Part shown: piece by piece, positions 1-64,000 of the stretch
Numbering within the stretch: position 1 is the first letter of the stretch
Layout of the letters: every line of letters begins with the position of its first letter
From: Tropicimonas marinistellae
Lineage (GTDB): Bacteria; Pseudomonadota; Alphaproteobacteria; Rhodobacterales; Rhodobacteraceae
Assembly: GCF_001509585.1 (NCBI RefSeq)
Contig: NZ_LNCI01000006.1
Span: 62,001 to 126,000, forward strand
Direction: 5' to 3'
Length of the DNA stretch: 64,000 bases
Program-made: the position numbers and the translations under genes
Notes under the pieces: model-generated
The model's input: only the letters and a program-made list of their open reading frames with translations
What the model was told of the DNA's origin: nothing
The model's database searches: none

Positions 1-252
1 TCTTCTGGTGAAAAGCACCTGTTGATGTTGATGTGCAATATCTTAGTTGGAACTAGCCAAAAAAGCTTGTTCCTAGTTGATGAGCCGGAACTTTCCCTCA
101 ATGTTAAGTGGCAAAGAACTCTGGTCGATGCCCTGTTGGATTTGTCTTCAGGCAGCGCCATTCAATTTCTTATGGCAACGCACTCGATAGAACTCTTAGC
201 AAAACACAAACACTCAACTCTTCGCCTAAAACACTTCGATTTGAGCGCCTGA
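1..252 (+). CDS. ABC/AAA-type ATPase, C-terminal part (PARIS AriA-like), cut by window edge
   Basis: The reading frame is open from base 1 and ends in TGA at 250-252, so only the last 83 residues are present. They contain an ABC signature (SSGEK, residues 2-5 of the fragment plus K), a Walker B with D-loop (LFLVDEPELSLN) and a switch histidine (MATHS). These are hallmarks of SMC/ABC-like ATPases of the AAA_15/AAA_21/OLD kind. The stop overlaps the ATG of the next gene (TGATG), so the two are translationally coupled. A DUF4435/TOPRIM partner immediately downstream matches the PARIS anti-phage arrangement (AriA ATPase, then AriB). The DNA is clearly richer in A+T than the rest of the window, suggesting recent acquisition. 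The N-terminal Walker A is outside the window, so the exact family is open; other OLD-like ATPases are possible. Confidence 0.8.
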   Translation, partial: SSGEKHLLMLMCNILVGTSQKSLFLVDEPELSLNVKWQRTLVDALLDLSSGSAIQFLMATHSIELLAKHKHSTLRLKHFDLSA

Positions 253-1133
253 TGTATCAAAGAGAGATTGCGGAACTGATTGTGTTGTACGAGTTCGAAC
301 CGGAACTCAGAAGCCTCTGGGTCGAAGGGCCATCTGACCGAGCCTTCTGGGAATGGTATTTGTCTAATAAGGATCTAACTGGTGTCGAAGTTAACTCAAT
401 TGATCAAGTAAACGTTCCTGACGATGTTTTAAGAAGATACGGCTTGACGGCAAGCAACAAGAACCGTGCCATTGCTACGGCTCTTGAATTGGAGGAAGGC
501 CTTAGTGATGCTGACGATCACGCGAGTTTTCTATTTGTAGTGGACTTGGACTTTGATCATTTTTCCGGAAGGCAAATCGAAGGGAAGTTCATAGTATACA
601 CGGATTTCACGGCAGTGGAGATGTACTTTTTTGATCCGGAGGTCGTGGAAAAAATCATAAAACTTGCGACCAAGAAACCTGACAGATCTGCCCAAGAGCT
701 AATGCAAGGGCTATCGGAAGTTGGGAGCCAATTGTTTTGGATCCGCACTGCAAATGAAATTTTGGGTTGGGGCATGACGCTACCAAATCCAGATAAACTG
801 CTGTTGGAGGAAAATAACTCTATTAGCTTTGATGTTGAAACATATTCTCACCGGTTGCTTCAATCTAACGGTAGGTCCAAAGACTCTGTCGAGTTTGAAG
901 ATATGTTGGCGTCGCTAAGAGAACATTGCGTCGATGACGTTCGGCTTAAGATCCGGGGGCATGACTTTGTAGATCTTTTGGCTTGGACCCTTAGAAAGGA
1001 AATTAAGTCAAAGGTAGCTGGAAAAAACAGCGAGATTGTCGCAACGCTGCTGTTAATGACGGCCGATGTCGGCGTTTTGGCTACGTACCCCCTTTTTGAA
1101 AGAGTGGAAGCGGAGCTGTTCGCGGCTTCTTAG
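252..1133 (+). CDS. DUF4435 / TOPRIM-like nuclease subunit (PARIS AriB-like)
   Basis: The protein has 293 residues. I chose ATG 252 because it overlaps the upstream stop; the same frame stays open further upstream, but that would overlap the ATPase extensively. Residues 24-29 read VEGPSD, the TOPRIM glutamate motif (E25). Residues 95-102 read FVVDLDFD, the acidic D-x-D-x-D strand. YTDFTAVEMY (116-125) matches the acidic block after it in DUF4435 proteins. In PARIS the DUF4435 subunit is the toxic effector nuclease held by the ATPase and released when a phage anti-restriction protein is sensed. That role is inferred here from domain pairing and overlap. The composition is AT-rich like the partner. 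A different OLD-type ATPase/TOPRIM pair remains possible. Confidence 0.72.
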   Translation: MYQREIAELIVLYEFEPELRSLWVEGPSDRAFWEWYLSNKDLTGVEVNSIDQVNVPDDVLRRYGLTASNKNRAIATALELEEGLSDADDHASFLFVVDLDFDHFSGRQIEGKFIVYTDFTAVEMYFFDPEVVEKIIKLATKKPDRSAQELMQGLSEVGSQLFWIRTANEILGWGMTLPNPDKLLLEENNSISFDVETYSHRLLQSNGRSKDSVEFEDMLASLREHCVDDVRLKIRGHDFVDLLAWTLRKEIKSKVAGKNSEIVATLLLMTADVGVLATYPLFERVEAELFAAS

Positions 1134-1587
1134 ATTTTGAACGGCCTGATGTCGAGTTTAACCTCAGGCAGATTCACTGTCCGCTTTTTTCTTTTGTGGA
1201 TGAGCTAGCTCGCGACCGCAGCGAACTCCCGCTCCCCACCCTTCCTACGGCATGCTGCAATTGACATGGACGGGGGCTTTCGGACGCGGAACCGTCGCCC
1301 GAGCATTTTCAGCAGAGGGCCTCGACGTCCGCAAATCTGCCGATGCCCCGCCTCGCCGCATTGCGCCAAATGGGCTGTTCGCCGCCAATCCCCGCGATGA
1401 CTACTAACGGCAGGGATCACGTCGCCGTCTCGACCGATGGCGTGGGGGGGGTTGAGCCACGGCGGCGCCGGGCATCCGTCCGGCCGTGCGCTCCGGACCC
1501 TTAACGAAGCGTGAATCCGTGCCCGTAACCCATTGAAATCTCTTGGGCGCCCCCCTGTCTCACGCGTGAGACATCTCCGCCGGGCGG
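1134..1587. other. 454-bp non-coding junction between AT-rich island and GC-rich core
   Basis: No credible gene is visible. A minus-strand ORF (1205-1591) has a low-complexity, Arg/Pro/Gly-rich translation like no family I know. The composition changes abruptly near 1200, from AT-rich to GC-rich. The right end carries the 63-nt palindromic element (1511-1573). This may mark the boundary of the accessory island; I saw no integrase or tRNA. Confidence 0.6.
1511..1573. repeat. Dispersed 63-nt palindromic element, copy 1
   Basis: The layout is GTGAAT (1511-1516), 9 variable bases, TAACCCATTGAAAT (1526-1539), 16 variable bases, then the perfect 18-bp palindrome TGTCTCACGCGTGAGACA (1556-1573). A second copy at 40380-40442 has identical blocks and identical spacings but unrelated spacer sequence. 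Weaker similarity continues about 10 bases to the left. The element lies just beyond the stop codon of the minus-strand FAD oxidase. Possible roles are a dimeric protein operator, an RNA hairpin (7-bp stem with a CGCG loop) or a mobile repeat. The sequence alone does not decide. Confidence 0.85.
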
Positions 1588-3003
1588 TCACGCCCCCCGC
1601 AGCACCGCGCCGGGATTCATGATCCCCGCCGGATCGAGGGCCGCCTTGATCGCCCGCATCGCCGCCAGTTTCGCCGGGTCCCCGTAGCGCTCCAGATCCC
1701 CGACCTTCAGCCGCCCGATCCCATGCTCCGCGCTCACCGAGCCGTCGAATTCATGCACCAGATCGTGAATCGCCCGCTTCACCGCCCCGCGCTCAGCCTC
1801 GAATTCCGCCGCGCGCCGCCCCGCCGGCGGGAAGACATTATAATGCAGGTTTCCGTCGCCCAGATGGCCGAAGCAGTTGATCCGCATCGCGCCGAAACCG
1901 GCGATCACCTCGGCGCCCTTCTCGATGAAGTCCGGCATGGCCGAGATCGGTACCGAGATATCGTGAGACGAAACCGCCCCGATCCGCCGGTTCGCCTCCG
2001 GGATCGCCTCCCTGAGATGCCAGAAGGCGAGCCTCTGGGCCTCGTTCTGCGCGACCACCCCATCGGACACGAGCCCGGCCTCCAACGCCTCGGCGAAGAG
2101 CCCTTCCAGTTCCGGCTCCGGGGAGGGGACGCCGGACAACCCAATGCCCACCAGGACCATCCACTCCGGCGCCGTCGCGAAGGGCTGGCGAACCTCCGGC
2201 ATGGTGTCGCGCAGGAAGTCGAGCCCCATCCGGTGGATCAGTTCGAACGCGGAGACGCCCTCCCCCATGCGCCGCTGGGCCATGGACAGCAGTTTCAACG
2301 CCGCGACCGGGCTTTCGACGGTCAGGAAGGCCGCTCCCTTCACCGCCGGTCGCGGATAGAGACGCAGGCTCGCCGCCGTGATTACGCCAAGGCTTCCCTC
2401 CGCCCCGATCAGCAGGTTGCGCAGGTCGTAGCCGGTGTTGTCCTTCCGAAGCCGCTTCAGCCCGTGCAGGATCGATCCGTCCGGCAGCACGGCCTCCAGC
2501 CCAAGGCACAGTTCCCGCGCGTTTCCGTACCGCAGCACGTTCACCCCGCCCGCGTTGGCCCCCAGAAGCCCACCGATCTGCGCCGACCCTTCGGAGGCCA
2601 GTGACAGCGGGAACATGCGCTCCACGTCCCGCGCCGCCTGCTGGACATGGGCCAGCACCATACCCGCCTCCGCGACCAGCACGTTCTCGGCCGGATAGGT
2701 CCCGCGCAGTCGGTTCATCCGCTCCATGGACATCAGGATGGGCCGTGGAAGGTCCTCGGCGACCTGCCCCCCCACGAGGCCGGTCCCGCCGCCGTAGGGA
2801 ACCACCCCGACACGATGCGCGGCGGCCAAGCGAACGGCCAGCGCCACCTCCTCTGTCGTCCGCGGCGCGAGCAGCAGGGCATCGCCGCCCTTGTAGCGCC
2901 CTCGCGGCTCTTCAAGGTAGCGCGGCGCCAGCGGTCGGAAGGCTTGCTCCGGCAGCGCCGCATGCAACGCGGATTCGATTTCTGGCGTGACCGGGTTCAG
3001 CAT
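1588..3003 (-). CDS. FAD-linked oxidase, GlcD / D-2-hydroxyacid dehydrogenase family
   Basis: A 471-residue VAO-type flavoenzyme that should oxidise a D-2-hydroxyacid (D-lactate, glycolate or D-2-hydroxyglutarate) in the cytoplasm or at the inner membrane. The N-terminal FAD-binding domain carries PYGGGTGLVGG and GAEGSLGVITAASL. The C-terminal FAD-oxidase domain carries HLGDGNLHYNV and SAEHGIGRLK. These are conserved in GlcD, D-lactate dehydrogenase and D2HGDH. I prefer ATG 3003 (MLNPVTPEIE), which fits the family N-terminus; the frame is open to 3027. A partner iron-sulfur subunit (GlcF) is not adjacent, so a stand-alone enzyme is more likely than glycolate oxidase. The substrate is not determined. 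Confidence 0.88.
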   Translation of the reverse strand: MLNPVTPEIESALHAALPEQAFRPLAPRYLEEPRGRYKGGDALLLAPRTTEEVALAVRLAAAHRVGVVPYGGGTGLVGGQVAEDLPRPILMSMERMNRLRGTYPAENVLVAEAGMVLAHVQQAARDVERMFPLSLASEGSAQIGGLLGANAGGVNVLRYGNARELCLGLEAVLPDGSILHGLKRLRKDNTGYDLRNLLIGAEGSLGVITAASLRLYPRPAVKGAAFLTVESPVAALKLLSMAQRRMGEGVSAFELIHRMGLDFLRDTMPEVRQPFATAPEWMVLVGIGLSGVPSPEPELEGLFAEALEAGLVSDGVVAQNEAQRLAFWHLREAIPEANRRIGAVSSHDISVPISAMPDFIEKGAEVIAGFGAMRINCFGHLGDGNLHYNVFPPAGRRAAEFEAERGAVKRAIHDLVHEFDGSVSAEHGIGRLKVGDLERYGDPAKLAAMRAIKAALDPAGIMNPGAVLRGA

Positions 3004-3063
3004 CGCGATACCTCCTGTGCCGATCAACCACGCGGCGCAGGCGGGTGCAAGGCGGTGGGTCCG

Positions 3064-3933
3064 CTACTGACCTTCGTCGTTGAACCCCAGAAACCGTGGC
3101 TGGAGCACGATGACCGTCGGCTCGCTCGGCAGATCTCGCAGCGACACCTCCAGAGACCGACCGTCGCGCCGCTCGATGCGGAAATCCTCCGACACCCCGG
3201 CAAGGAAGGCGTTCAGGGAATTGCCGGAGAACCAGTGCATCGGCAGCACGATCGACGCCCGAAACCGCTGGAGCACCTTGATCATCACCGGCAGTGGCAG
3301 GGTCATGCCGCCGTCAACCGGTGCCATCACCACGTCGAGCCGCCCAATGGCCGCGTATTGCTCGGGATTCGGTTCGTGGTGCAGATGCCCGAGGTGACCG
3401 ATGCAGAGCCCGCCGACTTCGAACACGAAGATCGAGTTCCCGTCGCGTTCCATCTCGCCGCCGAAACGGCCGCGGATGTCCGTGGGCACATTGCGGATCA
3501 GCATCTCCCCAAGGTCCAGGTGATGGTCTGCCGGCCCGCCCATCTCGTCCCACCCCTTCAGAACATACGGAATCGCCGGATCGGGAGCGGCGGTCCAGTG
3601 CGTGCTGTGCGAGTGGTTCATGGTGACGACATCCGGGATCAACTCGGCCGGCCCGGTGAACCCGTTGTAGTCAGTCACGACGTCCAGGCCGCCGGGTGTC
3701 TGGATCAGGTACATCGAATGATCGATATAGCTCAGGCGCACCATGTCTTCCGAAAGCGGGTCGCGGTAGCCTGCGCGCCAAACAACTTCAAGGCCGGGCA
3801 CGTTTTCGACAAGCGCAATGCAATGCGACGGTCGCCGGTCCTGCTGGGCGTTTGCCGGAAGCGCGGCAGCGGTCAGAATCGCGAAGGTTCCGAACAGCGC
3901 ATGGACAATCACTTGCAGCGACGGGAGCGGCAT
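3064..3933 (-). CDS. Secreted MBL-fold (UlaG-like) metallohydrolase
   Basis: The protein has 289 residues. A signal peptide is evident: hydrophobic residues about 8-27 ending ALPANAQ, so it is probably periplasmic. Histidine-rich motifs fit a metallo-beta-lactamase fold: MNHSHSTH for the HxHxDH region (variant), GHLGHLHH, APVDGG and LPMHW. Proteins of this type are often annotated as Zn-dependent hydrolases of the beta-lactamase fold (UlaG branch). The canonical HxHxDH is altered to HSHSTH, so metal binding and activity may differ from classical members. It is 60 bp upstream of the FAD oxidase on the same strand and may be co-transcribed with it. The substrate is unknown. Confidence 0.78.
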   Translation of the reverse strand: MPLPSLQVIVHALFGTFAILTAAALPANAQQDRRPSHCIALVENVPGLEVVWRAGYRDPLSEDMVRLSYIDHSMYLIQTPGGLDVVTDYNGFTGPAELIPDVVTMNHSHSTHWTAAPDPAIPYVLKGWDEMGGPADHHLDLGEMLIRNVPTDIRGRFGGEMERDGNSIFVFEVGGLCIGHLGHLHHEPNPEQYAAIGRLDVVMAPVDGGMTLPLPVMIKVLQRFRASIVLPMHWFSGNSLNAFLAGVSEDFRIERRDGRSLEVSLRDLPSEPTVIVLQPRFLGFNDEGQ

Positions 3934-4158
3934 CGGGACTTCCTCATGAATGGATCACTCCGGCCACTATGCCACGAAGTCTCGCATCGCCGTATGAACT
4001 ATTCGTCAGATGCGCGACTGTCGCGGAATCCGCGCGACGCCGGGTTCTTCCCCATGCTCAGCCGCCTTGTCACGCGCCGCAGGCGCGCCCGGCCCAACCG
4101 GAACGGGCGCATCTCCGATGCGAACGGAACGGGCGGGAGGGCGCCCCGGCGGCCGAGA

Positions 4159-4743
4159 TCAGCCTGCGCCCGTCCGGCCGCGTCGATCACTCCGCAAGTT
4201 CGAGTAGAGCACGTGATTGCGCCAGCGACCGGCGATTTGCAGGTAGCTTTGCGCGACCCCCTCGTATTTGAACCCGCATTTCTCCAGGCAGCCACGCGAG
4301 GCGGCGTTTTCCGGCAGGCACGCCGCCTCGATTCGGCTCAGGTCCAGCGAGGAAAACGCGTGGTGCGTCAGTGTGGCGATTGCCTCGCGCATGTATCCCT
4401 GCCGCGCGAAAGGCGCGCCGATCCAGTAGCCGAAGGTACCCGCCTGTGCGGGGCCCCGTCGGATATTGTCCAGCGTGATTGCGCCCATCAGGGCCTCGTC
4501 CTCGGCCCGGATCAGGAACAGCGGCAATGCCGAGCCGGCTGACAGAGACCGCTGTGCCCAGTACACCCGGTTGGTGAAGGCTTTCCGGCTGAGGTGGTCG
4601 GGCGACCAGAGCGGTTCCCATTTCTCCAGGAAGTCGCGGGAGTCACGGCGCAGCGAGCTCCATGCACGGAAATCCCCGTGCGCCGGCGGGCGCAGCAGCA
4701 TCCGCTCGGTGACGATCCGTACCTTTCGCCGGCCGAGCCGCAT
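4159..4743 (-). CDS. GNAT N-acetyltransferase, RimJ/RimL type
   Basis: A 194-residue protein with the arrangement of RimJ/RimL-type acetyltransferases: an N-terminal LRPPAHGDF-W-R segment, a central LMGAITLDNIRRG strand, the acetyl-CoA-binding region YWIGAPFARQGYMREAI and a C-terminal ENAASRGCLEKCGFKYEG. It probably acetylates the N-terminus of a ribosomal or other protein. The start ATG at 4743 overlaps the last base of the M16 peptidase stop (TGATG), so the two are coupled. The open frame upstream is only a shadow of the peptidase. It is the last gene of the cox-thrC-M16 run. The real substrate is unknown. Confidence 0.88.
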   Translation of the reverse strand: MRLGRRKVRIVTERMLLRPPAHGDFRAWSSLRRDSRDFLEKWEPLWSPDHLSRKAFTNRVYWAQRSLSAGSALPLFLIRAEDEALMGAITLDNIRRGPAQAGTFGYWIGAPFARQGYMREAIATLTHHAFSSLDLSRIEAACLPENAASRGCLEKCGFKYEGVAQSYLQIAGRWRNHVLYSNLRSDRRGRTGAG

Positions 4744-6005
4744 CAGGCCGCGAGCCTCTCCTGCAGTTTCGCGAGTTCGGGCGCACGTTCCGCCGGACCG
4801 TAGAGCGCGAGCGCGGCAGTTCCCCGGCCCGCAAGTCCGGCCGCGAATTCCGCAACCCCGGCGCGATCCACAGCGTCGATCAGCGCGATCGTCTCCGCCA
4901 GCGGCGGCACCCTGTCCCAGATCGCGACGAGCCGTGCGAGGCGTTCGGCGCGCGACGAGGGGCTCTCCAGCCCCATCAGCAAGCCGGCCTTCATCTGCGC
5001 CCGTGCCCGGCTGACCTCCGCGTCGGAAACATCGTCGGCCACCCGGCGCAGCTCGTCGACGGTCAGATCCGACAAATGCGCGATATCCTCGGCGGACGTT
5101 CCGGCATAGATCGTCATCATTCCCGTATCGGCATACGCGCCGGCCTGCGCGAAAATGGAGTAGCACAGCCCCCGCTTCTCACGGATTTCCTGGAACAGCC
5201 TGGAGGACATGCCGCCCCCCAGAAGCGTTGCATAGACCTGCGCGGTGTAGACGTCCGGGTCGGAATAGCACGGCGCCTCGAGCGCCATCGCGAAATGCAC
5301 CTGTTCCAGCGCCCGCAGTTCCCGGCGCTCGCCGCCATGGAAAACCGCAACATCATGCGTCGACAGCTGGACCGGGGGCAGATGGCCGAACGCTTTCTCG
5401 GCCAGGCGCATGATGACATCATGATCCACCGCGCCGGCGGCCGACAAGACCATCTGCCCCGGTCCGTAGTGCTCGGAGATAAACCCGGAGAGATCGGTGC
5501 GGGCAAAACGGCTCACCCGGTCCGTCGGCCCCAGTATCGTCCGCCCGAGCGCCTGGCCGGGGTAGGATGCCTCCTGCAGCCAGTCGAATATCACGTCGTC
5601 CGGCGTATCCAGTGCCTGGCCGATCTCCTGCAGGATCACACCGCGCTCGACCTCGATCTCGTCGCTGTGAAACACCGGATTCAGCACGATATCCGCGATC
5701 ACGTCGAGCGCCAGCGGTACATCCGCCTTCAGCACGCGCGCGTAGTAGGCCGTGGCCTCGCGCGAGGTATAGGCGTTGATGTAGCCGCCCACATCCTCGA
5801 TTTCCTCGGCAATCTGCAACGCGTTGCGCCGCTCGGTGCCCTTGAAGGCCATGTGCTCCAGAAAATGGGCAATCCCGTTCTGCTCGATGCGCTCGTGGCG
5901 ACCACCGGCATTGACCCAAAGGCCCACGGCCGCGCTCTCCAGCCCGGGCATGACTTCGGTTACGATGCGCAGCCCGTTGGGCAGCCTGTCCAGATTCACG
6001 CTCAA
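4743..6005 (-). CDS. M16 family zinc peptidase (processing-peptidase-like)
   Basis: A 420-residue pitrilysin-family peptidase close to mitochondrial processing peptidase beta and bacterial PqqL/YmxG-type proteins. The inverted zinc motif HFLEH lies at 47-51 and the third ligand E127 in VILQEIG, exactly 76 residues after H51 as the family requires, so an active enzyme is expected. A C-terminal M16 domain with GGGMSSRLFQEIREKRGL follows. Its start overlaps the thrC stop by 4 nt and its stop overlaps the GNAT start. The thrC-M16-GNAT linkage is, to my recollection, common in Rhodobacterales. The cytoplasmic or periplasmic substrate is not known; no signal peptide is visible. Confidence 0.93.
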   Translation of the reverse strand: MSVNLDRLPNGLRIVTEVMPGLESAAVGLWVNAGGRHERIEQNGIAHFLEHMAFKGTERRNALQIAEEIEDVGGYINAYTSREATAYYARVLKADVPLALDVIADIVLNPVFHSDEIEVERGVILQEIGQALDTPDDVIFDWLQEASYPGQALGRTILGPTDRVSRFARTDLSGFISEHYGPGQMVLSAAGAVDHDVIMRLAEKAFGHLPPVQLSTHDVAVFHGGERRELRALEQVHFAMALEAPCYSDPDVYTAQVYATLLGGGMSSRLFQEIREKRGLCYSIFAQAGAYADTGMMTIYAGTSAEDIAHLSDLTVDELRRVADDVSDAEVSRARAQMKAGLLMGLESPSSRAERLARLVAIWDRVPPLAETIALIDAVDRAGVAEFAAGLAGRGTAALALYGPAERAPELAKLQERLAA

Positions 6006-7390
6006 ATGGCGCGCCTTTCCCGTATCAGATCCTCAAGGGCGGTCAGGTCGTTGGCGACGTTTTCCACCCGCTCCGGTCGCTCATACAGGTCCGCCATCCG
6101 ATTGGGAAGAGGCGGGCGAATGCCCGTCGCGGCCTCCACAGCATCGGGGAACTTCGCCGGATGGGCGGTGGCCAGCGTGACCATCGGTGCCGATCCGACA
6201 TGCTCCTCGGCCACCTTCACGCCCACGGCGCTGTGCGGACAGAGGATCTCGCCGGTTTCGGAGAAGAGCCGCGCGATCGTGGCGGAGGTCTCCGCCTCGG
6301 AGGCCCGGCCGGAGGCGAAGGTCTCCCGCAGCGTTTCGAGCGCGCCCTGGCTGATCCGGAACCCGCCCTGCCCCTTCAGCTCCTCCATGAGCTGCACGAC
6401 CGCCGCCCCGTCCCGCCCGTAGGCATCGAACAGCGCGCGCTCGAAGTTGGAACTAACCTGGATATCCATCGACGGGCTGATCGAGGGCGTAACGCCTGTG
6501 GTGACATATCCGCCCGTCTCAAGCGCGCGGTGCAGGATGTCGTTCTGGTTGGTCGCGATCACCAGCTGCGCGATGGGTAGACCCATACGGCGCGCGATGT
6601 ACCCCGCAAAGATATCGCCGAAATTGCCGGTCGGCACGGTGAAGGAGACCGGGCGGTGGGGCGCGCCGAGCGCCGTTGCGGCGGTGAAATAGTAGACGAC
6701 CTGCGCCAGCACCCGCGCCCAGTTGATCGAGTTCACGCCTGCCAGCCCCACGGAATCGCGGAAGGCGAAATCGTTGAACATGTCCTTCAGCCGCGCCTGG
6801 CAATCGTCGAAATGGCCATCGAGCGCGAGTGCGTGGACATTGGCCTCCGCGGGCGTCGTCATCTGCCGGCGCTGCACCTCGGAGACCCGGCCATGAGGGA
6901 AGAGGATGAAGACATCCACAGCGTCGAGCCCGCGGAACGCCTCGATCGCCGCCGATCCCGTATCGCCCGATGTCGCACCGACGATGGTAACGCGCTCGCC
7001 ACGGCGCTCGAGCGCCACCTGGAAGAGCTGGCCGATGAGTTGCATGGCGAAATCCTTGAACGCCAGTGTCGGCCCGTGGAACAGCTCCAGCAAGAAGTGG
7101 TTCGGTGCGAGTTGCACCAGCGGCGCGCGCGCGGCATGGCCGAAACCGGCATAGGCGCGGGTGATGATCTCGCGCAATTCGCTTTCGGAGAAGCTCTCGC
7201 CGATGAACGGTTTCATCACGCGGAAAGCCACCTCTTCGTAGGGCATCCCGGCGAGCGCCGCGATATCGGCGGACGACATCGTTGGAACCTGTTCTGGAAC
7301 ATAGAGGCCGCCGTCGCGGGCGAGCCCTGTCAGCATGGCTTCTTCGAAGGACAGAACCGGCGCCTGGCCGCGGGTGGAGATGTACTTCAT
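6002..7390 (-). CDS. thrC: Threonine synthase
   Basis: A 462-residue PLP enzyme converting O-phospho-L-homoserine to L-threonine, the last step of threonine biosynthesis. The N-terminal MKYISTRG and ARDGGLYVPEQVP are diagnostic of the longer, fungal-like class. HGPTLAFKDFAMQ contains the PLP-binding lysine K112. GATSGDTGSAAIEAF is the phosphate-binding glycine-rich loop, and the later VPTGNFGDIFAGY is also typical. The length is normal. It sits 118 bp downstream of surf1 and overlaps the M16 gene by 4 nt, so it belongs transcriptionally at least to the thrC-M16-GNAT unit. Confidence 0.97.
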   Translation of the reverse strand: MKYISTRGQAPVLSFEEAMLTGLARDGGLYVPEQVPTMSSADIAALAGMPYEEVAFRVMKPFIGESFSESELREIITRAYAGFGHAARAPLVQLAPNHFLLELFHGPTLAFKDFAMQLIGQLFQVALERRGERVTIVGATSGDTGSAAIEAFRGLDAVDVFILFPHGRVSEVQRRQMTTPAEANVHALALDGHFDDCQARLKDMFNDFAFRDSVGLAGVNSINWARVLAQVVYYFTAATALGAPHRPVSFTVPTGNFGDIFAGYIARRMGLPIAQLVIATNQNDILHRALETGGYVTTGVTPSISPSMDIQVSSNFERALFDAYGRDGAAVVQLMEELKGQGGFRISQGALETLRETFASGRASEAETSATIARLFSETGEILCPHSAVGVKVAEEHVGSAPMVTLATAHPAKFPDAVEAATGIRPPLPNRMADLYERPERVENVANDLTALEDLIRERRAI

Positions 7391-7440
7391 GGCGCCTTTC
7401 TCTTGGCAGCGGGCGGCGGCTGCCCGGCGGTGCGCGGGTT

Positions 7441-7487
7441 GCGCCTGCGGGAGCCTCCGGCGGGGATATTTCGCGACAGAAGAAGCC
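7441..7487. repeat. Conserved-looking intergenic motif between surf1 and thrC
   Basis: The sequence holds GCCTCCGGCGGGGATATTT followed by CAGAAGAAG. On the minus strand this reads CTTCTTCTG, then AAATATCCCCGCCGGAGGC, just after the surf1 stop. I recall similar blocks after stop codons in other Rhodobacterales genomes, so it is probably a dispersed repeat with a terminator or mRNA-processing role. No second copy was found in this window. Confidence 0.35.
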
Positions 7488-7508
7488 CCGTGCGGACTCT
7501 GCTCTCGG

Positions 7509-8183
7509 TCAGGTGTCGCGGCGTGAAATACGCCAGAGTTGCAGCGCTGTCATCCCCAACCAGACCAGTGCCAGGCCGAACCAGGTGACGGCATAGCCGA
7601 AATGGTCGTTCGGGATACTCGCGCTGTCCACGGGCAGCGGCGCGACGGCGCCGTCGCCGCCCGAGACGAGGCGGGCGATCAGAAGGAGCGGTTCGGTGCC
7701 CAGTTCCCCTGCCATCGCATCGATATCGCGGGCAAACCAGTAGTTCGCCTCAAGGTCGTTGTCCGGGGTAAAGCGATCGCGCTCGTCGGGCCAATGCAGG
7801 TTGCCGGTGACCGTGAGGCGCACCGGCGGGCGTGGCGTATCTTTCTGCGTCTCCCGCACGAAACCCCGGTCGAGCAGGATGCGGCGCCCGGATTCGGTCT
7901 CGAAGGCGGTGACGATGCGAAACCCGGCTCCGACGGTCCGGGTGGAGACGAGCACGTGGAGGTCGCGGTCGCCCGTCCGGCCCGAGGCCTTGACGGCGAG
8001 GAACCGGTCGCGCGTGGGATCGGGATCTGCGGGCAGGGACACCGGTTCGGCCAGGATCCGCGCGTCGATCTCATCCAGGATCGCTTCTTTCCACTCCAGC
8101 CGCTGAAGCTGCCAGACACCGAGCCAGATCAGCACGGCCGCGCCGGCGAGCCCGATGACCAGCGGTGCACTATAGCGTCGCAT
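7509..8183 (-). CDS. surf1: SURF1 family cytochrome oxidase assembly protein
   Basis: A 224-residue inner-membrane protein that helps insert haem a into subunit I of aa3 oxidase. It has an N-terminal TM (about residues 8-25, LVIGLAGAAVLIWLGVWQ followed by LQRLEWK, the SURF1 signature) and a C-terminal TM near ALVWLGMTALQLW, with a large periplasmic domain between. I chose ATG 8183 because a strong GGGGGAAGAG ribosome-binding site precedes it. The longer frame to 8345 would overlap ctaE and adds a non-hydrophobic Arg-rich stretch. It lies 92 bp downstream of ctaE in the cox cluster. Confidence 0.92.
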   Translation of the reverse strand: MRRYSAPLVIGLAGAAVLIWLGVWQLQRLEWKEAILDEIDARILAEPVSLPADPDPTRDRFLAVKASGRTGDRDLHVLVSTRTVGAGFRIVTAFETESGRRILLDRGFVRETQKDTPRPPVRLTVTGNLHWPDERDRFTPDNDLEANYWFARDIDAMAGELGTEPLLLIARLVSGGDGAVAPLPVDSASIPNDHFGYAVTWFGLALVWLGMTALQLWRISRRDT

Positions 8184-8275
8184 CTCTTCCCCCGAAACGA
8201 GAGGAGCGCGGCCATTGCCGCGCCCCATATCATGTTGGATCAAATCTGCCTCGCGTAGGCAAGCCGTCTCTCGGC

Positions 8276-9076
8276 TCATCCGCCCCAGATGTAGACGGCG
8301 GTGAAGAGGAAGAGCCAGACCACGTCCACGAAGTGCCAGTACCACGCCGCCGCTTCGAAACCGATGTGGCTTTCGGGCGTGAAATGACCGGCGCGCACGC
8401 GGAGGTAGCAGACGAAGAGGAAGATCGTGCCGATGATCACGTGGGCGCCGTGGAAGCCCGTGGCCATGAAGAAGTTGGCGCCATAGATGTTGCCGGAGAA
8501 TCCGAAGGCTGCGTGGCTGTATTCGTAGGCCTGGAAGACCGTGAAGAGCACACCGAGGGCGACGGCGAGGATGAGGCCCGTCGCCATGTCCTTGCGGTTG
8601 TTCTCATGCACGAGCGCGTGGTGCGCCCAGGTGGCCGCACAGCCGGAGCAGAGAAGGATCAGCGTATTGATCAGCGGCAGGTGCCAGGGATCGAAGGTTT
8701 CGATTCCCGCCGGCGGCCAGACACCGTCCACTGCGGGGCTCTCGGGCCCCATGGGGTACATGGCATGTTTGAAGAAGGACCAGAACCACGCGGCAAAGAA
8801 CATCACCTCCGACATGATGAAGAGGATGAAGCCGTAGCGCAGCCCGATCAGCACCACCGGCGTGTGGTCACCGGCATGTTCCTCGGCGATCGTGTCGGAC
8901 CACCAGGCGTACATGGTGTAAAGTACGACGAGAAAGCCGATCCAGAACAGGAACGGCGTGATATCGTGCATCCACATTACCGCCCCGAAGAGCATGACGA
9001 ATGCGCCGATCGCCCCCATGAACGGCCAGATGGATGGCTGCAGAATATGGTAGTCGTGGTTCTTTTCGTGAGCCAT
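8276..9076 (-). CDS. ctaE: Cytochrome c oxidase subunit III
   Basis: A 266-residue, seven-TM core subunit of the aa3-type oxidase. It starts [18 protein letters not shown], with the conserved segments [32 protein letters not shown] and the C-terminal [16 protein letters not shown]. All are hallmarks of COX3, including the conserved glutamate in SEVMFF. It is 18 bp downstream of ctaG. Subunit I (ctaD) is not in this window, so it must be encoded elsewhere, as is usual in Rhodobacterales. Confidence 0.98.
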
Positions 9077-9094
9077 GTCGGTGTCCCTTGCGCG

Positions 9095-9667
9095 TTACTC
9101 GTCGGCGATCATCAACGCCGCCTGCTCTTGTGGCAGATCGATTTCGTGGAATGTGTAGGAAAGGGTGATGCGGGCCGCGTATTTCGCGTCCCGGTCCTCC
9201 AGGATTTCCGGGTCGACGTAGAAGCTGACCGGCATCTGGACGGTTTCGCCCGGTTGCAGCACCTGTTCCTCGAAGCAGAAGCAGTCGATCTTGACGAAAT
9301 AGCTCCCGGCGTCGAACGGCGCCACGTTGTAGCTCGCCGAACCGGCAACGGGCCGGTCTGTCGGGTTGTGGGCCTCGTAGAAGGCCAGCCCGGTCTCGCC
9401 AAGCCGGATCTCCATTTCACGCTGAACCGGTTTGAACTCCCACGGCATGTCGCGGTCGAGCGAGCCGTCGAAACGCACCTTGATGGTCCGGTCGAGTATG
9501 GTGTCGGATCCGGTGTCGGCGGTGCTTGTCGTGCCGCCGTAACCGGTGACCCGGCAGAACATGTCGTAGAGCGGCACCGACGCCCAGGCCAACGACCCCA
9601 TGAGCAGTACCACGCCAAGCGTTTGGGCCAGCGTGCGTTTCGGTCCGGTGAGCTTGCGGAAGATCAC
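9095..9667 (-). CDS. ctaG: Cytochrome c oxidase assembly protein CtaG/Cox11
   Basis: A 190-residue copper chaperone that delivers copper to the CuB site of subunit I. It has an N-terminal TM anchor (about residues 14-34) with the rest periplasmic. The copper-binding motif CFCFEEQ follows YFVKID, and the family signatures YDMFCRVTGYGGTT and VPVSFYVDPEI-like (MPVSFYVDPEIL) are present. The start overlaps the small coxF-like gene by 4 nt (ATGA). Length is normal. It is part of ctaC-ctaB-coxF-ctaG-ctaE. Confidence 0.97.
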   Translation of the reverse strand: MIFRKLTGPKRTLAQTLGVVLLMGSLAWASVPLYDMFCRVTGYGGTTSTADTGSDTILDRTIKVRFDGSLDRDMPWEFKPVQREMEIRLGETGLAFYEAHNPTDRPVAGSASYNVAPFDAGSYFVKIDCFCFEEQVLQPGETVQMPVSFYVDPEILEDRDAKYAARITLSYTFHEIDLPQEQAALMIADE

Positions 9668-9834
9668 TGCGACGCCTCCTTGGATACCATGCCGGTACCG
9701 AGCACGTCCTCGCCATTGCCGACCTTGACGATGGTCATGCCAAAGACGATTCCGACGAACGCCAGCAGGATGAGCCCAAGGCCGAGATTGCGGCCCTTGC
9801 GGCGTGTGTGCAATTCGTGGGTGGCGCGGATCAT
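9664..9834 (-). CDS. CoxF-like small single-TM protein of the cytochrome oxidase cluster
   Basis: A 56-residue protein. The N-terminus is basic and charged (MIRATHELHTRRKGRN). One TM follows (about 17-36, LGLGLILLAFVGIVFGMTIV), then a short polar tail. The ATG at 9834 overlaps the ctaB stop by 4 nt and its own stop overlaps the ctaG start by 4 nt, so it is translationally locked into the operon. The position between ctaB and ctaG matches the small CoxF open reading frame of other Rhodobacterales. It probably acts in oxidase assembly at the inner membrane; no molecular activity is known to me. Confidence 0.8.
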   Translation of the reverse strand: MIRATHELHTRRKGRNLGLGLILLAFVGIVFGMTIVKVGNGEDVLGTGMVSKEASQ

Positions 9835-10775
9835 GCTCCCCCCCCGATCACGCCGAAAGCGCGCAGCGTGGCGTCGGCGAGAAGCGCCGAGAAATGCAGG
9901 AACAGGTACCAAAGCGAAAGCTTGAAGAAGCGCTTCTCCTCGCCATAGGCATCGGCCTCGGCCTGCTCCGTCGTGCGATTCCAGACCTTCCAGGCCCCAA
10001 CGAGGAAGCGGAAGTTCAGCACCGCCGCCGTCAGCAGGTAGACCGGCCCGCCGATGGAGGTCGCCGCGAGCCCGAGAGAGCACGCCGCGAGGAGGACCGT
10101 GTAGCCCAATATGTGCCGCCGGGTCGACTCGTGGCCATGCGTCACCGTCAGCATGGGCACACCGGCATCGTCGTAGTCGCTCTTCATAAAGAGTGCGAGC
10201 GACCAGAAATGCGGCGGCGTCCAGATAAAGATGAGGGCGAACATCAGCACCGATTCGACCGATACACCTCCGGTGGCAACAGCCCAGCCGATCATTGGTG
10301 GGAAGGCGCCGGCAGCGCCACCGATGACGATGTTCTGAGGCGTCCAGCGCTTCAGCCACATCGTGTAGATCACGACGTAGAAGAAGATCGTGAAGGCCAA
10401 CAATGCTGCCGCCACGAAATTGGCGGACAATGCCAGCATCATCACCGAGAGCCCGGAGAGTGCGAGACCGAGCCCCAGGGCCTCCCCTTCGGAGACACGC
10501 CCCGCCGGGATCGGACGCTTGCGTGTGCGCCGCATGATCCGGTCGATGTCCGCATCCCACCACATGTTCAGCGCACCGGAAGCGCCGCCGCCGATGGCGA
10601 TGAACAAAATGGACACGAAGGCGATGAACGGATGCACCGGCACCGGCGCAACCAGCAGGCCGACCAGGGCCGTGAACACGACCAGGGACATGACCCGCGG
10701 CTTGAGCAGCGCGAAGTAGTCACGCAACTCCGGCTCGGTGCCGCGGGCGATGGAATGAAGGCTGGCGTCAGACAT
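9831..10775 (-). CDS. ctaB: Protoheme IX farnesyltransferase (haem O synthase)
   Basis: A 314-residue UbiA-superfamily integral membrane enzyme that transfers farnesyl to haem b to make haem O, the precursor of haem a. The first prenyl-diphosphate/Mg motif is in NMWWDADIDRIMRRTRKRPI (D-x3-D followed by R-T-x-x-R-P). A second polar motif, KSDYDDAGVPML, is in place, and LKPRVMSLVVFTALVG near the N-terminus is typical. About nine TM helices are visible. It is 32 bp downstream of ctaC and overlaps the coxF-like gene. Confidence 0.97.
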   Translation of the reverse strand: MSDASLHSIARGTEPELRDYFALLKPRVMSLVVFTALVGLLVAPVPVHPFIAFVSILFIAIGGGASGALNMWWDADIDRIMRRTRKRPIPAGRVSEGEALGLGLALSGLSVMMLALSANFVAAALLAFTIFFYVVIYTMWLKRWTPQNIVIGGAAGAFPPMIGWAVATGGVSVESVLMFALIFIWTPPHFWSLALFMKSDYDDAGVPMLTVTHGHESTRRHILGYTVLLAACSLGLAATSIGGPVYLLTAAVLNFRFLVGAWKVWNRTTEQAEADAYGEEKRFFKLSLWYLFLHFSALLADATLRAFGVIGGGA

Positions 10776-10807
10776 GGCTTACCTGTCGGGTCACGAAAGG
10801 CCCGCGA

Positions 10808-11704
10808 TCACTCCGCCGAGGCCAGATCGAGCGCGCGCGGCTTGCCCGCGTATTCCTCGATCGCGCCGTCCAGCCAAGCGTCGTAGGCTTCCTGGCTCAC
10901 GACCTTCACCGTAATCGGCATGTAGGCATGCGCAATACCGCAGAGTTCGGAGCACTGGCCGAAGTAAACTCCCTCTTCCTCGGCCTTGAACCACAGCTCG
11001 GCAAGGCGGCCGGGGACGGCATCCTGTTTCACGCCAAAGGCGGGGATCGTCCAGGCATGGATAACGTCTGTCGCCGTCACCTGCACCACGACCGTCTTGT
11101 CGACCGGCACGACAACCGCCGTATCGGTGGCCAGAAGGAAATGCTCCTTCTCGTAGCCGGCCTCTTCCAGTTGCGCGACGACCTCGTCGGTCAGCTTGTT
11201 CTCGGCATCGGCGCCGATCATGTAGCTGTCGAAGGAAAACTCGTGATCGGGGTATTCGTAGGTCCAGTACCACTGGTTGCCGATCGCCTTGATCGTAACA
11301 TCGCCTTCCGGGATGATCTGCTGCTTGAACAGAACCGGCAGCGAGAACGCCCCGATGAAGATCAGGATGATGATCGGCACGATGGTCCAGGCGATCTCCA
11401 GCGGAGAATTGTGGGTGAACCGGGCAGGTTCGGCATTGGCGCGCCGGTTGTAGCGGACAAAGACAACCGCCACGAGCGCGAGGACGAAGAGTACGATTGC
11501 GGTAATGATATAAAGCAGAAGCCCGTCGAGCCACTGCAGGTCCCGCGCCAGTTCCGTCACTGCTGGCTGGAAGCCGATTCCACCTGGCACCGGAGCCCCG
11601 ATGATCTCCAGTTCGCCCTGCGTGTCTTGTGCAAAGGCGGCGCCGGTTGCAGCAAGCCCGGCAAGGGCAGCTGCGAAGCCGCTCTTCAACGTGATACGTC
11701 GCAT
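10808..11704 (-). CDS. ctaC: Cytochrome c oxidase subunit II
   Basis: A 298-residue subunit that receives electrons from cytochrome c at the CuA centre. I chose ATG 11704 because the signal peptide then begins [16 protein letters not shown] and ends GAAFAQ. The frame is open to 11830 but the extra residues are not signal-like. Two TMs follow (about 45-65 and 88-108). The periplasmic cupredoxin domain ends with [14 protein letters not shown], which supplies the CuA cysteines, histidine and methionine. The W-Y-W-x-Y motif ([11 protein letters not shown]) for electron entry is present. First gene of the minus-strand cox run. Confidence 0.97.
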
Positions 11705-11890
11705 CAAATTCTTGTCCCGTTCGCTAGTCGGCATATGCCGAAACAGGTCCCCTCCCCCGGCGGCCGAAGCCTCCGGGCAAAGAGCCCGTTGTGTCCTTGG
11801 GTCTAGAGACCATATTACGAAAAACTGCACAACCCGGTGATTTGCGTCAACAAGTCACTTGCGAATTTGTCGATCAGTTGGAGACGCCCC

Positions 11891-13321
11891 TTGACCTCGA
11901 CCGAGAATACACCTTTCCGCCCCTTTGAAACGCGGCTCGACCAGACCGAGGCGCTGCGCATCCTGCAAGAAGCCACGCAAGGCGCTGATGACGGGGAGAT
12001 CTTCCTGGAGCGCCGCCGTTCCGAAGCGCTGGTGTTCGACGATGGCCGGCTCAAGACTGCGAGCTACGATGCCTCCGAAGGCTTCGGTCTGCGCGCGGTG
12101 CGCGGCGAAACGGCCGGCTACGCGCATTCCACGGAGATCAGCGAAAACGCGCTGCGTCGGGCCGCGGGAACGGCCCGGCTGGCGGTCGGCGACGGTGGCG
12201 GGTCACTGGCGGACGGACCTGCCGCGACGAATCGGCGCCTGTATTCCGACGACAATCCGATCGGCGACGCCGAGTTCCCGGTGAAGATCGAGACCCTGCG
12301 CGAGATCGACGCGTTCGCGCGCGACCTTGACCCGCGCGTCGTGCAGGTCTCCGCGACGGTGGCGGCATCGTTGCAGGAGGTGACCATCCTGAGACCCGAC
12401 GGGACGATCGTTGCGGACAGCCGCCCGATGAGCCGCCTGAACGTCAGCGTTATCGTCGAGCACAACGGGCGGCGCGAACAGGGCGGAACCGGCGGCGGCG
12501 GTCGGGCTGGCCTCGATGGCCTGCTCGACCGCTCCCACTGGCAGGGTGTCACCCGAGAGGCACTGCGCATTGCGCTGGTCAACCTGGAGGCGGAACCCGC
12601 GCCCGCCGGCGTCATGGATGTGGTGCTTGGCCCCGGCTGGCCGGGGATCCTGCTCCACGAGGCCATCGGTCACGGGCTGGAGGGCGACGCCAACCGCAAG
12701 GGGACCTCCGCCTTTGCCGGGCTGATGGGGCAACGGATTGCCGCGCCGGGTGTGACCGTGCTTGACGACGGCACGATTCCCGATCGCCGGGGCTCGATCA
12801 CCGTGGACGACGAGGGAACGCCCTCGCGGCGCAATGTGCTGATCGAGGACGGTATCCTCGTCGGCTTCATGCAGGACAGGCAGAACGCGCGGCTGATGGG
12901 CGTGGCGCCCACCGGGAACGGCCGGCGCGAAAGCTATGCCCACCCGCCCATGCCGCGCATGACGAACACCTACATGCTGGCCGGAGACGCCGCGCCGGCC
13001 GATATTCTGGCCGATCTGGAGGATGGGATCTATGCCGTGGGTTTCGGAGGCGGGCAGGTCGATATTACGAATGGCAAATTCGTCTTTTCCTGCACCGAGG
13101 CCTATCGCGTGACGGGCGGCAAGGTGGGCGCACCGGTCAAAGGCGCCACACTGATCGGCGACGGCCCGACGGCGTTGCAGCGAATCACCGCCATTGGAAA
13201 CGACATGGCACTCGACCCCGGCATCGGCAATTGCGGCAAGGCTGGACAATGGGTTCCGGTCGGCGTCGGGCAGCCGACACTGCGCATCGGCGGGCTGACC
13301 GTCGGAGGCGCGGCCGCCTGA
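11891..13321 (+). CDS. tldD: Metalloprotease TldD
   Basis: A 476-residue PmbA/TldD-family protein. With TldE/PmbA it degrades small peptides, including microcin B17 leader and CcdA. The zinc-binding HEAIGHGLEGD (HExxxH) begins near residue 256. The start is uncertain: the frame is open from ATG 11837, but the family N-terminus (FRPFETRLDQTEALRIL) fits a TTG at 11891, with GGAGA about 8 bases upstream. The partner pmbA is not in the window. It is divergent from ctaC, with 186 bp between the chosen starts. Confidence 0.93.
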   Translation: MTSTENTPFRPFETRLDQTEALRILQEATQGADDGEIFLERRRSEALVFDDGRLKTASYDASEGFGLRAVRGETAGYAHSTEISENALRRAAGTARLAVGDGGGSLADGPAATNRRLYSDDNPIGDAEFPVKIETLREIDAFARDLDPRVVQVSATVAASLQEVTILRPDGTIVADSRPMSRLNVSVIVEHNGRREQGGTGGGGRAGLDGLLDRSHWQGVTREALRIALVNLEAEPAPAGVMDVVLGPGWPGILLHEAIGHGLEGDANRKGTSAFAGLMGQRIAAPGVTVLDDGTIPDRRGSITVDDEGTPSRRNVLIEDGILVGFMQDRQNARLMGVAPTGNGRRESYAHPPMPRMTNTYMLAGDAAPADILADLEDGIYAVGFGGGQVDITNGKFVFSCTEAYRVTGGKVGAPVKGATLIGDGPTALQRITAIGNDMALDPGIGNCGKAGQWVPVGVGQPTLRIGGLTVGGAAA

Positions 13322-13458
13322 CGCCCAGCCCCGGCCGGCAATGGCACGGACTCTTCGCGTTCCCCGCGCGGAATTCGTGCCGTTTCCCGGCGCCGTTTAC
13401 GCCCGATTAACCCTTTCCCCGTAGCCATGATGTCAGCAAGAGACGGAGTGGCGACGGT

Positions 13459-14658
13459 TTGGACTTGTTTTCTTCCCCACCCCCCCTCGCACCACCCACC
13501 TCGGAAGGAACCAGACTTTCCTGGCTTCGTCTCTTGCGCTCCTATCGGGTGGGCACCTCGACCTTCTATCGCCTGATGGCCGAACACGATGGTGACGCGG
13601 CCGCCGCCCTTGCTGCCTTGCCGGGGATCGCGTCGGCAGCGGGCGTGCCGCGCTACACCACTTGTTCGGAGGAACGGGCCGCCGGTGAACTTGCCAGCGG
13701 GCAGCGGGCCGGTGCCGTTCCGGTCTTCATCGGGCAACCGGAGTATCCCGCCGCCCTCGCAGACCTGGCGGATGCGCCACCGATGCTCTGGGCAATCGGC
13801 GATCCGGCGCTGGCCTCCCGCCCCTGCATCGCCCTCGTGGGCGCCCGAAATGCCTCCAGCATCGGCCGACGCATGGCGCGCACCCTCGCGGCCGGTCTCG
13901 GCGGTGCGGACCGGGTCGTCGTCTCCGGTCTCGCCCGCGGGATCGACGCGGAAGCCCATGCCGCGGCGCTTCCCACCGGGACCATCGCGGTGGTGGCCGG
14001 CGGCGTGGATGTGATCTATCCGCGGGAGAATGCAGACCTGACCGCGCAGATCGCGAAACACGGGCTGATCCTGTCCGAAATGCCCGTCGGCATGCAGCCG
14101 CAGGCGCGGCACTTCCCGCGGCGGAACCGGATCATCTCCGGCCTCTCCCGCGCCGTCGTGGTGGTCGAGGCCGCCGCAAAGTCCGGCAGCCTGATCACGG
14201 CCCGCGACGCGCTCGATCAGGGGCGCGACGTCATGGCCGTCCCCGGCCACCCGTTTGACGCGCGCGCCTCCGGATGCAACCTGCTGATCCGGGATGGCGC
14301 CCCATTGGTGCGCGGCGTGGACGATATCCTGGCCGCGCTCGGGCCGACCCGACCTGAGCCTCCATTGGCAGCGGATGGGCACCGCCCTGCCCCGCGTCCG
14401 GCCCGTGCAGCGGCAGGCGCCAGCCGCAACATGCGGCCGCCCCCGCGACTGAACCCCGCCTCTCCCGCCTCCCCGGTCGACGAAGCCACGATCCGGGACC
14501 GAATCCTCTCGCTGCTCGGCACGGTGCCGCTGGCCGAAGATCAGCTCCTGCGCGACCTCGCCCTGCCCGGTCCCTCAGTGGCGGAGGAATTGCTGGCGCT
14601 CGAGATGGATGGGGCGGTCACGCGGCAACCCGGCGGCTTGCTCGCGCGCTCTGCCTGA
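13459..14658 (+). CDS. dprA: DNA-processing protein DprA
   Basis: A 399-residue protein that binds incoming single-stranded DNA and loads RecA during natural transformation; it is also found in non-competent bacteria. The Rossmann-like core has GARNASSIGRRMARTLA, SGLARGIDAEAHAAAL and FPRRNRIISGLSRAVVVVEA, with SGSLITARDALDQGRDVMAVPG following. A C-terminal winged helix (about 335-395, VDEATIRDRILSLLG) is present, after a proline- and arginine-rich linker. The apparent start is TTG 13459 (MDLFSS). It lies 137 bp after tldD and 135 bp before topA. Confidence 0.95.
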   Translation: MDLFSSPPPLAPPTSEGTRLSWLRLLRSYRVGTSTFYRLMAEHDGDAAAALAALPGIASAAGVPRYTTCSEERAAGELASGQRAGAVPVFIGQPEYPAALADLADAPPMLWAIGDPALASRPCIALVGARNASSIGRRMARTLAAGLGGADRVVVSGLARGIDAEAHAAALPTGTIAVVAGGVDVIYPRENADLTAQIAKHGLILSEMPVGMQPQARHFPRRNRIISGLSRAVVVVEAAAKSGSLITARDALDQGRDVMAVPGHPFDARASGCNLLIRDGAPLVRGVDDILAALGPTRPEPPLAADGHRPAPRPARAAAGASRNMRPPPRLNPASPASPVDEATIRDRILSLLGTVPLAEDQLLRDLALPGPSVAEELLALEMDGAVTRQPGGLLARSA

Positions 14659-14793
14659 CCGCGGTTCAGGTGCCGCAGGTCCGGCTTCAAACCGCCGTGC
14701 ATGGCAGGGTCGCCGCGCCGCCGCATTGACAACCATCCCAAGTCACCACATGTTCCGCCGCCAATTGCACATACCCCTTTGAAGGTCTGCCGA

Positions 14794-17538
14794 ATGCCCG
14801 TCGTCGTCGTGGAATCGCCTGCCAAGGCCAAGACAATCAACAAATATCTGGGTGACGACTACATTGTTCTGGCGTCCTACGGGCATGTGCGCGACCTGCC
14901 ACCGAAGGATGGATCGGTCGACCCGGAGAACGAATTCGACATGACCTGGGAGGTCGGAACCGATTCTCGCAAGCATGTGAAGGCAATCGCCGATGCGCTG
15001 AAAGACGACAACGCGCTGATCCTCGCCACCGACCCGGATCGCGAGGGAGAAGCGATTTCCTGGCACCTCGAAGAGACGCTGCGCAAGCGCCGCGCGATCA
15101 AGAAGGATACCGAGGTCAGCCGAGTCGTTTTCAACGCGATCACCAAGTCGGCCGTCACCGAGGCGATGAAGTCGCCCCGGCAGGTGGATCAGCCGCTGGT
15201 CGATGCCTATCTGGCCCGCCGGGCGCTCGATTACCTCGTCGGCTTCAACCTGTCGCCGGTGTTGTGGCGCAAACTGCCGGGCTCGCGGTCTGCGGGCCGC
15301 GTACAATCGGTCTGCCTCCGCCTGATCGTCGAGCGCGAGATGGAGATCGAAGCCTTCAAGCCGCAGGAATACTGGTCGGTCAAGGCGCTGCTGGAAACCC
15401 CGCGCGGCCAGAGCTACGAGGCGCGCCTGACCGTTCTCGGCGGAAAGAAGCTCGACAAGTTCGACCTCGCCAATGAAACGGCCGCCGAACTGGCGGTGCA
15501 GGCGATCACCTCGCGCGCCCTCACGGTCACGGCGGTGGAAGCCAAGCCGGCGACCCGCAACCCGTCCGCTCCCTTCATGACCTCGACCCTCCAGCAGGAG
15601 GCCAGCCGCAAGTTCGGCATGGGCGCCCGGGCGACGATGAACGCCGCGCAACGGCTCTACGAGGCCGGGCTGATCACCTACATGCGGACCGACGGGATCG
15701 ACATGGCGCCGGAGGCGGTCATGGCGGCGCGCGATGCGATCCAGCAGCGTTACGGTGCGGATTACGTCCCCTCCTCGCCGCGGATGTACAAGAACAAGGC
15801 CAAGAACGCGCAGGAAGCCCACGAGTGTATCCGGCCGACCGACATGACGCGGGATGCGGCCAGCCTGAAGGTCTCCGAGGCCGATCAGCGCAAGCTCTAC
15901 GACCTGATCTGGAAGCGGACCCTCGCCAGCCAGATGGCCGCCGCGAAACTGGAACGCACCACCGTGGAAATCGGCAGCGCCGATGGCCAGGTCGGGCTGC
16001 GCGCCACCGGGCAGGTCGTGCTCTTCGAAGGCTTCATGAAGGTCTACGAGGAAGGCCGCGACGATGTGAGCAGCGACGAGAATGACCGCCGCCTGCCGTC
16101 CATCATGCAAGGCGAGTCGGCAAAACCGGTGGCCCGGGGCCTCGCGGACGAATTCGCCAAGGCCGGCGCAAAGGCCGACGACAGCACCGTCGTGGAAGCG
16201 GCCGCGTCACCGGCAGCCGGCATCCAATCCAATGGCGCAGCACTCCTGTCGGAAAGCGGGGCGGTGCTGGGGCTGCAGCATTTCACCCAGCCGCCGCCGC
16301 GCTATACCGAGGCGACACTCGTGAAGCGGATGGAGGAGCTGGGCATCGGCCGGCCCTCGACCTACGCCTCCATCGTGACGACGATTCAGGATCGCGGCTA
16401 TGTCCGCAAGGACAAGAACCGACTGTTCCCGGAGGACAAGGGCCGGTTGGTGATCGCCTTCCTGATGAACTACTTCCGCAAATACGTCGGCTACGACTTC
16501 ACCGCCGGGCTTGAGGAAGAACTCGATCACGTCTCCGCCGGCGAAGCCGAGTACAAGGACCTGCTGGCTCGGTTCTGGCGCGATTTCTCCGCCGCAATCG
16601 CCGAGACCTCCGAACTGCGCATCACCGATGTGCTGGAGAAGATCAACGAGGTGCTGGAGCCGCATCTCTTCCCGCCCAACGAGGACGGCAGCGACCCGCG
16701 CGTCTGTCCCAACTGCGGCAACGGGCGGCTCTCCATGCGCACCGCGCGCTCTGGCGGCGCCTTCATCGGGTGCTCGAACTATCCGGAATGCCGGTACACC
16801 CGCCCCTTCGGCCCACCGGGCACGGAGGAATCCGGCATCGGGCCGGACGGGAAGCTTCTGGGCGAGGACAACGGCGACAAGATCACCCTGCGCGACGGGC
16901 GTTTCGGCCACTACGTCCAGCGCGGCGAAGCCACCGAAGAGCAACCGAAACCGCCACGTTCCAGCCTGCCCAAGGGATGGCGGGCCGAGGACATGGACCT
17001 GCAAAAGGCGCTCACGCTTCTGAGCCTGCCCCGCGAGGTGGGTGATCATCCCGAGGGCGGGATGATCCTGACCAATTTCGGCCGCTTCGGACCCTACATT
17101 GCCCATCAGGCGCCGGGGGAAGAGAAGCCGGTCTACGTCAATCTCAAGGACCCCGCCGAGGTATTTGACCTTGGCATGAACCGGGCGGTGGAGATGCTGG
17201 CCGAGAAGCGCGCCAACCCGGGCGGGCGCGGGCGCACGGCGGCAAAGCCGCTCAAGGAGTTGGGCGAGCATCCCGACGGCGGGCCGGTCAATGTCATGGA
17301 AGGCCGCTACGGGCCCTATGTGAAATGGGAAAAGATCAACGCCACCTTGCCCAAGGAAACCGATCCGCAAACGGTGACGATGGACCAGGCGGTGGAGCTG
17401 ATTGCCGAGAAAGCCGCCAAGAAGGGTGGTCGGAAGAAAGCCGCCAGCAAGTCAGGCACCAAGAAAAAGACCGCCGCGCGCAAAACCGGCGCGAAATCCA
17501 AGACGGCCGCCGACGGGCCGAAGGACGCAGCGGAATGA
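14794..17538 (+). CDS. topA: DNA topoisomerase I
   Basis: A 914-residue type IA topoisomerase that relaxes negative supercoils. I chose ATG 14794 (MPVVVVESPAKAKTINKYLG), the invariant TOPRIM start; the frame is open to 14701 without family similarity. Visible motifs are ATDPDREGEAISWHL (TOPRIM metal site), LITYMRTDG with the catalytic tyrosine, and one four-cysteine zinc ribbon (CPNC...CSNYPEC). C-terminal topoisomerase repeats follow (FGPYI, YGPYVKW). A lysine/alanine-rich tail (KKGGRKKAASKSGTKKK) ends the protein, as in other alphaproteobacterial TopA. Confidence 0.98.
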   Translation: MPVVVVESPAKAKTINKYLGDDYIVLASYGHVRDLPPKDGSVDPENEFDMTWEVGTDSRKHVKAIADALKDDNALILATDPDREGEAISWHLEETLRKRRAIKKDTEVSRVVFNAITKSAVTEAMKSPRQVDQPLVDAYLARRALDYLVGFNLSPVLWRKLPGSRSAGRVQSVCLRLIVEREMEIEAFKPQEYWSVKALLETPRGQSYEARLTVLGGKKLDKFDLANETAAELAVQAITSRALTVTAVEAKPATRNPSAPFMTSTLQQEASRKFGMGARATMNAAQRLYEAGLITYMRTDGIDMAPEAVMAARDAIQQRYGADYVPSSPRMYKNKAKNAQEAHECIRPTDMTRDAASLKVSEADQRKLYDLIWKRTLASQMAAAKLERTTVEIGSADGQVGLRATGQVVLFEGFMKVYEEGRDDVSSDENDRRLPSIMQGESAKPVARGLADEFAKAGAKADDSTVVEAAASPAAGIQSNGAALLSESGAVLGLQHFTQPPPRYTEATLVKRMEELGIGRPSTYASIVTTIQDRGYVRKDKNRLFPEDKGRLVIAFLMNYFRKYVGYDFTAGLEEELDHVSAGEAEYKDLLARFWRDFSAAIAETSELRITDVLEKINEVLEPHLFPPNEDGSDPRVCPNCGNGRLSMRTARSGGAFIGCSNYPECRYTRPFGPPGTEESGIGPDGKLLGEDNGDKITLRDGRFGHYVQRGEATEEQPKPPRSSLPKGWRAEDMDLQKALTLLSLPREVGDHPEGGMILTNFGRFGPYIAHQAPGEEKPVYVNLKDPAEVFDLGMNRAVEMLAEKRANPGGRGRTAAKPLKELGEHPDGGPVNVMEGRYGPYVKWEKINATLPKETDPQTVTMDQAVELIAEKAAKKGGRKKAASKSGTKKKTAARKTGAKSKTAADGPKDAAE

Positions 17539-17543
17539 CGACA

Positions 17544-17568
17544 GGGCGCAGCAACCAGACCTGCGCCC
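17544..17568. terminator. Hairpin between convergent topA and vWA gene
   Basis: GGGCGCAG (17544-17551) pairs perfectly with CTGCGCCC (17561-17568) around a 9-nt loop, 5 bp after the topA stop. No U-tract follows. It may serve as a bidirectional terminator between the converging genes. Confidence 0.4.
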
Positions 17569-17578
17569 CACCTCCCTG

Positions 17579-18187
17579 TCAGGAAAGCGCGCCGCAAGCG
17601 TCCAGGGGCGGATTTGCAGCCAGGTATGCGGCCAGCGAATCCTGTTGGCTGCCATCGACGACCCGGTACCGGGAACTCGCCACCGCGGTCGAGAAGCGAC
17701 CGGCGTAGTACCGCGCTTCCGCATGCTCCACGACAAAGACCGTGACGGTGTTCTGACCGCCGCGCAGAAGCAGGTTGTTCAACGCGTCTTGGTAGTCGAC
17801 CCAATCGTCCGGGTACTCATCCGTCACGAAGACGATATGGGCACATTGATACCCGTTGTCGCTGATGCTCTGAAAAGCCGACCCCAGAAGTGAGCCCTGG
17901 TGCCCTCGCGGGGCCGACCGGACCTGACTGGCGAGCTGGGCGCCGCTGCCGTACCCTTCGCGGATCTTGCCGGAATTCCACATGATGAGTTCCGCGTCGG
18001 GATATTGACCGGATGCGAAGACATCGAGCAGCGCTTCCTTTGCGCGGTCAATACGCTTTCCGGAGGCGACGGGGTAATCCATGCTGCCCGACACGTCGAG
18101 CAGGAAAATCGTGTAGGGCTCGGCCTGAACCGCCGGAGCCGCTGTTGCGCAGAAAAGCGCGGTCGCAATGGATGCCAGGATCTTCAT
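17579..18187 (-). CDS. Secreted von Willebrand factor A domain protein
   Basis: A 202-residue protein with a signal peptide (MKILASIATALFCATAAPAVQA) and a single vWA domain. The MIDAS motif DVSGSM lies at 31-36, followed by a strand-helix alternation ending in VTVFVVEHAEARYYAG. It is presumably a periplasmic or secreted metal-dependent adhesion or scaffold protein. It lacks the batA/batB-type TM tail and has no partner genes beside it. It converges on topA and is divergent from the CoA-transferase operon. Function unknown. Confidence 0.82.
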   Translation of the reverse strand: MKILASIATALFCATAAPAVQAEPYTIFLLDVSGSMDYPVASGKRIDRAKEALLDVFASGQYPDAELIMWNSGKIREGYGSGAQLASQVRSAPRGHQGSLLGSAFQSISDNGYQCAHIVFVTDEYPDDWVDYQDALNNLLLRGGQNTVTVFVVEHAEARYYAGRFSTAVASSRYRVVDGSQQDSLAAYLAANPPLDACGALS

Positions 18188-18576
18188 CGGAACGTCCCTT
18201 TTTCAAGGTTGGTTCCTCCCTGCCTCCGGACGATAAAGCGCCACCGCCCGCATGGAAGTCAGATGCGTATTTTATTGGCAGTATCTCCATTGCTGACCAA
18301 GAGATTGGCGCGGATTCCTAGAAATCGCATATGGATTAATCAACCTGAGATTGAAAGCCGCCCAAATCCGCCGCACCGATTCCTCACGCCCCGCCGAAAA
18401 ACCGCCGAACGCCGCGAGGTCGGCGCTCCGAAATCCGACGCGGTGGTGCGCCCGCGCGAAACCGCCGTCACTGGATGCTTGCCCGGGGTGGAAACTGTGC
18501 GGTTGCAGCATTCATTTGACAGCGACCGGTTCGGTGGGCACAAACCTCTTCCTAAAGGGACAACGGGAGGTTCTTC
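18188..18576. other. 389-bp divergent intergenic region (vWA / CoA-transferase)
   Basis: No gene is seen. An AT-rich patch spans about 18255-18355. It must hold the promoters of the vWA gene (leftward) and of the CoA-transferase operon (rightward). The only consensus-like element I can point to is TTGACA at 18516-18521. Confidence 0.6.
18516..18544 (+). promoter_or_regulatory. Candidate promoter for CoA-transferase operon
   Basis: A perfect -35 hexamer TTGACA (18516-18521) is followed after 17 bases by CACAAA, a poor -10 (3 of 6 matches). It lies about 35 bases upstream of the scoA start, which has a good GGGAGG ribosome-binding site. The weak -10 makes this tentative. Confidence 0.25.
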
Positions 18577-19281
18577 ATGAACAAGGTCTACGGCAGCGCC
18601 GCCGAGGCGCTGGACGGATTGCTGCACGACGGCATGTTGATCGCCGCGGGCGGTTTCGGGCTCTGCGGCATCCCCGAATTGCTGATCGCCGCAATTCGGG
18701 ACAGCGGGGTGCAAAACCTCACCGTCGCCTCGAACAATGCCGGCGTCGACGATTTCGGCCTGGGCGTGTTGCTGCAGACGCGGCAGGTGAAGAAGATGAT
18801 GTCGTCCTATGTCGGCGAGAACGACCTGTTCATGCAGCAATACCTGTCCGGCGAGCTGGAACTGGAGTTCAACCCGCAGGGCACGCTCGCCGAGCGGATG
18901 CGGGCGGCCGGCTGCGGCATCCCGGGCTTCTACACCAAGACCGGCGTCGGCACTGTGGTGGCCGAGGGCAAGGAACACAAGGAGTTCGGCGGCGAGACCT
19001 ATATCCTCGAAGAGGGCATCTTTGCCGATCTCAGCATCGTGAAGGCCTGGAAGGCCGACCCGACCGGCAATCTCGTCTTCCGCAAGACGGCGCGCAACTT
19101 CAACCCGCCGGCAGCGATGTGCGGCAAGACCTGCGTGGTGGAGGTCGAGGAAATCGTCGAGACCGGCTCGCTCGATCCTGACACGATCCACCTGCCCGGC
19201 ATCTACGTCCACCGCCTGATCCAGGGCGAGCACGAGAAGCGCATCGAACAGCGCACCATTCGCCAGAAGGAGAGCGCGTAA
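18577..19281 (+). CDS. scoA: 3-oxoacid CoA-transferase subunit A
   Basis: A 234-residue alpha subunit of the succinyl-CoA:3-ketoacid / acetoacetate CoA-transferase family (SCOT/AtoD type). The CoA-binding glycine loop [16 protein letters not shown] lies at about 25-40. [24 protein letters not shown] and GETYILEE are typical of the family. The ribosome-binding site GGGAGG precedes the ATG. The stop TAA overlaps the next start (TAATG). The likely role is activation of acetoacetate or 3-hydroxybutyrate-derived acids, linked to PHB and ketone-body use. Confidence 0.93.
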
Positions 19282-19907
19282 TGCCCTGGGATCGCAATCA
19301 GATGGCCGCCCGCGCCGCGCAGGAGCTGGAAGACGGCTGGTACGTGAACCTTGGCATCGGCATCCCGACGCTGGTGGCAAACTACATCCCCGACGGCATC
19401 GAAGTGACGCTGCAATCGGAAAACGGCATGTTGGGCATGGGGCCCTTCCCCTACGAGGACGAGATCGACGCCGACCTGATCAATGCCGGCAAGCAGACGA
19501 TCACCGAATTGCCGCAGACGGCCTATTTCGACAGCGCGCAGAGCTTCGGCATGATCCGCGGTGGCAAGATCGCCATGGCGATCCTCGGCGCGATGGAAGT
19601 GGCCGAGAACGGCGACCTCGCGAACTGGATGATCCCCGGAAAGCTGGTCAAGGGCATGGGCGGGGCGATGGACCTCGTCGCCGGTGTCGGCCGCGTGGTG
19701 GTGGTGATGGACCATACCAACAAGCGGGGCGAGTCGAAGGTGCTGAAGGACTGCACCCTGCCGCTCACCGGCAAGAGTGTTGTCGACCGCATCATCACCA
19801 ACCTCGGCGTGCTCGACGTGGTCGAGGGCGGGTTGAAGATCGTCGAAACGGCGCCGGGCGTGACCGAAGACGACATGCGCGCTGCCACCGAAGCGACCAT
19901 CGTCTGA
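19281..19907 (+). CDS. scoB: 3-oxoacid CoA-transferase subunit B
   Basis: A 208-residue beta subunit with the catalytic glutamate in [10 protein letters not shown], which forms the glutamyl-CoA thioester intermediate. It starts [19 protein letters not shown] and has [16 protein letters not shown] and [19 protein letters not shown], all diagnostic. It is translationally coupled to scoA by a 1-base overlap. Length is normal. A GC-rich hairpin follows at 19917-19934. Confidence 0.94.
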
Positions 19908-19916
19908 ACGGGCGGC

Positions 19917-19934
19917 GGGCGGGCACTCCCGCCC
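19917..19934 (+). terminator. Terminator-like hairpin after scoB
   Basis: GGGCGGG (19917-19923), loop CACT, then CCCGCCC (19928-19934), a perfect 7-bp GC stem 9 bases after the scoB stop. It is followed by CCTTCC rather than a run of T, so termination may be incomplete or Rho-assisted. Confidence 0.5.
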
Positions 19935-19976
19935 CCTTCCGATGCGCCACAGGCGCACCGACAGGCGTTGGGCCGG

Positions 19977-19997
19977 GCCGCGCGCGAAGCGCGCGGC
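19977..19997. repeat. GC-only inverted repeat in the scoB-flippase gap
   Basis: GCCGCGCGC (19977-19985), loop GAA, GCGCGCGGC (19989-19997): a perfect 9-bp stem. With the scoB hairpin it fills most of the 189-bp gap. This type of GC-rich block resembles dispersed intergenic sequence in related genomes (from memory). Regulatory meaning is unknown. Confidence 0.4.
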
Positions 19998-20096
19998 TTG
20001 CCTCCGGTGGGACCCGAGCGCGCGGGCACGATTCCAGCGCCGCTTTCGGGAAACAATTTCATATTGCCGCCCCATTTCGTTGCTAGGCCGGCGCCA

Positions 20097-21113
20097 ATGG
20101 CACCGATGACCGAAACCTCCCGCTTTGCCGCCCCTCCGCGGATGCGCTCCCGGCGCCTGCGGGACGGGATGTTCGTTGCCGGGCTTCTGCTGTTGTTCCT
20201 CGTCGGACTGGGCGGGCTGGCCGCCGCGACGGGCTGGGAGGAAACCCTTGCGCAGCTTCGCGGACTGGCCTTCGCCGAGATCGCGCTCCTGCTGCTTCTC
20301 TCGCTGGTCAACTACCTCTTGCGCGGCACACGCTGGCACATCTTCACCCGCACCCTCGGCATCCCGACGACGCTCGTACAGGACCTGCGCCATTTCATCG
20401 GGGGCTTCGCGATGACGGTCACGCCGGGCCGCGTGGGCGAGTTGATCCGCATGCGCTGGCTCAGCCGGGAGACCGGATGGAGCGCCGAACGCACGGCCCC
20501 GCTCGTTCTGGTGGACAGGGCGGCCGACCTTGCGACGATGGCAATTCTTCTCGGCGCGGCGCTGGCCCTGTCGACTGCGGGGATATCCGGTGCGCTCCCG
20601 ATTGCGATCCTCGCGTTGCTGGCCGCCTATATCGCCACCCATCCCCGGCTTCTGGCCTGGTGCGTCACCCAGACCTACCGCGGCCTCGGGCGCTGGCCCC
20701 GGGTCTTCGGCCGGATCCGGCAGTCGGTCCGCGCGCTGCGGCATTTCACACGCCCGGCGGTTCTCGCCCCGGCCCTGGCACTCGGCGCCGCCGGATGGCT
20801 CGCGGAGGGGCTCGCCTTTCACCTGCTGCTCGTCTGGATGGGGGCGGACATCGGGTTCTGGACCGCGCTTGGCATCTTCGTCTTCTCGACGCTCGCCGGC
20901 GGGCTCACCGGCGCGCCGGGCGGCATGGGCGGGGCAGAGGCAGCCATGATCGCCCTGCTGAAGCTCCAGGGCATTCCGCTGGAAATCTCGGTTCCCGCCA
21001 CGGCGGTGATCCGGCTGACGACGCTGTGGTTCGCGATATTGCTGGGGCTGCTGGTGCTCCCGCTCGCCGAACGCACATCCAAGAGGGCTGCAATCGATGT
21101 GGAAAACCGCTGA
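20097..21113 (+). CDS. Flippase-like integral membrane protein (UPF0104 / AglD-MprF-like)
   Basis: A 338-residue protein with about eight TM helices of the lysylphosphatidylglycerol synthase TM / UPF0104 family. The family motifs are RGTRWHIF, GGFAMTVTPGRVGELIRM and GGLTGAPGGMGGAEAAMIALL. Members are thought to flip lipid-linked sugars. I place the start at ATG 20097 (20106 is an alternative). The frame extends to 19968, but that stretch is the GC-rich intergenic repeat. The stop overlaps the DprE1-like gene by 17 nt, implying a shared job in moving or making a polyprenyl-phosphate sugar. Confidence 0.82.
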   Translation: MAPMTETSRFAAPPRMRSRRLRDGMFVAGLLLLFLVGLGGLAAATGWEETLAQLRGLAFAEIALLLLLSLVNYLLRGTRWHIFTRTLGIPTTLVQDLRHFIGGFAMTVTPGRVGELIRMRWLSRETGWSAERTAPLVLVDRAADLATMAILLGAALALSTAGISGALPIAILALLAAYIATHPRLLAWCVTQTYRGLGRWPRVFGRIRQSVRALRHFTRPAVLAPALALGAAGWLAEGLAFHLLLVWMGADIGFWTALGIFVFSTLAGGLTGAPGGMGGAEAAMIALLKLQGIPLEISVPATAVIRLTTLWFAILLGLLVLPLAERTSKRAAIDVENR

Positions 21114-22401
21114 ATACACCGGCTGGGGCCGGTTCTACCGCGCAAAGGGAGAGCTGGCGCGCCCGGAACGTGCCTCCGCACTCGACCGGATAGCGGGCGA
21201 AGCCCCCTGCCCGGCCATCGGTCAACGACGCTCCTACTCTGACGGTTGCCTGAACACCCGCGGCCGCGCCATCGCGACGGACCGGCTCGACCGGATGCTC
21301 GGCTTCGACGAGGAAACCGGGGTTCTGGACGTCGAGGCCGGCTGCCGCCTCAGCGAGATCCTGCGGTTCTTCGCGCCGCGCGGCTGGTTGCCCACGGTTC
21401 TCCCGGGCACGGGGTTCGCCACTGTCGGCGGTGCCATCGGCATGGATGTGCACGGCAAGAACCATCACCACGTGGGGAGTTTCGGCCAGCACGTCACCGG
21501 GTTGACCCTGCACCATCCGGACGGACGCCGGGAGGTCCTCCCCGGTGATCCGCTGTTTGCCGCCACGATCGGCGGGATGGGGCAGACCGGCCCGATCGGC
21601 TCCGCGCGGCTACAGATGCAACCGGTCAAGGGACCGGTGATGATGGTTACGGAACGCCGCGTGCCCGACCTCGACAGCTATCTGGAACTCTTCGACACGA
21701 CCGAGGCGACCTATACGGTCGGCTGGATCGACGCGACCGCCACCGGCGGCAATCTCGGCCGCGGGATCTTCGAGGAAGGCGAAACCGGCGCCGGGCTCGT
21801 GCCGCCCGCGAAGCGCGGCAAACGTATCCCCATGGACGCACCGAACTTCGCGCTGTCCGGTCCCGTCGTGCGCGGTTTCAATGCCGCCTACTATCGCCGG
21901 ATCCCGGATCGCGGGCGGACCGTCGTGAAACCGCTCGAAGACTTCTTCTTTCCGCTGGACAAGATCTTCGACTGGAACCGCCTCTACGGCAAACGCGGGT
22001 TCCACCAGTTCCAATGCGTCGTGCCGCTTGCCGCGCGCGATGTCCTGCGCGAGATGCTGACGAAGGTCAGCGCCTCCGGTCTCGCGTCGCCGCTCGCGGT
22101 GCTCAAGCGCATGGGGCCCGGGCGTGCGGGCATGATGTCTTTCCCCACGGAGGGCTACACGCTGGCGGTGGATTTCCCGGCGCGCGACCAGGCGGCCGAG
22201 ATGATCCGCCGGCTGATCGCGATGGCAACCGAGGCCGGCGGGCGTGTCTACCTGGCCAAGGATGCCTTTGCCACCGCCGCGCAGATGGACGCGATGTATC
22301 CCGAACGCGCAGACTGGGCGGCCTTGTGCAATGGCCTCGACCCGGACCACGCCTATGAAACCGACCTGATCCGCCGACTGGACCTGAGGGCAGAACGATG
22401 A
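21097..22401 (+). CDS. DprE1-like FAD-dependent decaprenyl-phosphoryl ribose 2'-oxidase
   Basis: A 434-residue VAO-type flavoenzyme. In actinobacteria DprE1 oxidises C2 of decaprenyl-phospho-ribose, and DprE2 then reduces it to the arabinose epimer. Here the FAD domain has IGQRRSYSDG, GTGFATVGGAIGMDVHGKNHH and GGMGQTGPI. The C-terminal domain has FFPLDKIFDWNRLYG, FHQFQCVVPL and GRVYLAKDAF, close to the DprE1 pattern. It overlaps the flippase-like gene by 17 nt and the SDR gene by 4 nt. The pairing with an SDR strongly supports the epimerase assignment; the precise lipid substrate is inferred. Confidence 0.85.
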   Translation: MWKTAEYTGWGRFYRAKGELARPERASALDRIAGEAPCPAIGQRRSYSDGCLNTRGRAIATDRLDRMLGFDEETGVLDVEAGCRLSEILRFFAPRGWLPTVLPGTGFATVGGAIGMDVHGKNHHHVGSFGQHVTGLTLHHPDGRREVLPGDPLFAATIGGMGQTGPIGSARLQMQPVKGPVMMVTERRVPDLDSYLELFDTTEATYTVGWIDATATGGNLGRGIFEEGETGAGLVPPAKRGKRIPMDAPNFALSGPVVRGFNAAYYRRIPDRGRTVVKPLEDFFFPLDKIFDWNRLYGKRGFHQFQCVVPLAARDVLREMLTKVSASGLASPLAVLKRMGPGRAGMMSFPTEGYTLAVDFPARDQAAEMIRRLIAMATEAGGRVYLAKDAFATAAQMDAMYPERADWAALCNGLDPDHAYETDLIRRLDLRAER

Positions 22402-23147
22402 CCGACGCCACCACAGAAACCTGGCTGATCCTTGGGGCGACCTCCTCCATGGCGCGGGCGCTGGCCCGAAAGCTCGCGGAACGCGGTGCGGGCCTCCTCC
22501 TGGCCGGGCGCGACATGGACGACCTGCAGGCCACCGCCGCCGATTGCAGCTTTCACAACGCGTCCTGGGCGGAGGCGATCCGCTTCGATGCCCGTGACCC
22601 GGAAAGCTTCGGGCCGATCGTGGACCGGATGCAGGCGGAGACCGGCACGTTGAACGTGGCCGTCTTCGTCGGATCGATGCCGCCGCAGGAGGAGATCGAC
22701 GCACAGCCGGAGATGATCGACGGTGTGGTCAGCGACAGCTTCACCGGCCCTGCCCGCCTCGTTCACGCCCTGGCACCGCTGCTGGAGGCGCGCGGCAGCG
22801 GCACAATCGTCGGCGTGGGGTCGGTTGCCGGGGACCGCGGCCGCGTGGGCAACTACGTCTACGGCGCGGCGAAGGCCGGGTTCCACACCTATATGTCGGG
22901 GCTGCGCAACCGGCTGACGCGGTCCGGCGCCCATGCCGTGACCGTCAAGCCCGGCTTCGTGGACACGGCAATGACCTGGGGGCTCGACGGCATGTTCCTC
23001 GTGGCCCCGCCCGACGCGGTGGCCGACGCGATCCTGACGGCGGAGCGCAAACGGAAGAACGTGATCTACACGCCCTTCTTCTGGCGCTACATCATGATGA
23101 TCATTCGCGCAGTGCCCGAACCGATCTTCAAGAAACTGTCGATTTGA
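22398..23147 (+). CDS. DprE2-like short-chain dehydrogenase/reductase
   Basis: A 249-residue SDR. The cofactor loop near the N-terminus is LILGATSSMARALA, and the catalytic YGAAK occurs in NYVYGAAKAGF. LIVRAVPEPIF-like hydrophobic residues (MMIIRAVPEPIFKKLSI) end the protein, as in DprE2 and related membrane-associated SDRs. It is expected to reduce the 2-keto intermediate made by the upstream flavoenzyme, completing epimerisation of polyprenyl-phosphoryl ribose to arabinose. The ATG overlaps the upstream stop (ATGA). The phosphoribosyltransferase (UbiA-type) that makes the substrate is not in this window. Confidence 0.85.
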   Translation: MTDATTETWLILGATSSMARALARKLAERGAGLLLAGRDMDDLQATAADCSFHNASWAEAIRFDARDPESFGPIVDRMQAETGTLNVAVFVGSMPPQEEIDAQPEMIDGVVSDSFTGPARLVHALAPLLEARGSGTIVGVGSVAGDRGRVGNYVYGAAKAGFHTYMSGLRNRLTRSGAHAVTVKPGFVDTAMTWGLDGMFLVAPPDAVADAILTAERKRKNVIYTPFFWRYIMMIIRAVPEPIFKKLSI

Positions 23148-23150
23148 CCG

Positions 23151-24065
23151 TCAATTCCCGGCACTTGCCACGGCCTGCGACCCGCGCTGGAAGACACAGC
23201 CGTCCGAAACGAGCTGCGGTTGCGACTGGCACAGGCCCTTGGCAACGTTCCAGGCGGCCACGACCTTCGGCACGTAGTCCCGCGTCTCGGCATAGGGCGG
23301 GATGCCCTGGTGCTCGCGCACCGCGTTCTCGCCCGCGTTGTAGCCGGCGAGCGCCATGATGGGATCACGGTCGAAATGCTTCAGCAGCCAGTCGAGATAG
23401 GCGATTCCGCCCTTGATGTTCTGAATCGGGTCGGTGCGGTCGGTGACGCCGAAGCGTTCCGCGGTTGCCGGCATGAGCTGCATCAGCCCCGTTGCCCCCG
23501 CCGAACTGACCGCGGCCGTTCTCCCGGCACTTTCCACGCCGATCACCGCCAGCGCCAGCGCTGGCGACACGCCCGTGCCCACGGTCGCCTTCAGGATCTC
23601 GGCACCATGCGCATCGGCAATGGCCTGCAAGTTGGCCAGTCGCGGGGCCTTGACCGACGCGCCGCCGGGGCCGTTGCGCAACGCGGCAACGGCGGTCTCC
23701 ATGCGTCCGGATGTGCTGTCCGAGAGCCGTGGCGAAATCAACTCCCAGTACCAGTCGTAGGTGGACGCCACGGCTTTCGTCTCCGCCTCGCCGGCGGGGA
23801 TTGCCTCCGTCGGGGCCGCGCGCACGACCGGGATCGGGTTTTCGGGCGCCGCAGGAACCGCCGGGTTGATCGCGAGGAGACGCGCCTGCTCTGCCGGATC
23901 GATCTGGACCAAGATGCGCTTGCCGGCTGTCGCGGACGCCCCCACCTTCACGCGCTTGAACGTGAAATCCTTCTCGCCGCCGGATTCCTGAGCAGTAACC
24001 TGCGTGATCGACGCAACCACGCCGAACACGGCGGCCCATCCGGCGCGGCGGAAAAGAGTTTTCAT
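23151..24065 (-). CDS. Lytic transglycosylase, SLT (GH23) domain
   Basis: A 304-residue secreted muramidase-like enzyme that cleaves peptidoglycan. I chose ATG 24065, giving a signal peptide (MKTLFRRAGWAAVFGVV, ending TQVTAQ); the frame is open further to 24179 without a signal. The SLT domain occupies about 155-280: catalytic glutamate in GVESAGRTAAVSSAGATGLM, then QLMPATAERFGV and ALAGYNAGENAV. C-terminal cysteines may form a disulfide. It converges on the DprE2-like gene (3-bp gap) and diverges from the Tad pilus genes, so a role in opening peptidoglycan for pilus assembly is possible but inferred. Confidence 0.92.
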   Translation of the reverse strand: MKTLFRRAGWAAVFGVVASITQVTAQESGGEKDFTFKRVKVGASATAGKRILVQIDPAEQARLLAINPAVPAAPENPIPVVRAAPTEAIPAGEAETKAVASTYDWYWELISPRLSDSTSGRMETAVAALRNGPGGASVKAPRLANLQAIADAHGAEILKATVGTGVSPALALAVIGVESAGRTAAVSSAGATGLMQLMPATAERFGVTDRTDPIQNIKGGIAYLDWLLKHFDRDPIMALAGYNAGENAVREHQGIPPYAETRDYVPKVVAAWNVAKGLCQSQPQLVSDGCVFQRGSQAVASAGN

Positions 24066-24396
24066 TTTGAAGCCTGCTCGATGCGATTTTTTCCGAATCC
24101 TCGCAGAATCGATCTGTGCAGGCCAGCATGAAGGCGGGAATCCATCAAGAAAACTTGAGAATCCGGGCGTTCTGGCCACAGGCCGGCGGCGATTCTGACC
24201 GCAACCAATACGGCGTTAATTATTTGGAAAGTCTCTGCAATGTACCAACAAGGAACGATACACGCCAAAGTCTTGCCGCATTCCAAGGGCTAATTATAGC
24301 CATGCCAAGCGGGGATCGAGCCTAACAGAGAGGCTGGCTCGAAACGATCCGAACTGGCGGGAAAACTGAGCGAAACAACCTTTCTGGAGTGTACCA
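24066..24396. other. 331-bp divergent intergenic region upstream of the pilin
   Basis: An AT-richer stretch separating the transglycosylase and the first pilin. It contains a candidate promoter (24273-24300) and an isolated TTAATTATTTGG at about 24214. The latter contains a CtrA half-site-like TTAA but no second TTAA at the right distance. No ORF with a recognisable product is seen. Confidence 0.5.
24273..24300 (+). promoter_or_regulatory. Candidate promoter for Flp pilin 1
   Basis: TTGCCG (24273-24278), 16-bp spacer, TATAGC (24295-24300): 4 of 6 matches at each hexamer. It would give a leader of about 90 nt before the pilin ATG. Plausible but unproven. Confidence 0.3.
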
Positions 24397-24591
24397 ATGA
24401 AACTGTTCAACCTGATCAAGACCTTCCGCAAAGACGAAGACGGCGCCGTGACCGTTGACTGGGTCGTGCTGACCGCCGCCATCGTTGGCCTCGGCATCGC
24501 CGTACTGGCCGCTGTCTCCTCCGGCGTCGAAAACCTGTCCGGCGACATCTCGAGCCAGCTGAGCGCCCAGAACATCGACTCGACCTTCTAA
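24397..24591 (+). CDS. Flp-family type IVb pilin (copy 1)
   Basis: A 64-residue prepilin. A short basic leader, MKLFNLIKTFRKDEDG, ends in glycine. The mature protein would begin AVTVDWVVLTAAIVGLG, a hydrophobic helix as in Flp pilins. The prepilin peptidase at 34632 is the expected processing enzyme. Residues +5/+6 after the cleavage glycine are D-W instead of the classical E-Y of Flp. A GGAG ribosome-binding site precedes the ATG. A strong terminator follows, so it is probably made in excess over the rest of the locus, as is normal for the major pilin. Confidence 0.85.
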   Translation: MKLFNLIKTFRKDEDGAVTVDWVVLTAAIVGLGIAVLAAVSSGVENLSGDISSQLSAQNIDSTF

Positions 24592-24622
24592 GGTCGCTAA
24601 GCGAATCGTTCGGATCGAAGGT

Positions 24623-24656
24623 CGCGCCCATTCGGTGGGCGCGGCTTTCGCGTTTT
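24623..24656 (+). terminator. Rho-independent terminator after pilin 1
   Basis: Perfect 8-bp stem CGCGCCCA (24623-24630) with TGGGCGCG (24636-24643), loop TTCGG, followed by a T-containing tail ending in TTTTT (24653-24657). It lies about 30 bases after the pilin stop and separates pilin 1 from pilin 2. Confidence 0.75.
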
Positions 24657-24823
24657 TCAAGCGTAACTTACGAAAAATTCCGTTTCCGTCAGACCGCCGC
24701 GTTTTCCACCCGAAAGCGCCTGTTTACCACTTTTATGCCACATTGTTCCCCGACACAGATGCCGACCGTCGTGGATTCCGGCCGGGTGTGTGGACGGCAC
24801 CGCGATGGGATAGGAGTTGTGTA

Positions 24824-25006
24824 ATGATACGATTAATCCGACGTTTCTTTCGGCAACAAGATGGATCCGTGACCCTGGACTGGATTGTGCTGACCGCAGG
24901 CGCTATCGCCTTGGCGCTAGGTGCTGCGAGCATGTTCCTGGGCGGCGGCGAGAAACACTCGAATTCGATGGCAACGACCATATCCGTCCGTCCCGCGGAG
25001 CACTGA
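24824..25006 (+). CDS. Flp-family type IVb pilin-like protein (copy 2)
   Basis: A 60-residue protein: leader MIRLIRRFFRQQDG, then SVTLDWIVLTAGAIALALGA and a short polar tail. The same D-W pair at +5/+6 as in copy 1 shows the two are related. It is preceded by TAGGAG. It lacks the longer C-terminal tail of copy 1 and could be a minor pilin or pseudopilin. It sits between the pilin 1 terminator and cpaB (195 bp downstream). The frame is open to 24635, but the ribosome-binding site and leader support ATG 24824. Confidence 0.78.
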   Translation: MIRLIRRFFRQQDGSVTLDWIVLTAGAIALALGAASMFLGGGEKHSNSMATTISVRPAEH

Positions 25007-25201
25007 CGCCAACCGCGTCCACTGCACCAACGCTGCCACCGATCTCTCTGGCGCCGCCGCGATCGCGCGATTGGCATCAGGTTTCACGTCCGCTCCATCC
25101 GTCGGCCACGCTTCTGCCGCATTGCTGTTCGAACGTCGAAACAGACACGCCGCAGGCGCGCTTTGTCGACTTGCGGGAAAGAATAAGAGAAAGGACACGA
25201 C

Positions 25202-26086
25202 ATGCGATTGGTGTTTGCGCTGGTCCTGATAGTGGGTATCGGGCTGGCGGGTTTCGCCGTCTACATGGCGCAGGACTACATGTCTCGCATGAGCGCCGAA
25301 CGCGACGCACTTCTGGCGGCGCAACAGGCGGCCCCGCCAATGGTGGATGTTGTCGTCATCACGGCGGACAAGGCCTACGGTCAGAAACTGACCCGCGATG
25401 ACGTGAAATGGATGCGATGGCAGAAGGACAGCTTGCCGGAAGGCGCCTTCGTTCGCGATCCGGAGGAGATTACGGGCGTCGCGGTTCGAAAAGGGTCAGA
25501 CCTGTTTCCCGATGCGCAAGCGGAGCGCTACGTCATCACGTCAATGCAGAAGTTCGAACCGCTGCTGGCGGCGAAGGTCACCGATCCCGGAGAGGATGCG
25601 GGCATTACATCCCGTCTCGGGCGCGGCATGCGTGCGTTTGCCATCCGTGTCGATGTGACGTCCGGTGTGTCCGGCTTCCTGCGCCCGGGCGATCGGGTCG
25701 ACGTCTACTGGACAGGCAGCGCCGCGACCAGTTCGGAGAACCTCGGCGAGATCACCAAGCTGATCGAGACCAATGTCAAACTGATCGCCATCGACCAGAT
25801 TGCCGACAAGGCGCGTTCCGCGCCGGTGATCGCGCGGACCGTGACCGTCGAGGCCACGCCGCATCAGGTCGCGTCGCTGGCGCAGGCGCAGTCGACCGGA
25901 CGGCTCACGCTGTCGCTGGTCGGCGCGGAGGACGACACCATCGCGGAAGTGAGCCAGGTGGACCAAAAGGCGCTGCTCGGCCTTGTCGAAAAGGCACCTG
26001 AAGTCGTTCAGCAGAAGCAGGTCTGCACGACGAAGATCCGCCGTGGCGCCGATGTCATCGAACAGGAGATCCCCTGCGTTAACTGA
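25202..26086 (+). CDS. cpaB: Flp pilus assembly protein CpaB (RcpC)
   Basis: A 294-residue protein with an N-terminal TM (about 1-21, MRLVFALVLIVGIGLAGFAV), then an SAF domain (about 48-105). The CpaB/RcpC periplasmic domain follows, with GMRAFAIRVDVTSGVSGFLRPGDRVDVYWT. It helps the outer-membrane secretin assemble and may bind peptidoglycan or pilin. The ending CTTKIRRGADVIEQEIPC has two cysteines that could pair. Ribosome-binding site AGGA. It lies 199 bp before cpaC with a strong hairpin between. Confidence 0.92.
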   Translation: MRLVFALVLIVGIGLAGFAVYMAQDYMSRMSAERDALLAAQQAAPPMVDVVVITADKAYGQKLTRDDVKWMRWQKDSLPEGAFVRDPEEITGVAVRKGSDLFPDAQAERYVITSMQKFEPLLAAKVTDPGEDAGITSRLGRGMRAFAIRVDVTSGVSGFLRPGDRVDVYWTGSAATSSENLGEITKLIETNVKLIAIDQIADKARSAPVIARTVTVEATPHQVASLAQAQSTGRLTLSLVGAEDDTIAEVSQVDQKALLGLVEKAPEVVQQKQVCTTKIRRGADVIEQEIPCVN

Positions 26087-26130
26087 CAGACGCCGGGAAG
26101 GCCCTTGTTTACAGTGCGCTAGCACGATTC

Positions 26131-26163
26131 GAACCCGCGACAGTCCCCGACTGTTGCGGGTTC
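26131..26163 (+). promoter_or_regulatory. Strong intercistronic hairpin between cpaB and cpaC
   Basis: GAACCCGCGACAGTC (26131-26145) pairs with GACTGTTGCGGGTTC (26149-26163) around a CCC loop: a 15-bp stem with a single G-U pair. It is not followed by T residues. The cpaC start is 122 bases further on. Likely roles are mRNA stabilisation of the cpaB end, partial attenuation, or a structured leader for cpaC. Confidence 0.6.
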
Positions 26164-26285
26164 ACTACATCAGGTTCCGGGCGCAATATCCTGATTCTTG
26201 CAATAAATCACAAATGACGGCAGGGTGGGACATGATGCGGGCAATAAGACCCGCCCCAATTACGTGATCGAGAGGCAGGGTCACA

Positions 26286-27698
26286 ATGACAGTCAAGACG
26301 CTTGTGCAAGCGGGTCTACTCGGCCTTGCAATTGCGAGTATAGCTCCCCTTACCCCGGCAAGTGCCGAGACCCTTCGCGTCTCCGGCGGAGCCGTGCAGA
26401 GGGCGCTTCAGGTTCCCATGAATCGCGCCGTTGTCGTTGAAAGCGACATGGTATTTGCAGAACTCTCCATCGCCAATCCCGGCATCGCGGATATCTCGAC
26501 GCTCTCGGAGCGCTCGATCTACGTGCTCGGCAAGGCGCCTGGACGAACCACGCTGACGCTCCTGGCGCCCGACGGGTCGCTGATCACCAATGTCGAAGTG
26601 CAGGTGACGGCAGATGTGGGCGAGTTGAAGGAACGCCTGCGGGAGGTCCTTCCCGGCGAAGCCATCGAAGTACGTCCGGCAAATGACGGCATCGTGCTTT
26701 CCGGCACCGTGACCAGTGCGCAGGCACTCGACCGGGCCATCGACCTGGCGAACCGCTACGCGCCCGATCGCGTGTCCAACCTGATGATGGTCGGAGGCAC
26801 GCAACAGGTCATGATGAAGGTCCGCTTCGCCGAGATGAGCCGGTCCGTGCGCAAGTCGCTGGGCTTCTCCGCGGCACTGCAGGGCACGGGCGACAACGGC
26901 AGCATCGGCTATCAGGGCGGAACCGGCGGCTACATCGGCTCGCTTGCCGACGGCGGCGCAGGCGTCACCCTCGACGCCGACACGCAGGGCGCCTTCCAGA
27001 TCGGCTTCGGCTACGGCGATGTCGAATTCTCCATGCTCATCGAGGCCCTGGAATCCAAGGGCTTCGTCCGCACCTTGGCGGAACCGAACCTGAGTGCCCT
27101 GTCCGGCCAGGCGGCGAGCTTCCTCGCCGGTGGCGAATACCCCGTGCCGTCGCGCGACGGCGACGGCAACGTCACGGTCTACTACAAACCCTTCGGCATC
27201 GTGCTCAACATGACGCCGCGGGTGATCGGCGACAATATCAACCTCAACCTCAAGGCGGAGGTCAGCCAGCTCGACACGTCGATCGGCATCACCGACGCAG
27301 GCTTCTCGATCTCGGGTTTCTCGACCCGCAAGACCGAAAGCACCGTCGAAATGCGTGACGGCGAGAGCTTCGCGATTGCCGGCCTGCTGGAAGACGACTT
27401 CACCGATCTCAGCACCCAGATCCCCTGGCTCGGCGACGTTCCGGTGCTCGGCTCGCTGTTCCGCAGCGCCGATTACCAGCGCCAGCAATCCGAACTGGTG
27501 ATCATCGTGACCGCGCATCTTGTCACGCCGACCCGCGGCGATGTGCTGGCCCTTCCGACGGACCGCGTCCGGCCGCCGACGGAAAACCAGCTGTTCATGC
27601 GCGGCATAACCTCGGTGACCAACCGTCCGATCACTGGCGGCGCCGGAGAGGTCGCACGACAGGACTTCACCGGGTCCTACGGCTACGTGATGGAGTGA
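26286..27698 (+). CDS. cpaC: Outer-membrane secretin CpaC (RcpA)
   Basis: A 470-residue protein with a signal peptide (ending ASAE near residue 28). An N-terminal pilus-assembly domain (about 30-110, VESDMVFAELSIANPGIADI) is followed by a BON-like region with IEVRPANDGIVLSGTV and VSNLMMVGGTQQVMMKVRFAEM. The C-terminal secretin domain (about 230-430) contains AEPNLSALSGQAASFLAGGEYPVP-type sequence and VPVLGSLFRS. It forms the channel for the Flp pilus. The ribosome-binding site is a loose GAGGCAGGG. The lipoprotein gene follows within 5 bp. Confidence 0.95.
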   Translation: MTVKTLVQAGLLGLAIASIAPLTPASAETLRVSGGAVQRALQVPMNRAVVVESDMVFAELSIANPGIADISTLSERSIYVLGKAPGRTTLTLLAPDGSLITNVEVQVTADVGELKERLREVLPGEAIEVRPANDGIVLSGTVTSAQALDRAIDLANRYAPDRVSNLMMVGGTQQVMMKVRFAEMSRSVRKSLGFSAALQGTGDNGSIGYQGGTGGYIGSLADGGAGVTLDADTQGAFQIGFGYGDVEFSMLIEALESKGFVRTLAEPNLSALSGQAASFLAGGEYPVPSRDGDGNVTVYYKPFGIVLNMTPRVIGDNINLNLKAEVSQLDTSIGITDAGFSISGFSTRKTESTVEMRDGESFAIAGLLEDDFTDLSTQIPWLGDVPVLGSLFRSADYQRQQSELVIIVTAHLVTPTRGDVLALPTDRVRPPTENQLFMRGITSVTNRPITGGAGEVARQDFTGSYGYVME

Positions 27699-27703
27699 GA
27701 CAG

Positions 27704-28021
27704 ATGAAAACGAGCCTCACGATTCTGGCCCTCGGAACCGCGCTGACCCTCTCCGCCTGCGGAAGCTACTGGAACGAGGAGGCCGGCGCCTCCCTCGACC
27801 AGGGCGAGTTCGGAAATGCGACGATGAACAACCAGCTGGCGCAGACCTGCCGGAAGATGACGTCCTACAATGTCGAGAAATACGGCAATCCGCTCTCCGC
27901 TGGCTGTCCGGGCCGCGAACAGGATGGAAAATACGCCATGTTCGCCTATCAGGAGACGATCACGAGCGCCACGGAACTGCCGCCCGAGATCATCCAGGGC
28001 GCGAGCTCCCGCGAACAGTAG
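27704..28021 (+). CDS. Small Tad-locus lipoprotein (CpaD position)
   Basis: A 105-residue protein with lipobox LTLSAC (lipidated Cys at about residue 19). The mature part carries TCRKMTSYNVEKYGNPLSAGCPG, with two further cysteines. I chose ATG 27704 because GGAGTGAGACAG lies just upstream; an alternative ATG at 27695 overlaps cpaC. It occupies the place of CpaD between the secretin and cpaE but is only about half the usual CpaD length. I cannot show homology to CpaD. It may be an outer-membrane pilotin-like factor for CpaC. Confidence 0.72.
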   Translation: MKTSLTILALGTALTLSACGSYWNEEAGASLDQGEFGNATMNNQLAQTCRKMTSYNVEKYGNPLSAGCPGREQDGKYAMFAYQETITSATELPPEIIQGASSREQ

Positions 28022-28338
28022 CGAGATCGCCCAAACGGCTTTTCTGGCAAGCGGCGTCGCCCCAACGGGCGGCGCCGTTAACCATTTGAAAGCACGCGTC
28101 AGACTAGTTCGCGAGCCGAAACAGAAATGTCATTCCCGGCCAACAGGCGTCGTACTTCGCACAAATTCGATATTCTGGCCCCAATTTCGCCCGGTTTCCC
28201 AAACACACAGAAGATCAGGAGTAGTGTGCGCGTTTCGCGGACACGAGTGACGTGATCGGTAGACCGTATTCCGCACAGGCCATGTCCTGCGCGATGTATC
28301 GAACCGGGTGCGTCTTCTGACGAAGGGCGAGACAGAAA
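28022..28338. other. 317-bp gap inside the tad locus, before cpaE
   Basis: No gene is seen. It starts with a GC hairpin (28052-28077), then becomes AT-richer. The gap suggests that cpaE-F-tadBC are read from a separate promoter here or through attenuation; no clear -10/-35 pair was found. Confidence 0.5.
28052..28077 (+). terminator. Hairpin after the CpaD-position lipoprotein
   Basis: CGGCGTCGCCC (28052-28062) pairs with GGGCGGCGCCG (28067-28077) around CAAC, 11 bp with one G-U. No T-run follows. It may be a partial terminator or attenuator splitting cpaBC from cpaEF. Confidence 0.45.
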
Positions 28339-29586
28339 ATGACAAGTAGTGTGGCATTACAACCCGAGCCCGCGCCGGTGGCCGCTTGCACGGTCAGCCG
28401 CGATGTGCAGGCATTCGACCTTCTGATCGAGGACATGGAGACCGAACTCGGAGAGAGTTGGGGCGATCTTTCCTTCGAGGATGCGATCGCCTTTCTCGAA
28501 CAACCCGATTCCGAGGCCCTGGAGTTCTTCGCCGTCGCGATGAATGCCCAGGACGAAGGCGAACTGGCCCTGATCGGGGAATTGATCGCTTTGTCGAAGG
28601 ACCGTGGCGTAAAGGTCATCCTGATCGCCGAAGACGTGAGCCCGAGCGTCCTTCACCAGCTTCTCAAGACCGGGGCGAACGACTTCCTGCCCTACCCGCT
28701 TCCCGAAGGCGCGCTTCACGAGGCAATCGTCCGCATTCGGACGCCGGAACCGGAAGTTGCCGCGCCGGCGAACGGGGCCAACGGGCTGGCCGCAAGAGCG
28801 GGCGGCTCGCATGACGGGGCGATCTTCGCGACCCATGGTCTTGCCGGCGGTGTCGGCGCAACGACCTTTGCGGTGAACCTCGCGTGGGAACTGGCCACGA
28901 AGGAGAAAAAGGACGGTCCGCGGGTTTGCCTGCTGGATCTCGACTTCCAGACCGGATCGGTTTCCACCTATCTGGACCTGCCGCGCCGCGACGTCGTCTA
29001 CGAGCTTCTCTCCGACACCTCGGCCATGGATGCGGACAACTTCCTGCAAGCCATGCAGACGTTCAACGACCGGCTGCACGTCCTTACGGCGCCGGCTGAC
29101 ATGTTGCCCCTCGACATTGTCGGGCCCGAGGATATCGCCACCCTGCTCGACATCGCACGCGCGAATTTCGACGTGGTGATCGTCGACATGCCGAAGACGC
29201 TGGTCGCCTGGACCGAGACGGTGCTGAGCCACGCCAATGTCTACTTCGCCGTGCTCGAACTGGACATGCGGTCCGCGCAGAATGCCCTGCGGTTCATGCG
29301 CCTGCTCAAGGGCGAGGATCTTCCGTACGAGAAACTGCGGTTCGCTCTGAACCGCGCGCCGCGCTTCACCGATCTTCAGGGGAAGGCCCGCGTGAAACGC
29401 ATGGCCGAAAGCCTGGACATCGACATCGAACTGATGCTGCCCGACGGGCAGAAGCAGGTGGCGCAGGCCTGCGATCACGGCCTGCCGCTTTCGGAAAACG
29501 CGGGCAAGAACCCGCTCCGCAAGGAGATCGCGAAACTGGCGGCCTCCCTGCATGAACTGGTTGGCTCCGAAATCGAGGGTGGCTGA
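28339..29586 (+). CDS. cpaE: Tad pilus ATPase/localisation factor CpaE (TadZ)
   Basis: A 415-residue protein. The N-terminal atypical receiver-like domain (about 25-140) includes VKVILIAEDVSPSVLHQLLKTG. The MinD/ParA-type domain (about 155-400) has a deviant Walker A, GLAGGVGATTFAVNLA (about 168-183), and DIVGPEDIATLL / VVIVDMPKTL further on. CpaE/TadZ positions the pilus machinery at a pole. The Walker A glycine-rich loop has A-T-T in place of K-T-T/S, as is common in CpaE. It is followed after 32 bp by cpaF. Confidence 0.93.
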   Translation: MTSSVALQPEPAPVAACTVSRDVQAFDLLIEDMETELGESWGDLSFEDAIAFLEQPDSEALEFFAVAMNAQDEGELALIGELIALSKDRGVKVILIAEDVSPSVLHQLLKTGANDFLPYPLPEGALHEAIVRIRTPEPEVAAPANGANGLAARAGGSHDGAIFATHGLAGGVGATTFAVNLAWELATKEKKDGPRVCLLDLDFQTGSVSTYLDLPRRDVVYELLSDTSAMDADNFLQAMQTFNDRLHVLTAPADMLPLDIVGPEDIATLLDIARANFDVVIVDMPKTLVAWTETVLSHANVYFAVLELDMRSAQNALRFMRLLKGEDLPYEKLRFALNRAPRFTDLQGKARVKRMAESLDIDIELMLPDGQKQVAQACDHGLPLSENAGKNPLRKEIAKLAASLHELVGSEIEGG

Positions 29587-29618
29587 TGCGGGATCGGCAC
29601 GAGGCAAAGGGTTGAGAT

Positions 29619-31058
<1,440 letters not shown>

Positions 31059-31064
31059 CGGCTC

Positions 31065-32033
31065 ATGCAAATCTCTGCGGAACCACTCATCTACGGACTG
31101 ATCTTCGTCGCCGTCCTGGTGCTGGTCGAAGGGCTCTACCTGACCGCCTTCGGCAAGTCGATCAGCCTGAACAACAAGGTCAATCGCCGGCTGGAGCTGC
31201 TCGAGAAGGGCGGCGCCCGCGAGGAGGTTCTGGAACAGCTCCGCAAGGAGATGACCCAGCACATGAATGCCAACGGCATTCCGCTCTACTCGATCCTCGC
31301 GGACAAGGCGCAAAAGGCGAACATCGCCTTCTCCCCCAGCCAGCTTGTCCTGATCATGGTTGTCCTGTCCGGTGTCGCATTCGCCGGTCTCACCCTGGCA
31401 ACGCAGGCCGGCCTCGCGGTGCGCATCGTCGTCGCGCTGGCAATGGGCGTCGGCGCTGTCTACATCTGGGTGAACAACAAGGCCAAGAAGCGCCTCGGCC
31501 TGATCGAGGAACAGCTGCCGGACGCCGTCGAACTGATGGTGCGCAGCCTACGTGTCGGCCACCCCTTCTCCTCGGCGGTGAACATCGTCGCGCGGGAGGT
31601 TCCCGACCCGCTCGGCAGCGAATTCGGCGTGATCGCCGACGAAAGCGCCTACGGCCGCGATATCTCCGAAAGCCTGAAGGCACTGGCGGAACGCATGGAC
31701 ATGCAGGATCTCAGGTTCCTCGCCGTCGCCGTCACCATCCAGCAGCAATCGGGCGGCAACCTCGCCGAGATCCTCGACGGGCTGGCCAAGGTCATCCGCG
31801 CCCGCTTCAAGCTGTTCCGGCGCGTGAAGGCGATCACCGCGGAGGCGAAATGGTCGGGCATGTTCCTGTCGGTCTTCCCGATCCTGGCACTCGTCGCGAT
31901 CAACGTGATCCAGCCGGACTACTATGCGGACGTGAAGGAAACCTCGGCCTTTATTCCGGCCTGCCTGATCGTCGGAACCTTCCTGGTCGTGAACGTGATC
32001 TTCATGAAGATCATGGTCAACATCAAGGTCTGA
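31065..32033 (+). CDS. tadB: Tad inner-membrane platform protein TadB
   Basis: A 322-residue protein with an N-terminal TM (about 10-28), a TM pair near 92-135, the T2SF domain (about 165-290, DAVELMVRSLRVGHPFSSAV...QQQSGGNLAEIL) and two C-terminal TMs. It forms the inner-membrane platform with TadC and couples to CpaF. Tight spacing on both sides (6 and 9 bp) shows operon membership. Confidence 0.95.
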   Translation: MQISAEPLIYGLIFVAVLVLVEGLYLTAFGKSISLNNKVNRRLELLEKGGAREEVLEQLRKEMTQHMNANGIPLYSILADKAQKANIAFSPSQLVLIMVVLSGVAFAGLTLATQAGLAVRIVVALAMGVGAVYIWVNNKAKKRLGLIEEQLPDAVELMVRSLRVGHPFSSAVNIVAREVPDPLGSEFGVIADESAYGRDISESLKALAERMDMQDLRFLAVAVTIQQQSGGNLAEILDGLAKVIRARFKLFRRVKAITAEAKWSGMFLSVFPILALVAINVIQPDYYADVKETSAFIPACLIVGTFLVVNVIFMKIMVNIKV

Positions 32034-32042
32034 GAGGCGAAC

Positions 32043-33041
32043 ATGGAACTGCTCATCTCCGCGAACGACTGGCTGGTTGACAGGTTTGGCGAACTCGGCC
32101 CGCTCTACGCGGTTGGCGTGCTGGGCGTTCTGCTCGTCGCGCTGACCCTGCCGGTCTTCCTCAAGCGCCAGGCCGACCCGCTCGACAAGCTCAAGAACCA
32201 GGGGTCCCGGCAGGGCGCGCGCGGCGGCAAGGACGGCAAGGCGGCGCTGCGCTACGACAACGGCAAGGCGGCCAAACTCGACAAATACGCGAGTTTCCTC
32301 GAACCGCAGGACGAAAAGGAAATGTCCTCCGCCCGCCTGAAGATGCTTCAGGCCGGCTACCGCTCGAAATCCGCGGTGCGCACCTACCACTTCGCGCAGT
32401 TTGCGCTCGGTGTCGGCTTCCTGATCCTCGGCATCCTCTACGCGATCGTCAGTTCGACAACCGGCGAGGTGACGACACAGGCGCTGATCCTGTCCATCAT
32501 CATCCCCGGCGCGGTCGGCTACTATATCCCGAAATACTGGGTGAACCGCCGCCTGCAGACCCGGCAGCAGGAGATCACCAACGGTTTCCCGGATTCGCTC
32601 GACATGATGCTCGTCTGCGTCGAGGCCGGCCAATCCCTCGAACAATCGATCATCCGCGTCTCCAAGGAACTGCGCGCCGGCTTCCCGGCGCTGGCCGACG
32701 AATACGAGATGGTCGCGCACGAGATGAAGGCCGGCAAGGACAAGGTGCAGGTGCTCAAGGACATGGCGGAGCGTGCCGGCGTCCCGGATGTCGCCTCCTT
32801 CGTGACCGTGCTCATCCAATCCGCGAGCTTCGGTACGTCGATCGCGGAGGCGCTCCGCGTCTATGCCTCGGAAATGCGTGACAAACGGGTGATGCGCGCG
32901 GAAGAAAAGGCCAACGTCCTGCCGACGAAGCTGACGCTCGGGACGATGATGTTCACCGTTCCGCCGCTGCTGATCATTCTCATCGGGCCATCGATCTACG
33001 AGATCGCGCAGACGCTGTCGGGCAACGGCGGCGGCTTCTGA
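32043..33041 (+). CDS. tadC: Tad inner-membrane platform protein TadC
   Basis: A 332-residue paralogue of TadB. N-terminal TM (about 22-40), a central TM pair (about 118-165), the T2SF domain (about 185-310, DSLDMMLVCVEAGQSLEQSI, then SFVTVLIQSASFGTSIAEAL) and a C-terminal TM ending PPLLIILIGPSIYEI. The segment VLPTKLTLGTMMFTVPPL is characteristic of TadC. It is 134 bp upstream of the first TPR lipoprotein gene. Confidence 0.95.
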   Translation: MELLISANDWLVDRFGELGPLYAVGVLGVLLVALTLPVFLKRQADPLDKLKNQGSRQGARGGKDGKAALRYDNGKAAKLDKYASFLEPQDEKEMSSARLKMLQAGYRSKSAVRTYHFAQFALGVGFLILGILYAIVSSTTGEVTTQALILSIIIPGAVGYYIPKYWVNRRLQTRQQEITNGFPDSLDMMLVCVEAGQSLEQSIIRVSKELRAGFPALADEYEMVAHEMKAGKDKVQVLKDMAERAGVPDVASFVTVLIQSASFGTSIAEALRVYASEMRDKRVMRAEEKANVLPTKLTLGTMMFTVPPLLIILIGPSIYEIAQTLSGNGGGF

Positions 33042-33175
33042 GGCGCCGCGCCGGGTGGCGTCGCTTTTGCCACACCCCGGGCGGATCGCGCCAACGTGGT
33101 GCGCCCGCCCTTGGAGCCGAGGCCCGATCACGCAAGACTGCACGCGCACGCCCCACCCGCGCGGAAGGCCCACAC

Positions 33176-33742
33176 ATGCTCCGTACCGCTGCGCCGCTGC
33201 TCGCGCTTCTTCTGACCCTTTCCGCTTGCGGCGAGGATCCCCGCCTTGAACCGCTGAACGAAGGCCCGCCTGCGCCCCCCGGCGTCGAAACCGTCGACGA
33301 TGCCGTCGACGGGCTCATCGTCGGGCACCGGCTGATGGCGGCGGGCGAATACGAACTCGCGCTCAAGGAATATCTGCGGGCCGGCGCGGAGCACGGTCTG
33401 AACGCCGATGTGCTCTCCGCGCTCGGGTCCGCCAACCTGAAACTCGGCCGCCTCGGACAGGCCGAACGCCTGCTTCGCCGGGCGACGGAGGAAGACGAAG
33501 ACTTCGCCGCGGCCTGGAACAATCTCGGCGTCGTGCTGATGGAACAGGGCGAGGTCGGCGAAGCCGCGCAGGTGTTCCGCGCGGCCTTCGCGCTGGACAG
33601 TGGCGAAAGTGCCGAAATTCGCGAAAACCTGACCTCCGCGCTCGCAAAACTCCAAAATCCTGCGTACACTTCCGAAAACACAACAAACTTCGAGCTGGTG
33701 CGCCGGGGGAGCGGAAAATACCGCCTGCTGAGCACACCCTGA
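33176..33742 (+). CDS. TPR lipoprotein of the tad locus (TadD-like 1)
   Basis: A 188-residue protein with a lipobox, LLTLSAC (Cys about residue 19), and two to three tetratricopeptide repeats (about 55-150). These include ALGSANLKLGRLGQAERLLRR-type sequence and AWNNLGVVLMEQGEVGEAAQVF. It resembles TadD, the TPR lipoprotein needed for Flp pilus biogenesis. It is followed after 30 bp by a second TPR lipoprotein, so TadD function may be split or duplicated. Confidence 0.85.
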   Translation: MLRTAAPLLALLLTLSACGEDPRLEPLNEGPPAPPGVETVDDAVDGLIVGHRLMAAGEYELALKEYLRAGAEHGLNADVLSALGSANLKLGRLGQAERLLRRATEEDEDFAAAWNNLGVVLMEQGEVGEAAQVFRAAFALDSGESAEIRENLTSALAKLQNPAYTSENTTNFELVRRGSGKYRLLSTP

Positions 33743-33772
33743 GGCAGACCGAGCAGAAAAGGACGCACAAAA

Positions 33773-34624
33773 ATGCGCCGTTCCACCCTTGTCGTGCTGT
33801 GCATTGGCAGCGCCATGGCCCTTTCCGCTTGTCAGAAGGCGAGCGATAGCGAAGTCGACCGCGCCATCCAGAGCGTGAACGCGATCGACGACAACAATCT
33901 CAGCGACATCATGCTGACCGTGGCCGATCCCAATGAGGCAGTGAGCTACTTCAAGCGCACCTCCGCCCAGAGCCCGGACCGGATCGACCTGCAGCGGAAC
34001 CTGGCAAAGAGCCTCGTGCGCGCCAAGCACAATACCGAGGCCACCGCTGTCTGGGGCCGGGTCGCCGCGCACCCCGACGCGACCAACGCCGACAAGGTCG
34101 ATTATGCCGACGCACTCATCCGCGCTGGCAACTGGGACAGGGCCGAGCAGGTGCTCGACGGCGTGCCCCCGACCCACGAAACCTTCAAGCGCTACAAGCT
34201 CGAAGCGATGATCGCCGACAAGAACAAGGAGTGGAAGAAGTCCGACAGCTTCTACGAGACAGCCATCGGCCTGACCACCAAACCCTCCGCGGTTCTGAAC
34301 AACTGGGGCTATTCCAAGCTCACCCGCGGCGACTACCGCGAGGCGGAGCGGCTGTTCGGTGAGGCGATCCAGTACGACCCGAAGCTCTTCACCGCGAAGA
34401 ACAACCTGATCCTCGCCCGTGGCGCGCAGAACAACTACCAGATGCCGATTGTCGACATGACGCAGATCGAACGCGCGCAACTCCTGCACACGCTGGCTCT
34501 GACCGCGATCAAGCAGGGCGATGTGACCATGGGGCGGTCTCTCCTGCAGGATGCCATCGACACGCACCCGCAACACTTTGAGGCAGCCGTCCATAGCCTG
34601 AACGCGCTCGACGGCGCGAACTAG
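33773..34624 (+). CDS. TPR lipoprotein of the tad locus (TadD-like 2)
   Basis: A 283-residue protein with a lipobox, ALSAC (Cys about 19), and several TPR-like helical pairs (about 60-275), for example NWGYSKLTRGDYREAERLFGEA and LQRNLAKSLVRAKHNTEATAVW. It is likely an outer-membrane-anchored, periplasmic scaffold for the secretin or pilotin. It sits between TadD-like 1 and the prepilin peptidase, 7 bp before the latter. Confidence 0.85.
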   Translation: MRRSTLVVLCIGSAMALSACQKASDSEVDRAIQSVNAIDDNNLSDIMLTVADPNEAVSYFKRTSAQSPDRIDLQRNLAKSLVRAKHNTEATAVWGRVAAHPDATNADKVDYADALIRAGNWDRAEQVLDGVPPTHETFKRYKLEAMIADKNKEWKKSDSFYETAIGLTTKPSAVLNNWGYSKLTRGDYREAERLFGEAIQYDPKLFTAKNNLILARGAQNNYQMPIVDMTQIERAQLLHTLALTAIKQGDVTMGRSLLQDAIDTHPQHFEAAVHSLNALDGAN

Positions 34625-34631
34625 CCGCGCA

Positions 34632-35132
34632 ATGGATCTGGAAATTCCCGTCAGCGCGGCGCGGTGGTTTCTCCCCTTCGCCATCCCCATCGGCTTGTGG
34701 GTGGCGTGGAACGACATGGCCTTCATGAAGATCCCCAACCGCGCGGTCTATGCGCTGGTTGGGGTCTATGTCGTGATCGGCCCGCTCGCCCTGCCCTTTG
34801 ACACCTACGCCTGGCAGTTCCTCCATCTGGCCGTGATCCTGCTGATCGGGTTTTTGATGAACATGGCTGGCCTCATGGGGGCGGGCGACGCGAAATTCGC
34901 CGCCGCCATGGCGCCGTTTATCGCGCTCGGCGATGTCTCCTCCGTCTGCTACCTGTTCGCGGGCTTGTTGCTGGCGGCCTTCGTCAGCCACCGTGCCCTG
35001 CGCCGGATACCGGCCGTGCGCGCGGCAGCCCCCCAATGGGAGAGCTGGGAACGGCAGGATTTCCCCATGGGCCTCGCGCTTGGCGGCCTGCTGATAACCT
35101 ACCTGTCGCTCGGCGCGGTCTCCGGCGCCTGA
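34632..35132 (+). CDS. cpaA: Prepilin peptidase CpaA (TadV, family A24)
   Basis: A 166-residue aspartic protease of the inner membrane, with about four to six TMs. The catalytic aspartates lie in AWNDMAFMKIPNR (first Asp, about residue 24) and MGAGDAKFAAA (GxGDxK motif, about residue 82). It should process the two Flp-like pilins at 24397 and 24824. It lacks the N-terminal methylase domain of PilD, as CpaA/TadV enzymes do. Its 3' end overlaps the convergent membrane-protein gene by 34 bp. Confidence 0.92.
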   Translation: MDLEIPVSAARWFLPFAIPIGLWVAWNDMAFMKIPNRAVYALVGVYVVIGPLALPFDTYAWQFLHLAVILLIGFLMNMAGLMGAGDAKFAAAMAPFIALGDVSSVCYLFAGLLLAAFVSHRALRRIPAVRAAAPQWESWERQDFPMGLALGGLLITYLSLGAVSGA

Positions 35133-36733
35133 AGCTCCAGGAGAACGTAGGCCGAGGTTCTGCGCTGTTCGGCCAACCCATAGCCCGCCTCGCGCACCAG
35201 TTTCAGCACGTTGGCCCGTGAATTGAGGCTGAGCGGGCATAGCGGCACGAGCAGGTGGCTGGCCGATCCGATCCCCGGCAGGCCGTCATAGCGCCACGGT
35301 GCCCCGCTCGCCAGGCGCTGAAAATCCCCGAAAAGCCAGTAGCTTGTGAGCAAGTCCGCCCCGAAAATCGCGCTCCCATCGAACCCGGCCTGCTCCAGGT
35401 CGCGGGCAATGCCGTCGTAGCGCAGGATGAAACCGCCGGAGAGTTCGCAGACGGGCAGCACTTCGTCCAGCAGCACGGCGTCGGCGATCTCCTCCTCGGG
35501 TTCGGGCGCTGTGAGCCCGATGATTTCCAGTTCCACCCGGCCGCCGATACGCTCGTTGCGGTCGCCCTTCACGAAAACGCTGCGCTCGTCGGTATTGCGC
35601 GGGAACATCGGCTTGAACTCCGCCGGCTTTGCCGCCAGGTGCCGGAACGGGCTGAAGGAGACATTCAGGGCCGACGGCAGCGCCAGCATGAAGACAGCGC
35701 AACCGGCCAGCGCAATCGCCTGCCGCATGTCCCAGCCCGCCGCGTTCACCGTGCCCGCCGCCGGCCGCAGCATGAAGAGCAGCACCCCCAGAAGGTAGAG
35801 CCACTGCGGGTCGTTCCCGAAGTTCTGGTAGGTCACATAGGCAAACCCCGGCAGCAGCAGCAGCAGGACCAGCCCCTCGTTGTCCCGCCCGGCCTGCCGC
35901 AGCAGGATGACCGCCGCGAGTGCCGCAAACGTGCCGCCAAGATAGGCCGGCGCGACGACGATCGCCCGCAGCGCATGGCCGGGGCGCGGACGGCTCTCGG
36001 ATTGCACCACCGTCAACACATCGCGCACATAGGCGCCCCAGAAATCGACCCCCGCCATGAGGGTGATCGCAGCCACAACGGCCAGCCCGGCCGCAATGGC
36101 GACGCCGATGGCGCCCCAGTCGCGGCGCAGCAACAGTGCCACGAGGATCGGCGGCAGGAAGGCCGCGACGTAAGTCACCTTGATCATCGCGAGCGCCGCG
36201 ACCGCAAGGCCGAGCACCAGCCCGTCCGCGACCCGGGATTCACGGTTCACCGGCGGCAGGATCGCCGTGGCGATGGCCAGGAACGCCAGTGCCCAGGCCC
36301 ACCGGTTGTAATGCATCGAGATCGAAAGCGAGGGCTCGGATTCCCCGTGCACCATGGCAAGTGCGAGAAACAGGCAGATGGCGCCGAAAACCGCCGCCCA
36401 GCCGCTCTGCATCCGCGACACACCCACCCACCAGACAGGCAGGATGAACAACGCGCCCACAAGCACCTGCGCGGCAAGAAAGGCGACGCCCACGTCCCAT
36501 CCCTGCGCGGCAAAGAACGCAATCGGCGCCGTGGCGAAAAGGCCGATGGGGGTCATGAAATCGAGATGCGGCCATTCCCCGGCAGCCTGCCGCAGAACGA
36601 TATCGACCAGGTGCAGCGTGTCGCCCTCGTGCTTCTCGATGTAAAGCCCGCCCTTGAGGAGGAGCACGACGCTCAGAATGGCCCACAGCCCCGCCAGGAA
36701 AGCGCCAAAGGCCAATGCGTCCCGTCTTTTCAT
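35099..36733 (-). CDS. Multi-pass membrane protein, possible GT-C-like glycosyltransferase
   Basis: A 544-residue protein with about 11 predicted TM helices in the first 380 residues, then a soluble C-terminal domain of about 165 residues. The early segment HEGDTLHLVDIVL...WPHLDFMTPIG, between TM1 and TM2, resembles the acidic first loop of GT-C/PMT-type lipid-sugar transferases. I see no diagnostic motif beyond that. I chose ATG 36733 (MKRRDALAFGAF); the frame is open to 36841. It is convergent with cpaA and divergent from the ATPase gene at 36865. It could glycosylate pilin, but that is a guess from position only. Confidence 0.6.
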   Translation of the reverse strand: MKRRDALAFGAFLAGLWAILSVVLLLKGGLYIEKHEGDTLHLVDIVLRQAAGEWPHLDFMTPIGLFATAPIAFFAAQGWDVGVAFLAAQVLVGALFILPVWWVGVSRMQSGWAAVFGAICLFLALAMVHGESEPSLSISMHYNRWAWALAFLAIATAILPPVNRESRVADGLVLGLAVAALAMIKVTYVAAFLPPILVALLLRRDWGAIGVAIAAGLAVVAAITLMAGVDFWGAYVRDVLTVVQSESRPRPGHALRAIVVAPAYLGGTFAALAAVILLRQAGRDNEGLVLLLLLPGFAYVTYQNFGNDPQWLYLLGVLLFMLRPAAGTVNAAGWDMRQAIALAGCAVFMLALPSALNVSFSPFRHLAAKPAEFKPMFPRNTDERSVFVKGDRNERIGGRVELEIIGLTAPEPEEEIADAVLLDEVLPVCELSGGFILRYDGIARDLEQAGFDGSAIFGADLLTSYWLFGDFQRLASGAPWRYDGLPGIGSASHLLVPLCPLSLNSRANVLKLVREAGYGLAEQRRTSAYVLLELQAPETAPSDR

Positions 36734-36864
36734 CACTGCTCTGTTTCCTTCTTTTGGCCACAATGGACCGGCACTTTTCGGACTGTCTGTGGAATGGCAG
36801 GCGTTCATGTCGAATTCCGGGCGAAATCGGCAAAAATGCATGAGACAACTGGGCGAGTGACGTC

Positions 36865-38175
36865 ATGAATATGGAAGTCGGCAATGTGATCGCGCCTCCG
36901 GCGCCGCGGAATCTCGACGAGATGAAGCTGCCACCGGTGATGATGCGCGACATCGTGCTGAAAACGATGTTCCGGAAGAACGTGGAAATGGTCAGCGAGC
37001 TGGCGCGCGCGATCTGCCTGCCGATCCCGGTGGCGCAGGAGCTCGTCGACGTGAGCCGCGAGCAGAAGCTGGTGGAGGCCACCGGCACTCTGCACGCCAA
37101 TTCCGGCGGCGAGATGGGCTACCAACTCACCGATGCCGGCAAGGCCCGCGCGCTGGATGCGCTGGCGCAATCCGAATACTACGGCGCGATGCCGGTGCCG
37201 CTCGAAGTCTATTCCGAGCAGGTCAAGCGGCAGTCGATCCGCAATATCCAGATCACCCGCAAGCAGCTGATCGATGCGATGGGGCACCTGATCCTGCCCG
37301 ACATGCTGCTGGACCAGCTCGGCCCCGCCGTCTCCGCCGGCCGGTCGATCCTGATGTACGGCCCGCCGGGCAACGGTAAATCCTCCATCTCCAACGGCAT
37401 TCGCGACGCCATGGGCGACAAGATCTACATCCCACGCGCCATCGAATACGCCGGCCAGGTGATCACCGTCTACGACCCCATCGTGCATACCGCCGCCGAG
37501 GAACAGGTGGACGACCCCACGGCGCTGCGCCGCGCCGGCAACCGGTTCGACACCCGCTACGTGCGCTGCGAGCGCCCGACCGTGGTCACCGGCGGCGAAC
37601 TGTCGCTCTCGATGCTCGACCTCGTCTACAACCCCACCGCGCGCACCTACCAGGCGCCGCTGCAGCTCAAATCCACCGGCGGCATCTTCATCGTCGACGA
37701 CCTCGGCCGCCAGGCCGAACCGCCGCAGAAGCTCGTCAACCGCTGGATCGTGCCGCTGGAAGAAAGCCGCGACATCCTCGCGCTGCAATCGGGCGAGAAA
37801 TTCGAGGTTCCCTTCGACACACTGGTGATCTTCTCCACCAACTTCCACCCCAACGAGATCTTCGACAAGGCGGCGCTCCGCCGGATCTTCTTCAAGATCA
37901 AGATCGACGGGCCGGACCAGGAGGACTTCCTGAAGATCTTCGCCATGATGGCCAAGAAGCGGAAGATGCCGCTCGATCAGGACGCGCTCATCCACCTGCT
38001 CAAGCACAAGTATCCGACCATCGACAACGTCTACGCGAATTACCAGCCGATCTTCCTGATCGACCAGATGATCTCGACCTGCGAATTCGAAGGCATCCCG
38101 CGCCAGATGACCCCGGAGCTGATCGACCGCGCCTGGGAGAACATGTTCGTCAAGGAAGAACATATCGAACACTGA
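36865..38175 (+). CDS. Winged-helix / AAA family ATPase next to the tad locus
   Basis: A 436-residue protein. The N-terminal helical region (about 1-115) looks like a winged-helix domain (MFRKNVEMVSELARAICLP, then LVEATG...GYQLTDAGKARALDAL). A linker and an AAA ATPase core follow: Walker A MYGPPGNGKSSI (about 164-175), Walker B GGIFIVDDLGRQ (about 270), then sensor-1-type VIFSTNFHPNEIFDKAALRRIFFKI. The AAA core may couple ATP use to remodelling of a partner. I recall similar ATPases beside tad genes in Rhodobacterales. A function in pilus biogenesis or DNA-linked regulation is inferred from position. The start is supported by ATGAATATGG; the second ATG 6 bases on is an alternative. Confidence 0.78.
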   Translation: MNMEVGNVIAPPAPRNLDEMKLPPVMMRDIVLKTMFRKNVEMVSELARAICLPIPVAQELVDVSREQKLVEATGTLHANSGGEMGYQLTDAGKARALDALAQSEYYGAMPVPLEVYSEQVKRQSIRNIQITRKQLIDAMGHLILPDMLLDQLGPAVSAGRSILMYGPPGNGKSSISNGIRDAMGDKIYIPRAIEYAGQVITVYDPIVHTAAEEQVDDPTALRRAGNRFDTRYVRCERPTVVTGGELSLSMLDLVYNPTARTYQAPLQLKSTGGIFIVDDLGRQAEPPQKLVNRWIVPLEESRDILALQSGEKFEVPFDTLVIFSTNFHPNEIFDKAALRRIFFKIKIDGPDQEDFLKIFAMMAKKRKMPLDQDALIHLLKHKYPTIDNVYANYQPIFLIDQMISTCEFEGIPRQMTPELIDRAWENMFVKEEHIEH

Positions 38176-38190
38176 GCCGGGCCGGTGCGG

Positions 38191-38232
38191 GTTGCGGACC
38201 GGGGGGCGTGGCTCCCCCGAGTGGCCCGCAAC
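38191..38232 (+). terminator. Nested terminator-like hairpin after the AAA ATPase gene
   Basis: Inner stem CGGGGG (38200-38205) with CCCCCG (38214-38219). Outer arms GTTGCGG (38191-38197) and CCGCAAC (38226-38232). It begins 15 bases after the stop codon. No T-run follows. Confidence 0.5.
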
Positions 38233-38457
38233 TCGCGAAGCCCCACACCATTGGAACGACGCGCTATCGCCCGGACCGCGGCGTTGCCGCCGGGCCTGCG
38301 CCGGTCGGCCCCGGCGGTCTGGCGCCGCTCCCGCCGCGCAATGCCCTGATCTTGGATTTCGCGCCCCGCCGTCGTGGTGCGATGGTTGGGGCGCGCAAGG
38401 CGCGATGCGCCCAACGGGTGGCCCGGTCGGAAAACCGAGTGCCTCCCGCGCCCCGGA

Positions 38458-39252
38458 TTACGACCGCATGCGCCACCGCATCAGCACGAACGCTGCCGCT
38501 GCCGCCCATGTCACGGCCAGTAGCCCGCCCGCCTCGGAAACGAAGTAGGGGCCATAGCCGGCTTGATCGGTCACCTCCATGAAGAAGCCATGCGTGAATG
38601 CGTTCTGCGACCCATGCAGAACGACGGCGGGCCAAAGGCTTCTAGACTGCAACGTTACCCACGCAAGCACGGTACCCGCCGCGCACAGAATGACGGTGAA
38701 GACGGGCAACGCAAACCAGGGGCTGACGAGATTCAATCCCGTCACATCCGTTGCGAGAGTGATCAACGGCCAATGCCAGATCGCCCAGATCAGCCCGGTG
38801 ACCCAGGCGACCGTGGAAACCCGGCAGGACTTCGCCATTTCCGGCACGAGGAATCCGCGCCAGCCCAGCTCCTCACCCAAGGAAAACAGGGCCGTGGTCA
38901 CGAATACCGGCCCCGCCGTCATCGCGAGTGCCGCCCAAACCGGCGGCTCTTCTGAGCCAACGAACCCGCCATCAACAAGAAGCCAGTAAGCAAGGAACGC
39001 GCAACCGCTGACCCCAATCGGGAGCAAATAGGCAATTGCCAGCCAGCGCCAGGACGGTAGTCCGAACCAAAAACCGCGAAGGTTGCGCTGCGTGAGTAGT
39101 TTCGTCGCGAGGGCCGCAACAGCAGGAGCGGCGAGAAGGAAGATGTTGGTTTCGCCGGTGCTGGCCAGGAGCGCATATCCGGCGACCGTGAGGATCACGG
39201 TCAGAACCGCGAACACGCGGATCTGGCGCCAGTTGGTACGTTGCCCCTCCAC
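38458..39252 (-). CDS. CPBP family intramembrane metalloprotease
   Basis: A 264-residue protein with about seven to eight TMs, of the CAAX-protease and bacteriocin-processing (ABI/CPBP) family. The motifs are EELGWRGFLVPEM (EExxxR), WAIWHWP (FxxxH-type histidine) and SQNAFTHGFF (second histidine motif). These residues form the intramembrane zinc site, so it is likely active. The substrate is unknown; related proteins take part in bacteriocin self-immunity or membrane protein processing. It is divergent from the PPOX gene. The surrounding 38.2-40.5 kb is less GC-rich. Confidence 0.86.
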   Translation of the reverse strand: MEGQRTNWRQIRVFAVLTVILTVAGYALLASTGETNIFLLAAPAVAALATKLLTQRNLRGFWFGLPSWRWLAIAYLLPIGVSGCAFLAYWLLVDGGFVGSEEPPVWAALAMTAGPVFVTTALFSLGEELGWRGFLVPEMAKSCRVSTVAWVTGLIWAIWHWPLITLATDVTGLNLVSPWFALPVFTVILCAAGTVLAWVTLQSRSLWPAVVLHGSQNAFTHGFFMEVTDQAGYGPYFVSEAGGLLAVTWAAAAAFVLMRWRMRS

Positions 39253-39453
39253 TCTTCCCCGCTCCCCGCTACTGGGCCCGCCGACTCCGTCCCAATGCGC
39301 AAGGCAGCGACGGATTTGTCAATGGCGGCGCGGCTCAATGCGAACGGATCGTATTGCCGACCCTTGGGTCGTCCGACAGGTTTGATCGGATGTCCGTATT
39401 GTGCTTCGCTAATCTCCGGCGTTACTGCTCACTCACCCCCCAAGGAGTGCCTA

Positions 39454-40068
39454 ATGGAATTCGTGAAGTCCCGCAGGGAACTGCGTGAAGCGTTCGATCC
39501 AACTCATGAAGTTGCCATCAAGAAGCAGCTGCCCTTCATTGACCCGCACTCCAAACGGTTCATCGAGCATTCGCCTTTCGTATTCATCGGCTCGCAGGAT
39601 TGCGACGGCAACGGTGACGTTTCGCCAAAAGGCGATCAACCCGGATTTGTTCGCGTCGTCGACGACCGGACAATTGCGATCCCGGATCGCCCTGGCAACA
39701 ACCGCCTCGATACCTGGGAAAACGTCGTCGAAAACCCGGCAGTCGGGCTGCTGTTCCTAATCCCCGGCATGAACGAGACGCTGCGCATAAACGGCGAGGC
39801 GCGGCTGACTCTCGATCAGGCCTTGTGCGAGGAAATGCATGTCAACAACCGACCGGCCATGGCCGTCTTGGTGGTCAAGGTCCACCAAGTGTACCTGCAT
39901 TGCGCAAAGGCCTTCATCCGATCAAACCTCTGGAAGCCGGAAACATGGGCAGAGCGGTCCGAAATGCCGACCTTGGGCGAGATGTTGAAGGACCAGGCGA
40001 AGCTGTCCGAAACGGCAAAGGAATACGATGGCATCCTCGATGAAGCCTATCGGACGACCCTTTGGTGA
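39454..40068 (+). CDS. PPOX-type FMN-dependent flavoprotein (MSMEG_1061-like)
   Basis: A 204-residue pyridoxamine 5'-phosphate oxidase-fold protein. FVFIGSQDCDGNGDVSPKGD and GFVRVVDDRTIAIPDRPGNNRLDTWENV form the split-barrel FMN-binding part typical of the MSMEG_1061 family. GLLFLIPGMNETLRINGEARLT follows. The exact redox substrate is unknown; F420- or flavin-linked detoxification is suspected for the family. I chose ATG 39454 for its AAGGAG ribosome-binding site. The frame is open to 39241 but overlaps the divergent CPBP gene. Confidence 0.88.
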   Translation: MEFVKSRRELREAFDPTHEVAIKKQLPFIDPHSKRFIEHSPFVFIGSQDCDGNGDVSPKGDQPGFVRVVDDRTIAIPDRPGNNRLDTWENVVENPAVGLLFLIPGMNETLRINGEARLTLDQALCEEMHVNNRPAMAVLVVKVHQVYLHCAKAFIRSNLWKPETWAERSEMPTLGEMLKDQAKLSETAKEYDGILDEAYRTTLW

Positions 40069-40498
40069 TGGCATGCGCAACAAAAATAGCTGTCGCGGTT
40101 CCGGGCTCGTTAATTGAGCGTCCATGGCTGTCTGGTTGAGTAGCCAGCCACGCAATGAAATCGCCGACGCGGGGTAAAACACCCCAAGTGACAGCAATTC
40201 GCAGTTTGCTGCTATCCCCAGCGGTTTTGCCATCTCCGGACAATGCCCGCTGGCGAGACGCGCGTGTGATGCCCCAGAAGCGACCGGGCGTTTCCGCCTC
40301 GGAAGCGGCCAGCCAGACGCGGCGGCGCAACGATGTGTCTCCCATACCTCTCCCGGCCGGCGTCAATTCTGAACAAATCGTGAATTTGCCCCCATAACCC
40401 ATTGAAATTGCACAGATGAAAAAGTGTCTCACGCGTGAGACATGCGCCCGCTCCAGCGGGATCTGGAAGCCCCGCGCCGCCGCCGCTAGGGTGCCCCC
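40069..40498. other. 430-bp gap before the Lhr-type helicase, with element copy 2
   Basis: No gene is recognised. The translations here are low-complexity and unlike known proteins. It holds the second 63-nt palindromic element (40380-40442). The helicase start follows 56 bases after the palindrome. Confidence 0.6.
40380..40442. repeat. Dispersed 63-nt palindromic element, copy 2
   Basis: The same organisation as 1511-1573: GTGAAT (40380-40385), 9 bases, TAACCCATTGAAAT (40395-40408), 16 bases, TGTCTCACGCGTGAGACA (40425-40442). Block sequences and both spacings are identical between the two copies, while the spacers differ. It sits just upstream of the helicase gene, where it could bind a regulator. 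Confidence 0.85.
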
Positions 40499-42907
40499 AT
40501 GGCCGCCCCCCTGCCCTCCCCCTTTTCCGACTGGTTCGCCGCCCGCGGCTGGCAGGTCCATCCCCACCAGCAGGCCATGCTCGACCGCGCCGCCGCACCC
40601 GCCGTGCTGCTGGTCGCCCCCACCGGCGGCGGCAAGACGATGGCGGGGTTCCTGCCCACCCTGCTGGAGCTGTCCCGGGGCGACCACGCGGGCCTTCACA
40701 CCCTCTACGTCTCGCCCCTCAAGGCGCTGGCCGCCGATATCCGCCGCAACCTCTCCGCCCCGGTGGCCGAGATGGGCCTGCCCATCCGCATCGAGGACCG
40801 CACCGGCGACACCTCCGCCACCGCCAAGAAGCGCCAGCGCGCCGATCCGCCCCACATCCTGCTCACCACGCCGGAATCCCTCGCCCTGCTGACCTCCTAC
40901 GAGGATGCGCCGCGGATCTTCGCCGGCCTCTCCCGGGTCATCCTGGACGAGGTTCACGCCCTCGCCGAGTCCAAGCGCGGCGACCAGCTCATGCTGGCGC
41001 TGGCCCGCCTCTCCACACTCGCGCCGGGCCTGCGCCGGGTCGGGCTGTCGGCAACAGTCGACGACCCGCCAGCCATCGGGCGTTTCATGGCGCGTCGTCC
41101 CGACCCCGTCGAGATCGTCGAGGCGGACCCCGGCCCCGCGCCGGACATCGCGATGCTGTCGACAAGCGAACCGCCGCCCTGGTCCGGCGGCGGCGGCCGC
41201 TACGCCATCGCCGCCGTCCTGGAACAGGTGCGCCGCCATCGCACGACGCTGATCTTCCACAACACGCGCGCGCAGGCGGAGATCTTCTTCCACCACCTGT
41301 GGCTGGCAAACGACGAGGGTCTCCCCATCGGCATCCACCACGGGTCGTTGTCCCGCGAGCAACGCGAGCGCGTCGAGAGTGCCATGGTGTCGGGGAGCCT
41401 GCGGGCCATCGTCTGCACGGGGTCGCTCGATCTCGGGATCGACTGGGGCGACGTGGATCTGGTAATCCAGGTCGGCGCCCCGAAAAACGTGAAGCGGCTG
41501 GTGCAACGCATCGGACGCGCCAATCACCGCTACAACGCCCCGTCGAAGGCGCTGCTTGTGCCCGCGAACCGCTTCGAAATCGTGGAATGCCAGGCAGCAC
41601 TCGACGCCGTTCGCGCCCATGACCTGGATGGCGAGCCGCGGGGAACCGGCCCCCGTGACGTGCTCTGCCAGCATATCCTGATCGCCGCCTGTGCGGGTCC
41701 GGTGTCGGCCGACGATCTCTTCGCGGAGGTGACCGCCGCCGGCGCTTTCGATACCCTCAGCCGCCGCGAGTTCGACGCATGTCTCGATTTCTGCGCCACC
41801 GGAGGCTACGCGCTGCGCGCCTATGACCGATGGCAACGCATGCAAAAGCGCCCCGACGGGCTGTGGCAACTCCGCGATCCGCGCAGCGCGCAGCGCATTC
41901 GCATGAACATCGGAACGATCCAGGACACCGACACACTGAAAGTTCGTATCAAGGGGCGTGGCGGTCGACCTTTGGGAGAGGTGGAGGAAGCCTTCGCCGC
42001 ATCCCTGACGCCGGGCGACACGTTCCTGATGGGCGGCCAGATCGTGCGCTACGAGGGGCTGCACGAGATGACCGTGGAAGTGACGCGGCACGCCTCCTCA
42101 AAGCCCAAGGTGGCGGTCTTTGCAGGGACGAAGTTCTCCAGTTCCACGCGGCTGCAGGACCGGATTCTGGAGATGTTCCGCGCAGACGATTGGCCTGACC
42201 TGCCGGACCACACCCGCGACTGGCTCCACCTGCAACGCAGCGTCTCCCGGTTGCCCGAACGCGACCGGCTGCTTGTGGAGAGCTTTCCCCACGACGGCAG
42301 GGAACACTGCTGCGTCTACGGTTTCGCCGGACGGAATGCGCAACAGACGCTTGGCCTGCTGCTGACGCGGCGGATGGAAGACGAGGGCCTGCATCCGCTC
42401 GGGTTCGTGGCCACGGACTACGCGACATTGATCTGGGGCTTGGAGCCACTGCACGATGCGGCCCCGCTCTTCGCCCGCGAAACGCTTCTTGACGGGTTGG
42501 ACAGCTGGCTTGCAGGCAATGCGGTCATGAAACGGACCTTTCGCGCCAGCGCCACCATTGCTGGGCTCATCGAGCGCAACACGCCATCGGCCCGGAAGTC
42601 CGGGCGGCAGGCGACCTTCTCCTCAGACATCCTCTACGACACGCTTCTGAAATACGATCCAGATCACCTGCTGATGCAGATCACGCGAGAGGAGGCCATG
42701 CGTGGCCTCGTGGATTTCGGTCGGATCGAAAGTATGATCGACAGGATCGCGGGGCGGATTGACGTCCTGCGGCTCGACCGGGTCTCGCCACTCGCCGCGC
42801 CGCTGTTACTGGAAGTGGGCAAGGTGCCGGTGGCAGGCGCCGCGCAGGAGAGATTGCTGGCAGAGGAAGCCGCGCGGTTAATGCAGTCCGCCGGGCTGGA
42901 CGTGTGA
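40499..42907 (+). CDS. Ligase-associated DEXH-box helicase (Lhr family)
   Basis: An 802-residue SF2 helicase. Motif I is APTGGGKTMAG (about 39-49) and motif II DEVH (about 150). SATVDDP gives motif III (SAT), IVCTGSLDLGIDWG motif V, and QRIGRANHR motif VI. A DUF4145/Lhr-type C-terminal core follows. This branch usually works with an ATP-dependent DNA ligase and the nuclease PdeM in DNA damage repair. Neither is beside it here, so partners must be elsewhere. ATG 40499 gives a typical N-terminus (FSDWFAARGWQVHPHQQAML). Confidence 0.93.
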   Translation: MAAPLPSPFSDWFAARGWQVHPHQQAMLDRAAAPAVLLVAPTGGGKTMAGFLPTLLELSRGDHAGLHTLYVSPLKALAADIRRNLSAPVAEMGLPIRIEDRTGDTSATAKKRQRADPPHILLTTPESLALLTSYEDAPRIFAGLSRVILDEVHALAESKRGDQLMLALARLSTLAPGLRRVGLSATVDDPPAIGRFMARRPDPVEIVEADPGPAPDIAMLSTSEPPPWSGGGGRYAIAAVLEQVRRHRTTLIFHNTRAQAEIFFHHLWLANDEGLPIGIHHGSLSREQRERVESAMVSGSLRAIVCTGSLDLGIDWGDVDLVIQVGAPKNVKRLVQRIGRANHRYNAPSKALLVPANRFEIVECQAALDAVRAHDLDGEPRGTGPRDVLCQHILIAACAGPVSADDLFAEVTAAGAFDTLSRREFDACLDFCATGGYALRAYDRWQRMQKRPDGLWQLRDPRSAQRIRMNIGTIQDTDTLKVRIKGRGGRPLGEVEEAFAASLTPGDTFLMGGQIVRYEGLHEMTVEVTRHASSKPKVAVFAGTKFSSSTRLQDRILEMFRADDWPDLPDHTRDWLHLQRSVSRLPERDRLLVESFPHDGREHCCVYGFAGRNAQQTLGLLLTRRMEDEGLHPLGFVATDYATLIWGLEPLHDAAPLFARETLLDGLDSWLAGNAVMKRTFRASATIAGLIERNTPSARKSGRQATFSSDILYDTLLKYDPDHLLMQITREEAMRGLVDFGRIESMIDRIAGRIDVLRLDRVSPLAAPLLLEVGKVPVAGAAQERLLAEEAARLMQSAGLDV

Positions 42908-42945
42908 CGCGGCTTCGGCGAGGCCGTCTCAGCCCGCCGACCCTC

Positions 42946-43812
42946 CTATCCGCGCGTGATTTGGCGCAACAGAGCGACCATCACGACGACGAGCGTCAGC
43001 GGCAAGACCAGCGCGCGCAGCAGGAAAATGGCGATCAGCTGGAGCGAGGCGGTTAACAGGTCATCGGCATGGCTCACGTAGAACCCGGCCGCCTTCCGGT
43101 AGGCAAGAGTGTCGGAAACATCCTGCCCGGCCGATGACAGGGCGCCTTGCAACCGGTCGAGAAACCCCTCCGCCTGCGGATCGATCGGCTCTGTTAAACC
43201 AATGTCCTCCGTCGCGCCGATGAGGCTCTGGGAATAACTCGCCACCTCGTCGACCTTGGCCATGGACTCGGTCCATTGGTCTCGCGTCAAAGCCTCGCCA
43301 AGTACACCGCCCATCGCCAAGGAGAGCGGCAGGAGGATTGCCAACACGACCCCCGTCAGGTTGGAGGCGTCACCTGCGCGGCAGACCGGGTTGGCAAATG
43401 TGTCCCCGAGACGGTGCAATGGCCCGCGGATGGCGTAGATCGCCAGCCCCAGGGCCAGCAACAGGAATCCAAGGCTGGAGACCGGCCCGATCCCAATGGC
43501 CAGCACACCAGCGAGCAACGCCACTGAGAACGTCGCGCCCGCGACCCGCTCCACTGTATCGTCGATCGGTTCGAGGATCTTGAGCGGCTGGGCGTTGGCC
43601 GACACGCCGACGCTGCCGCCGACCTCGATCTCCTGCGCAATGGAGAGAACCGCGTTGACCGACCGCAGCGCGACGTAGACGCCGAGGGCCGCCACGGCCG
43701 CATCCTGCGCTCCCTTCCGCGCCGGCTCGCTGAGCGGCGTGGACTGATTGAGCGCCAGAACCAGACAGAGCGCCGCCGCCAGAAAGGCAAGAAAGCGCCG
43801 AGGCGCCAGCAT
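42946..43812 (-). CDS. Membrane protein of unknown function
   Basis: A 288-residue protein with about five TMs: one at the N-terminus (FLAFLAAALCLVLALNQS), three in the centre (about 95-180) and one at the C-terminus (LIAIFLLRALVLPLTLVVVMVAL). A periplasmic or loop region around 180-250 holds EVASYSQSLIGATEDIGLTEP. The start at 43812 is supported by AGGGAGGTGGCG; a GTG two codons upstream lies inside that site. It is 11 bp downstream of the 2-hydroxyacid dehydrogenase on the same strand and is likely co-transcribed. No family recognised. Confidence 0.72.
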   Translation of the reverse strand: MLAPRRFLAFLAAALCLVLALNQSTPLSEPARKGAQDAAVAALGVYVALRSVNAVLSIAQEIEVGGSVGVSANAQPLKILEPIDDTVERVAGATFSVALLAGVLAIGIGPVSSLGFLLLALGLAIYAIRGPLHRLGDTFANPVCRAGDASNLTGVVLAILLPLSLAMGGVLGEALTRDQWTESMAKVDEVASYSQSLIGATEDIGLTEPIDPQAEGFLDRLQGALSSAGQDVSDTLAYRKAAGFYVSHADDLLTASLQLIAIFLLRALVLPLTLVVVMVALLRQITRG

Positions 43813-43823
43813 CGCCACCTCCC

Positions 43824-44810
43824 TCAGAGCATCGACGGCACGATCAGATCGGGCGGCCGGTGACCATCGTCAAAGGTCTTGATATTGATGATTACCTTCT
43901 CACCCATCTCGATCCGGCCTTCGAGGGTTGCCGAGCCCATTTGCGGCAGCAGCACCACGTTGTCGAGGTCGCGCAGGCGCGGGTTGATCTCTGCACCGTG
44001 TTCGTAGACATCCAGCCCGGCGCCAGCGATCTCGTCGCCTCGCAACATGCGGGTCAGCGCATTCTCGTCCACGACCTCGCCGCGCGAGGTGTTTATCAGC
44101 ACCGCCGATGGCTTCATCAGCTTGAGGCGGCGCGCATTCATCAAGTGGAAGGTGGACGGCGTATGCGGACAGTTGATCGAGATGACATCCATCCGGCTGA
44201 CCATCTGGTCGAGGCTTTCCCAGTAGGTGGCGGACAGGTCCGCCTCCACCTCGGGCCGCAGCTTGCGGCGGTTGTGGTAGTGGACCTGCATTCCGAACGC
44301 ATTGGCGCGCCGTGCGACGGCCTGACCGATTCGTCCCATGCCGAGGATACCGAGCCGGCGCCCGCCGACACGGCCCCCGAGGAAGGCGGTGGGCGCCCAG
44401 CCCCTCCATCTGCCGGCCTGCATGGTCGCCAGGCCTTCGGGAATGCGGCGTGTCACCGCGAGGATCAGCGCCATCGCCATGTCGGCTGTATCCTCGGTCG
44501 TCACCCCCGGCGTGTTGGAAACGAGAATCCCGCGCTGCCGGGCTGTGATCACGTCGATGTTGTCCACACCGGCGCCGTAGTTGGCGATCAGTTTCACCCG
44601 TTCGCCCGCGTGGGCGAGCATGGCCGCATCGATCCGGTCGGTAATCGTCGGCACCAGCACATCGGCGCGACACAACGCGTCAATGAGTTCCTCGCGGGTC
44701 ATCGGTTGGTCGCTCGTGCTCAATTCGACGTCGAAGAGCTCCTGCATGCGAGTTTCCACCGCCTCTGGCAACCGTCGCGTCACGACAACACTCAGCCGTT
44801 CCTTCGGCAT
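43824..44810 (-). CDS. D-2-hydroxyacid dehydrogenase (glyoxylate/hydroxypyruvate reductase-like)
   Basis: A 328-residue NAD(P)-dependent enzyme. The Rossmann motif is LGILGMGRIGQAVA. The catalytic arginine is in INTSRGEVVDENAL and the conserved Glu is in the YEHGAEINPRL region. The usual catalytic histidine (in LPHxGSAT of the family) is glutamine here: LPQMGSATLEGR. The DNA codon is CAA, confirmed on the minus strand. That change may alter activity or substrate. I chose ATG 44810 (MPKERLSVVV); the frame is open to 44834. It is followed by the membrane protein gene. Confidence 0.88.
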   Translation of the reverse strand: MPKERLSVVVTRRLPEAVETRMQELFDVELSTSDQPMTREELIDALCRADVLVPTITDRIDAAMLAHAGERVKLIANYGAGVDNIDVITARQRGILVSNTPGVTTEDTADMAMALILAVTRRIPEGLATMQAGRWRGWAPTAFLGGRVGGRRLGILGMGRIGQAVARRANAFGMQVHYHNRRKLRPEVEADLSATYWESLDQMVSRMDVISINCPHTPSTFHLMNARRLKLMKPSAVLINTSRGEVVDENALTRMLRGDEIAGAGLDVYEHGAEINPRLRDLDNVVLLPQMGSATLEGRIEMGEKVIINIKTFDDGHRPPDLIVPSML

Positions 44811-44911
44811 CGGTGCGCTCCTCCCATCTTCCAAGACTATTTCCTCGCTGGCACATTGGCGACCAAAGCGGCGTGCGACAAGCGCCCCCCCGAAACGAGC
44901 GACAAAAAGAC

Positions 44912-45454
44912 ATGGGACTTCAGGCCAGCCCGCCCCGGCTCAGGGGCTTGTTCGGTGCATTTACGGTAATTCTTCTCGCGCTCGCTGCCGGGGCCGCGTT
45001 TGCTGACGGCAACGGCACCGATGGCTCTCGAGGGTCAGTCACGAACCTGCCGCTTCCACGCTATGTCTCGTTGAAAGCGGCCGAGGGTAACGCCCGGCGA
45101 GGTCCCTCGCTCAGCCACCGAATCGACTGGGTATACAAGCGCCGCGCCTTGCCGTTGCAGGTGACCGCCGAGTTCGGGCACTGGCGCCGCGTTCGTGACC
45201 GCGACGGCGCCGGGGGCTGGATGCACTATTCCCTGCTATCGGGGGCGCGAACAGTCCTCGTCGAGCAAGACATGGTGGCCTTGCGCGCGCGGCCGGCCAA
45301 CGATTCGATGGAAGTCGCAAAGGTACAAAGCGGCGTGGTCGCGCGCCTTGGCGAATGCACGCCGGGTTGGTGCAGGATCACGGCCGGCGGCGAGCGTGGC
45401 TGGGTCCGGAAAACGGCGCTTTGGGGGGTCGGAGCGGACGAGTTGCGCGAATAG
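44912..45454 (+). CDS. Secreted protein with bacterial SH3-like domains
   Basis: A 180-residue protein with a signal peptide or N-terminal TM (about 10-32, LRGLFGAFTVILLALAAGAAFA). Two SH3_4-like modules follow. The first spans about 52-110 (YVSLKAAEGNARRGPSLSHRIDWVYKRRALPLQV in part, then WRRVRDRDGAGGWMHYSLLSG). The second spans about 115-175 (VALRARPANDSMEVAKVQSGV...GWCRITAGGERGWVRKTALWG). Such domains bind peptidoglycan or partner proteins. I chose ATG 44912; the frame is open to 44813. Divergent from the dehydrogenase. Function unknown. Confidence 0.85.
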   Translation: MGLQASPPRLRGLFGAFTVILLALAAGAAFADGNGTDGSRGSVTNLPLPRYVSLKAAEGNARRGPSLSHRIDWVYKRRALPLQVTAEFGHWRRVRDRDGAGGWMHYSLLSGARTVLVEQDMVALRARPANDSMEVAKVQSGVVARLGECTPGWCRITAGGERGWVRKTALWGVGADELRE

Positions 45455-45629
45455 ATCGCGGTCTTGCCGGCGCGCATCGACCGACGGACATCGGCAATCT
45501 GTGCACGTCGCCCCCCTTGCAGTGGCACACTTGTTGTCTGCGCGCCGCACCGCTTGGCAATTTCTTTCGAAGCAAGGGATTTCGAAACCTATCCGGTATA
45601 TCGTTTAACCTTCCCATTCGGAGCTTCCA

Positions 45630-45932
45630 ATGTTCTACAATCCGTTCCTTGTTTCCGCGCGCAACTGGCAGAAGACGTCGCACGCCTATCAGCAGATGTG
45701 GATGGCCGCGAACGAGGTTATCTGGCATCGCATGGTGCAAATGATGACAGGTACCATGTCCGCCGGCGAAGCCTCCCGAATGGTGCTGGAAAAGCCCGCG
45801 GCATTCGCCCGCGCGGCTCAGCATGCCGGGGAAGTCGCGATCCGGGGCGGCGACGCAGCATCCGTCGCCCGCGCCGCAGTGAAGCCGCTTCGAATCAAGA
45901 CCCGCAGCAACGCCCGCCGATTGCGCGGCTGA
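45630..45932 (+). CDS. Small conserved Rhodobacterales protein (phasin/'antifreeze'-annotated type)
   Basis: A 100-residue basic protein: FNPFLVSARNWQK-type N-terminus, then an amphipathic helix with AANEVIWHRMVQMMTGTMSAGE, and a C-terminal LRIKTRSNARRLRG. It resembles, from memory, roseobacter proteins of about 100 residues that are annotated 'antifreeze' without good reason and look like phasin-like helical proteins. It is probably cytoplasmic. It is separated from its neighbours by 175 and 131 bp and is alone on its strand. No function can be read from the sequence. Confidence 0.7.
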   Translation: MFYNPFLVSARNWQKTSHAYQQMWMAANEVIWHRMVQMMTGTMSAGEASRMVLEKPAAFARAAQHAGEVAIRGGDAASVARAAVKPLRIKTRSNARRLRG

Positions 45933-46063
45933 TCCCTGTACGCGCGGCAGACGCAAGAACGTGATTGTAGCGCTGGCAACGAGCGACCCTTCAATAAATC
46001 AAACCAGCATGAACGAGCCTGCCGCGTGTTCGCGCGATGCGAGTTGCCCAGAACCTGTTCTGC

Positions 46064-47122
46064 TTAGCTGGTTGCCAGCGCTGCAAGATCAAGCTGGCGG
46101 TCAATTGCCGGATGAAACGTTTCCGACGGATCGAAGCCAATTCGCCGCCGCGACCGCAGAAGGAACATCTTTCCCCATCCCCGCCAGGTTCCGGCACTGG
46201 GCGCCGTGATGTCCTGCGGGAAGTTTGTTCGCCAACCGCAGGGGAGTTCCAACCCTGCCGCTTCGGCGTGTTCCAGCATCCAGACCAACGGCACATTCGC
46301 ACGCGGCCGTGCCTCATCGAAATCGCCTATCTGCCCGCCAATGTCGCCATGACTGCCAGGGAACCACCGCTGCTCGATGAGGCCGGGGTGTCCGTTCTGC
46401 GTCTCCCAGAGCTCGGGCGCGAAGATGAGGCGGGTTTCATCATGAGCAAGCGCATGGCACCCACGCTTAACATGGCGGCCGAGCGCGTGATTGTGGAAGG
46501 CATGAGCCTGTTCCGTGTAGCGCCATATCAAGGGCAATCGCAGGCCGAGCGCCTTCACCGTGTCCCACACGCCGATCATCTCGATAGGCACCTCCGTGTG
46601 GCAATAGGCGCGCGAGAAGGTTTCCGCCGCCTCTCCCTCCGGTGCGTACTCGTAGTGCCGCCATATCTGGCGGACATTGCGTACGGTGGCGTGCTGCGAT
46701 TTGAGCAGACCGAGCCGGTCGATCACCCCTCCCAAGGATCGCACGGCGAACGCGCCGCGCGAATACCCGAACAGGTAGATCCGGTCGCCCGGGCGGTAAC
46801 GCGATGCGAGGAACCCATAGGCCCGCCTGATCTTGCGATTGAGACCTCGACCGACCAGCACGTGATGGGTACTGACCCAATCCTGCCACTGAACGCCGGA
46901 TTCGTAGAAAAGGGACATCCCTGCTTTCGGGCCATCGGCCGACAACAGCTTGTACGTCAGACCGGCACTCGTCTCGCAGCCATGCTGGAGGCTCGACATG
47001 GTACCGTCGAGGACGATCACATGTGTGACCGGTCCACGCTTGCGGCTGGCCGGTCGAGACTGACGTTGCCGATTTTTCCGGCGCAGTCGCGACCAAGCGG
47101 CAAGATGCCTGCTCAGGCGCAT
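46064..47122 (-). CDS. DUF2235 domain protein (alpha/beta hydrolase-like, Tle1-related)
   Basis: A 352-residue protein. VTHVIVLDGTMSSLQ (about 32-46) opens the DUF2235 domain. The nucleophile elbow GYSRGAFAVRSL lies near 119-130. EMIGVWDTVKALG and WFPGSHGDIGGQ carry the acidic and histidine residues of the putative triad. DUF2235 is related to the Tle1 phospholipase effectors of type VI secretion, but no T6SS gene is near, so this may be an intracellular lipase or esterase. The N-terminus is very basic, with no signal peptide. The composition is less GC-rich than the neighbours. Confidence 0.84.
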   Translation of the reverse strand: MRLSRHLAAWSRLRRKNRQRQSRPASRKRGPVTHVIVLDGTMSSLQHGCETSAGLTYKLLSADGPKAGMSLFYESGVQWQDWVSTHHVLVGRGLNRKIRRAYGFLASRYRPGDRIYLFGYSRGAFAVRSLGGVIDRLGLLKSQHATVRNVRQIWRHYEYAPEGEAAETFSRAYCHTEVPIEMIGVWDTVKALGLRLPLIWRYTEQAHAFHNHALGRHVKRGCHALAHDETRLIFAPELWETQNGHPGLIEQRWFPGSHGDIGGQIGDFDEARPRANVPLVWMLEHAEAAGLELPCGWRTNFPQDITAPSAGTWRGWGKMFLLRSRRRIGFDPSETFHPAIDRQLDLAALATS

Positions 47123-47543
47123 TGTAGCCCTGCCGTATGTCCGCCCCGCGGGGTCAACGCCCCTTCCATCACACCAAACTCCTCACAAACCTAGCGTAAT
47201 CCTAACAAGGAATCTGGTCAGGCAAAGGGCGATGTTCCACCAATCGGTAACGAAACGCGACCAAACGTGTCTAAGGCGTGACCAGTATCCGCACAGGCCG
47301 AGAACTGTTGCTCGCGATGGAACACCGGGGTCCGCATAGGCTGTTGGCCCTGCCCCTGCGACTCGTGGGTGTCGGCCGAGTTGCTTGACATGCTTTTTAA
47401 GTATGTCACCCTCGCAGCAACGGGATTTCATTACCTACCGTAGTTGTTACTTTTTACCCTGCGCCAGAAATGATACCCCACGTACAACCCGCAGAGCACC
47501 ATCTTGCGGGAACTGATAACAATCGATTGGTGAGAGTAGACGC
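47123..47543. other. 421-bp divergent gap (DUF2235 / NUDIX) with a palindrome
   Basis: No gene is supported; the minus-strand ORF 47183-47431 has no recognisable similarity. AT-richer than average. It contains the inverted repeat at 47386-47408 and must carry promoters for both flanking genes. Confidence 0.5.
47386..47408. promoter_or_regulatory. Palindrome, possible operator upstream of the NUDIX gene
   Basis: TGACATGCTT (47386-47395), centre TTT, AAGTATGTCA (47399-47408). Nine of ten arm positions pair. It lies 135 bases before the NUDIX start. The size and symmetry suit a dimeric transcription factor; no known consensus is claimed. Confidence 0.4.
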
Positions 47544-48020
47544 GTGAGCCTATACGGGACGACAAAGGTACCCCTTTCCTTGAAGGGGGATCATGGGAAG
47601 GGTGTACGCACGCAGTTTGGCGCCCTGTGCTACCGTACCGTGCGGGGAAAAACGCAGGTGCTCCTGATCACGTCGCGCACCAGCCGCCGATGGATCATTC
47701 CCAAGGGTTGGCCAATCAAGCGCATGGCGCCATCCGAAACCGCGGCTGTAGAGGCCTGGGAAGAGGCTGGTGTACGCGGCAAGGTACAGGACATCTGCGT
47801 TGGCCTTTACAGCTACACCAAATACGGAGAAGGCGGGGACAGCGATGTTCCCTGTGTGGTCACGGTTTTTCCGATGAGGGTCAAATCGTTGTCCAAGGAC
47901 TATCCCGAACACAAGGAACGCAAGAGAAAGTGGTTTTCCCCCAAGGAAGCTGCGCGCAAGGTTGCCGAACCTGAACTGAGGCGGATTCTGAAGGAATTCG
48001 ATCCGCGCCAACTCTCCTAG
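47544..48020 (+). CDS. NUDIX hydrolase (DIPP-like)
   Basis: A 158-residue protein. The Nudix box lies at about 53-75 (GWPIKRMAPSETAAVEAWEE then AGV), matching GX5EX7REUXEEXGU except that the REU arginine position reads as A-W. RRWIIPKGWP precedes it, as in diphosphoinositol polyphosphate or nucleoside diphosphate hydrolases of alphaproteobacteria. The glutamates for metal binding are present. GTG 47544 is the start. Substrate not determined. It is followed after 75 bp by the DUF1178 gene. Confidence 0.9.
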   Translation: MSLYGTTKVPLSLKGDHGKGVRTQFGALCYRTVRGKTQVLLITSRTSRRWIIPKGWPIKRMAPSETAAVEAWEEAGVRGKVQDICVGLYSYTKYGEGGDSDVPCVVTVFPMRVKSLSKDYPEHKERKRKWFSPKEAARKVAEPELRRILKEFDPRQLS

Positions 48021-48095
48021 AAGCCGCGTTCTGCCGGACAGCAACCGGACGGGCCCTCTACCAATCGGTCAGGGGACGGGCTACATGTTTCTCCG

Positions 48096-48545
48096 ATGAT
48101 AAAGTACAGCCTCATATGTGCCGAGAACCACCGTTTCGACAGCTGGTTCGCCTCGGCAGATGCGTTCGAGACCCTGAAGAACGCGGGTATGGTGGGCTGC
48201 GCGGTTTGCGGATCGACCAAGGTGGAAAAGGCGATCATGGCGCCGAGCGTGCGTACCCACGAGTCGCGCTCGGAGCAGGAACCGGCGGCGCCGGAACCGG
48301 AACGCCCACTTTCGGCACCGGCTTCTCCGGCTGAACAGGCACTCAAGGAACTGCGGCGCAAGATCGAAGCCAACAGCGACTACGTGGGAACGGAATTCGC
48401 ACGCGAAGCCCGCGCCATTCACGAAGGTGAATCTCCGCGACGCTCCATTCACGGAGAGGCAAACGCCAAGGATGCCAAGCAATTGATCGAGGATGGTATT
48501 CCTGTGGTTCCCCTCCCCTTCGCAGCTCGGCGGAAGGAAAACTAG
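48096..48545 (+). CDS. DUF1178 family protein
   Basis: A 149-residue protein beginning MIKYSLICAENHRFDSWFAS, the DUF1178 signature. An N-terminal zinc-finger-like C-x2-C (GCAVCGSTKV) is paired with the upstream C-x2-(N)H. The middle is acidic and proline-rich (about 55-80), then comes the conserved EFAREARAIHEGESPRRSIHGEA. The family is widespread in alphaproteobacteria with no known function. It converges on the EamA transporter gene (14-bp gap). Confidence 0.9.
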   Translation: MIKYSLICAENHRFDSWFASADAFETLKNAGMVGCAVCGSTKVEKAIMAPSVRTHESRSEQEPAAPEPERPLSAPASPAEQALKELRRKIEANSDYVGTEFAREARAIHEGESPRRSIHGEANAKDAKQLIEDGIPVVPLPFAARRKEN

Positions 48546-48559
48546 CCGAACCGCCCGCG

Positions 48560-49468
48560 CTAGCCGCCGGTAACTGTCGGCGTCGGCTGTGCCGCCCGCA
48601 AACGCGCCTCTCGCCAGGCGATGAATGAAACCGCGGCCATGATCATCCCGCCGCCAATGACGACCCAGCCGTCCACTGGCTCGGCGAAGAAGACGACGCC
48701 GAGCAGGCTTGCCCAGACAAGTTGCAGAAACGCGACGGGCTGGCTCACCGCCATTGGTGCTGCCTGGAAAGCCAGGGTCATGGCGTAGTGGCCGCCCGTC
48801 GCGAAGGCCGCGACGACGAAGAGCCAACCGAGGTCTGCCCAACTGGGAGTGACCCAGACCGCAGCCGCGAACGGGGCCAATGCAATCGTCACCATTCCGG
48901 ACAACATCGCGACCACGACCTGCGGACCCAACTCCCCGGCCATGCGTTTGGCTATCAGATAGGACGCGGCAAAGCCGAGGGCGGTGAAAACCATGGCTAT
49001 GTGTCCGGAGTCGAGCGCGCGCATTCCGGGACGGAGGATTACCAGTGCGCCGGCGAAGGCCACGCCTATCGCGACAAGACGCCGGGCCGCCAGCGGCTCC
49101 CCGAGGAAAACCGCCGCGCCCAAGGTTATGTAGATCGGGTTCAGGTAGTTCATCGCCGTCACTTCGGCCAGCGTGATCCGGGTCATCGCATAGAACCAGC
49201 ACAGCACCCCGATGGTTTGAAAGGCCCCGCGGATCGCGAACATTCCCCAGGCGCGACGCGAAACGTGGGCGCGGCGCAAAGCCGGGATCATCGGAACGAT
49301 GAAAACAAGGCCAAGCAGATAACGCAGGAAGGCGGCTTCCGCGGCCGGTACGCGCGGGCCGAGGTACTTCACCGTCGCCTGGACGCCGACGAAACACAGG
49401 CCTGTGACCATCATCCAGAGGACGCCCGCAAGTGGGCGCTGATCGTTGACGGGAACCGCGTGAGACAT
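48560..49468 (-). CDS. DMT superfamily transporter (EamA)
   Basis: A 302-residue protein with ten predicted TMs arranged as two EamA domains, for example CFVGVQATVKYLG and MTRITLAEVTAMNYLNPIYITLGAAVF in the first half, and APMAVSQPVAFLQLVWASLLGVVFF in the second. It is a metabolite exporter of the RhaT/EamA class. The substrate cannot be read from the sequence. It is 64 bp downstream of the LysE gene on the same strand, so the two may be co-expressed. Confidence 0.92.
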   Translation of the reverse strand: MSHAVPVNDQRPLAGVLWMMVTGLCFVGVQATVKYLGPRVPAAEAAFLRYLLGLVFIVPMIPALRRAHVSRRAWGMFAIRGAFQTIGVLCWFYAMTRITLAEVTAMNYLNPIYITLGAAVFLGEPLAARRLVAIGVAFAGALVILRPGMRALDSGHIAMVFTALGFAASYLIAKRMAGELGPQVVVAMLSGMVTIALAPFAAAVWVTPSWADLGWLFVVAAFATGGHYAMTLAFQAAPMAVSQPVAFLQLVWASLLGVVFFAEPVDGWVVIGGGMIMAAVSFIAWREARLRAAQPTPTVTGG

Positions 49469-49532
49469 GGGCAGGAAAAGACCCGATTACAAACGCTATC
49501 TCAAGCGCGATTTGGCGCTCCGGCCAGCACGC

Positions 49533-50135
49533 TCAGGCGAAGACCAGCCCGTATGCGATCGACCACATCACGATGCCGATGAGCGCTTCCAGAATCCGCC
49601 AACTCAGCGGTCGCGCAAAGAGTGGCTGCAGCAGGCGCGCGCCGTATCCAAGAGAGAAGAAGAAGACGAATGATGCCGCGATTCCGCCGATGGCGAAGGC
49701 CCACCGCGCCTCCGGAAAACCGGTCGACACAGATCCGATCAGGCCGATGGTATCGAGATAGACATGCGGGTTCAGCCAGGTTAGCGCAACGCAAGTCAGT
49801 ACCGCGCTTCGTAGCCCACCCACCCCGTTGCTGCCGGCTTCCAGCGCCTCACCACCGCGCCAGGCGTTTCGAAAGCTCATGGCGCCATAGACGACGAGGA
49901 ACGCTGCCCCACCCCACCGCAGAACGGGCACGACGTTCGGCATGACACGCTCCAACGTCGCAAAGGCAAAGACTCCGGCCGTAATCAGCACGGCGTCGGA
50001 CAGCGCGCAGATCAATACGACGGGGAAAACATGCTCCCGCTTCAATCCCTGTCGGAGAACAAAAGCGTTTTGCGCACCAATCGCAACGATCAGGCTGAGC
50101 GACAGGCCAAAGCCGTTAAGGAAAGCGTCTGTCAC
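49533..50135 (-). CDS. LysE/ArgO family amino-acid exporter
   Basis: A 200-residue protein with six TMs. GFGLSLSLIVAIGAQNAFVLRQGLKREH at its start (shown in part) is the LysE/ArgO signature, and TWLNPHVYLDTIGLIG carries the second conserved motif (NPxxYLD). It exports basic amino acids such as lysine or arginine. The start is GTG 50135; the frame is open to 50285, but the extra residues are not membrane-like. The LysG/ArgP-type regulator that is often divergent is absent here. Confidence 0.92.
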   Translation of the reverse strand: MTDAFLNGFGLSLSLIVAIGAQNAFVLRQGLKREHVFPVVLICALSDAVLITAGVFAFATLERVMPNVVPVLRWGGAAFLVVYGAMSFRNAWRGGEALEAGSNGVGGLRSAVLTCVALTWLNPHVYLDTIGLIGSVSTGFPEARWAFAIGGIAASFVFFFSLGYGARLLQPLFARPLSWRILEALIGIVMWSIAYGLVFA

Positions 50136-50618
50136 CACGTTACGTGTCTCCCAAAACCTCCTAGCCACTACCGCGTCGAGGCGAAGAAGACAAAATATTG
50201 TTTCTACTTCATGATTAGTAGTTCTAACGCCGGACGTTTCCCAACCAACTGGTCTCGCAACGGCCGCTCGAACGGGGTCTTTCAACCGTCCTTCAGGCGC
50301 GGATCAATGTCACGATTTCAACCGATTCGCCGCGGCCTCCCCGATCGAAACGTCGAATTCACGTCGCGGTCGGGCTGGCTGTGTCACCGACTGCACAGGG
50401 CAGATGTGTTGCAGTGGCGCACCATTTCCCGCCCGCCAACAGGCGACGGCAAGCGGCACGTGCTTGGCACGCACCAGTCGGCAGGAGATCTCCAACGGGC
50501 TCGTTAGCCAGCTCCGTGCGAACCGCATTCTACGCCCACCCAAGGCATGCCACTTCGCCCTTCCCGCCAACAGCCCACGGGGCTAGGCTGCGCTCGACAC
50601 GTCCAGGGAGGCCTCAAG
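50136..50618. other. 483-bp divergent intergenic region (LysE / SDR)
   Basis: No protein-coding feature is supported. The part next to lysE is AT-rich (around 50190-50225) and probably carries its promoter. The part next to the SDR is GC-rich and open in several frames without similarity. No palindrome long enough to call was found. Confidence 0.5.
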
Positions 50619-51458
50619 ATGGTCGACAACGTTCTGAACTCCAACTCCGTCGCGGTCGTGACCGGGGGCGCTGCAGGTATCGGACTGGCTATCGCGAAGA
50701 CGTTTGCCGCGCTCGGCATGGCAGTCGTCGTCGTGGACAACCGCCCCGAGCCGTTGAAGTCGGCCGAAGAGGCCCTCCGCTCAGCAGGCGCACGGGACGT
50801 GATGGCGCGCGTCGCGGATGTATCCGATCCGGTGGCCCTGCAATCGCTCGAAGAGACGGTCGCCGAGCGGTTCGGAGGGACAGACATTCTGGTGAACAAC
50901 GCCGGCATTCAACCCGGCAGCACCATGTTCGGCACAACCGAAACCTGGCGGGCGGTTCTCGAGACAAACCTATGGGGCGTGATCAATGGCGCGCGAGCCT
51001 TTGCGCCGCGAATGATCGAACGGGGACGACCGGGAATGATCGTCAACACTGGCTCGAAACAGGGCATCACCACACCTCCGGGCGATCCGGCTTACAACGT
51101 GGCGAAAGCGGCAGTGAAGGCCTACACAGAAGCGCTGGCACATGAGTTGCGCAACACCGAAGGCGCACAGATTTCGGCACACCTCCTGATCCCTGGTTTT
51201 GTCTTCACGGAGTTGACGGCAGGCGGGCGTACCGAAAAACCTGCCGGGGCATGGACCCCTGAGCAGACCGCAGAATTCACGATGCAAAAACTCGCGGCTC
51301 GCGATTTTTACATCCTTTGCCCCGACAATGAGGTGTCGCGGGAACTGGACGAAAAGCGGATGGCCTGGGCGATTGGTGACATCATCGAAAACCGCCCGCC
51401 GCTCTCTCGTTGGCACCCGGAATACGCCGACGCCTTCGCTGTCTATCTGAAGGGCTGA
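50619..51458 (+). CDS. Short-chain dehydrogenase/reductase
   Basis: A 279-residue classical SDR. The cofactor motif is VVTGGAAGIGLAIAKTF (TGxxxGIG), followed by ILVNNAGIQPG and the catalytic YNVAKAA (Tyr-x3-Lys), with Ser in NTGSKQG. Insertions in the C-terminal part (ILCPDNEVSRELDEKRM) are typical of the longer SDRs. I chose ATG 50619 (MVDNVLNSN). It converges on the sqd operon (48-bp gap) and is not evidently linked with it. Substrate unknown. Confidence 0.9.
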   Translation: MVDNVLNSNSVAVVTGGAAGIGLAIAKTFAALGMAVVVVDNRPEPLKSAEEALRSAGARDVMARVADVSDPVALQSLEETVAERFGGTDILVNNAGIQPGSTMFGTTETWRAVLETNLWGVINGARAFAPRMIERGRPGMIVNTGSKQGITTPPGDPAYNVAKAAVKAYTEALAHELRNTEGAQISAHLLIPGFVFTELTAGGRTEKPAGAWTPEQTAEFTMQKLAARDFYILCPDNEVSRELDEKRMAWAIGDIIENRPPLSRWHPEYADAFAVYLKG

Positions 51459-51506
51459 CCGGGCTGCCCCCATCACCTCCGCCGACTGGCGTTACGGGCG
51501 AGCGCG

Positions 51507-52385
51507 TCAGCCGAGCAAGGCCGGAACACTCGCTCGCAACAGCGCCATGCCACCGGGACGCCATCCGAGCGTTTCGAGGCGGCGGGTGTCCATCGCGCTG
51601 ACACCGAGCGGATCCCCGCGCGGCGGCAGTGCATTGCCGGTTCCGGTATGGCGGGCGACCTCGGACAAAAGATCGTGTCGGTCAAGGATCAGATCGGACA
51701 CGTTGAATATCCCGTGCGTCAGCACGCCGGGCGTAGCTGTGAGCAACAAACGCACGGCCGCCGCAAGATCCGCACCATGCACTTCGGTTGCCACCCTCGG
51801 CGCAACCGCTGCACCGGACTGGAAATCCGCGAACAGCCCTTGCCACTTGTGCGCCTGCCCCGATCCCGCCGGGCCGTAAACGCCCGTCGCGCGTAAGCTG
51901 GCGGTGTCGAAGCCCGGACCGGCCATCGCGGCAAGCGCCCGCTCGGCCTTCAGTTTCACGTCGCCATAGAGCGTGTCCGGACGTGGCTCTATCTCCTCCC
52001 GCAGCAATGTGCCAGGCGGATAGGCGCCGTAGACGGCACGCGACGACAGGAACAGGACGCGCTTCACCCCTGCAACCCGCGCCGCCTCGAATAGCCGTAA
52101 AGATCCGTCCAGATTTGCCCGAATGAACCCGTCGGCATCGTTCCCTTCGCCGCCACGGTACCGCCCCGGCTCGTGGAGAAAGGCCATATGAACGAGCGCA
52201 TCCACCTCCGAAAGATCCGGCGCGTCGGCGGAGAGGTCGTACGGGCGAAACGCAACCGGACGACGAAAGAAGCCGGACGCAGGCGCGCGGCGGCCGAATA
52301 CGGTCACCCGATCCCCGGCCGTCAGTGCCTCCTCGACGACAAACCGGCCCACGAGCCCCGTGCCACCGGTGACGGCAAGTCTCAC
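51507..52385 (-). CDS. sqdC: SqdC-like NAD-dependent epimerase/reductase, sulfolipid operon
   Basis: A 292-residue extended SDR: TGGTGLVGRFVVEEAL loop, SSRAVYGAYP, and the catalytic pair in LYGDVKLKAE (Y-x3-K). In Rhodobacter sphaeroides sqdC is the third gene of sqdB-sqdD-sqdC. Its loss leads to accumulation of sulfoquinovosyl-1-O-dihydroxyacetone, so it supports correct transfer of the sulfo-sugar to diacylglycerol. Identity rests on operon position and fold. It overlaps the sqdD stop by 4 nt (ATGA). Confidence 0.78.
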   Translation of the reverse strand: MRLAVTGGTGLVGRFVVEEALTAGDRVTVFGRRAPASGFFRRPVAFRPYDLSADAPDLSEVDALVHMAFLHEPGRYRGGEGNDADGFIRANLDGSLRLFEAARVAGVKRVLFLSSRAVYGAYPPGTLLREEIEPRPDTLYGDVKLKAERALAAMAGPGFDTASLRATGVYGPAGSGQAHKWQGLFADFQSGAAVAPRVATEVHGADLAAAVRLLLTATPGVLTHGIFNVSDLILDRHDLLSEVARHTGTGNALPPRGDPLGVSAMDTRRLETLGWRPGGMALLRASVPALLG

Positions 52386-53227
52386 GGCTGAGGTCCCGGC
52401 AGTGACGAGATATCCGGTATGGGTCCGTCACCTGCAAAGGCTTCCCACAGCGCAATCAGCGGCGCGAGTTGCTCGGCTTTCGGATGCGAGTCTTGCCAGG
52501 GTTTTTCATACTGGTAGTGCAGGATGTGGATCGACGGCCAGTTCCACAGCTCCGGCATGTTGAACCATACGTACTGCAGCATATTGTCGAAAACGGGCAG
52601 GCCATGCCAATCGGGAAAGTAATGCTGCAGGAAGGTCTGGTCCGTCCGGCGCCAGAAAGCGCCGGGCGTGTCGAGTTCGACCAGCATGGATTCAAAGGTC
52701 ATCACATTCGGGCGCGCGGTAAAGACACCTGAGTTCAGACGATGAAAATCCGCGAGGCTCTCGTAGACATTCGGCGCGGAGGAAAACTCCGGATACTCGA
52801 AGAGCCGCTCGCAATTCTTGAGCATCAGCGCATCGGCATCGATGAAAACGACCGACTCGTACTCGGTGAGCTGCCACAACCGCAGCTTGGTGAAATTGTC
52901 GAGCGGCGTGTGAAACGTCGGTTTTTCGCCCTTGGTGAAGGGTGCGATCCCATGGATACGGTCCCGGGCGTGTGCCTCGTTGAACGCGTCCGAGGTGGGC
53001 AACAGATCCACGCGCACCAGCCGGGCGTCGAATGGCGCGAGTAGAGGTTCCAGTTCCGCCCGCGGAACACCGCCGGTGTGCAGCACCACGCAATCGGCAT
53101 CGGTGCCGGTATGCCGGATCGAGCGCAGCAGCGCCTTTGCTCCGAGCGCGTAGTCCGCGTTTGTGACGAGAGTCACGAAGGCGTGCTGGCTCTTCGCGGG
53201 CCGGTTCGCCTGCAATCCGTGGGTCAT
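52382..53227 (-). CDS. sqdD: Glycosyltransferase family 8, SqdD-like
   Basis: A 281-residue glycogenin-like transferase: VTLVTNADYALGAKALLRSI at the start, the DxD metal site in VFIDADALMLKN (DAD), then FSSAPNVYES and NWPSIHILHYQYEKPW. SqdD of R. sphaeroides is a GT8 protein thought to transfer sulfoquinovose from UDP-sulfoquinovose. The start is 6 bp after the sqdB stop and the end overlaps sqdC, so the three genes form one operon. Confidence 0.88.
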   Translation of the reverse strand: MTHGLQANRPAKSQHAFVTLVTNADYALGAKALLRSIRHTGTDADCVVLHTGGVPRAELEPLLAPFDARLVRVDLLPTSDAFNEAHARDRIHGIAPFTKGEKPTFHTPLDNFTKLRLWQLTEYESVVFIDADALMLKNCERLFEYPEFSSAPNVYESLADFHRLNSGVFTARPNVMTFESMLVELDTPGAFWRRTDQTFLQHYFPDWHGLPVFDNMLQYVWFNMPELWNWPSIHILHYQYEKPWQDSHPKAEQLAPLIALWEAFAGDGPIPDISSLPGPQP

Positions 53228-53233
53228 GGCCGA

Positions 53234-54451
53234 TCAGGAGACGGATTTCAGATGCACGGCCTCGGGATCGTGAACGACCCGCTTGGCAATATCCTTGGTC
53301 CAGGCGGAAACACAGGGCACATGCTTGCGGTCGACCCGGTGGGCATATTTCTCGGCAATATGCACGATCTCGTCCAGAAGGCCGGTTTCCAGCTTGATTG
53401 GATCGAGGCCGAGCGCGAGGAAGTTGTCGTTCTTCACCACCAATTCGTTCTCGGCGGCCTCCTTGCGGGGGTTCGGCAGGAAGGCGATCTCCGCGCCGGC
53501 CATCTTTGCAACCATCTCAGCAAGGTCGCGCACCCGGTGGGTTTCGGTCATCTGGTTGAAGATTTTAACCCGGTCGCCGGCCTCCGGCGCATCCCCCAGG
53601 GCCAGTTCGATGCAGCGCACCGTGTCCTGGATATGGATGAAAGCGCGGGTCTGTCCGCCCGTGCCGTGCACGGTCAGCGGATATTTGATCGCCGCCTGGA
53701 TCAGGAAGCGGTTCAGCACGGTGCCGTAGTCACCATCATAGTCGAACCGGTTGATGAGTTGCTCGTGCCGGCTCGTCTGGTCGGTGTTCGTGCCCCAAAC
53801 GATACCCTGGTGAAGATCGGTGATCCTTAGCCCGTCATTCTGTGCATAGAACTGGAACAGGATCTGATCGAGCGACTTGGTCATGTGATAGACCGAGCCG
53901 GGTTTGGTCGGATAGAGGATCTCCATCCCCTTTGCACCCTTCGGCGTGTCGATTGAGACGTCCAGATACCCCTCGGGGATCGGCGCGCCGATGGTGGAAT
54001 AGCCGTAAACGCCCATGGTGCCCAGGTGGACGAGATGCGCGTCGATCTCGGTTTCCACCATCGCGGTCAGCAGGTTGTGGGTCGCGCTTACGTTGTTGTC
54101 GACTGTATAGACCTTGTGACGGTCGGACTTCATCGAATACGGCGCGGCGCGTTGTTCGGCGAAATGGATGATCGCATCGGGTTTCATCTCTTCCAGCCAC
54201 AGGCGCAAGCGCTGGTATTCCTTCGCCAGATCGAGAAGGTGGAACTCGATCTCGTTGCCGGATACCTGTTTCCAGATCCGGCAGCGCTCCTGGATGGAAT
54301 CCATCGGGGTCAGAGATTGCACCCCCAGCTCGGTATCGATCCAGCGGCGCGAAAGATTGTCGACGATGTGAACCTCGTGGCCAAGGTTGGACAGGTGCAA
54401 CGATGTCGGCCAGCCGCAGAATCCGTCACCTCCAAGTACCGCAATACGCAT
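53234..54451 (-). CDS. sqdB: UDP-sulfoquinovose synthase
   Basis: A 405-residue extended SDR that makes UDP-sulfoquinovose from UDP-glucose and sulfite, the head-group donor for sulfolipid. The N-terminal VLGGDGFCGWPTSLHL (GxxGxxG) binds NAD. Residues T145 (LGTMGVYG), Y188 and K192 (YHMTK) are the catalytic set of SQD1/SqdB. MDSIQERCRIWKQVSG, HFAEQRAAPYSMKSD and FNQMTETHRV are also strongly conserved. First gene of the operon. SqdA (acyltransferase-like) is not in the window. Confidence 0.96.
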   Translation of the reverse strand: MRIAVLGGDGFCGWPTSLHLSNLGHEVHIVDNLSRRWIDTELGVQSLTPMDSIQERCRIWKQVSGNEIEFHLLDLAKEYQRLRLWLEEMKPDAIIHFAEQRAAPYSMKSDRHKVYTVDNNVSATHNLLTAMVETEIDAHLVHLGTMGVYGYSTIGAPIPEGYLDVSIDTPKGAKGMEILYPTKPGSVYHMTKSLDQILFQFYAQNDGLRITDLHQGIVWGTNTDQTSRHEQLINRFDYDGDYGTVLNRFLIQAAIKYPLTVHGTGGQTRAFIHIQDTVRCIELALGDAPEAGDRVKIFNQMTETHRVRDLAEMVAKMAGAEIAFLPNPRKEAAENELVVKNDNFLALGLDPIKLETGLLDEIVHIAEKYAHRVDRKHVPCVSAWTKDIAKRVVHDPEAVHLKSVS

Positions 54452-54665
54452 CGTAATCTCCTCTCCGGCCGCGTGCCGTTTTGTATGTCCCGCCGTTAGC
54501 GCGCTCGCTTAAACCTGCATGGCAGGGATGTCGAATGAAACAAATGCGACAGATTCGGTTGGAATGCCGCGCGGCGGAATGGTGCCGCATTCGCCCTTTG
54601 TTCGCCTCCCGTTTCGGAAATCGGGACGCTAGGATGCACCGTACCATCGCAGGAAGGATCAACGA

Positions 54666-55175
54666 ATGACGAATACGGACTCCCGCCTGCGCCGCGTTCT
54701 TGTCGATCTTGGGCTGGCGTTGCTCAATGCCACGCTGATCCTGGTCGCCGTGTGCCTGTTTTTTGCGTGGCGCACCGCAAGAACTGTCGACGGCATCGCC
54801 GAAACGCTGGTCTCCAACATCGAGATCGTCGAACCTCTCAGGAACGACGTGAATGCGCTGACCTCGGAAGTCACCGCCCTGCGCGAAGACCTCGCAACAA
54901 TCACCTCACAGACCGGCAATCTGACATCTGAAAGCGCAGCCGCGCTTGAGGCCAAGATCGCCGCCTTCGATGCACGGATCGATGGGGTTCAGACCAAGGT
55001 TGAAACCGCGCGGCAACGCATTGGCACGGCACTTGCCGATCCGGACGCGCTGATTGAGCAGGCGATCCGCACCGCGACCGATCAGGCGGCTCGAAACATG
55101 GCGGACTTTGCAGGCTGCGCCCTGCCAACTCCGCCAACCCCGGGCAGCACGGTAGCCGCCCCGCCTCCGAACTGA
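54666..55175 (+). CDS. Single-TM coiled-coil protein of unknown function
   Basis: A 169-residue protein: N-terminal TM (about 13-37, LGLALLNATLILVAVCLFFAW), then a long helical, heptad-like region (about 40-145, NDVNALTSEVTALREDLATI and beyond), and a Pro-rich tail. Presumably anchored in the inner membrane with a periplasmic coiled coil. No family recognised. Divergent from sqdB and convergent with the TRAP genes. Confidence 0.65.
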   Translation: MTNTDSRLRRVLVDLGLALLNATLILVAVCLFFAWRTARTVDGIAETLVSNIEIVEPLRNDVNALTSEVTALREDLATITSQTGNLTSESAAALEAKIAAFDARIDGVQTKVETARQRIGTALADPDALIEQAIRTATDQAARNMADFAGCALPTPPTPGSTVAAPPPN

Positions 55176-55328
55176 GAGGCCGCGTCCGGTCAAACCGGCA
55201 AGGCGGGCTTCGTGACCATCAACCAGACGATCACAAGCACCGCAGCGAATGCCGGACATGCAACGGGACACGACTTGGCAGACAGGACACTGCCGAGCAC
55301 TGTCACCGCGACGCAGCACGCCGTGATG

Positions 55329-56624
55329 CTATCCCTGATACCCGAACATACGCGGCAGCCAAAGAACGAGATCCGGCGCAAAAAGCATCAGCAGCAATGC
55401 CATGATGAGAACGAGCAGGAACGACCAGACCTCGCGGATGATCTCGCCCAGCGGTATGCCGGTGACCGCGTTGATCACGAAGAGCAGAATGCCATAGGGC
55501 GGCGTGATCAGGCCGATCATCGAATTGACGACCACCAGCACGCCGAAATGCACAAGGTCGATGCCGAGGTCGCGGCAGGTAGGGATGAAGAGCGGGACGA
55601 TGACGAGAATGATGGTCGTCGCATCCAGTACGCATCCCAGCAGCAGGACCAGTACATTCACGGCAAGCAGGAAGTAGATCGGGTGTACATCAAGCCCGAC
55701 CATCGCCTCGGACATCATGCCCGGGATGTTCTCGGAGACCACGATGAAGTTCAGGATCAGCGCGCCGCCGATGACTACGCCGACCGCGGCCGAGGAGCGG
55801 GCACTTTCGACAAAGATGCGGTACAGCCCGTGGAGCGAGAGCGCGCGATAGAAGAGACTGGCCAGAAGGAGCGCGTAGAACGCAGCGACCGCGGCGGCCT
55901 CGGTCGGCGTCGTCACGCCACCGTAGATGCCATAGAGCAGGATCACCGGCATCAAGAGTGCCGGAAACGCATTGGCCGTGTGCCGGGGCAATTCCCGCAG
56001 CGGCACCGGTTCTTCAAGCGCATATCCGCGCTTGGAGGACAGGTAGTAGTTCATCGCCATCAACACCATGCCCATCACCAAGCCGGGCAGGATACCGGCC
56101 AGGAACAGCGCGCCGATGGAGCTGTTGGACACCAGCGCATAGAGCACCATCGGGATGGATGGCGGGATGATCGGACCGATCGTGGCCGAGGCGGCGGTGA
56201 TCGCGGCGGCGTAGCCGCGGCTGTAGCGCCCGTCCTTGGTCATCATCTCGATGATGATCTTGCCGATACCGGCGGCGTCGGCCACCGCGGAGCCGGACAT
56301 GCCGGAAAAGATCAGCGAGGCAACGACGTTCACTTGTCCCAGGCCACCGCGAAACCGCCCGACTGCGGCAACACAGAAATTGAGCAGCCGTTCGGAAATG
56401 GTTCCGGCGTTCATTATGTTTGCGGCCACGATGAAGAGTGGCACCGCAAGCAAAACAAAACTCTTGTAGAGGCCCTGCAGGATCTTTTCTCCGGCAAGTG
56501 CCACGTCGAGACCACCGAGCCCGAGGTAGACCACCGAGGCAAGGATGATCGAGTAGCCAATCGGCGTTCCGATCCCGGCAAGCAGGAACAGTGTCACAAG
56601 GCAGGACGCAAACTCGAAGCTCAT
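55329..56624 (-). CDS. dctM: TRAP transporter large permease (DctM)
   Basis: A 431-residue integral membrane protein with about 12 TMs. GIPIGYSIILASVVYLG-type sequence opens it (GTPIGYSIILA), then come VPLFIVAANIMNAGTISERLL and GMSGSAVADAAGIGKI, with IIPPSIPMVLYAL following. These are standard DctM motifs. It forms the sodium-coupled translocation pathway with DctQ and receives solute from DctP. The start overlaps the dctQ stop by 4 nt. Last gene of the operon. Confidence 0.95.
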   Translation of the reverse strand: MSFEFASCLVTLFLLAGIGTPIGYSIILASVVYLGLGGLDVALAGEKILQGLYKSFVLLAVPLFIVAANIMNAGTISERLLNFCVAAVGRFRGGLGQVNVVASLIFSGMSGSAVADAAGIGKIIIEMMTKDGRYSRGYAAAITAASATIGPIIPPSIPMVLYALVSNSSIGALFLAGILPGLVMGMVLMAMNYYLSSKRGYALEEPVPLRELPRHTANAFPALLMPVILLYGIYGGVTTPTEAAAVAAFYALLLASLFYRALSLHGLYRIFVESARSSAAVGVVIGGALILNFIVVSENIPGMMSEAMVGLDVHPIYFLLAVNVLVLLLGCVLDATTIILVIVPLFIPTCRDLGIDLVHFGVLVVVNSMIGLITPPYGILLFVINAVTGIPLGEIIREVWSFLLVLIMALLLMLFAPDLVLWLPRMFGYQG

Positions 56625-57181
56625 TCCTTGTCGTCTCCGCCGTGGTATTCCTGCTCTTCGGTCACATGGATTGGATAGGCGTGCTCTTCGTCATGCGGAC
56701 CGTTGCGCAGAACGTCCACGAAACGCCATGCATACCGAACCGTGACGGCGACCATGAACACCGCGTAGACAGAGAAGATCGTGCGCATCGGGATCTTGGT
56801 GCCGGTGAAGGGGTTCTTCACCGTCGTCGTCTTCCGCATCTTCATCCAGTCGATGTAGTCCCAGGTCGGAAGGAAGGCATAGAGCATTCCGACCACGATC
56901 GATGCCGCCGAAATCAGCGCAAGTACACGGCGCACGCCCGAGGGAACCGCCAGATAGGCAATGTCGAACGTGACGTGATCGACGTCACGCACAACGAAGG
57001 CATTCCCAAGGAAAACGATCCAGACCCAGAGGATGAGACAGAGTTCAAGCGTCCATCCGAATGGTGCTTGGAGCACGTAGCGCGAGAAGATCTGTGCGAG
57101 GAAGGTCGCAAACATCGCTGCCAGCATTGCGGCAACGACAACTTCGGCGCCGCGGGTGAACCAATTCGAGATCGCTTTCAT
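56621..57181 (-). CDS. dctQ: TRAP transporter small permease (DctQ)
   Basis: A 186-residue protein with four TMs (about 10-30, 48-66, 88-106 and 130-150): AMLAAMFATFLAQIFSRYVL, WTLELCLILWVWIVFLGNAFV, and RDVDHVTFDIAYL, the conserved DctQ loop. The C-terminal tail is long, charged and His/Glu-rich. It bridges DctM. Located 32 bp after dctP, overlapping dctM. Confidence 0.93.
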   Translation of the reverse strand: MKAISNWFTRGAEVVVAAMLAAMFATFLAQIFSRYVLQAPFGWTLELCLILWVWIVFLGNAFVVRDVDHVTFDIAYLAVPSGVRRVLALISAASIVVGMLYAFLPTWDYIDWMKMRKTTTVKNPFTGTKIPMRTIFSVYAVFMVAVTVRYAWRFVDVLRNGPHDEEHAYPIHVTEEQEYHGGDDKE

Positions 57182-57213
57182 CCAGATTCCCCCGCGGCGC
57201 CACAGTATTCAGA

Positions 57214-58224
57214 TCAATTGCCCAGAGCGTTGATCTTCTCGAGGACACCCTCGGGCCAGGAAGCAGCAAATTCGCTGCCGACATATTGATTCTGCACGTG
57301 CTCGCGGAACGCGGCAAGATCCGGCTCGTATATTTCCAGCCCCTGCTCTTTCAGGAACGCCACGAGTTCGTCTTCGAGTTGAAGCTGTTTTTGGCGACCA
57401 GATTCGGCGGCCGCATCGGCGGCTTCCTGCACCTTGGCTTGCTGTTCCGGTGTCAACCCGTCCCAAACCTGCTTGGAGAAGGCAATGTAGTTGAGGTCGA
57501 CGAGGTGCGAGGTCAGGATGATCTGATTTGTGACTTCGTAGAACTTGGCATCCACAACCGTCGGGAGCGGGTTGTCCTGCCCGTCCACCGCGCCGGTAGA
57601 GAGCGCCGTGTACACTTCTGCGAAGGACATCGGGGTCGGCGCAGCGCCGAGGGCCTTACCAAGGAACTGCCACGCATCCGTGCCGGGCATCCGAAGGTTC
57701 ACGCCGGCCAGGTCCGCGGGCGTCATAACCGTCAGTTCGTCCTTGCTCTGGCGCAGGTTCACGTGGCGCCGGCCAAGATACATGACCGACAGGAGCTTCA
57801 CGCCAAGCTCATCCTCGACCGTCTTCTTGAACGGTTCCATCAGCGGATCACCGAACACGGCAACCTGGTGCGCGGCGTCCTGATGCACGTAGCCTGTGGC
57901 AAAGATCGAGAATTCGGGGAAGAACTGCGCAAGTTCCTGCGCCGAAGCAATCGACATCTCGAGGTTGCCCCGAGAAATGGCTTCCAGTTCGGTACCCTGA
58001 GCGAAGAGCGTGCCGTTGTAGCCGGGCTCATAGTCGGCGAAATCGGCAACCATCGGCGCGAAAACCTCTGCCATCGCGACCGAACGCTGGTCGGTCTCCG
58101 AACCGGCCGTTGCAAGGCGAAGCTTGATCTTGTCTTGCGCGAGAGCCCCTCCCACTGAACCGGTCAAAACACCGGCTGCAACGAGAGCTGTCACGGCAGC
58201 GCGCCGCGTGAATTTGATGAGCAT
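57214..58224 (-). CDS. dctP: TRAP transporter substrate-binding protein (DctP)
   Basis: A 336-residue periplasmic solute-binding protein. The signal peptide ends GGALAQ after MLIKFTRRAAVTALVAAG. KLRLATAGSETDQRSVAMAE, LNLRMPGTDAWQFLGKALGA-type sequence (VNLRMPGTDAWQ) and SFAEVYTALSTGAVDGQDNP follow, with the arginine in NLRMP that usually binds a carboxylate. So an organic acid ligand is likely, but which one cannot be told. The start is ATG 58224 with a strong GGGAGG site; the frame is open to 58377. Upstream is an inverted repeat at 58272-58305. Confidence 0.95.
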   Translation of the reverse strand: MLIKFTRRAAVTALVAAGVLTGSVGGALAQDKIKLRLATAGSETDQRSVAMAEVFAPMVADFADYEPGYNGTLFAQGTELEAISRGNLEMSIASAQELAQFFPEFSIFATGYVHQDAAHQVAVFGDPLMEPFKKTVEDELGVKLLSVMYLGRRHVNLRQSKDELTVMTPADLAGVNLRMPGTDAWQFLGKALGAAPTPMSFAEVYTALSTGAVDGQDNPLPTVVDAKFYEVTNQIILTSHLVDLNYIAFSKQVWDGLTPEQQAKVQEAADAAAESGRQKQLQLEDELVAFLKEQGLEIYEPDLAAFREHVQNQYVGSEFAASWPEGVLEKINALGN

Positions 58225-58271
58225 GTGTAACCTCCCTGTTGGACGGCACCGGGTGGTACCGCCTTCGTCAA

Positions 58272-58305
58272 GTTGTATCGAGCCATTCCCAGAATTCAAT
58301 ACAAC
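58272..58305. promoter_or_regulatory. Inverted repeat upstream of dctP, candidate regulator site
   Basis: GTTGTATCGA (58272-58281) and TCAATACAAC (58296-58305) form arms matching at nine of ten positions around 14 bases. It lies 48-81 bases upstream of the dctP start. The divergent GntR/FCD protein at 59707 could be the ligand-controlled repressor acting here. As RNA it could also form a hairpin in the leader. Confidence 0.45.
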
Positions 58306-58337
58306 TATCAAAATGTCTGATATTTTTACGGCGATCA

Positions 58338-59405
58338 TCAATCTTCCCTCGATTGCGATGTCCCCACGTCCGTCCACCGTCCGGTCTCGGCCGAGCGCTG
58401 TATCGCCTCGACGACACGGAGCGTACGGAGTCCTTCCAGACCGCTCACCAGTGGTTTCGCCCTTCCGCGAATCACCTCTGCAAAGTGGGCGATCTGGTTG
58501 ATGAGTGGATCGGATGCATTCCTAAGAAGCGAGGTTGCGCTAATCGGTTGCCACCAGTCGCGCGCCCCCCGGTGTGTCCACATCCGCAGGTCAGGTAAGG
58601 ACAAGGATCCCTGTGAACCGCCAATCAGATAGCAACTCTCGGATGTGGCCGGGTAGATCGGGTTTTCTTGCGATGTCATTTCCCAACTCCAAGGCGCAAC
58701 GACGCTATCGGATACGGAAATCGTGCCGATTGCTCCCCCTTCGAACCGGAACAACGCCGCCGCGACATCCTCGTTTTCGTAGCCGCGAAGCGAAGGCGAT
58801 GCCTGTGCCTGAACCGAAAGTATCTCCCCGCACAGGTGCCGCATCAGGTCGATGTCATGTACAAGGTTCACCGATATTGGGCCTGCGCCCCGCCGCTTTC
58901 GCCATGGAGCGACGTCGAAGTACCCGTCCGGCTTGTAAAACCAGCAACTCGCCTGAACTGCCCGCACCTCGCCGATCTCTCCGCTTTCAATGACTGCCCG
59001 CGCCCTCTGGATAAGCGGATTGTATCGACGGTGATGGCCAACAAGGAGAGGGATTCTCCTTTCCGCGGCGCGTCGAACCAGGGCGTCGCCCGCGTCGGCG
59101 GAATCCGCCAGCGGCTTTTCGATCAGCGCTGGTACGCCGGCTTCGACACATGCCAGCGCTTGTTCGACGTGCAGAGGCGTTGGCGTCGCGAGGATCACGC
59201 CGTCTGGAAGTTCGCCTTCAAGCAATTCGGCAAGCGTTTCGTAGTGACGAGTATCTTGGACTTGTGCGTATTGGCGCCCTTCGTCACTGGGATCGGCGAC
59301 GCCAACAAGGCGAACACCGTCCGTCTTGAACATCGCATCCGCGTGGCGCTTACCGACAAGTCCGACACCGGCAATCGCGAGACGCACATCGCGCCCGTCT
59401 ACCAT
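58338..59405 (-). CDS. Gfo/Idh/MocA family oxidoreductase
   Basis: A 355-residue NAD(P)-dependent dehydrogenase: RLAIAGVGLVGKRHADAM Rossmann loop, then GVILATPTPLHVEQAL and the EKPLADS motif (K is catalytic). The C-terminal Gfo domain contains SVNLVHDIDLMRHLCGE. These act on sugars, inositols or related polyols. I chose ATG 59405 (MVDGRDVRLAI); the frame is open upstream without similarity. It lies upstream of dctPQM on the same strand (113-bp gap) and is divergent from the GntR gene, so it probably works on the substrate of the TRAP transporter. Confidence 0.92.
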   Translation of the reverse strand: MVDGRDVRLAIAGVGLVGKRHADAMFKTDGVRLVGVADPSDEGRQYAQVQDTRHYETLAELLEGELPDGVILATPTPLHVEQALACVEAGVPALIEKPLADSADAGDALVRRAAERRIPLLVGHHRRYNPLIQRARAVIESGEIGEVRAVQASCWFYKPDGYFDVAPWRKRRGAGPISVNLVHDIDLMRHLCGEILSVQAQASPSLRGYENEDVAAALFRFEGGAIGTISVSDSVVAPWSWEMTSQENPIYPATSESCYLIGGSQGSLSLPDLRMWTHRGARDWWQPISATSLLRNASDPLINQIAHFAEVIRGRAKPLVSGLEGLRTLRVVEAIQRSAETGRWTDVGTSQSRED

Positions 59406-59706
59406 CCCGCCACCCGCGGCACACCTGTTGCGCGCAACCACCGACACAAACCCACTGGATTGCCCGAGCATTGGCCAATCCGGATCCGCCGCTCTGTCTT
59501 CGTTCCCATGAAAACTAATCTCCCTTGCCCTCCAACGCCACGTTCCGGCGACGTTCGTTGCCCCGATGCGGTCCAACGCACCTCAGACGCATTCCGCACA
59601 AACATCATATATTTTTGCTTTTGTCGGTAGAACAGTCATTGTTGAGGAATGATGTCGCGATAGCTATATGGTCGACATAACCAAAAACATCCGACAAAGA
59701 ATTGCC
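59406..59706. other. 301-bp divergent regulatory region (oxidoreductase / GntR)
   Basis: Contains the candidate GntR promoter (59642-59670), GGTCGAC-centred ATGGTCGACAT (59668-59678) and an AT-rich patch at about 59605-59625 that may serve the leftward gene. No gene is predicted; 59406-59576 reads open in the oxidoreductase frame but has no family similarity. Confidence 0.5.
59642..59670 (+). promoter_or_regulatory. Candidate promoter of the GntR regulator gene
   Basis: TTGAGG (59642-59647), 17-bp spacer, TATATG (59665-59670), 4 of 6 matches in each hexamer. The -10 contains the ATG at 59668. If this promoter is real, translation cannot start there and the ATG at 59707 is the true start. Confidence 0.4.
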
Positions 59707-60360
59707 ATGACCAGTCAGCAGAAAACCGTCGGATCGAACACTTACCAACGGATCAAGCGCGACATTATCTTCGGCAAACTGACGCCTGGTCAGAAGCTGA
59801 AACTGGAGCCACTGCGGCAAAGGTACTCGGCCAGTCTCTCGACGCTTCGCGAAACACTTAACCGCCTGTCGAGCGAGGGCTTCGTAGATGCTCCTGAGCA
59901 GCGCGGATTTTTCGTAACCCCCGTGTCCAAGGAGGATCTCATCGAGATCTCCAATTTGAGGATCCTCCTGGAATGCCATGCCCTCGAACTTTCTGTCGCC
60001 GCCGGCGACACGGACTGGGAGGGCAACCTCGTTGCTGCGCACCACAAGTTGCACCGGATGGAGCAACGCATGATGCAGGGCGATCGGTCCGATGTGGAAA
60101 CCTGGAAGCGATACGATTGGGAATTCCATCTCGCGCTGATCCAGGCCTGCAACTCGAGGAATCTCCTGAGCCTCCATTCCTTGCTCTACGACAAATACCT
60201 GCGTTACCAGAACCTTCTTCTCACATATCGTGGCCAGATCGCCGCCGACGAGCATCAAGCGATGTTGGAGGCTGCACTTGCGCGCGATGCAGTGCTTACG
60301 CGTCGGATCCTCGAAACCCACATCACCAGTGGCCTCGAACACGCGTTGGAAGCGATGTAG
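59707..60360 (+). CDS. GntR family transcriptional regulator, FCD subclass
   Basis: A 217-residue regulator. The winged helix (about 10-72) contains YQRIKRDIIFGKLTPGQKL and ASLSTLRETLNRLSSEGFV, followed by a wing with QRGFFVTPVS. The FCD ligand-binding domain (about 80-215) has the metal-type residues in WEFHLALIQACNSRNLL and H-x3 in ADEHQAML / LETHITSGLEHAL. It resembles CsiR-type regulators. Start: ATG 59707 is preferred; ATG 59668 overlaps a promoter-like -10. It is divergent from the oxidoreductase-TRAP operon, which it likely controls in response to a carboxylate. Confidence 0.9.
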   Translation: MTSQQKTVGSNTYQRIKRDIIFGKLTPGQKLKLEPLRQRYSASLSTLRETLNRLSSEGFVDAPEQRGFFVTPVSKEDLIEISNLRILLECHALELSVAAGDTDWEGNLVAAHHKLHRMEQRMMQGDRSDVETWKRYDWEFHLALIQACNSRNLLSLHSLLYDKYLRYQNLLLTYRGQIAADEHQAMLEAALARDAVLTRRILETHITSGLEHALEAM

Positions 60361-60419
60361 AGCCGGCTGCGACGATCCCGCCGAGCGAAACCGGGCGGCC
60401 GCTCAGGCACTTTGACCCA

Positions 60420-63400
60420 CTAGATCCCTGTCAGGTCATCCACGAACGTTATCTGCTCGAGCATGGTGACGCCCTTGATGTCGAGCCTCTCGCCATCGGG
60501 TCCAACCGTCAGGATCACGCGGTTGCTCAATTCCTGCACACTGGTGTACGTGGCACCATTGAGATCGATGACATCCTGCCCCGCGACATAATCGATGACG
60601 TTCACACGGTCGAAAACCCCGTTGGTGAGAAGGTCCGAACTGAGACGGAACGTATCTTCGCCGCTCCCACCTGTCGCCCTGTCGTTGTCGCCGCTTCCAG
60701 TGAAGACGAAAACGTCATTGCCGCCGCCGCCGAACATCTTGTCGTCGCCATCGCCATCGATCAGCAGGTCATTGCCGTTTCCGCCATAGAGCTTGTCATC
60801 GCCCGCGAGACCCGAAATCGCATAGTCTTGGCCGTCCGGAGCGGCGATGACATCGTTGCCCGGCGTGCCAGTCAGTTCAATGAGATCTGTGTCTGGCTCG
60901 TTGGTGATCGTGATCGAGACGGTGCCGGTATCCACGCCGCCGTTGCTGTCATCGACCACGTAGGTGAAGCTGTCGGTGCCGACGAAGCCCGCATTTGGCT
61001 CGTAGCTCCAACTGCCATCGGGTCCGACACTCGCAGTGCCGCTGGAGGCACCGGTATCGAGGTTGTACGTGAGTGCGTCGCCGTCCACATCGGAAGCGCT
61101 CACCTGACCGGTCAGCGTGGTATCCTGTGGTCCCGCCCCGCTATCGTCCGAAGCAACGGGCGCATCGTTGACCGGTTGCACGGTCACGTTGACGGTCACG
61201 GTGTCCTCGCCGCCTTTCCCATCGCTGGCCAATACGTCAAAGCTGTCGGAACCGTTGAAGTTCAGGTTCGGCATGTAGCTGTAGCTGCCATCACTCGCCA
61301 CAACAACGGTGCCGTTCGACGGGTCGGACGCCTTGGTCAGCGTCACCGGATCGTCGTCGTCATCGGTGGCCGTGACCTGCCCCGTGATCTTCGTATCCTC
61401 GTCGCCGACCGGTGTATCCGGCACGGCGACCGGTGGTGTGTTGGCTTCGAGGATCGTGACCAAGACGGTGCCTATGTCCAACCCGTCATTCCCGTCGACC
61501 ACTGTGAAGGTAAAGCTGTCGGTGCCGAAGAACCCGGCGGTGGGTTCGTAGCTCCAACTCCCGTCGGACGCGACGTTCGCCGTGCCGCTTGTCGCCCCGA
61601 CATCGAGCGAATACGTCAGAGGATCGCCGTCAACATCCGTCGCCTGCAAGTCACCGGTGAGGGTCGTATCCTGCGGCCCCGTCCCGCTGTCGTCGGCAGC
61701 GACAGGTGCGTCGTTGACCGGCACGACAGTGACGTTGACCGTCACGACATCCACCCCGCCCTTGCCGTCACTTGCCCTCACATCGAAACTGTCGGAGCCA
61801 TTGAAGTTCAGGTTCGGCACATAGCTGTAGCTGCCGTCGCCCTCCACTGTGACGCTGCCGTTCGAGGGGTCGGACTCCTTGCTGAGTGTGACCCCGTCGC
61901 CGTCAGCGTCCGTGGCAGTCACCTGCCCGGTGATCGTCGTATCCTCGTCGCCAACCGGCAGATCCGGCACGGCAACGGGCGGTGTATTATCGCTGCCGCC
62001 CCCGGTCGGGTCGTCGTAGGAGCCGAAGAGGATGCCGGAGTAGCTTCCGGTGCCGATGACCTCCACCAGATCGTTGTCGGGCCCGACAAAAATCTTGACC
62101 CGGTTGTTCAGCTCGTTGACCGAGTTGACGGACGCTCCGCCAAGATCGATTGCGTCGCCGCTCTGGTAGTCGACGAACTTGACCGCGTCCGTTGTGCCAT
62201 TTTCCAGCAGTGCTTCGGTCAGCTTGAGGATGTCCGCGCCGGCACCGCCAGTGAACCGGTCCAGCCCGCCCCCCTGAACGAGGAAGAAATCCTCGCCTGC
62301 GCCGCCGAACACTTTGTCGTCGCCCGTGCCGTCCCGGAGGATGTCGTTGCCGGCGCCACCTTCGAGCCGGTCATCGCCCTCCTCGCCGTCCAGCAGGTCA
62401 TCGTCGCCAAGACCCTTGAGCACGTCATTGTTTGCACGACCATAAAGCCCATCTCGCTGACCGTCCGCGCCGGTAAGCGTGTCCGCCGCCGGGGTGCCGA
62501 TCTGCTCGACATAGTCGCTTGGCGGCTCGACCACCGTTTCGCCGATATAAGTCGTCTGGAGATATTCTTCGATCGCGTCGAATTCGCTCGTCGACAAGGC
62601 TCGGTTGAAGACGAGTGCCGCAGCCACCTTCATCGGTGTCTCGCCGCCGTCCAGGTTCTGACCGATGACAAGTCGCTCCATGACGGTGTTGAAAGACGCT
62701 GCGCCGGAGTCGATCTGCTCGCCGTTCACATAGTGCCGGTAGATTGACCCGTCGAACACCACGGCGTGCGAAACAAAGCCCCGCTCCTCGCCCGTCGCCG
62801 GGTCGTCCACCCCATCCACATCTGTCGCGAGGTCGCTGTTCCAGCCGTGGATGTTGAAGTCGTTCTCGTTCCCGTCGAGCGTCAGACCGAATGCCTGGTT
62901 GTCGCTATCGTTGCCGTAGACGAGGCCGGCGGCTTCGTCGTTAGTCACCGTTTCATAATCGACGACGAAGAACATGGTTCGCGGATCGTTGCCGAGTGCG
63001 AAACTGGTGAGAGAGTCGCTGCGCCCGATCGCATCTCCGACCCCGTCGAACACGATGGCCGGCTGCCCGGTTGGCGTCGCGTTCTCCACGAGTTGCGGGT
63101 CACCCTGTGCAGTCAGGTTATTGCCGTTCCCGGATTGGTCGAGCCATTCCGTAACGGTCGTGCCGTCCTCCCCAAGACCGATTTTGATGAAGGATTCCAC
63201 CTGCATGACAAGGCCATCCGTCACCGGCAACCCGCTCACCTCCCCGACGCGGATCGGAATACTGTCGGATAGGACATCAGGCGCCTCGCCGTCCGAGATC
63301 GTCAGAACCGCGTTGAACAGCCCCACATCGGTGTAGGTATGCTGAACGACGATCTCGCCATCGGCATTCGGGCTTCCCTCCAGCGCAACGGAACCATCGC

Positions 63401-64000
63401 CGAAATCCCACGAATAGGTCAGGCTCTGCGGCGGATCGTCGACATCCGGATCATCAACCGTCGCAGTAAAGGTGACAACCAGTGACGGCTCTCCGAATGC
63501 AATGTCGGGCACGGCCGACAATATTTCCGGAGCGTCGTTTGGATCTCCCACCGTGATGTTGAACGGCGTTGCGAAAACCGTGTTGTCGCCATCGCTCACG
63601 GACAGTTGCGCCGAGTAATCCCCGGCTGCAGCATAGGTGTGGTCAACGGAGATCTCCCCCGTTGACGGGTCGACGGACGCATTGGTGATCGGCGCCGTTC
63701 CATCGCCGAAGTTCAGCGAATAGGTGACATTCGACAGTGGCGTGTCGGCGTCAGTGATCGTCGCAGAAAAAGTCACGTCGAGCGGCGCAGACGGGCCGAA
63801 CCCGTCCGTTGGGTCGCCCTGGGCGTCTGTCACTTCGGCGGTGTCGATGGAGGGTGCGAAATCGCCCTGATAGACGATCCGCTGCACCTGACCGCCGGTT
63901 GCCGAGTAGTTGATGTAATAGAGCGCGCCGTCCGGCCCCTCGCCCAGGAAAACGATGAACGCCGCATCGGCAGAGATCTCGCTCGAAAACTCGTGCACCG
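60420..64000 (-). CDS. Very large secreted protein with PKD, LamG-like, RTX and VCBS/cadherin-like domains, partial at the 5' end
   Basis: The 3' 1192 codons of a minus-strand gene that runs off the right edge; an ATG at 63998 is internal. Residue numbers below are from that ATG. 1-48 (LGEGPDGALYYINYS) look like the end of a glucose/sorbosone dehydrogenase-type beta propeller. 50-152 and 153-252 are PKD-like domains (SLNFGDGT, SWDFGDGS). About 258-495 is a LamG-like domain. About 505-600 is an RTX block (GRANNDVLKGLGDDDLLDGE and repeats). 671-1036 are four VCBS/cadherin-like repeats. About 1041-1192 is a second RTX block (GLAGDDKLYGGNGNDLL) with a type I secretion-like tail. It is calcium-binding, probably exported by a type I system and surface-associated or released. 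Confidence 0.88.
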   Translation of the reverse strand, partial: VHEFSSEISADAAFIVFLGEGPDGALYYINYSATGGQVQRIVYQGDFAPSIDTAEVTDAQGDPTDGFGPSAPLDVTFSATITDADTPLSNVTYSLNFGDGTAPITNASVDPSTGEISVDHTYAAAGDYSAQLSVSDGDNTVFATPFNITVGDPNDAPEILSAVPDIAFGEPSLVVTFTATVDDPDVDDPPQSLTYSWDFGDGSVALEGSPNADGEIVVQHTYTDVGLFNAVLTISDGEAPDVLSDSIPIRVGEVSGLPVTDGLVMQVESFIKIGLGEDGTTVTEWLDQSGNGNNLTAQGDPQLVENATPTGQPAIVFDGVGDAIGRSDSLTSFALGNDPRTMFFVVDYETVTNDEAAGLVYGNDSDNQAFGLTLDGNENDFNIHGWNSDLATDVDGVDDPATGEERGFVSHAVVFDGSIYRHYVNGEQIDSGAASFNTVMERLVIGQNLDGGETPMKVAAALVFNRALSTSEFDAIEEYLQTTYIGETVVEPPSDYVEQIGTPAADTLTGADGQRDGLYGRANNDVLKGLGDDDLLDGEEGDDRLEGGAGNDILRDGTGDDKVFGGAGEDFFLVQGGGLDRFTGGAGADILKLTEALLENGTTDAVKFVDYQSGDAIDLGGASVNSVNELNNRVKIFVGPDNDLVEVIGTGSYSGILFGSYDDPTGGGSDNTPPVAVPDLPVGDEDTTITGQVTATDADGDGVTLSKESDPSNGSVTVEGDGSYSYVPNLNFNGSDSFDVRASDGKGGVDVVTVNVTVVPVNDAPVAADDSGTGPQDTTLTGDLQATDVDGDPLTYSLDVGATSGTANVASDGSWSYEPTAGFFGTDSFTFTVVDGNDGLDIGTVLVTILEANTPPVAVPDTPVGDEDTKITGQVTATDDDDDPVTLTKASDPSNGTVVVASDGSYSYMPNLNFNGSDSFDVLASDGKGGEDTVTVNVTVQPVNDAPVASDDSGAGPQDTTLTGQVSASDVDGDALTYNLDTGASSGTASVGPDGSWSYEPNAGFVGTDSFTYVVDDSNGGVDTGTVSITITNEPDTDLIELTGTPGNDVIAAPDGQDYAISGLAGDDKLYGGNGNDLLIDGDGDDKMFGGGGNDVFVFTGSGDNDRATGGSGEDTFRLSSDLLTNGVFDRVNVIDYVAGQDVIDLNGATYTSVQELSNRVILTVGPDGERLDIKGVTMLEQITFVDDLTGI
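60897..61442 (-). repeat. Tandem 546-bp repeat within the RTX protein, unit 2
   Basis: The second of two in-frame units, each encoding a pair of VCBS-type domains (A then B, beginning NTPPVAVPD and NDAPVA). The start of A' (NTPPVAVPDTPVGDEDT) is exactly 546 bases from that of A, and B' is 546 from B, so the unit is 182 codons. The protein copies are near-identical in A and A'. This indicates recent duplication. Confidence 0.85.
61443..61988 (-). repeat. Tandem 546-bp repeat within the RTX protein, unit 1
   Basis: The first unit (upstream in the protein): domain A begins NTPPVAVPDLPVGDEDT near 61988 and domain B begins NDAPVAADDSG near 61715. DNA similarity to unit 2 is high but not complete, so the copies have begun to diverge. 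Confidence 0.85.

Follow-up and report, generated by a model that had tools for sequence, protein, structure and literature searches.

A probable PARIS anti-phage gene pair of divergent sequence at the edge of an inserted segment in Tropicimonas marinistellae

The closest described counterpart of the locus analysed here is the PARIS system of Escherichia coli, in which the proposed model has AriA restrain AriB until a phage protein frees AriB, which then nicks tRNAs (PMC11455837; PMC12409363, available part). The PARIS functional work that we found in the literature concerns E. coli. According to the accessible text of the discovery paper, ariAB is present in 5.2% of genomes, and two-gene systems are detected by a score of at least 32 bits for AAA_15 or at least 27 bits for AAA_21, together with at least 27 bits for DUF4435 (Rousset et al. 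2022, PMC9122126). Excerpts of a survey place PARIS among the TOPRIM-linked OLD-ABC systems and describe Gabija, whose GajA combines ATPase and TOPRIM in one chain and which also needs the helicase GajB (PMC12839542). An ATPase-DUF4435 pair is also described within a Salmonella BREX locus in the available portion of a further report (PMC9009780).

The stretch of DNA that we analysed, hereafter the window, comprises 64,000 nucleotides (C38:62001-126000) of a 5.42 Mb genome assembled into 41 contigs. Its left edge cuts a gene on the forward strand for an ABC/OLD-type ATPase similar to AriA, whose 3' end (positions 1 to 252) encodes the signature LSSGE (SSGEK at 1-15), the Walker B motif FLVDEPE and the H-loop THS within MATHS before the stop codon TGA at 250-252. 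The ATG of the second gene (252-254; gene 252 to 1133, forward strand) has one base, position 252, in common with this stop, and the resulting TGATG (250 to 254) is read directly from the DNA; the overlap may couple translation of the two genes. The 293-aa product resembles AriB, a DUF4435/TOPRIM nuclease, with VEGPSD at residues 24-29, FVVDLDFD at residues 95-102 and conserved acidic residues E25, D98, D100 and E123. The original prediction had described this overlapping ATPase/DUF4435 arrangement from the same motifs, and it is borne out by both the reading frames and the Pfam E-values given below.

Extending the sequence to the left, as had been proposed, recovered the complete ATPase gene from the same contig. 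The whole frame spans C38:60705-62252 (L009:15705-17252), has 515 codons and carries the Walker A motif GDNGSGKT. Three starts, all outside the window, are candidates: C38:60705, which gives the longest frame, 60870 and 60897. Because aligned homologues mostly start near the internal ATG (C38:60870 or 60897), the protein is probably 451-460 aa long.

Pfam assigns both proteins well beyond chance. The 83-aa ATPase fragment encoded in the window already matches AAA_21 (E=5.6e-12), and the full protein matches AAA_21 with 74.6 bits (E=1.9e-20) and AAA_15 with 57.3 bits. The second protein matches DUF4435 (36.2 bits, E=7.1e-9; 30.8 bits in a genome search), its sole Pfam family at E-values up to 1. 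The pair thus passes both the ATPase and the DUF4435 thresholds of the detection rule as accessible in its source (PMC9122126), and its gene order is that of PARIS, in which the DUF4435 gene immediately follows that of the ATPase on the same strand. NCBIfam yielded no match for the AriB-like protein, and none of the best 25 of 79 ATPase matches reached its cut-off.

For the ATPase the top PADLOC family was AriA (87.5 bits), and for the second protein AriB was the sole family listed. In single-sequence searches of the PDB, the ATPase found AriA on top (best E-value 4.5e-14), followed by a transporter ATPase at 6.6e-6, and the second protein did not find AriB. A profile of 13 AriB-type proteins retrieved two PDB sequences up to E=10, both of them AriB (E=0.083 and 0.17), and a profile of 13 AriA proteins retrieved AriA at 2.8e-45, with a retron ATPase next at 1.7e-26. 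In Septu and retron PtuAB systems the partner PtuB is an HNH nuclease. That the ATPase is instead a PtuA of the Septu/retron type with an unrelated partner is a reading to which many PtuA model matches (best 64.0 bits) and the retron chains that follow AriA in the PDB profile and fold searches lend something, but AriA models score higher and the partner matches only DUF4435 and AriB, with no HNH or PtuB match in Pfam or PADLOC; we regard it as highly improbable. The profile searches that had been suggested as a check therefore place the ATPase with AriA and the second gene inside DUF4435, and neither an ATPase family foreign to DUF4435 nor a second gene outside DUF4435/TOPRIM was encountered.

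Comparison of predicted folds pointed to the same families. AlphaFold models of the two proteins had the solved AriA and AriB structures as their best Foldseek matches, and the AriB fold expected of PARIS is present in the predicted model of the second protein. The models are of middling confidence (mean pLDDT 63.1 and 66.5) and the superpositions are loose, with a TM score of 0.42 and an rmsd of 11.7 for AriB and query-normalised TM scores of 0.38-0.49 over 16 AriA matches. The solved entries (8ux9, 8v45-8v49), which we take to be the E. coli B185 proteins, share 14-18% structural-alignment identity with the ATPase and 15-16% with the AriB-like protein.

The residues expected to carry catalysis are retained despite this divergence. 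Walker A, signature, Walker B and H-loop of the ATPase are all intact, and the invariant columns across 13 AriA proteins include K56, G380-E381, D404-E405 and H438 (460-aa numbering). E25, D98, D100 and E123 form four invariant columns among 13 AriB proteins, that of this genome included, and correspond to E26, D88, E90 and E122 of E. coli AriB in all three MAFFT modes. In E. coli, the E26A variant gives neither ribosome stalling nor cleavage fragments, and changing the anticodon-loop lysines K60/K64 to alanine abolishes defence (PMC12409363, in the text available). These lysines are not clearly conserved in the AriB-like protein: their counterparts depend on the alignment, with the three MAFFT modes and the profile in disagreement.

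Taken together, the Pfam rule, PADLOC, the PDB sequence search with the ATPase, the fold comparison, the gene order and the catalytic residues uphold the PARIS identity and order that had been proposed, and we consider it very probable that the genes form a divergent PARIS anti-phage system of the two-gene type and arrived by horizontal transfer. A broader assignment partly overlaps with this one, namely that the genes are a PARIS-like ATPase-TOPRIM pair of the wider OLD/ABC class whose effector acts on DNA or on different tRNAs and whose trigger also differs from that of studied PARIS. Fold and profile lie nearer to AriB than to OLD or Gabija, and a DUF4435 protein encoded on its own follows the PARIS layout, which makes the broader assignment rather unlikely. 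OLD nucleases, like GajA, combine ATPase and TOPRIM in one chain, whereas the two are separate genes here; nor is a GajB helicase recognised, since no helicase family was found among the 22 other ORFs searched in the surrounding segment or in the right-hand neighbour.

To place the pair among its relatives, we surveyed other DUF4435 loci. In a family sample 6 of 295 genomes had a DUF4435 match, as did 19 of 398 genomes in a phylum sample, with the genome studied here counted in both. This leaves 23 other loci, of which 22 exceed the Pfam cut-off, and every one of the 23 is tied to an ATPase. In 12 the ATPase has its own gene, which immediately precedes the DUF4435 gene in the same orientation with a gap or overlap of at most 30 bases; in the other 11 the two lie within a single frame. 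In 10 of these 11 fusions both domains are above the Pfam cut-off; in the eleventh (L066) the ATPase is over it and DUF4435 scores 24.6 against a cut-off of 27. The AriAB fusions resemble the present pair in linking an ATPase to DUF4435 and differ in forming one polypeptide, and in the AriA tree 10 of the 11 cluster on their own with support.

The closest AriA proteins among the ORFs compared belong to the two-gene PARIS pairs L047, from a genome of the same family (91.3 bits), and L064, from another class in the phylum sample (86.6 bits). Their identity to the proteins here is 23% and 21% for AriA and 19% and 17% for AriB, and none of the 12 aligned relatives of the AriB-like protein exceeds 19% identity to it. 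Both group with the ATPase in the AriA tree with support of 88/87, which is below the tool's star threshold; the ATPase forms a long branch and its placement is unsure. Searches with the second protein detected no close relatives in plasmids and phages (tblastn, E<=1e-5) or, by peptide patterns that reach close relatives only, in viral contigs and a genome collection of 84,980 species, and none in 384 other genomes of the class (E<=1e-8; the one match in 385 was the genome itself). Peptide patterns of the same reach found no close relative of the ATPase in genome contigs and viral contigs, and tblastn returned distant ATPases, none reaching 60% identity, in 39 plasmid and 8 phage records.

The pair lies in a cassette of about 2.5 kb (C38:60650-63140; right part at window positions 1 to 1140) in which only the ATPase and DUF4435 genes are recognised. 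The AT-rich composition that had been pointed out is evident: GC content is 45.4% in the cassette and averages 63.6% (SD 3.2, minimum 55.9%) over 248 overlapping 1-kb windows from base 1201 onward, and third-position GC is 0.45 and 0.49 in the pair versus 0.82-0.85 in three neighbouring genes. The cassette sits at one end of a segment of about 18.6 kb. This segment borders a gene for a phosphoribosyltransferase (Pribosyltran, 56.0 bits) on the left and, beyond a spacer at 1141 to 1587 without a recognised gene, a gene for a FAD-linked oxidase (FAD-oxidase_C, 161.9 bits; 1588-3027, reverse strand) on the right. The island had been predicted to continue leftward. It does so in that the segment runs for about 15.7 kb to the left of the ATPase gene, but the markedly AT-rich DNA is confined to the 2.5 kb around the pair.

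Right-flank matches occurred in 28 of 40 genomes, the present one included, and not all at the same junction; we examined the junction in 10 relatives, 8 of the genus and 2 of the family. Seven of them have the two flanking genes 0 to about 240 bases apart, measured between alignment ends, and lack the segment there. Of the other three, one has a different 8.3-kb insert and one a rearrangement; in the third, the 20 kb examined did not reveal the left gene. Foreign composition, together with the absence of the segment at this junction in 7 of 10 relatives, supports horizontal acquisition of the pair, as originally predicted.

The different insert, in a genome of the same genus (L038:1610-9933; G390:C27), carries genes for an RTX-repeat protein, a LysR regulator, an aldo/keto reductase and a DUF1706 protein; a Pfam search of 10 of its ORFs gave metabolic, regulatory and RTX-repeat families and no recognised defence family. 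Since this relative carries other DNA at the same place, the junction between the phosphoribosyltransferase and FAD-linked oxidase genes appears to have gained DNA more than once. Two further stretches of lower GC (51-53%) lie within the segment, at L009:8500-9500 around the gene for a protein with an Lcl C-terminal domain and at L009:11000-13050 around those for a PLP enzyme and an HxlR regulator, which suggests that several acquisitions contributed to the segment. A search for repeats that might mark the cassette ends gave one direct pair (30 nt, 70% identical, L009:15335 and 18412, at a distance of 3.1 kb) as well as three inverted pairs of short repeats, to none of which we attach significance.

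Further defence genes had been thought likely to the left, an expectation that did not hold as far as it was tested. L009 contains 66 ORFs of at least 100 aa, pair and right flank included, and no second defence system was recognised among 22 segment ORFs besides the pair (Pfam) or among 10 of them run through PADLOC (E<=1e-5). Among the Pfam matches are a hybrid histidine kinase, a phosphonate-binding protein, a methyltransferase, the Lcl C-terminal-domain protein, a proline racemase, the PLP enzyme, the HxlR regulator, a cytochrome c and a DUF6639 protein. The one PADLOC match, to mad2, was rejected, as Pfam calls the protein a generic methyltransferase.

Many of the segment ORFs have no Pfam match, and promoters near the pair are not prominent, with 4 consensus sites against 2.7 expected and the sole forward-strand site inside the ATPase gene. 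These features would suit a degraded, non-functional remnant in a mosaic insert, a possibility that we judge improbable given that both frames are open over their full length and the catalytic motifs are intact. No Rfam family was found around the pair at gathering score.

The pair is therefore best described as a further, divergent, intact-looking member of an already known defence family, and by analogy with the E. coli system we infer an anti-phage function. If the two proteins act as their E. coli counterparts do, AriB would be kept silent by a multimer of AriA, a hexamer in the PARIS model. Binding of a phage protein to AriA would set AriB free, a part played in E. coli by Ocr, an anti-restriction protein that mimics DNA. 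Free AriB would then dimerise and nick the anticodon loop of host tRNAs on its 3' side, and the ensuing halt of translation would abort the infection. The run cleaved in E. coli, UAAUC|A, occurs in at least one host gene each for tRNA-Lys(UUU), tRNA-Asn(GUU) and tRNA-Thr(UGU), genes that were picked by searching for the run itself, and a host tRNA-Arg(UCU) gene likewise contains UAAUC; the occurrence of UAAUCA is weakly consistent with cleavage of the E. coli type.

The HsdR N-terminal domain (PF04313) was not found in the host genome by a search that was positive in 9 of 14 control genomes, and an anti-anti-restriction logic would accordingly have no type I system to guard. Because no HsdR was found and K60/K64 are not clearly kept, the pair could conceivably belong to a distinct PARIS lineage. 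Its AriB would act on other tRNAs or grip the anticodon arm in another way, and its AriA would sense something other than anti-restriction DNA mimics; we put this forward tentatively. As a genome finding a PARIS pair is routine, and no report of the ATPase/DUF4435 pair from this genome was among the literature matches listed. A deeply diverged copy from another lineage with intact catalytic residues could nonetheless be used to test how trigger and tRNA specificity vary.

The spacer between the pair and the right flank also contains small repeats. A mechanically called ORF of 128 aa there (1205-1591, reverse strand) has no Pfam match. An interspersed element of about 75 bases lies at 1496-1576 (C38:63496-63576; further copies at L003-L008 and L077-L081) and consists of the palindrome TGTCTCACGCGTGAGACA, then TTTCAATGGGTTAC, then a tail resembling GGATTCACG..TTAAGG. 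It recurs at no fewer than 12 further places in the genome (blastn; 40 of 71 candidates scored), and a strict pattern matches 6 copies here against none in 59 other genomes, 8 of which are of the same genus. Eight copies were aligned, six of which had been picked by the pattern, so that their sameness is partly by construction. The window copy has no Rfam match, and the element looks like one that has spread recently. Separately, a 97-base stretch of the spacer (1218-1314; L002:1501-1597) is 81% identical to C39:129119-129215 and has shorter matches in two genomes of the same genus.
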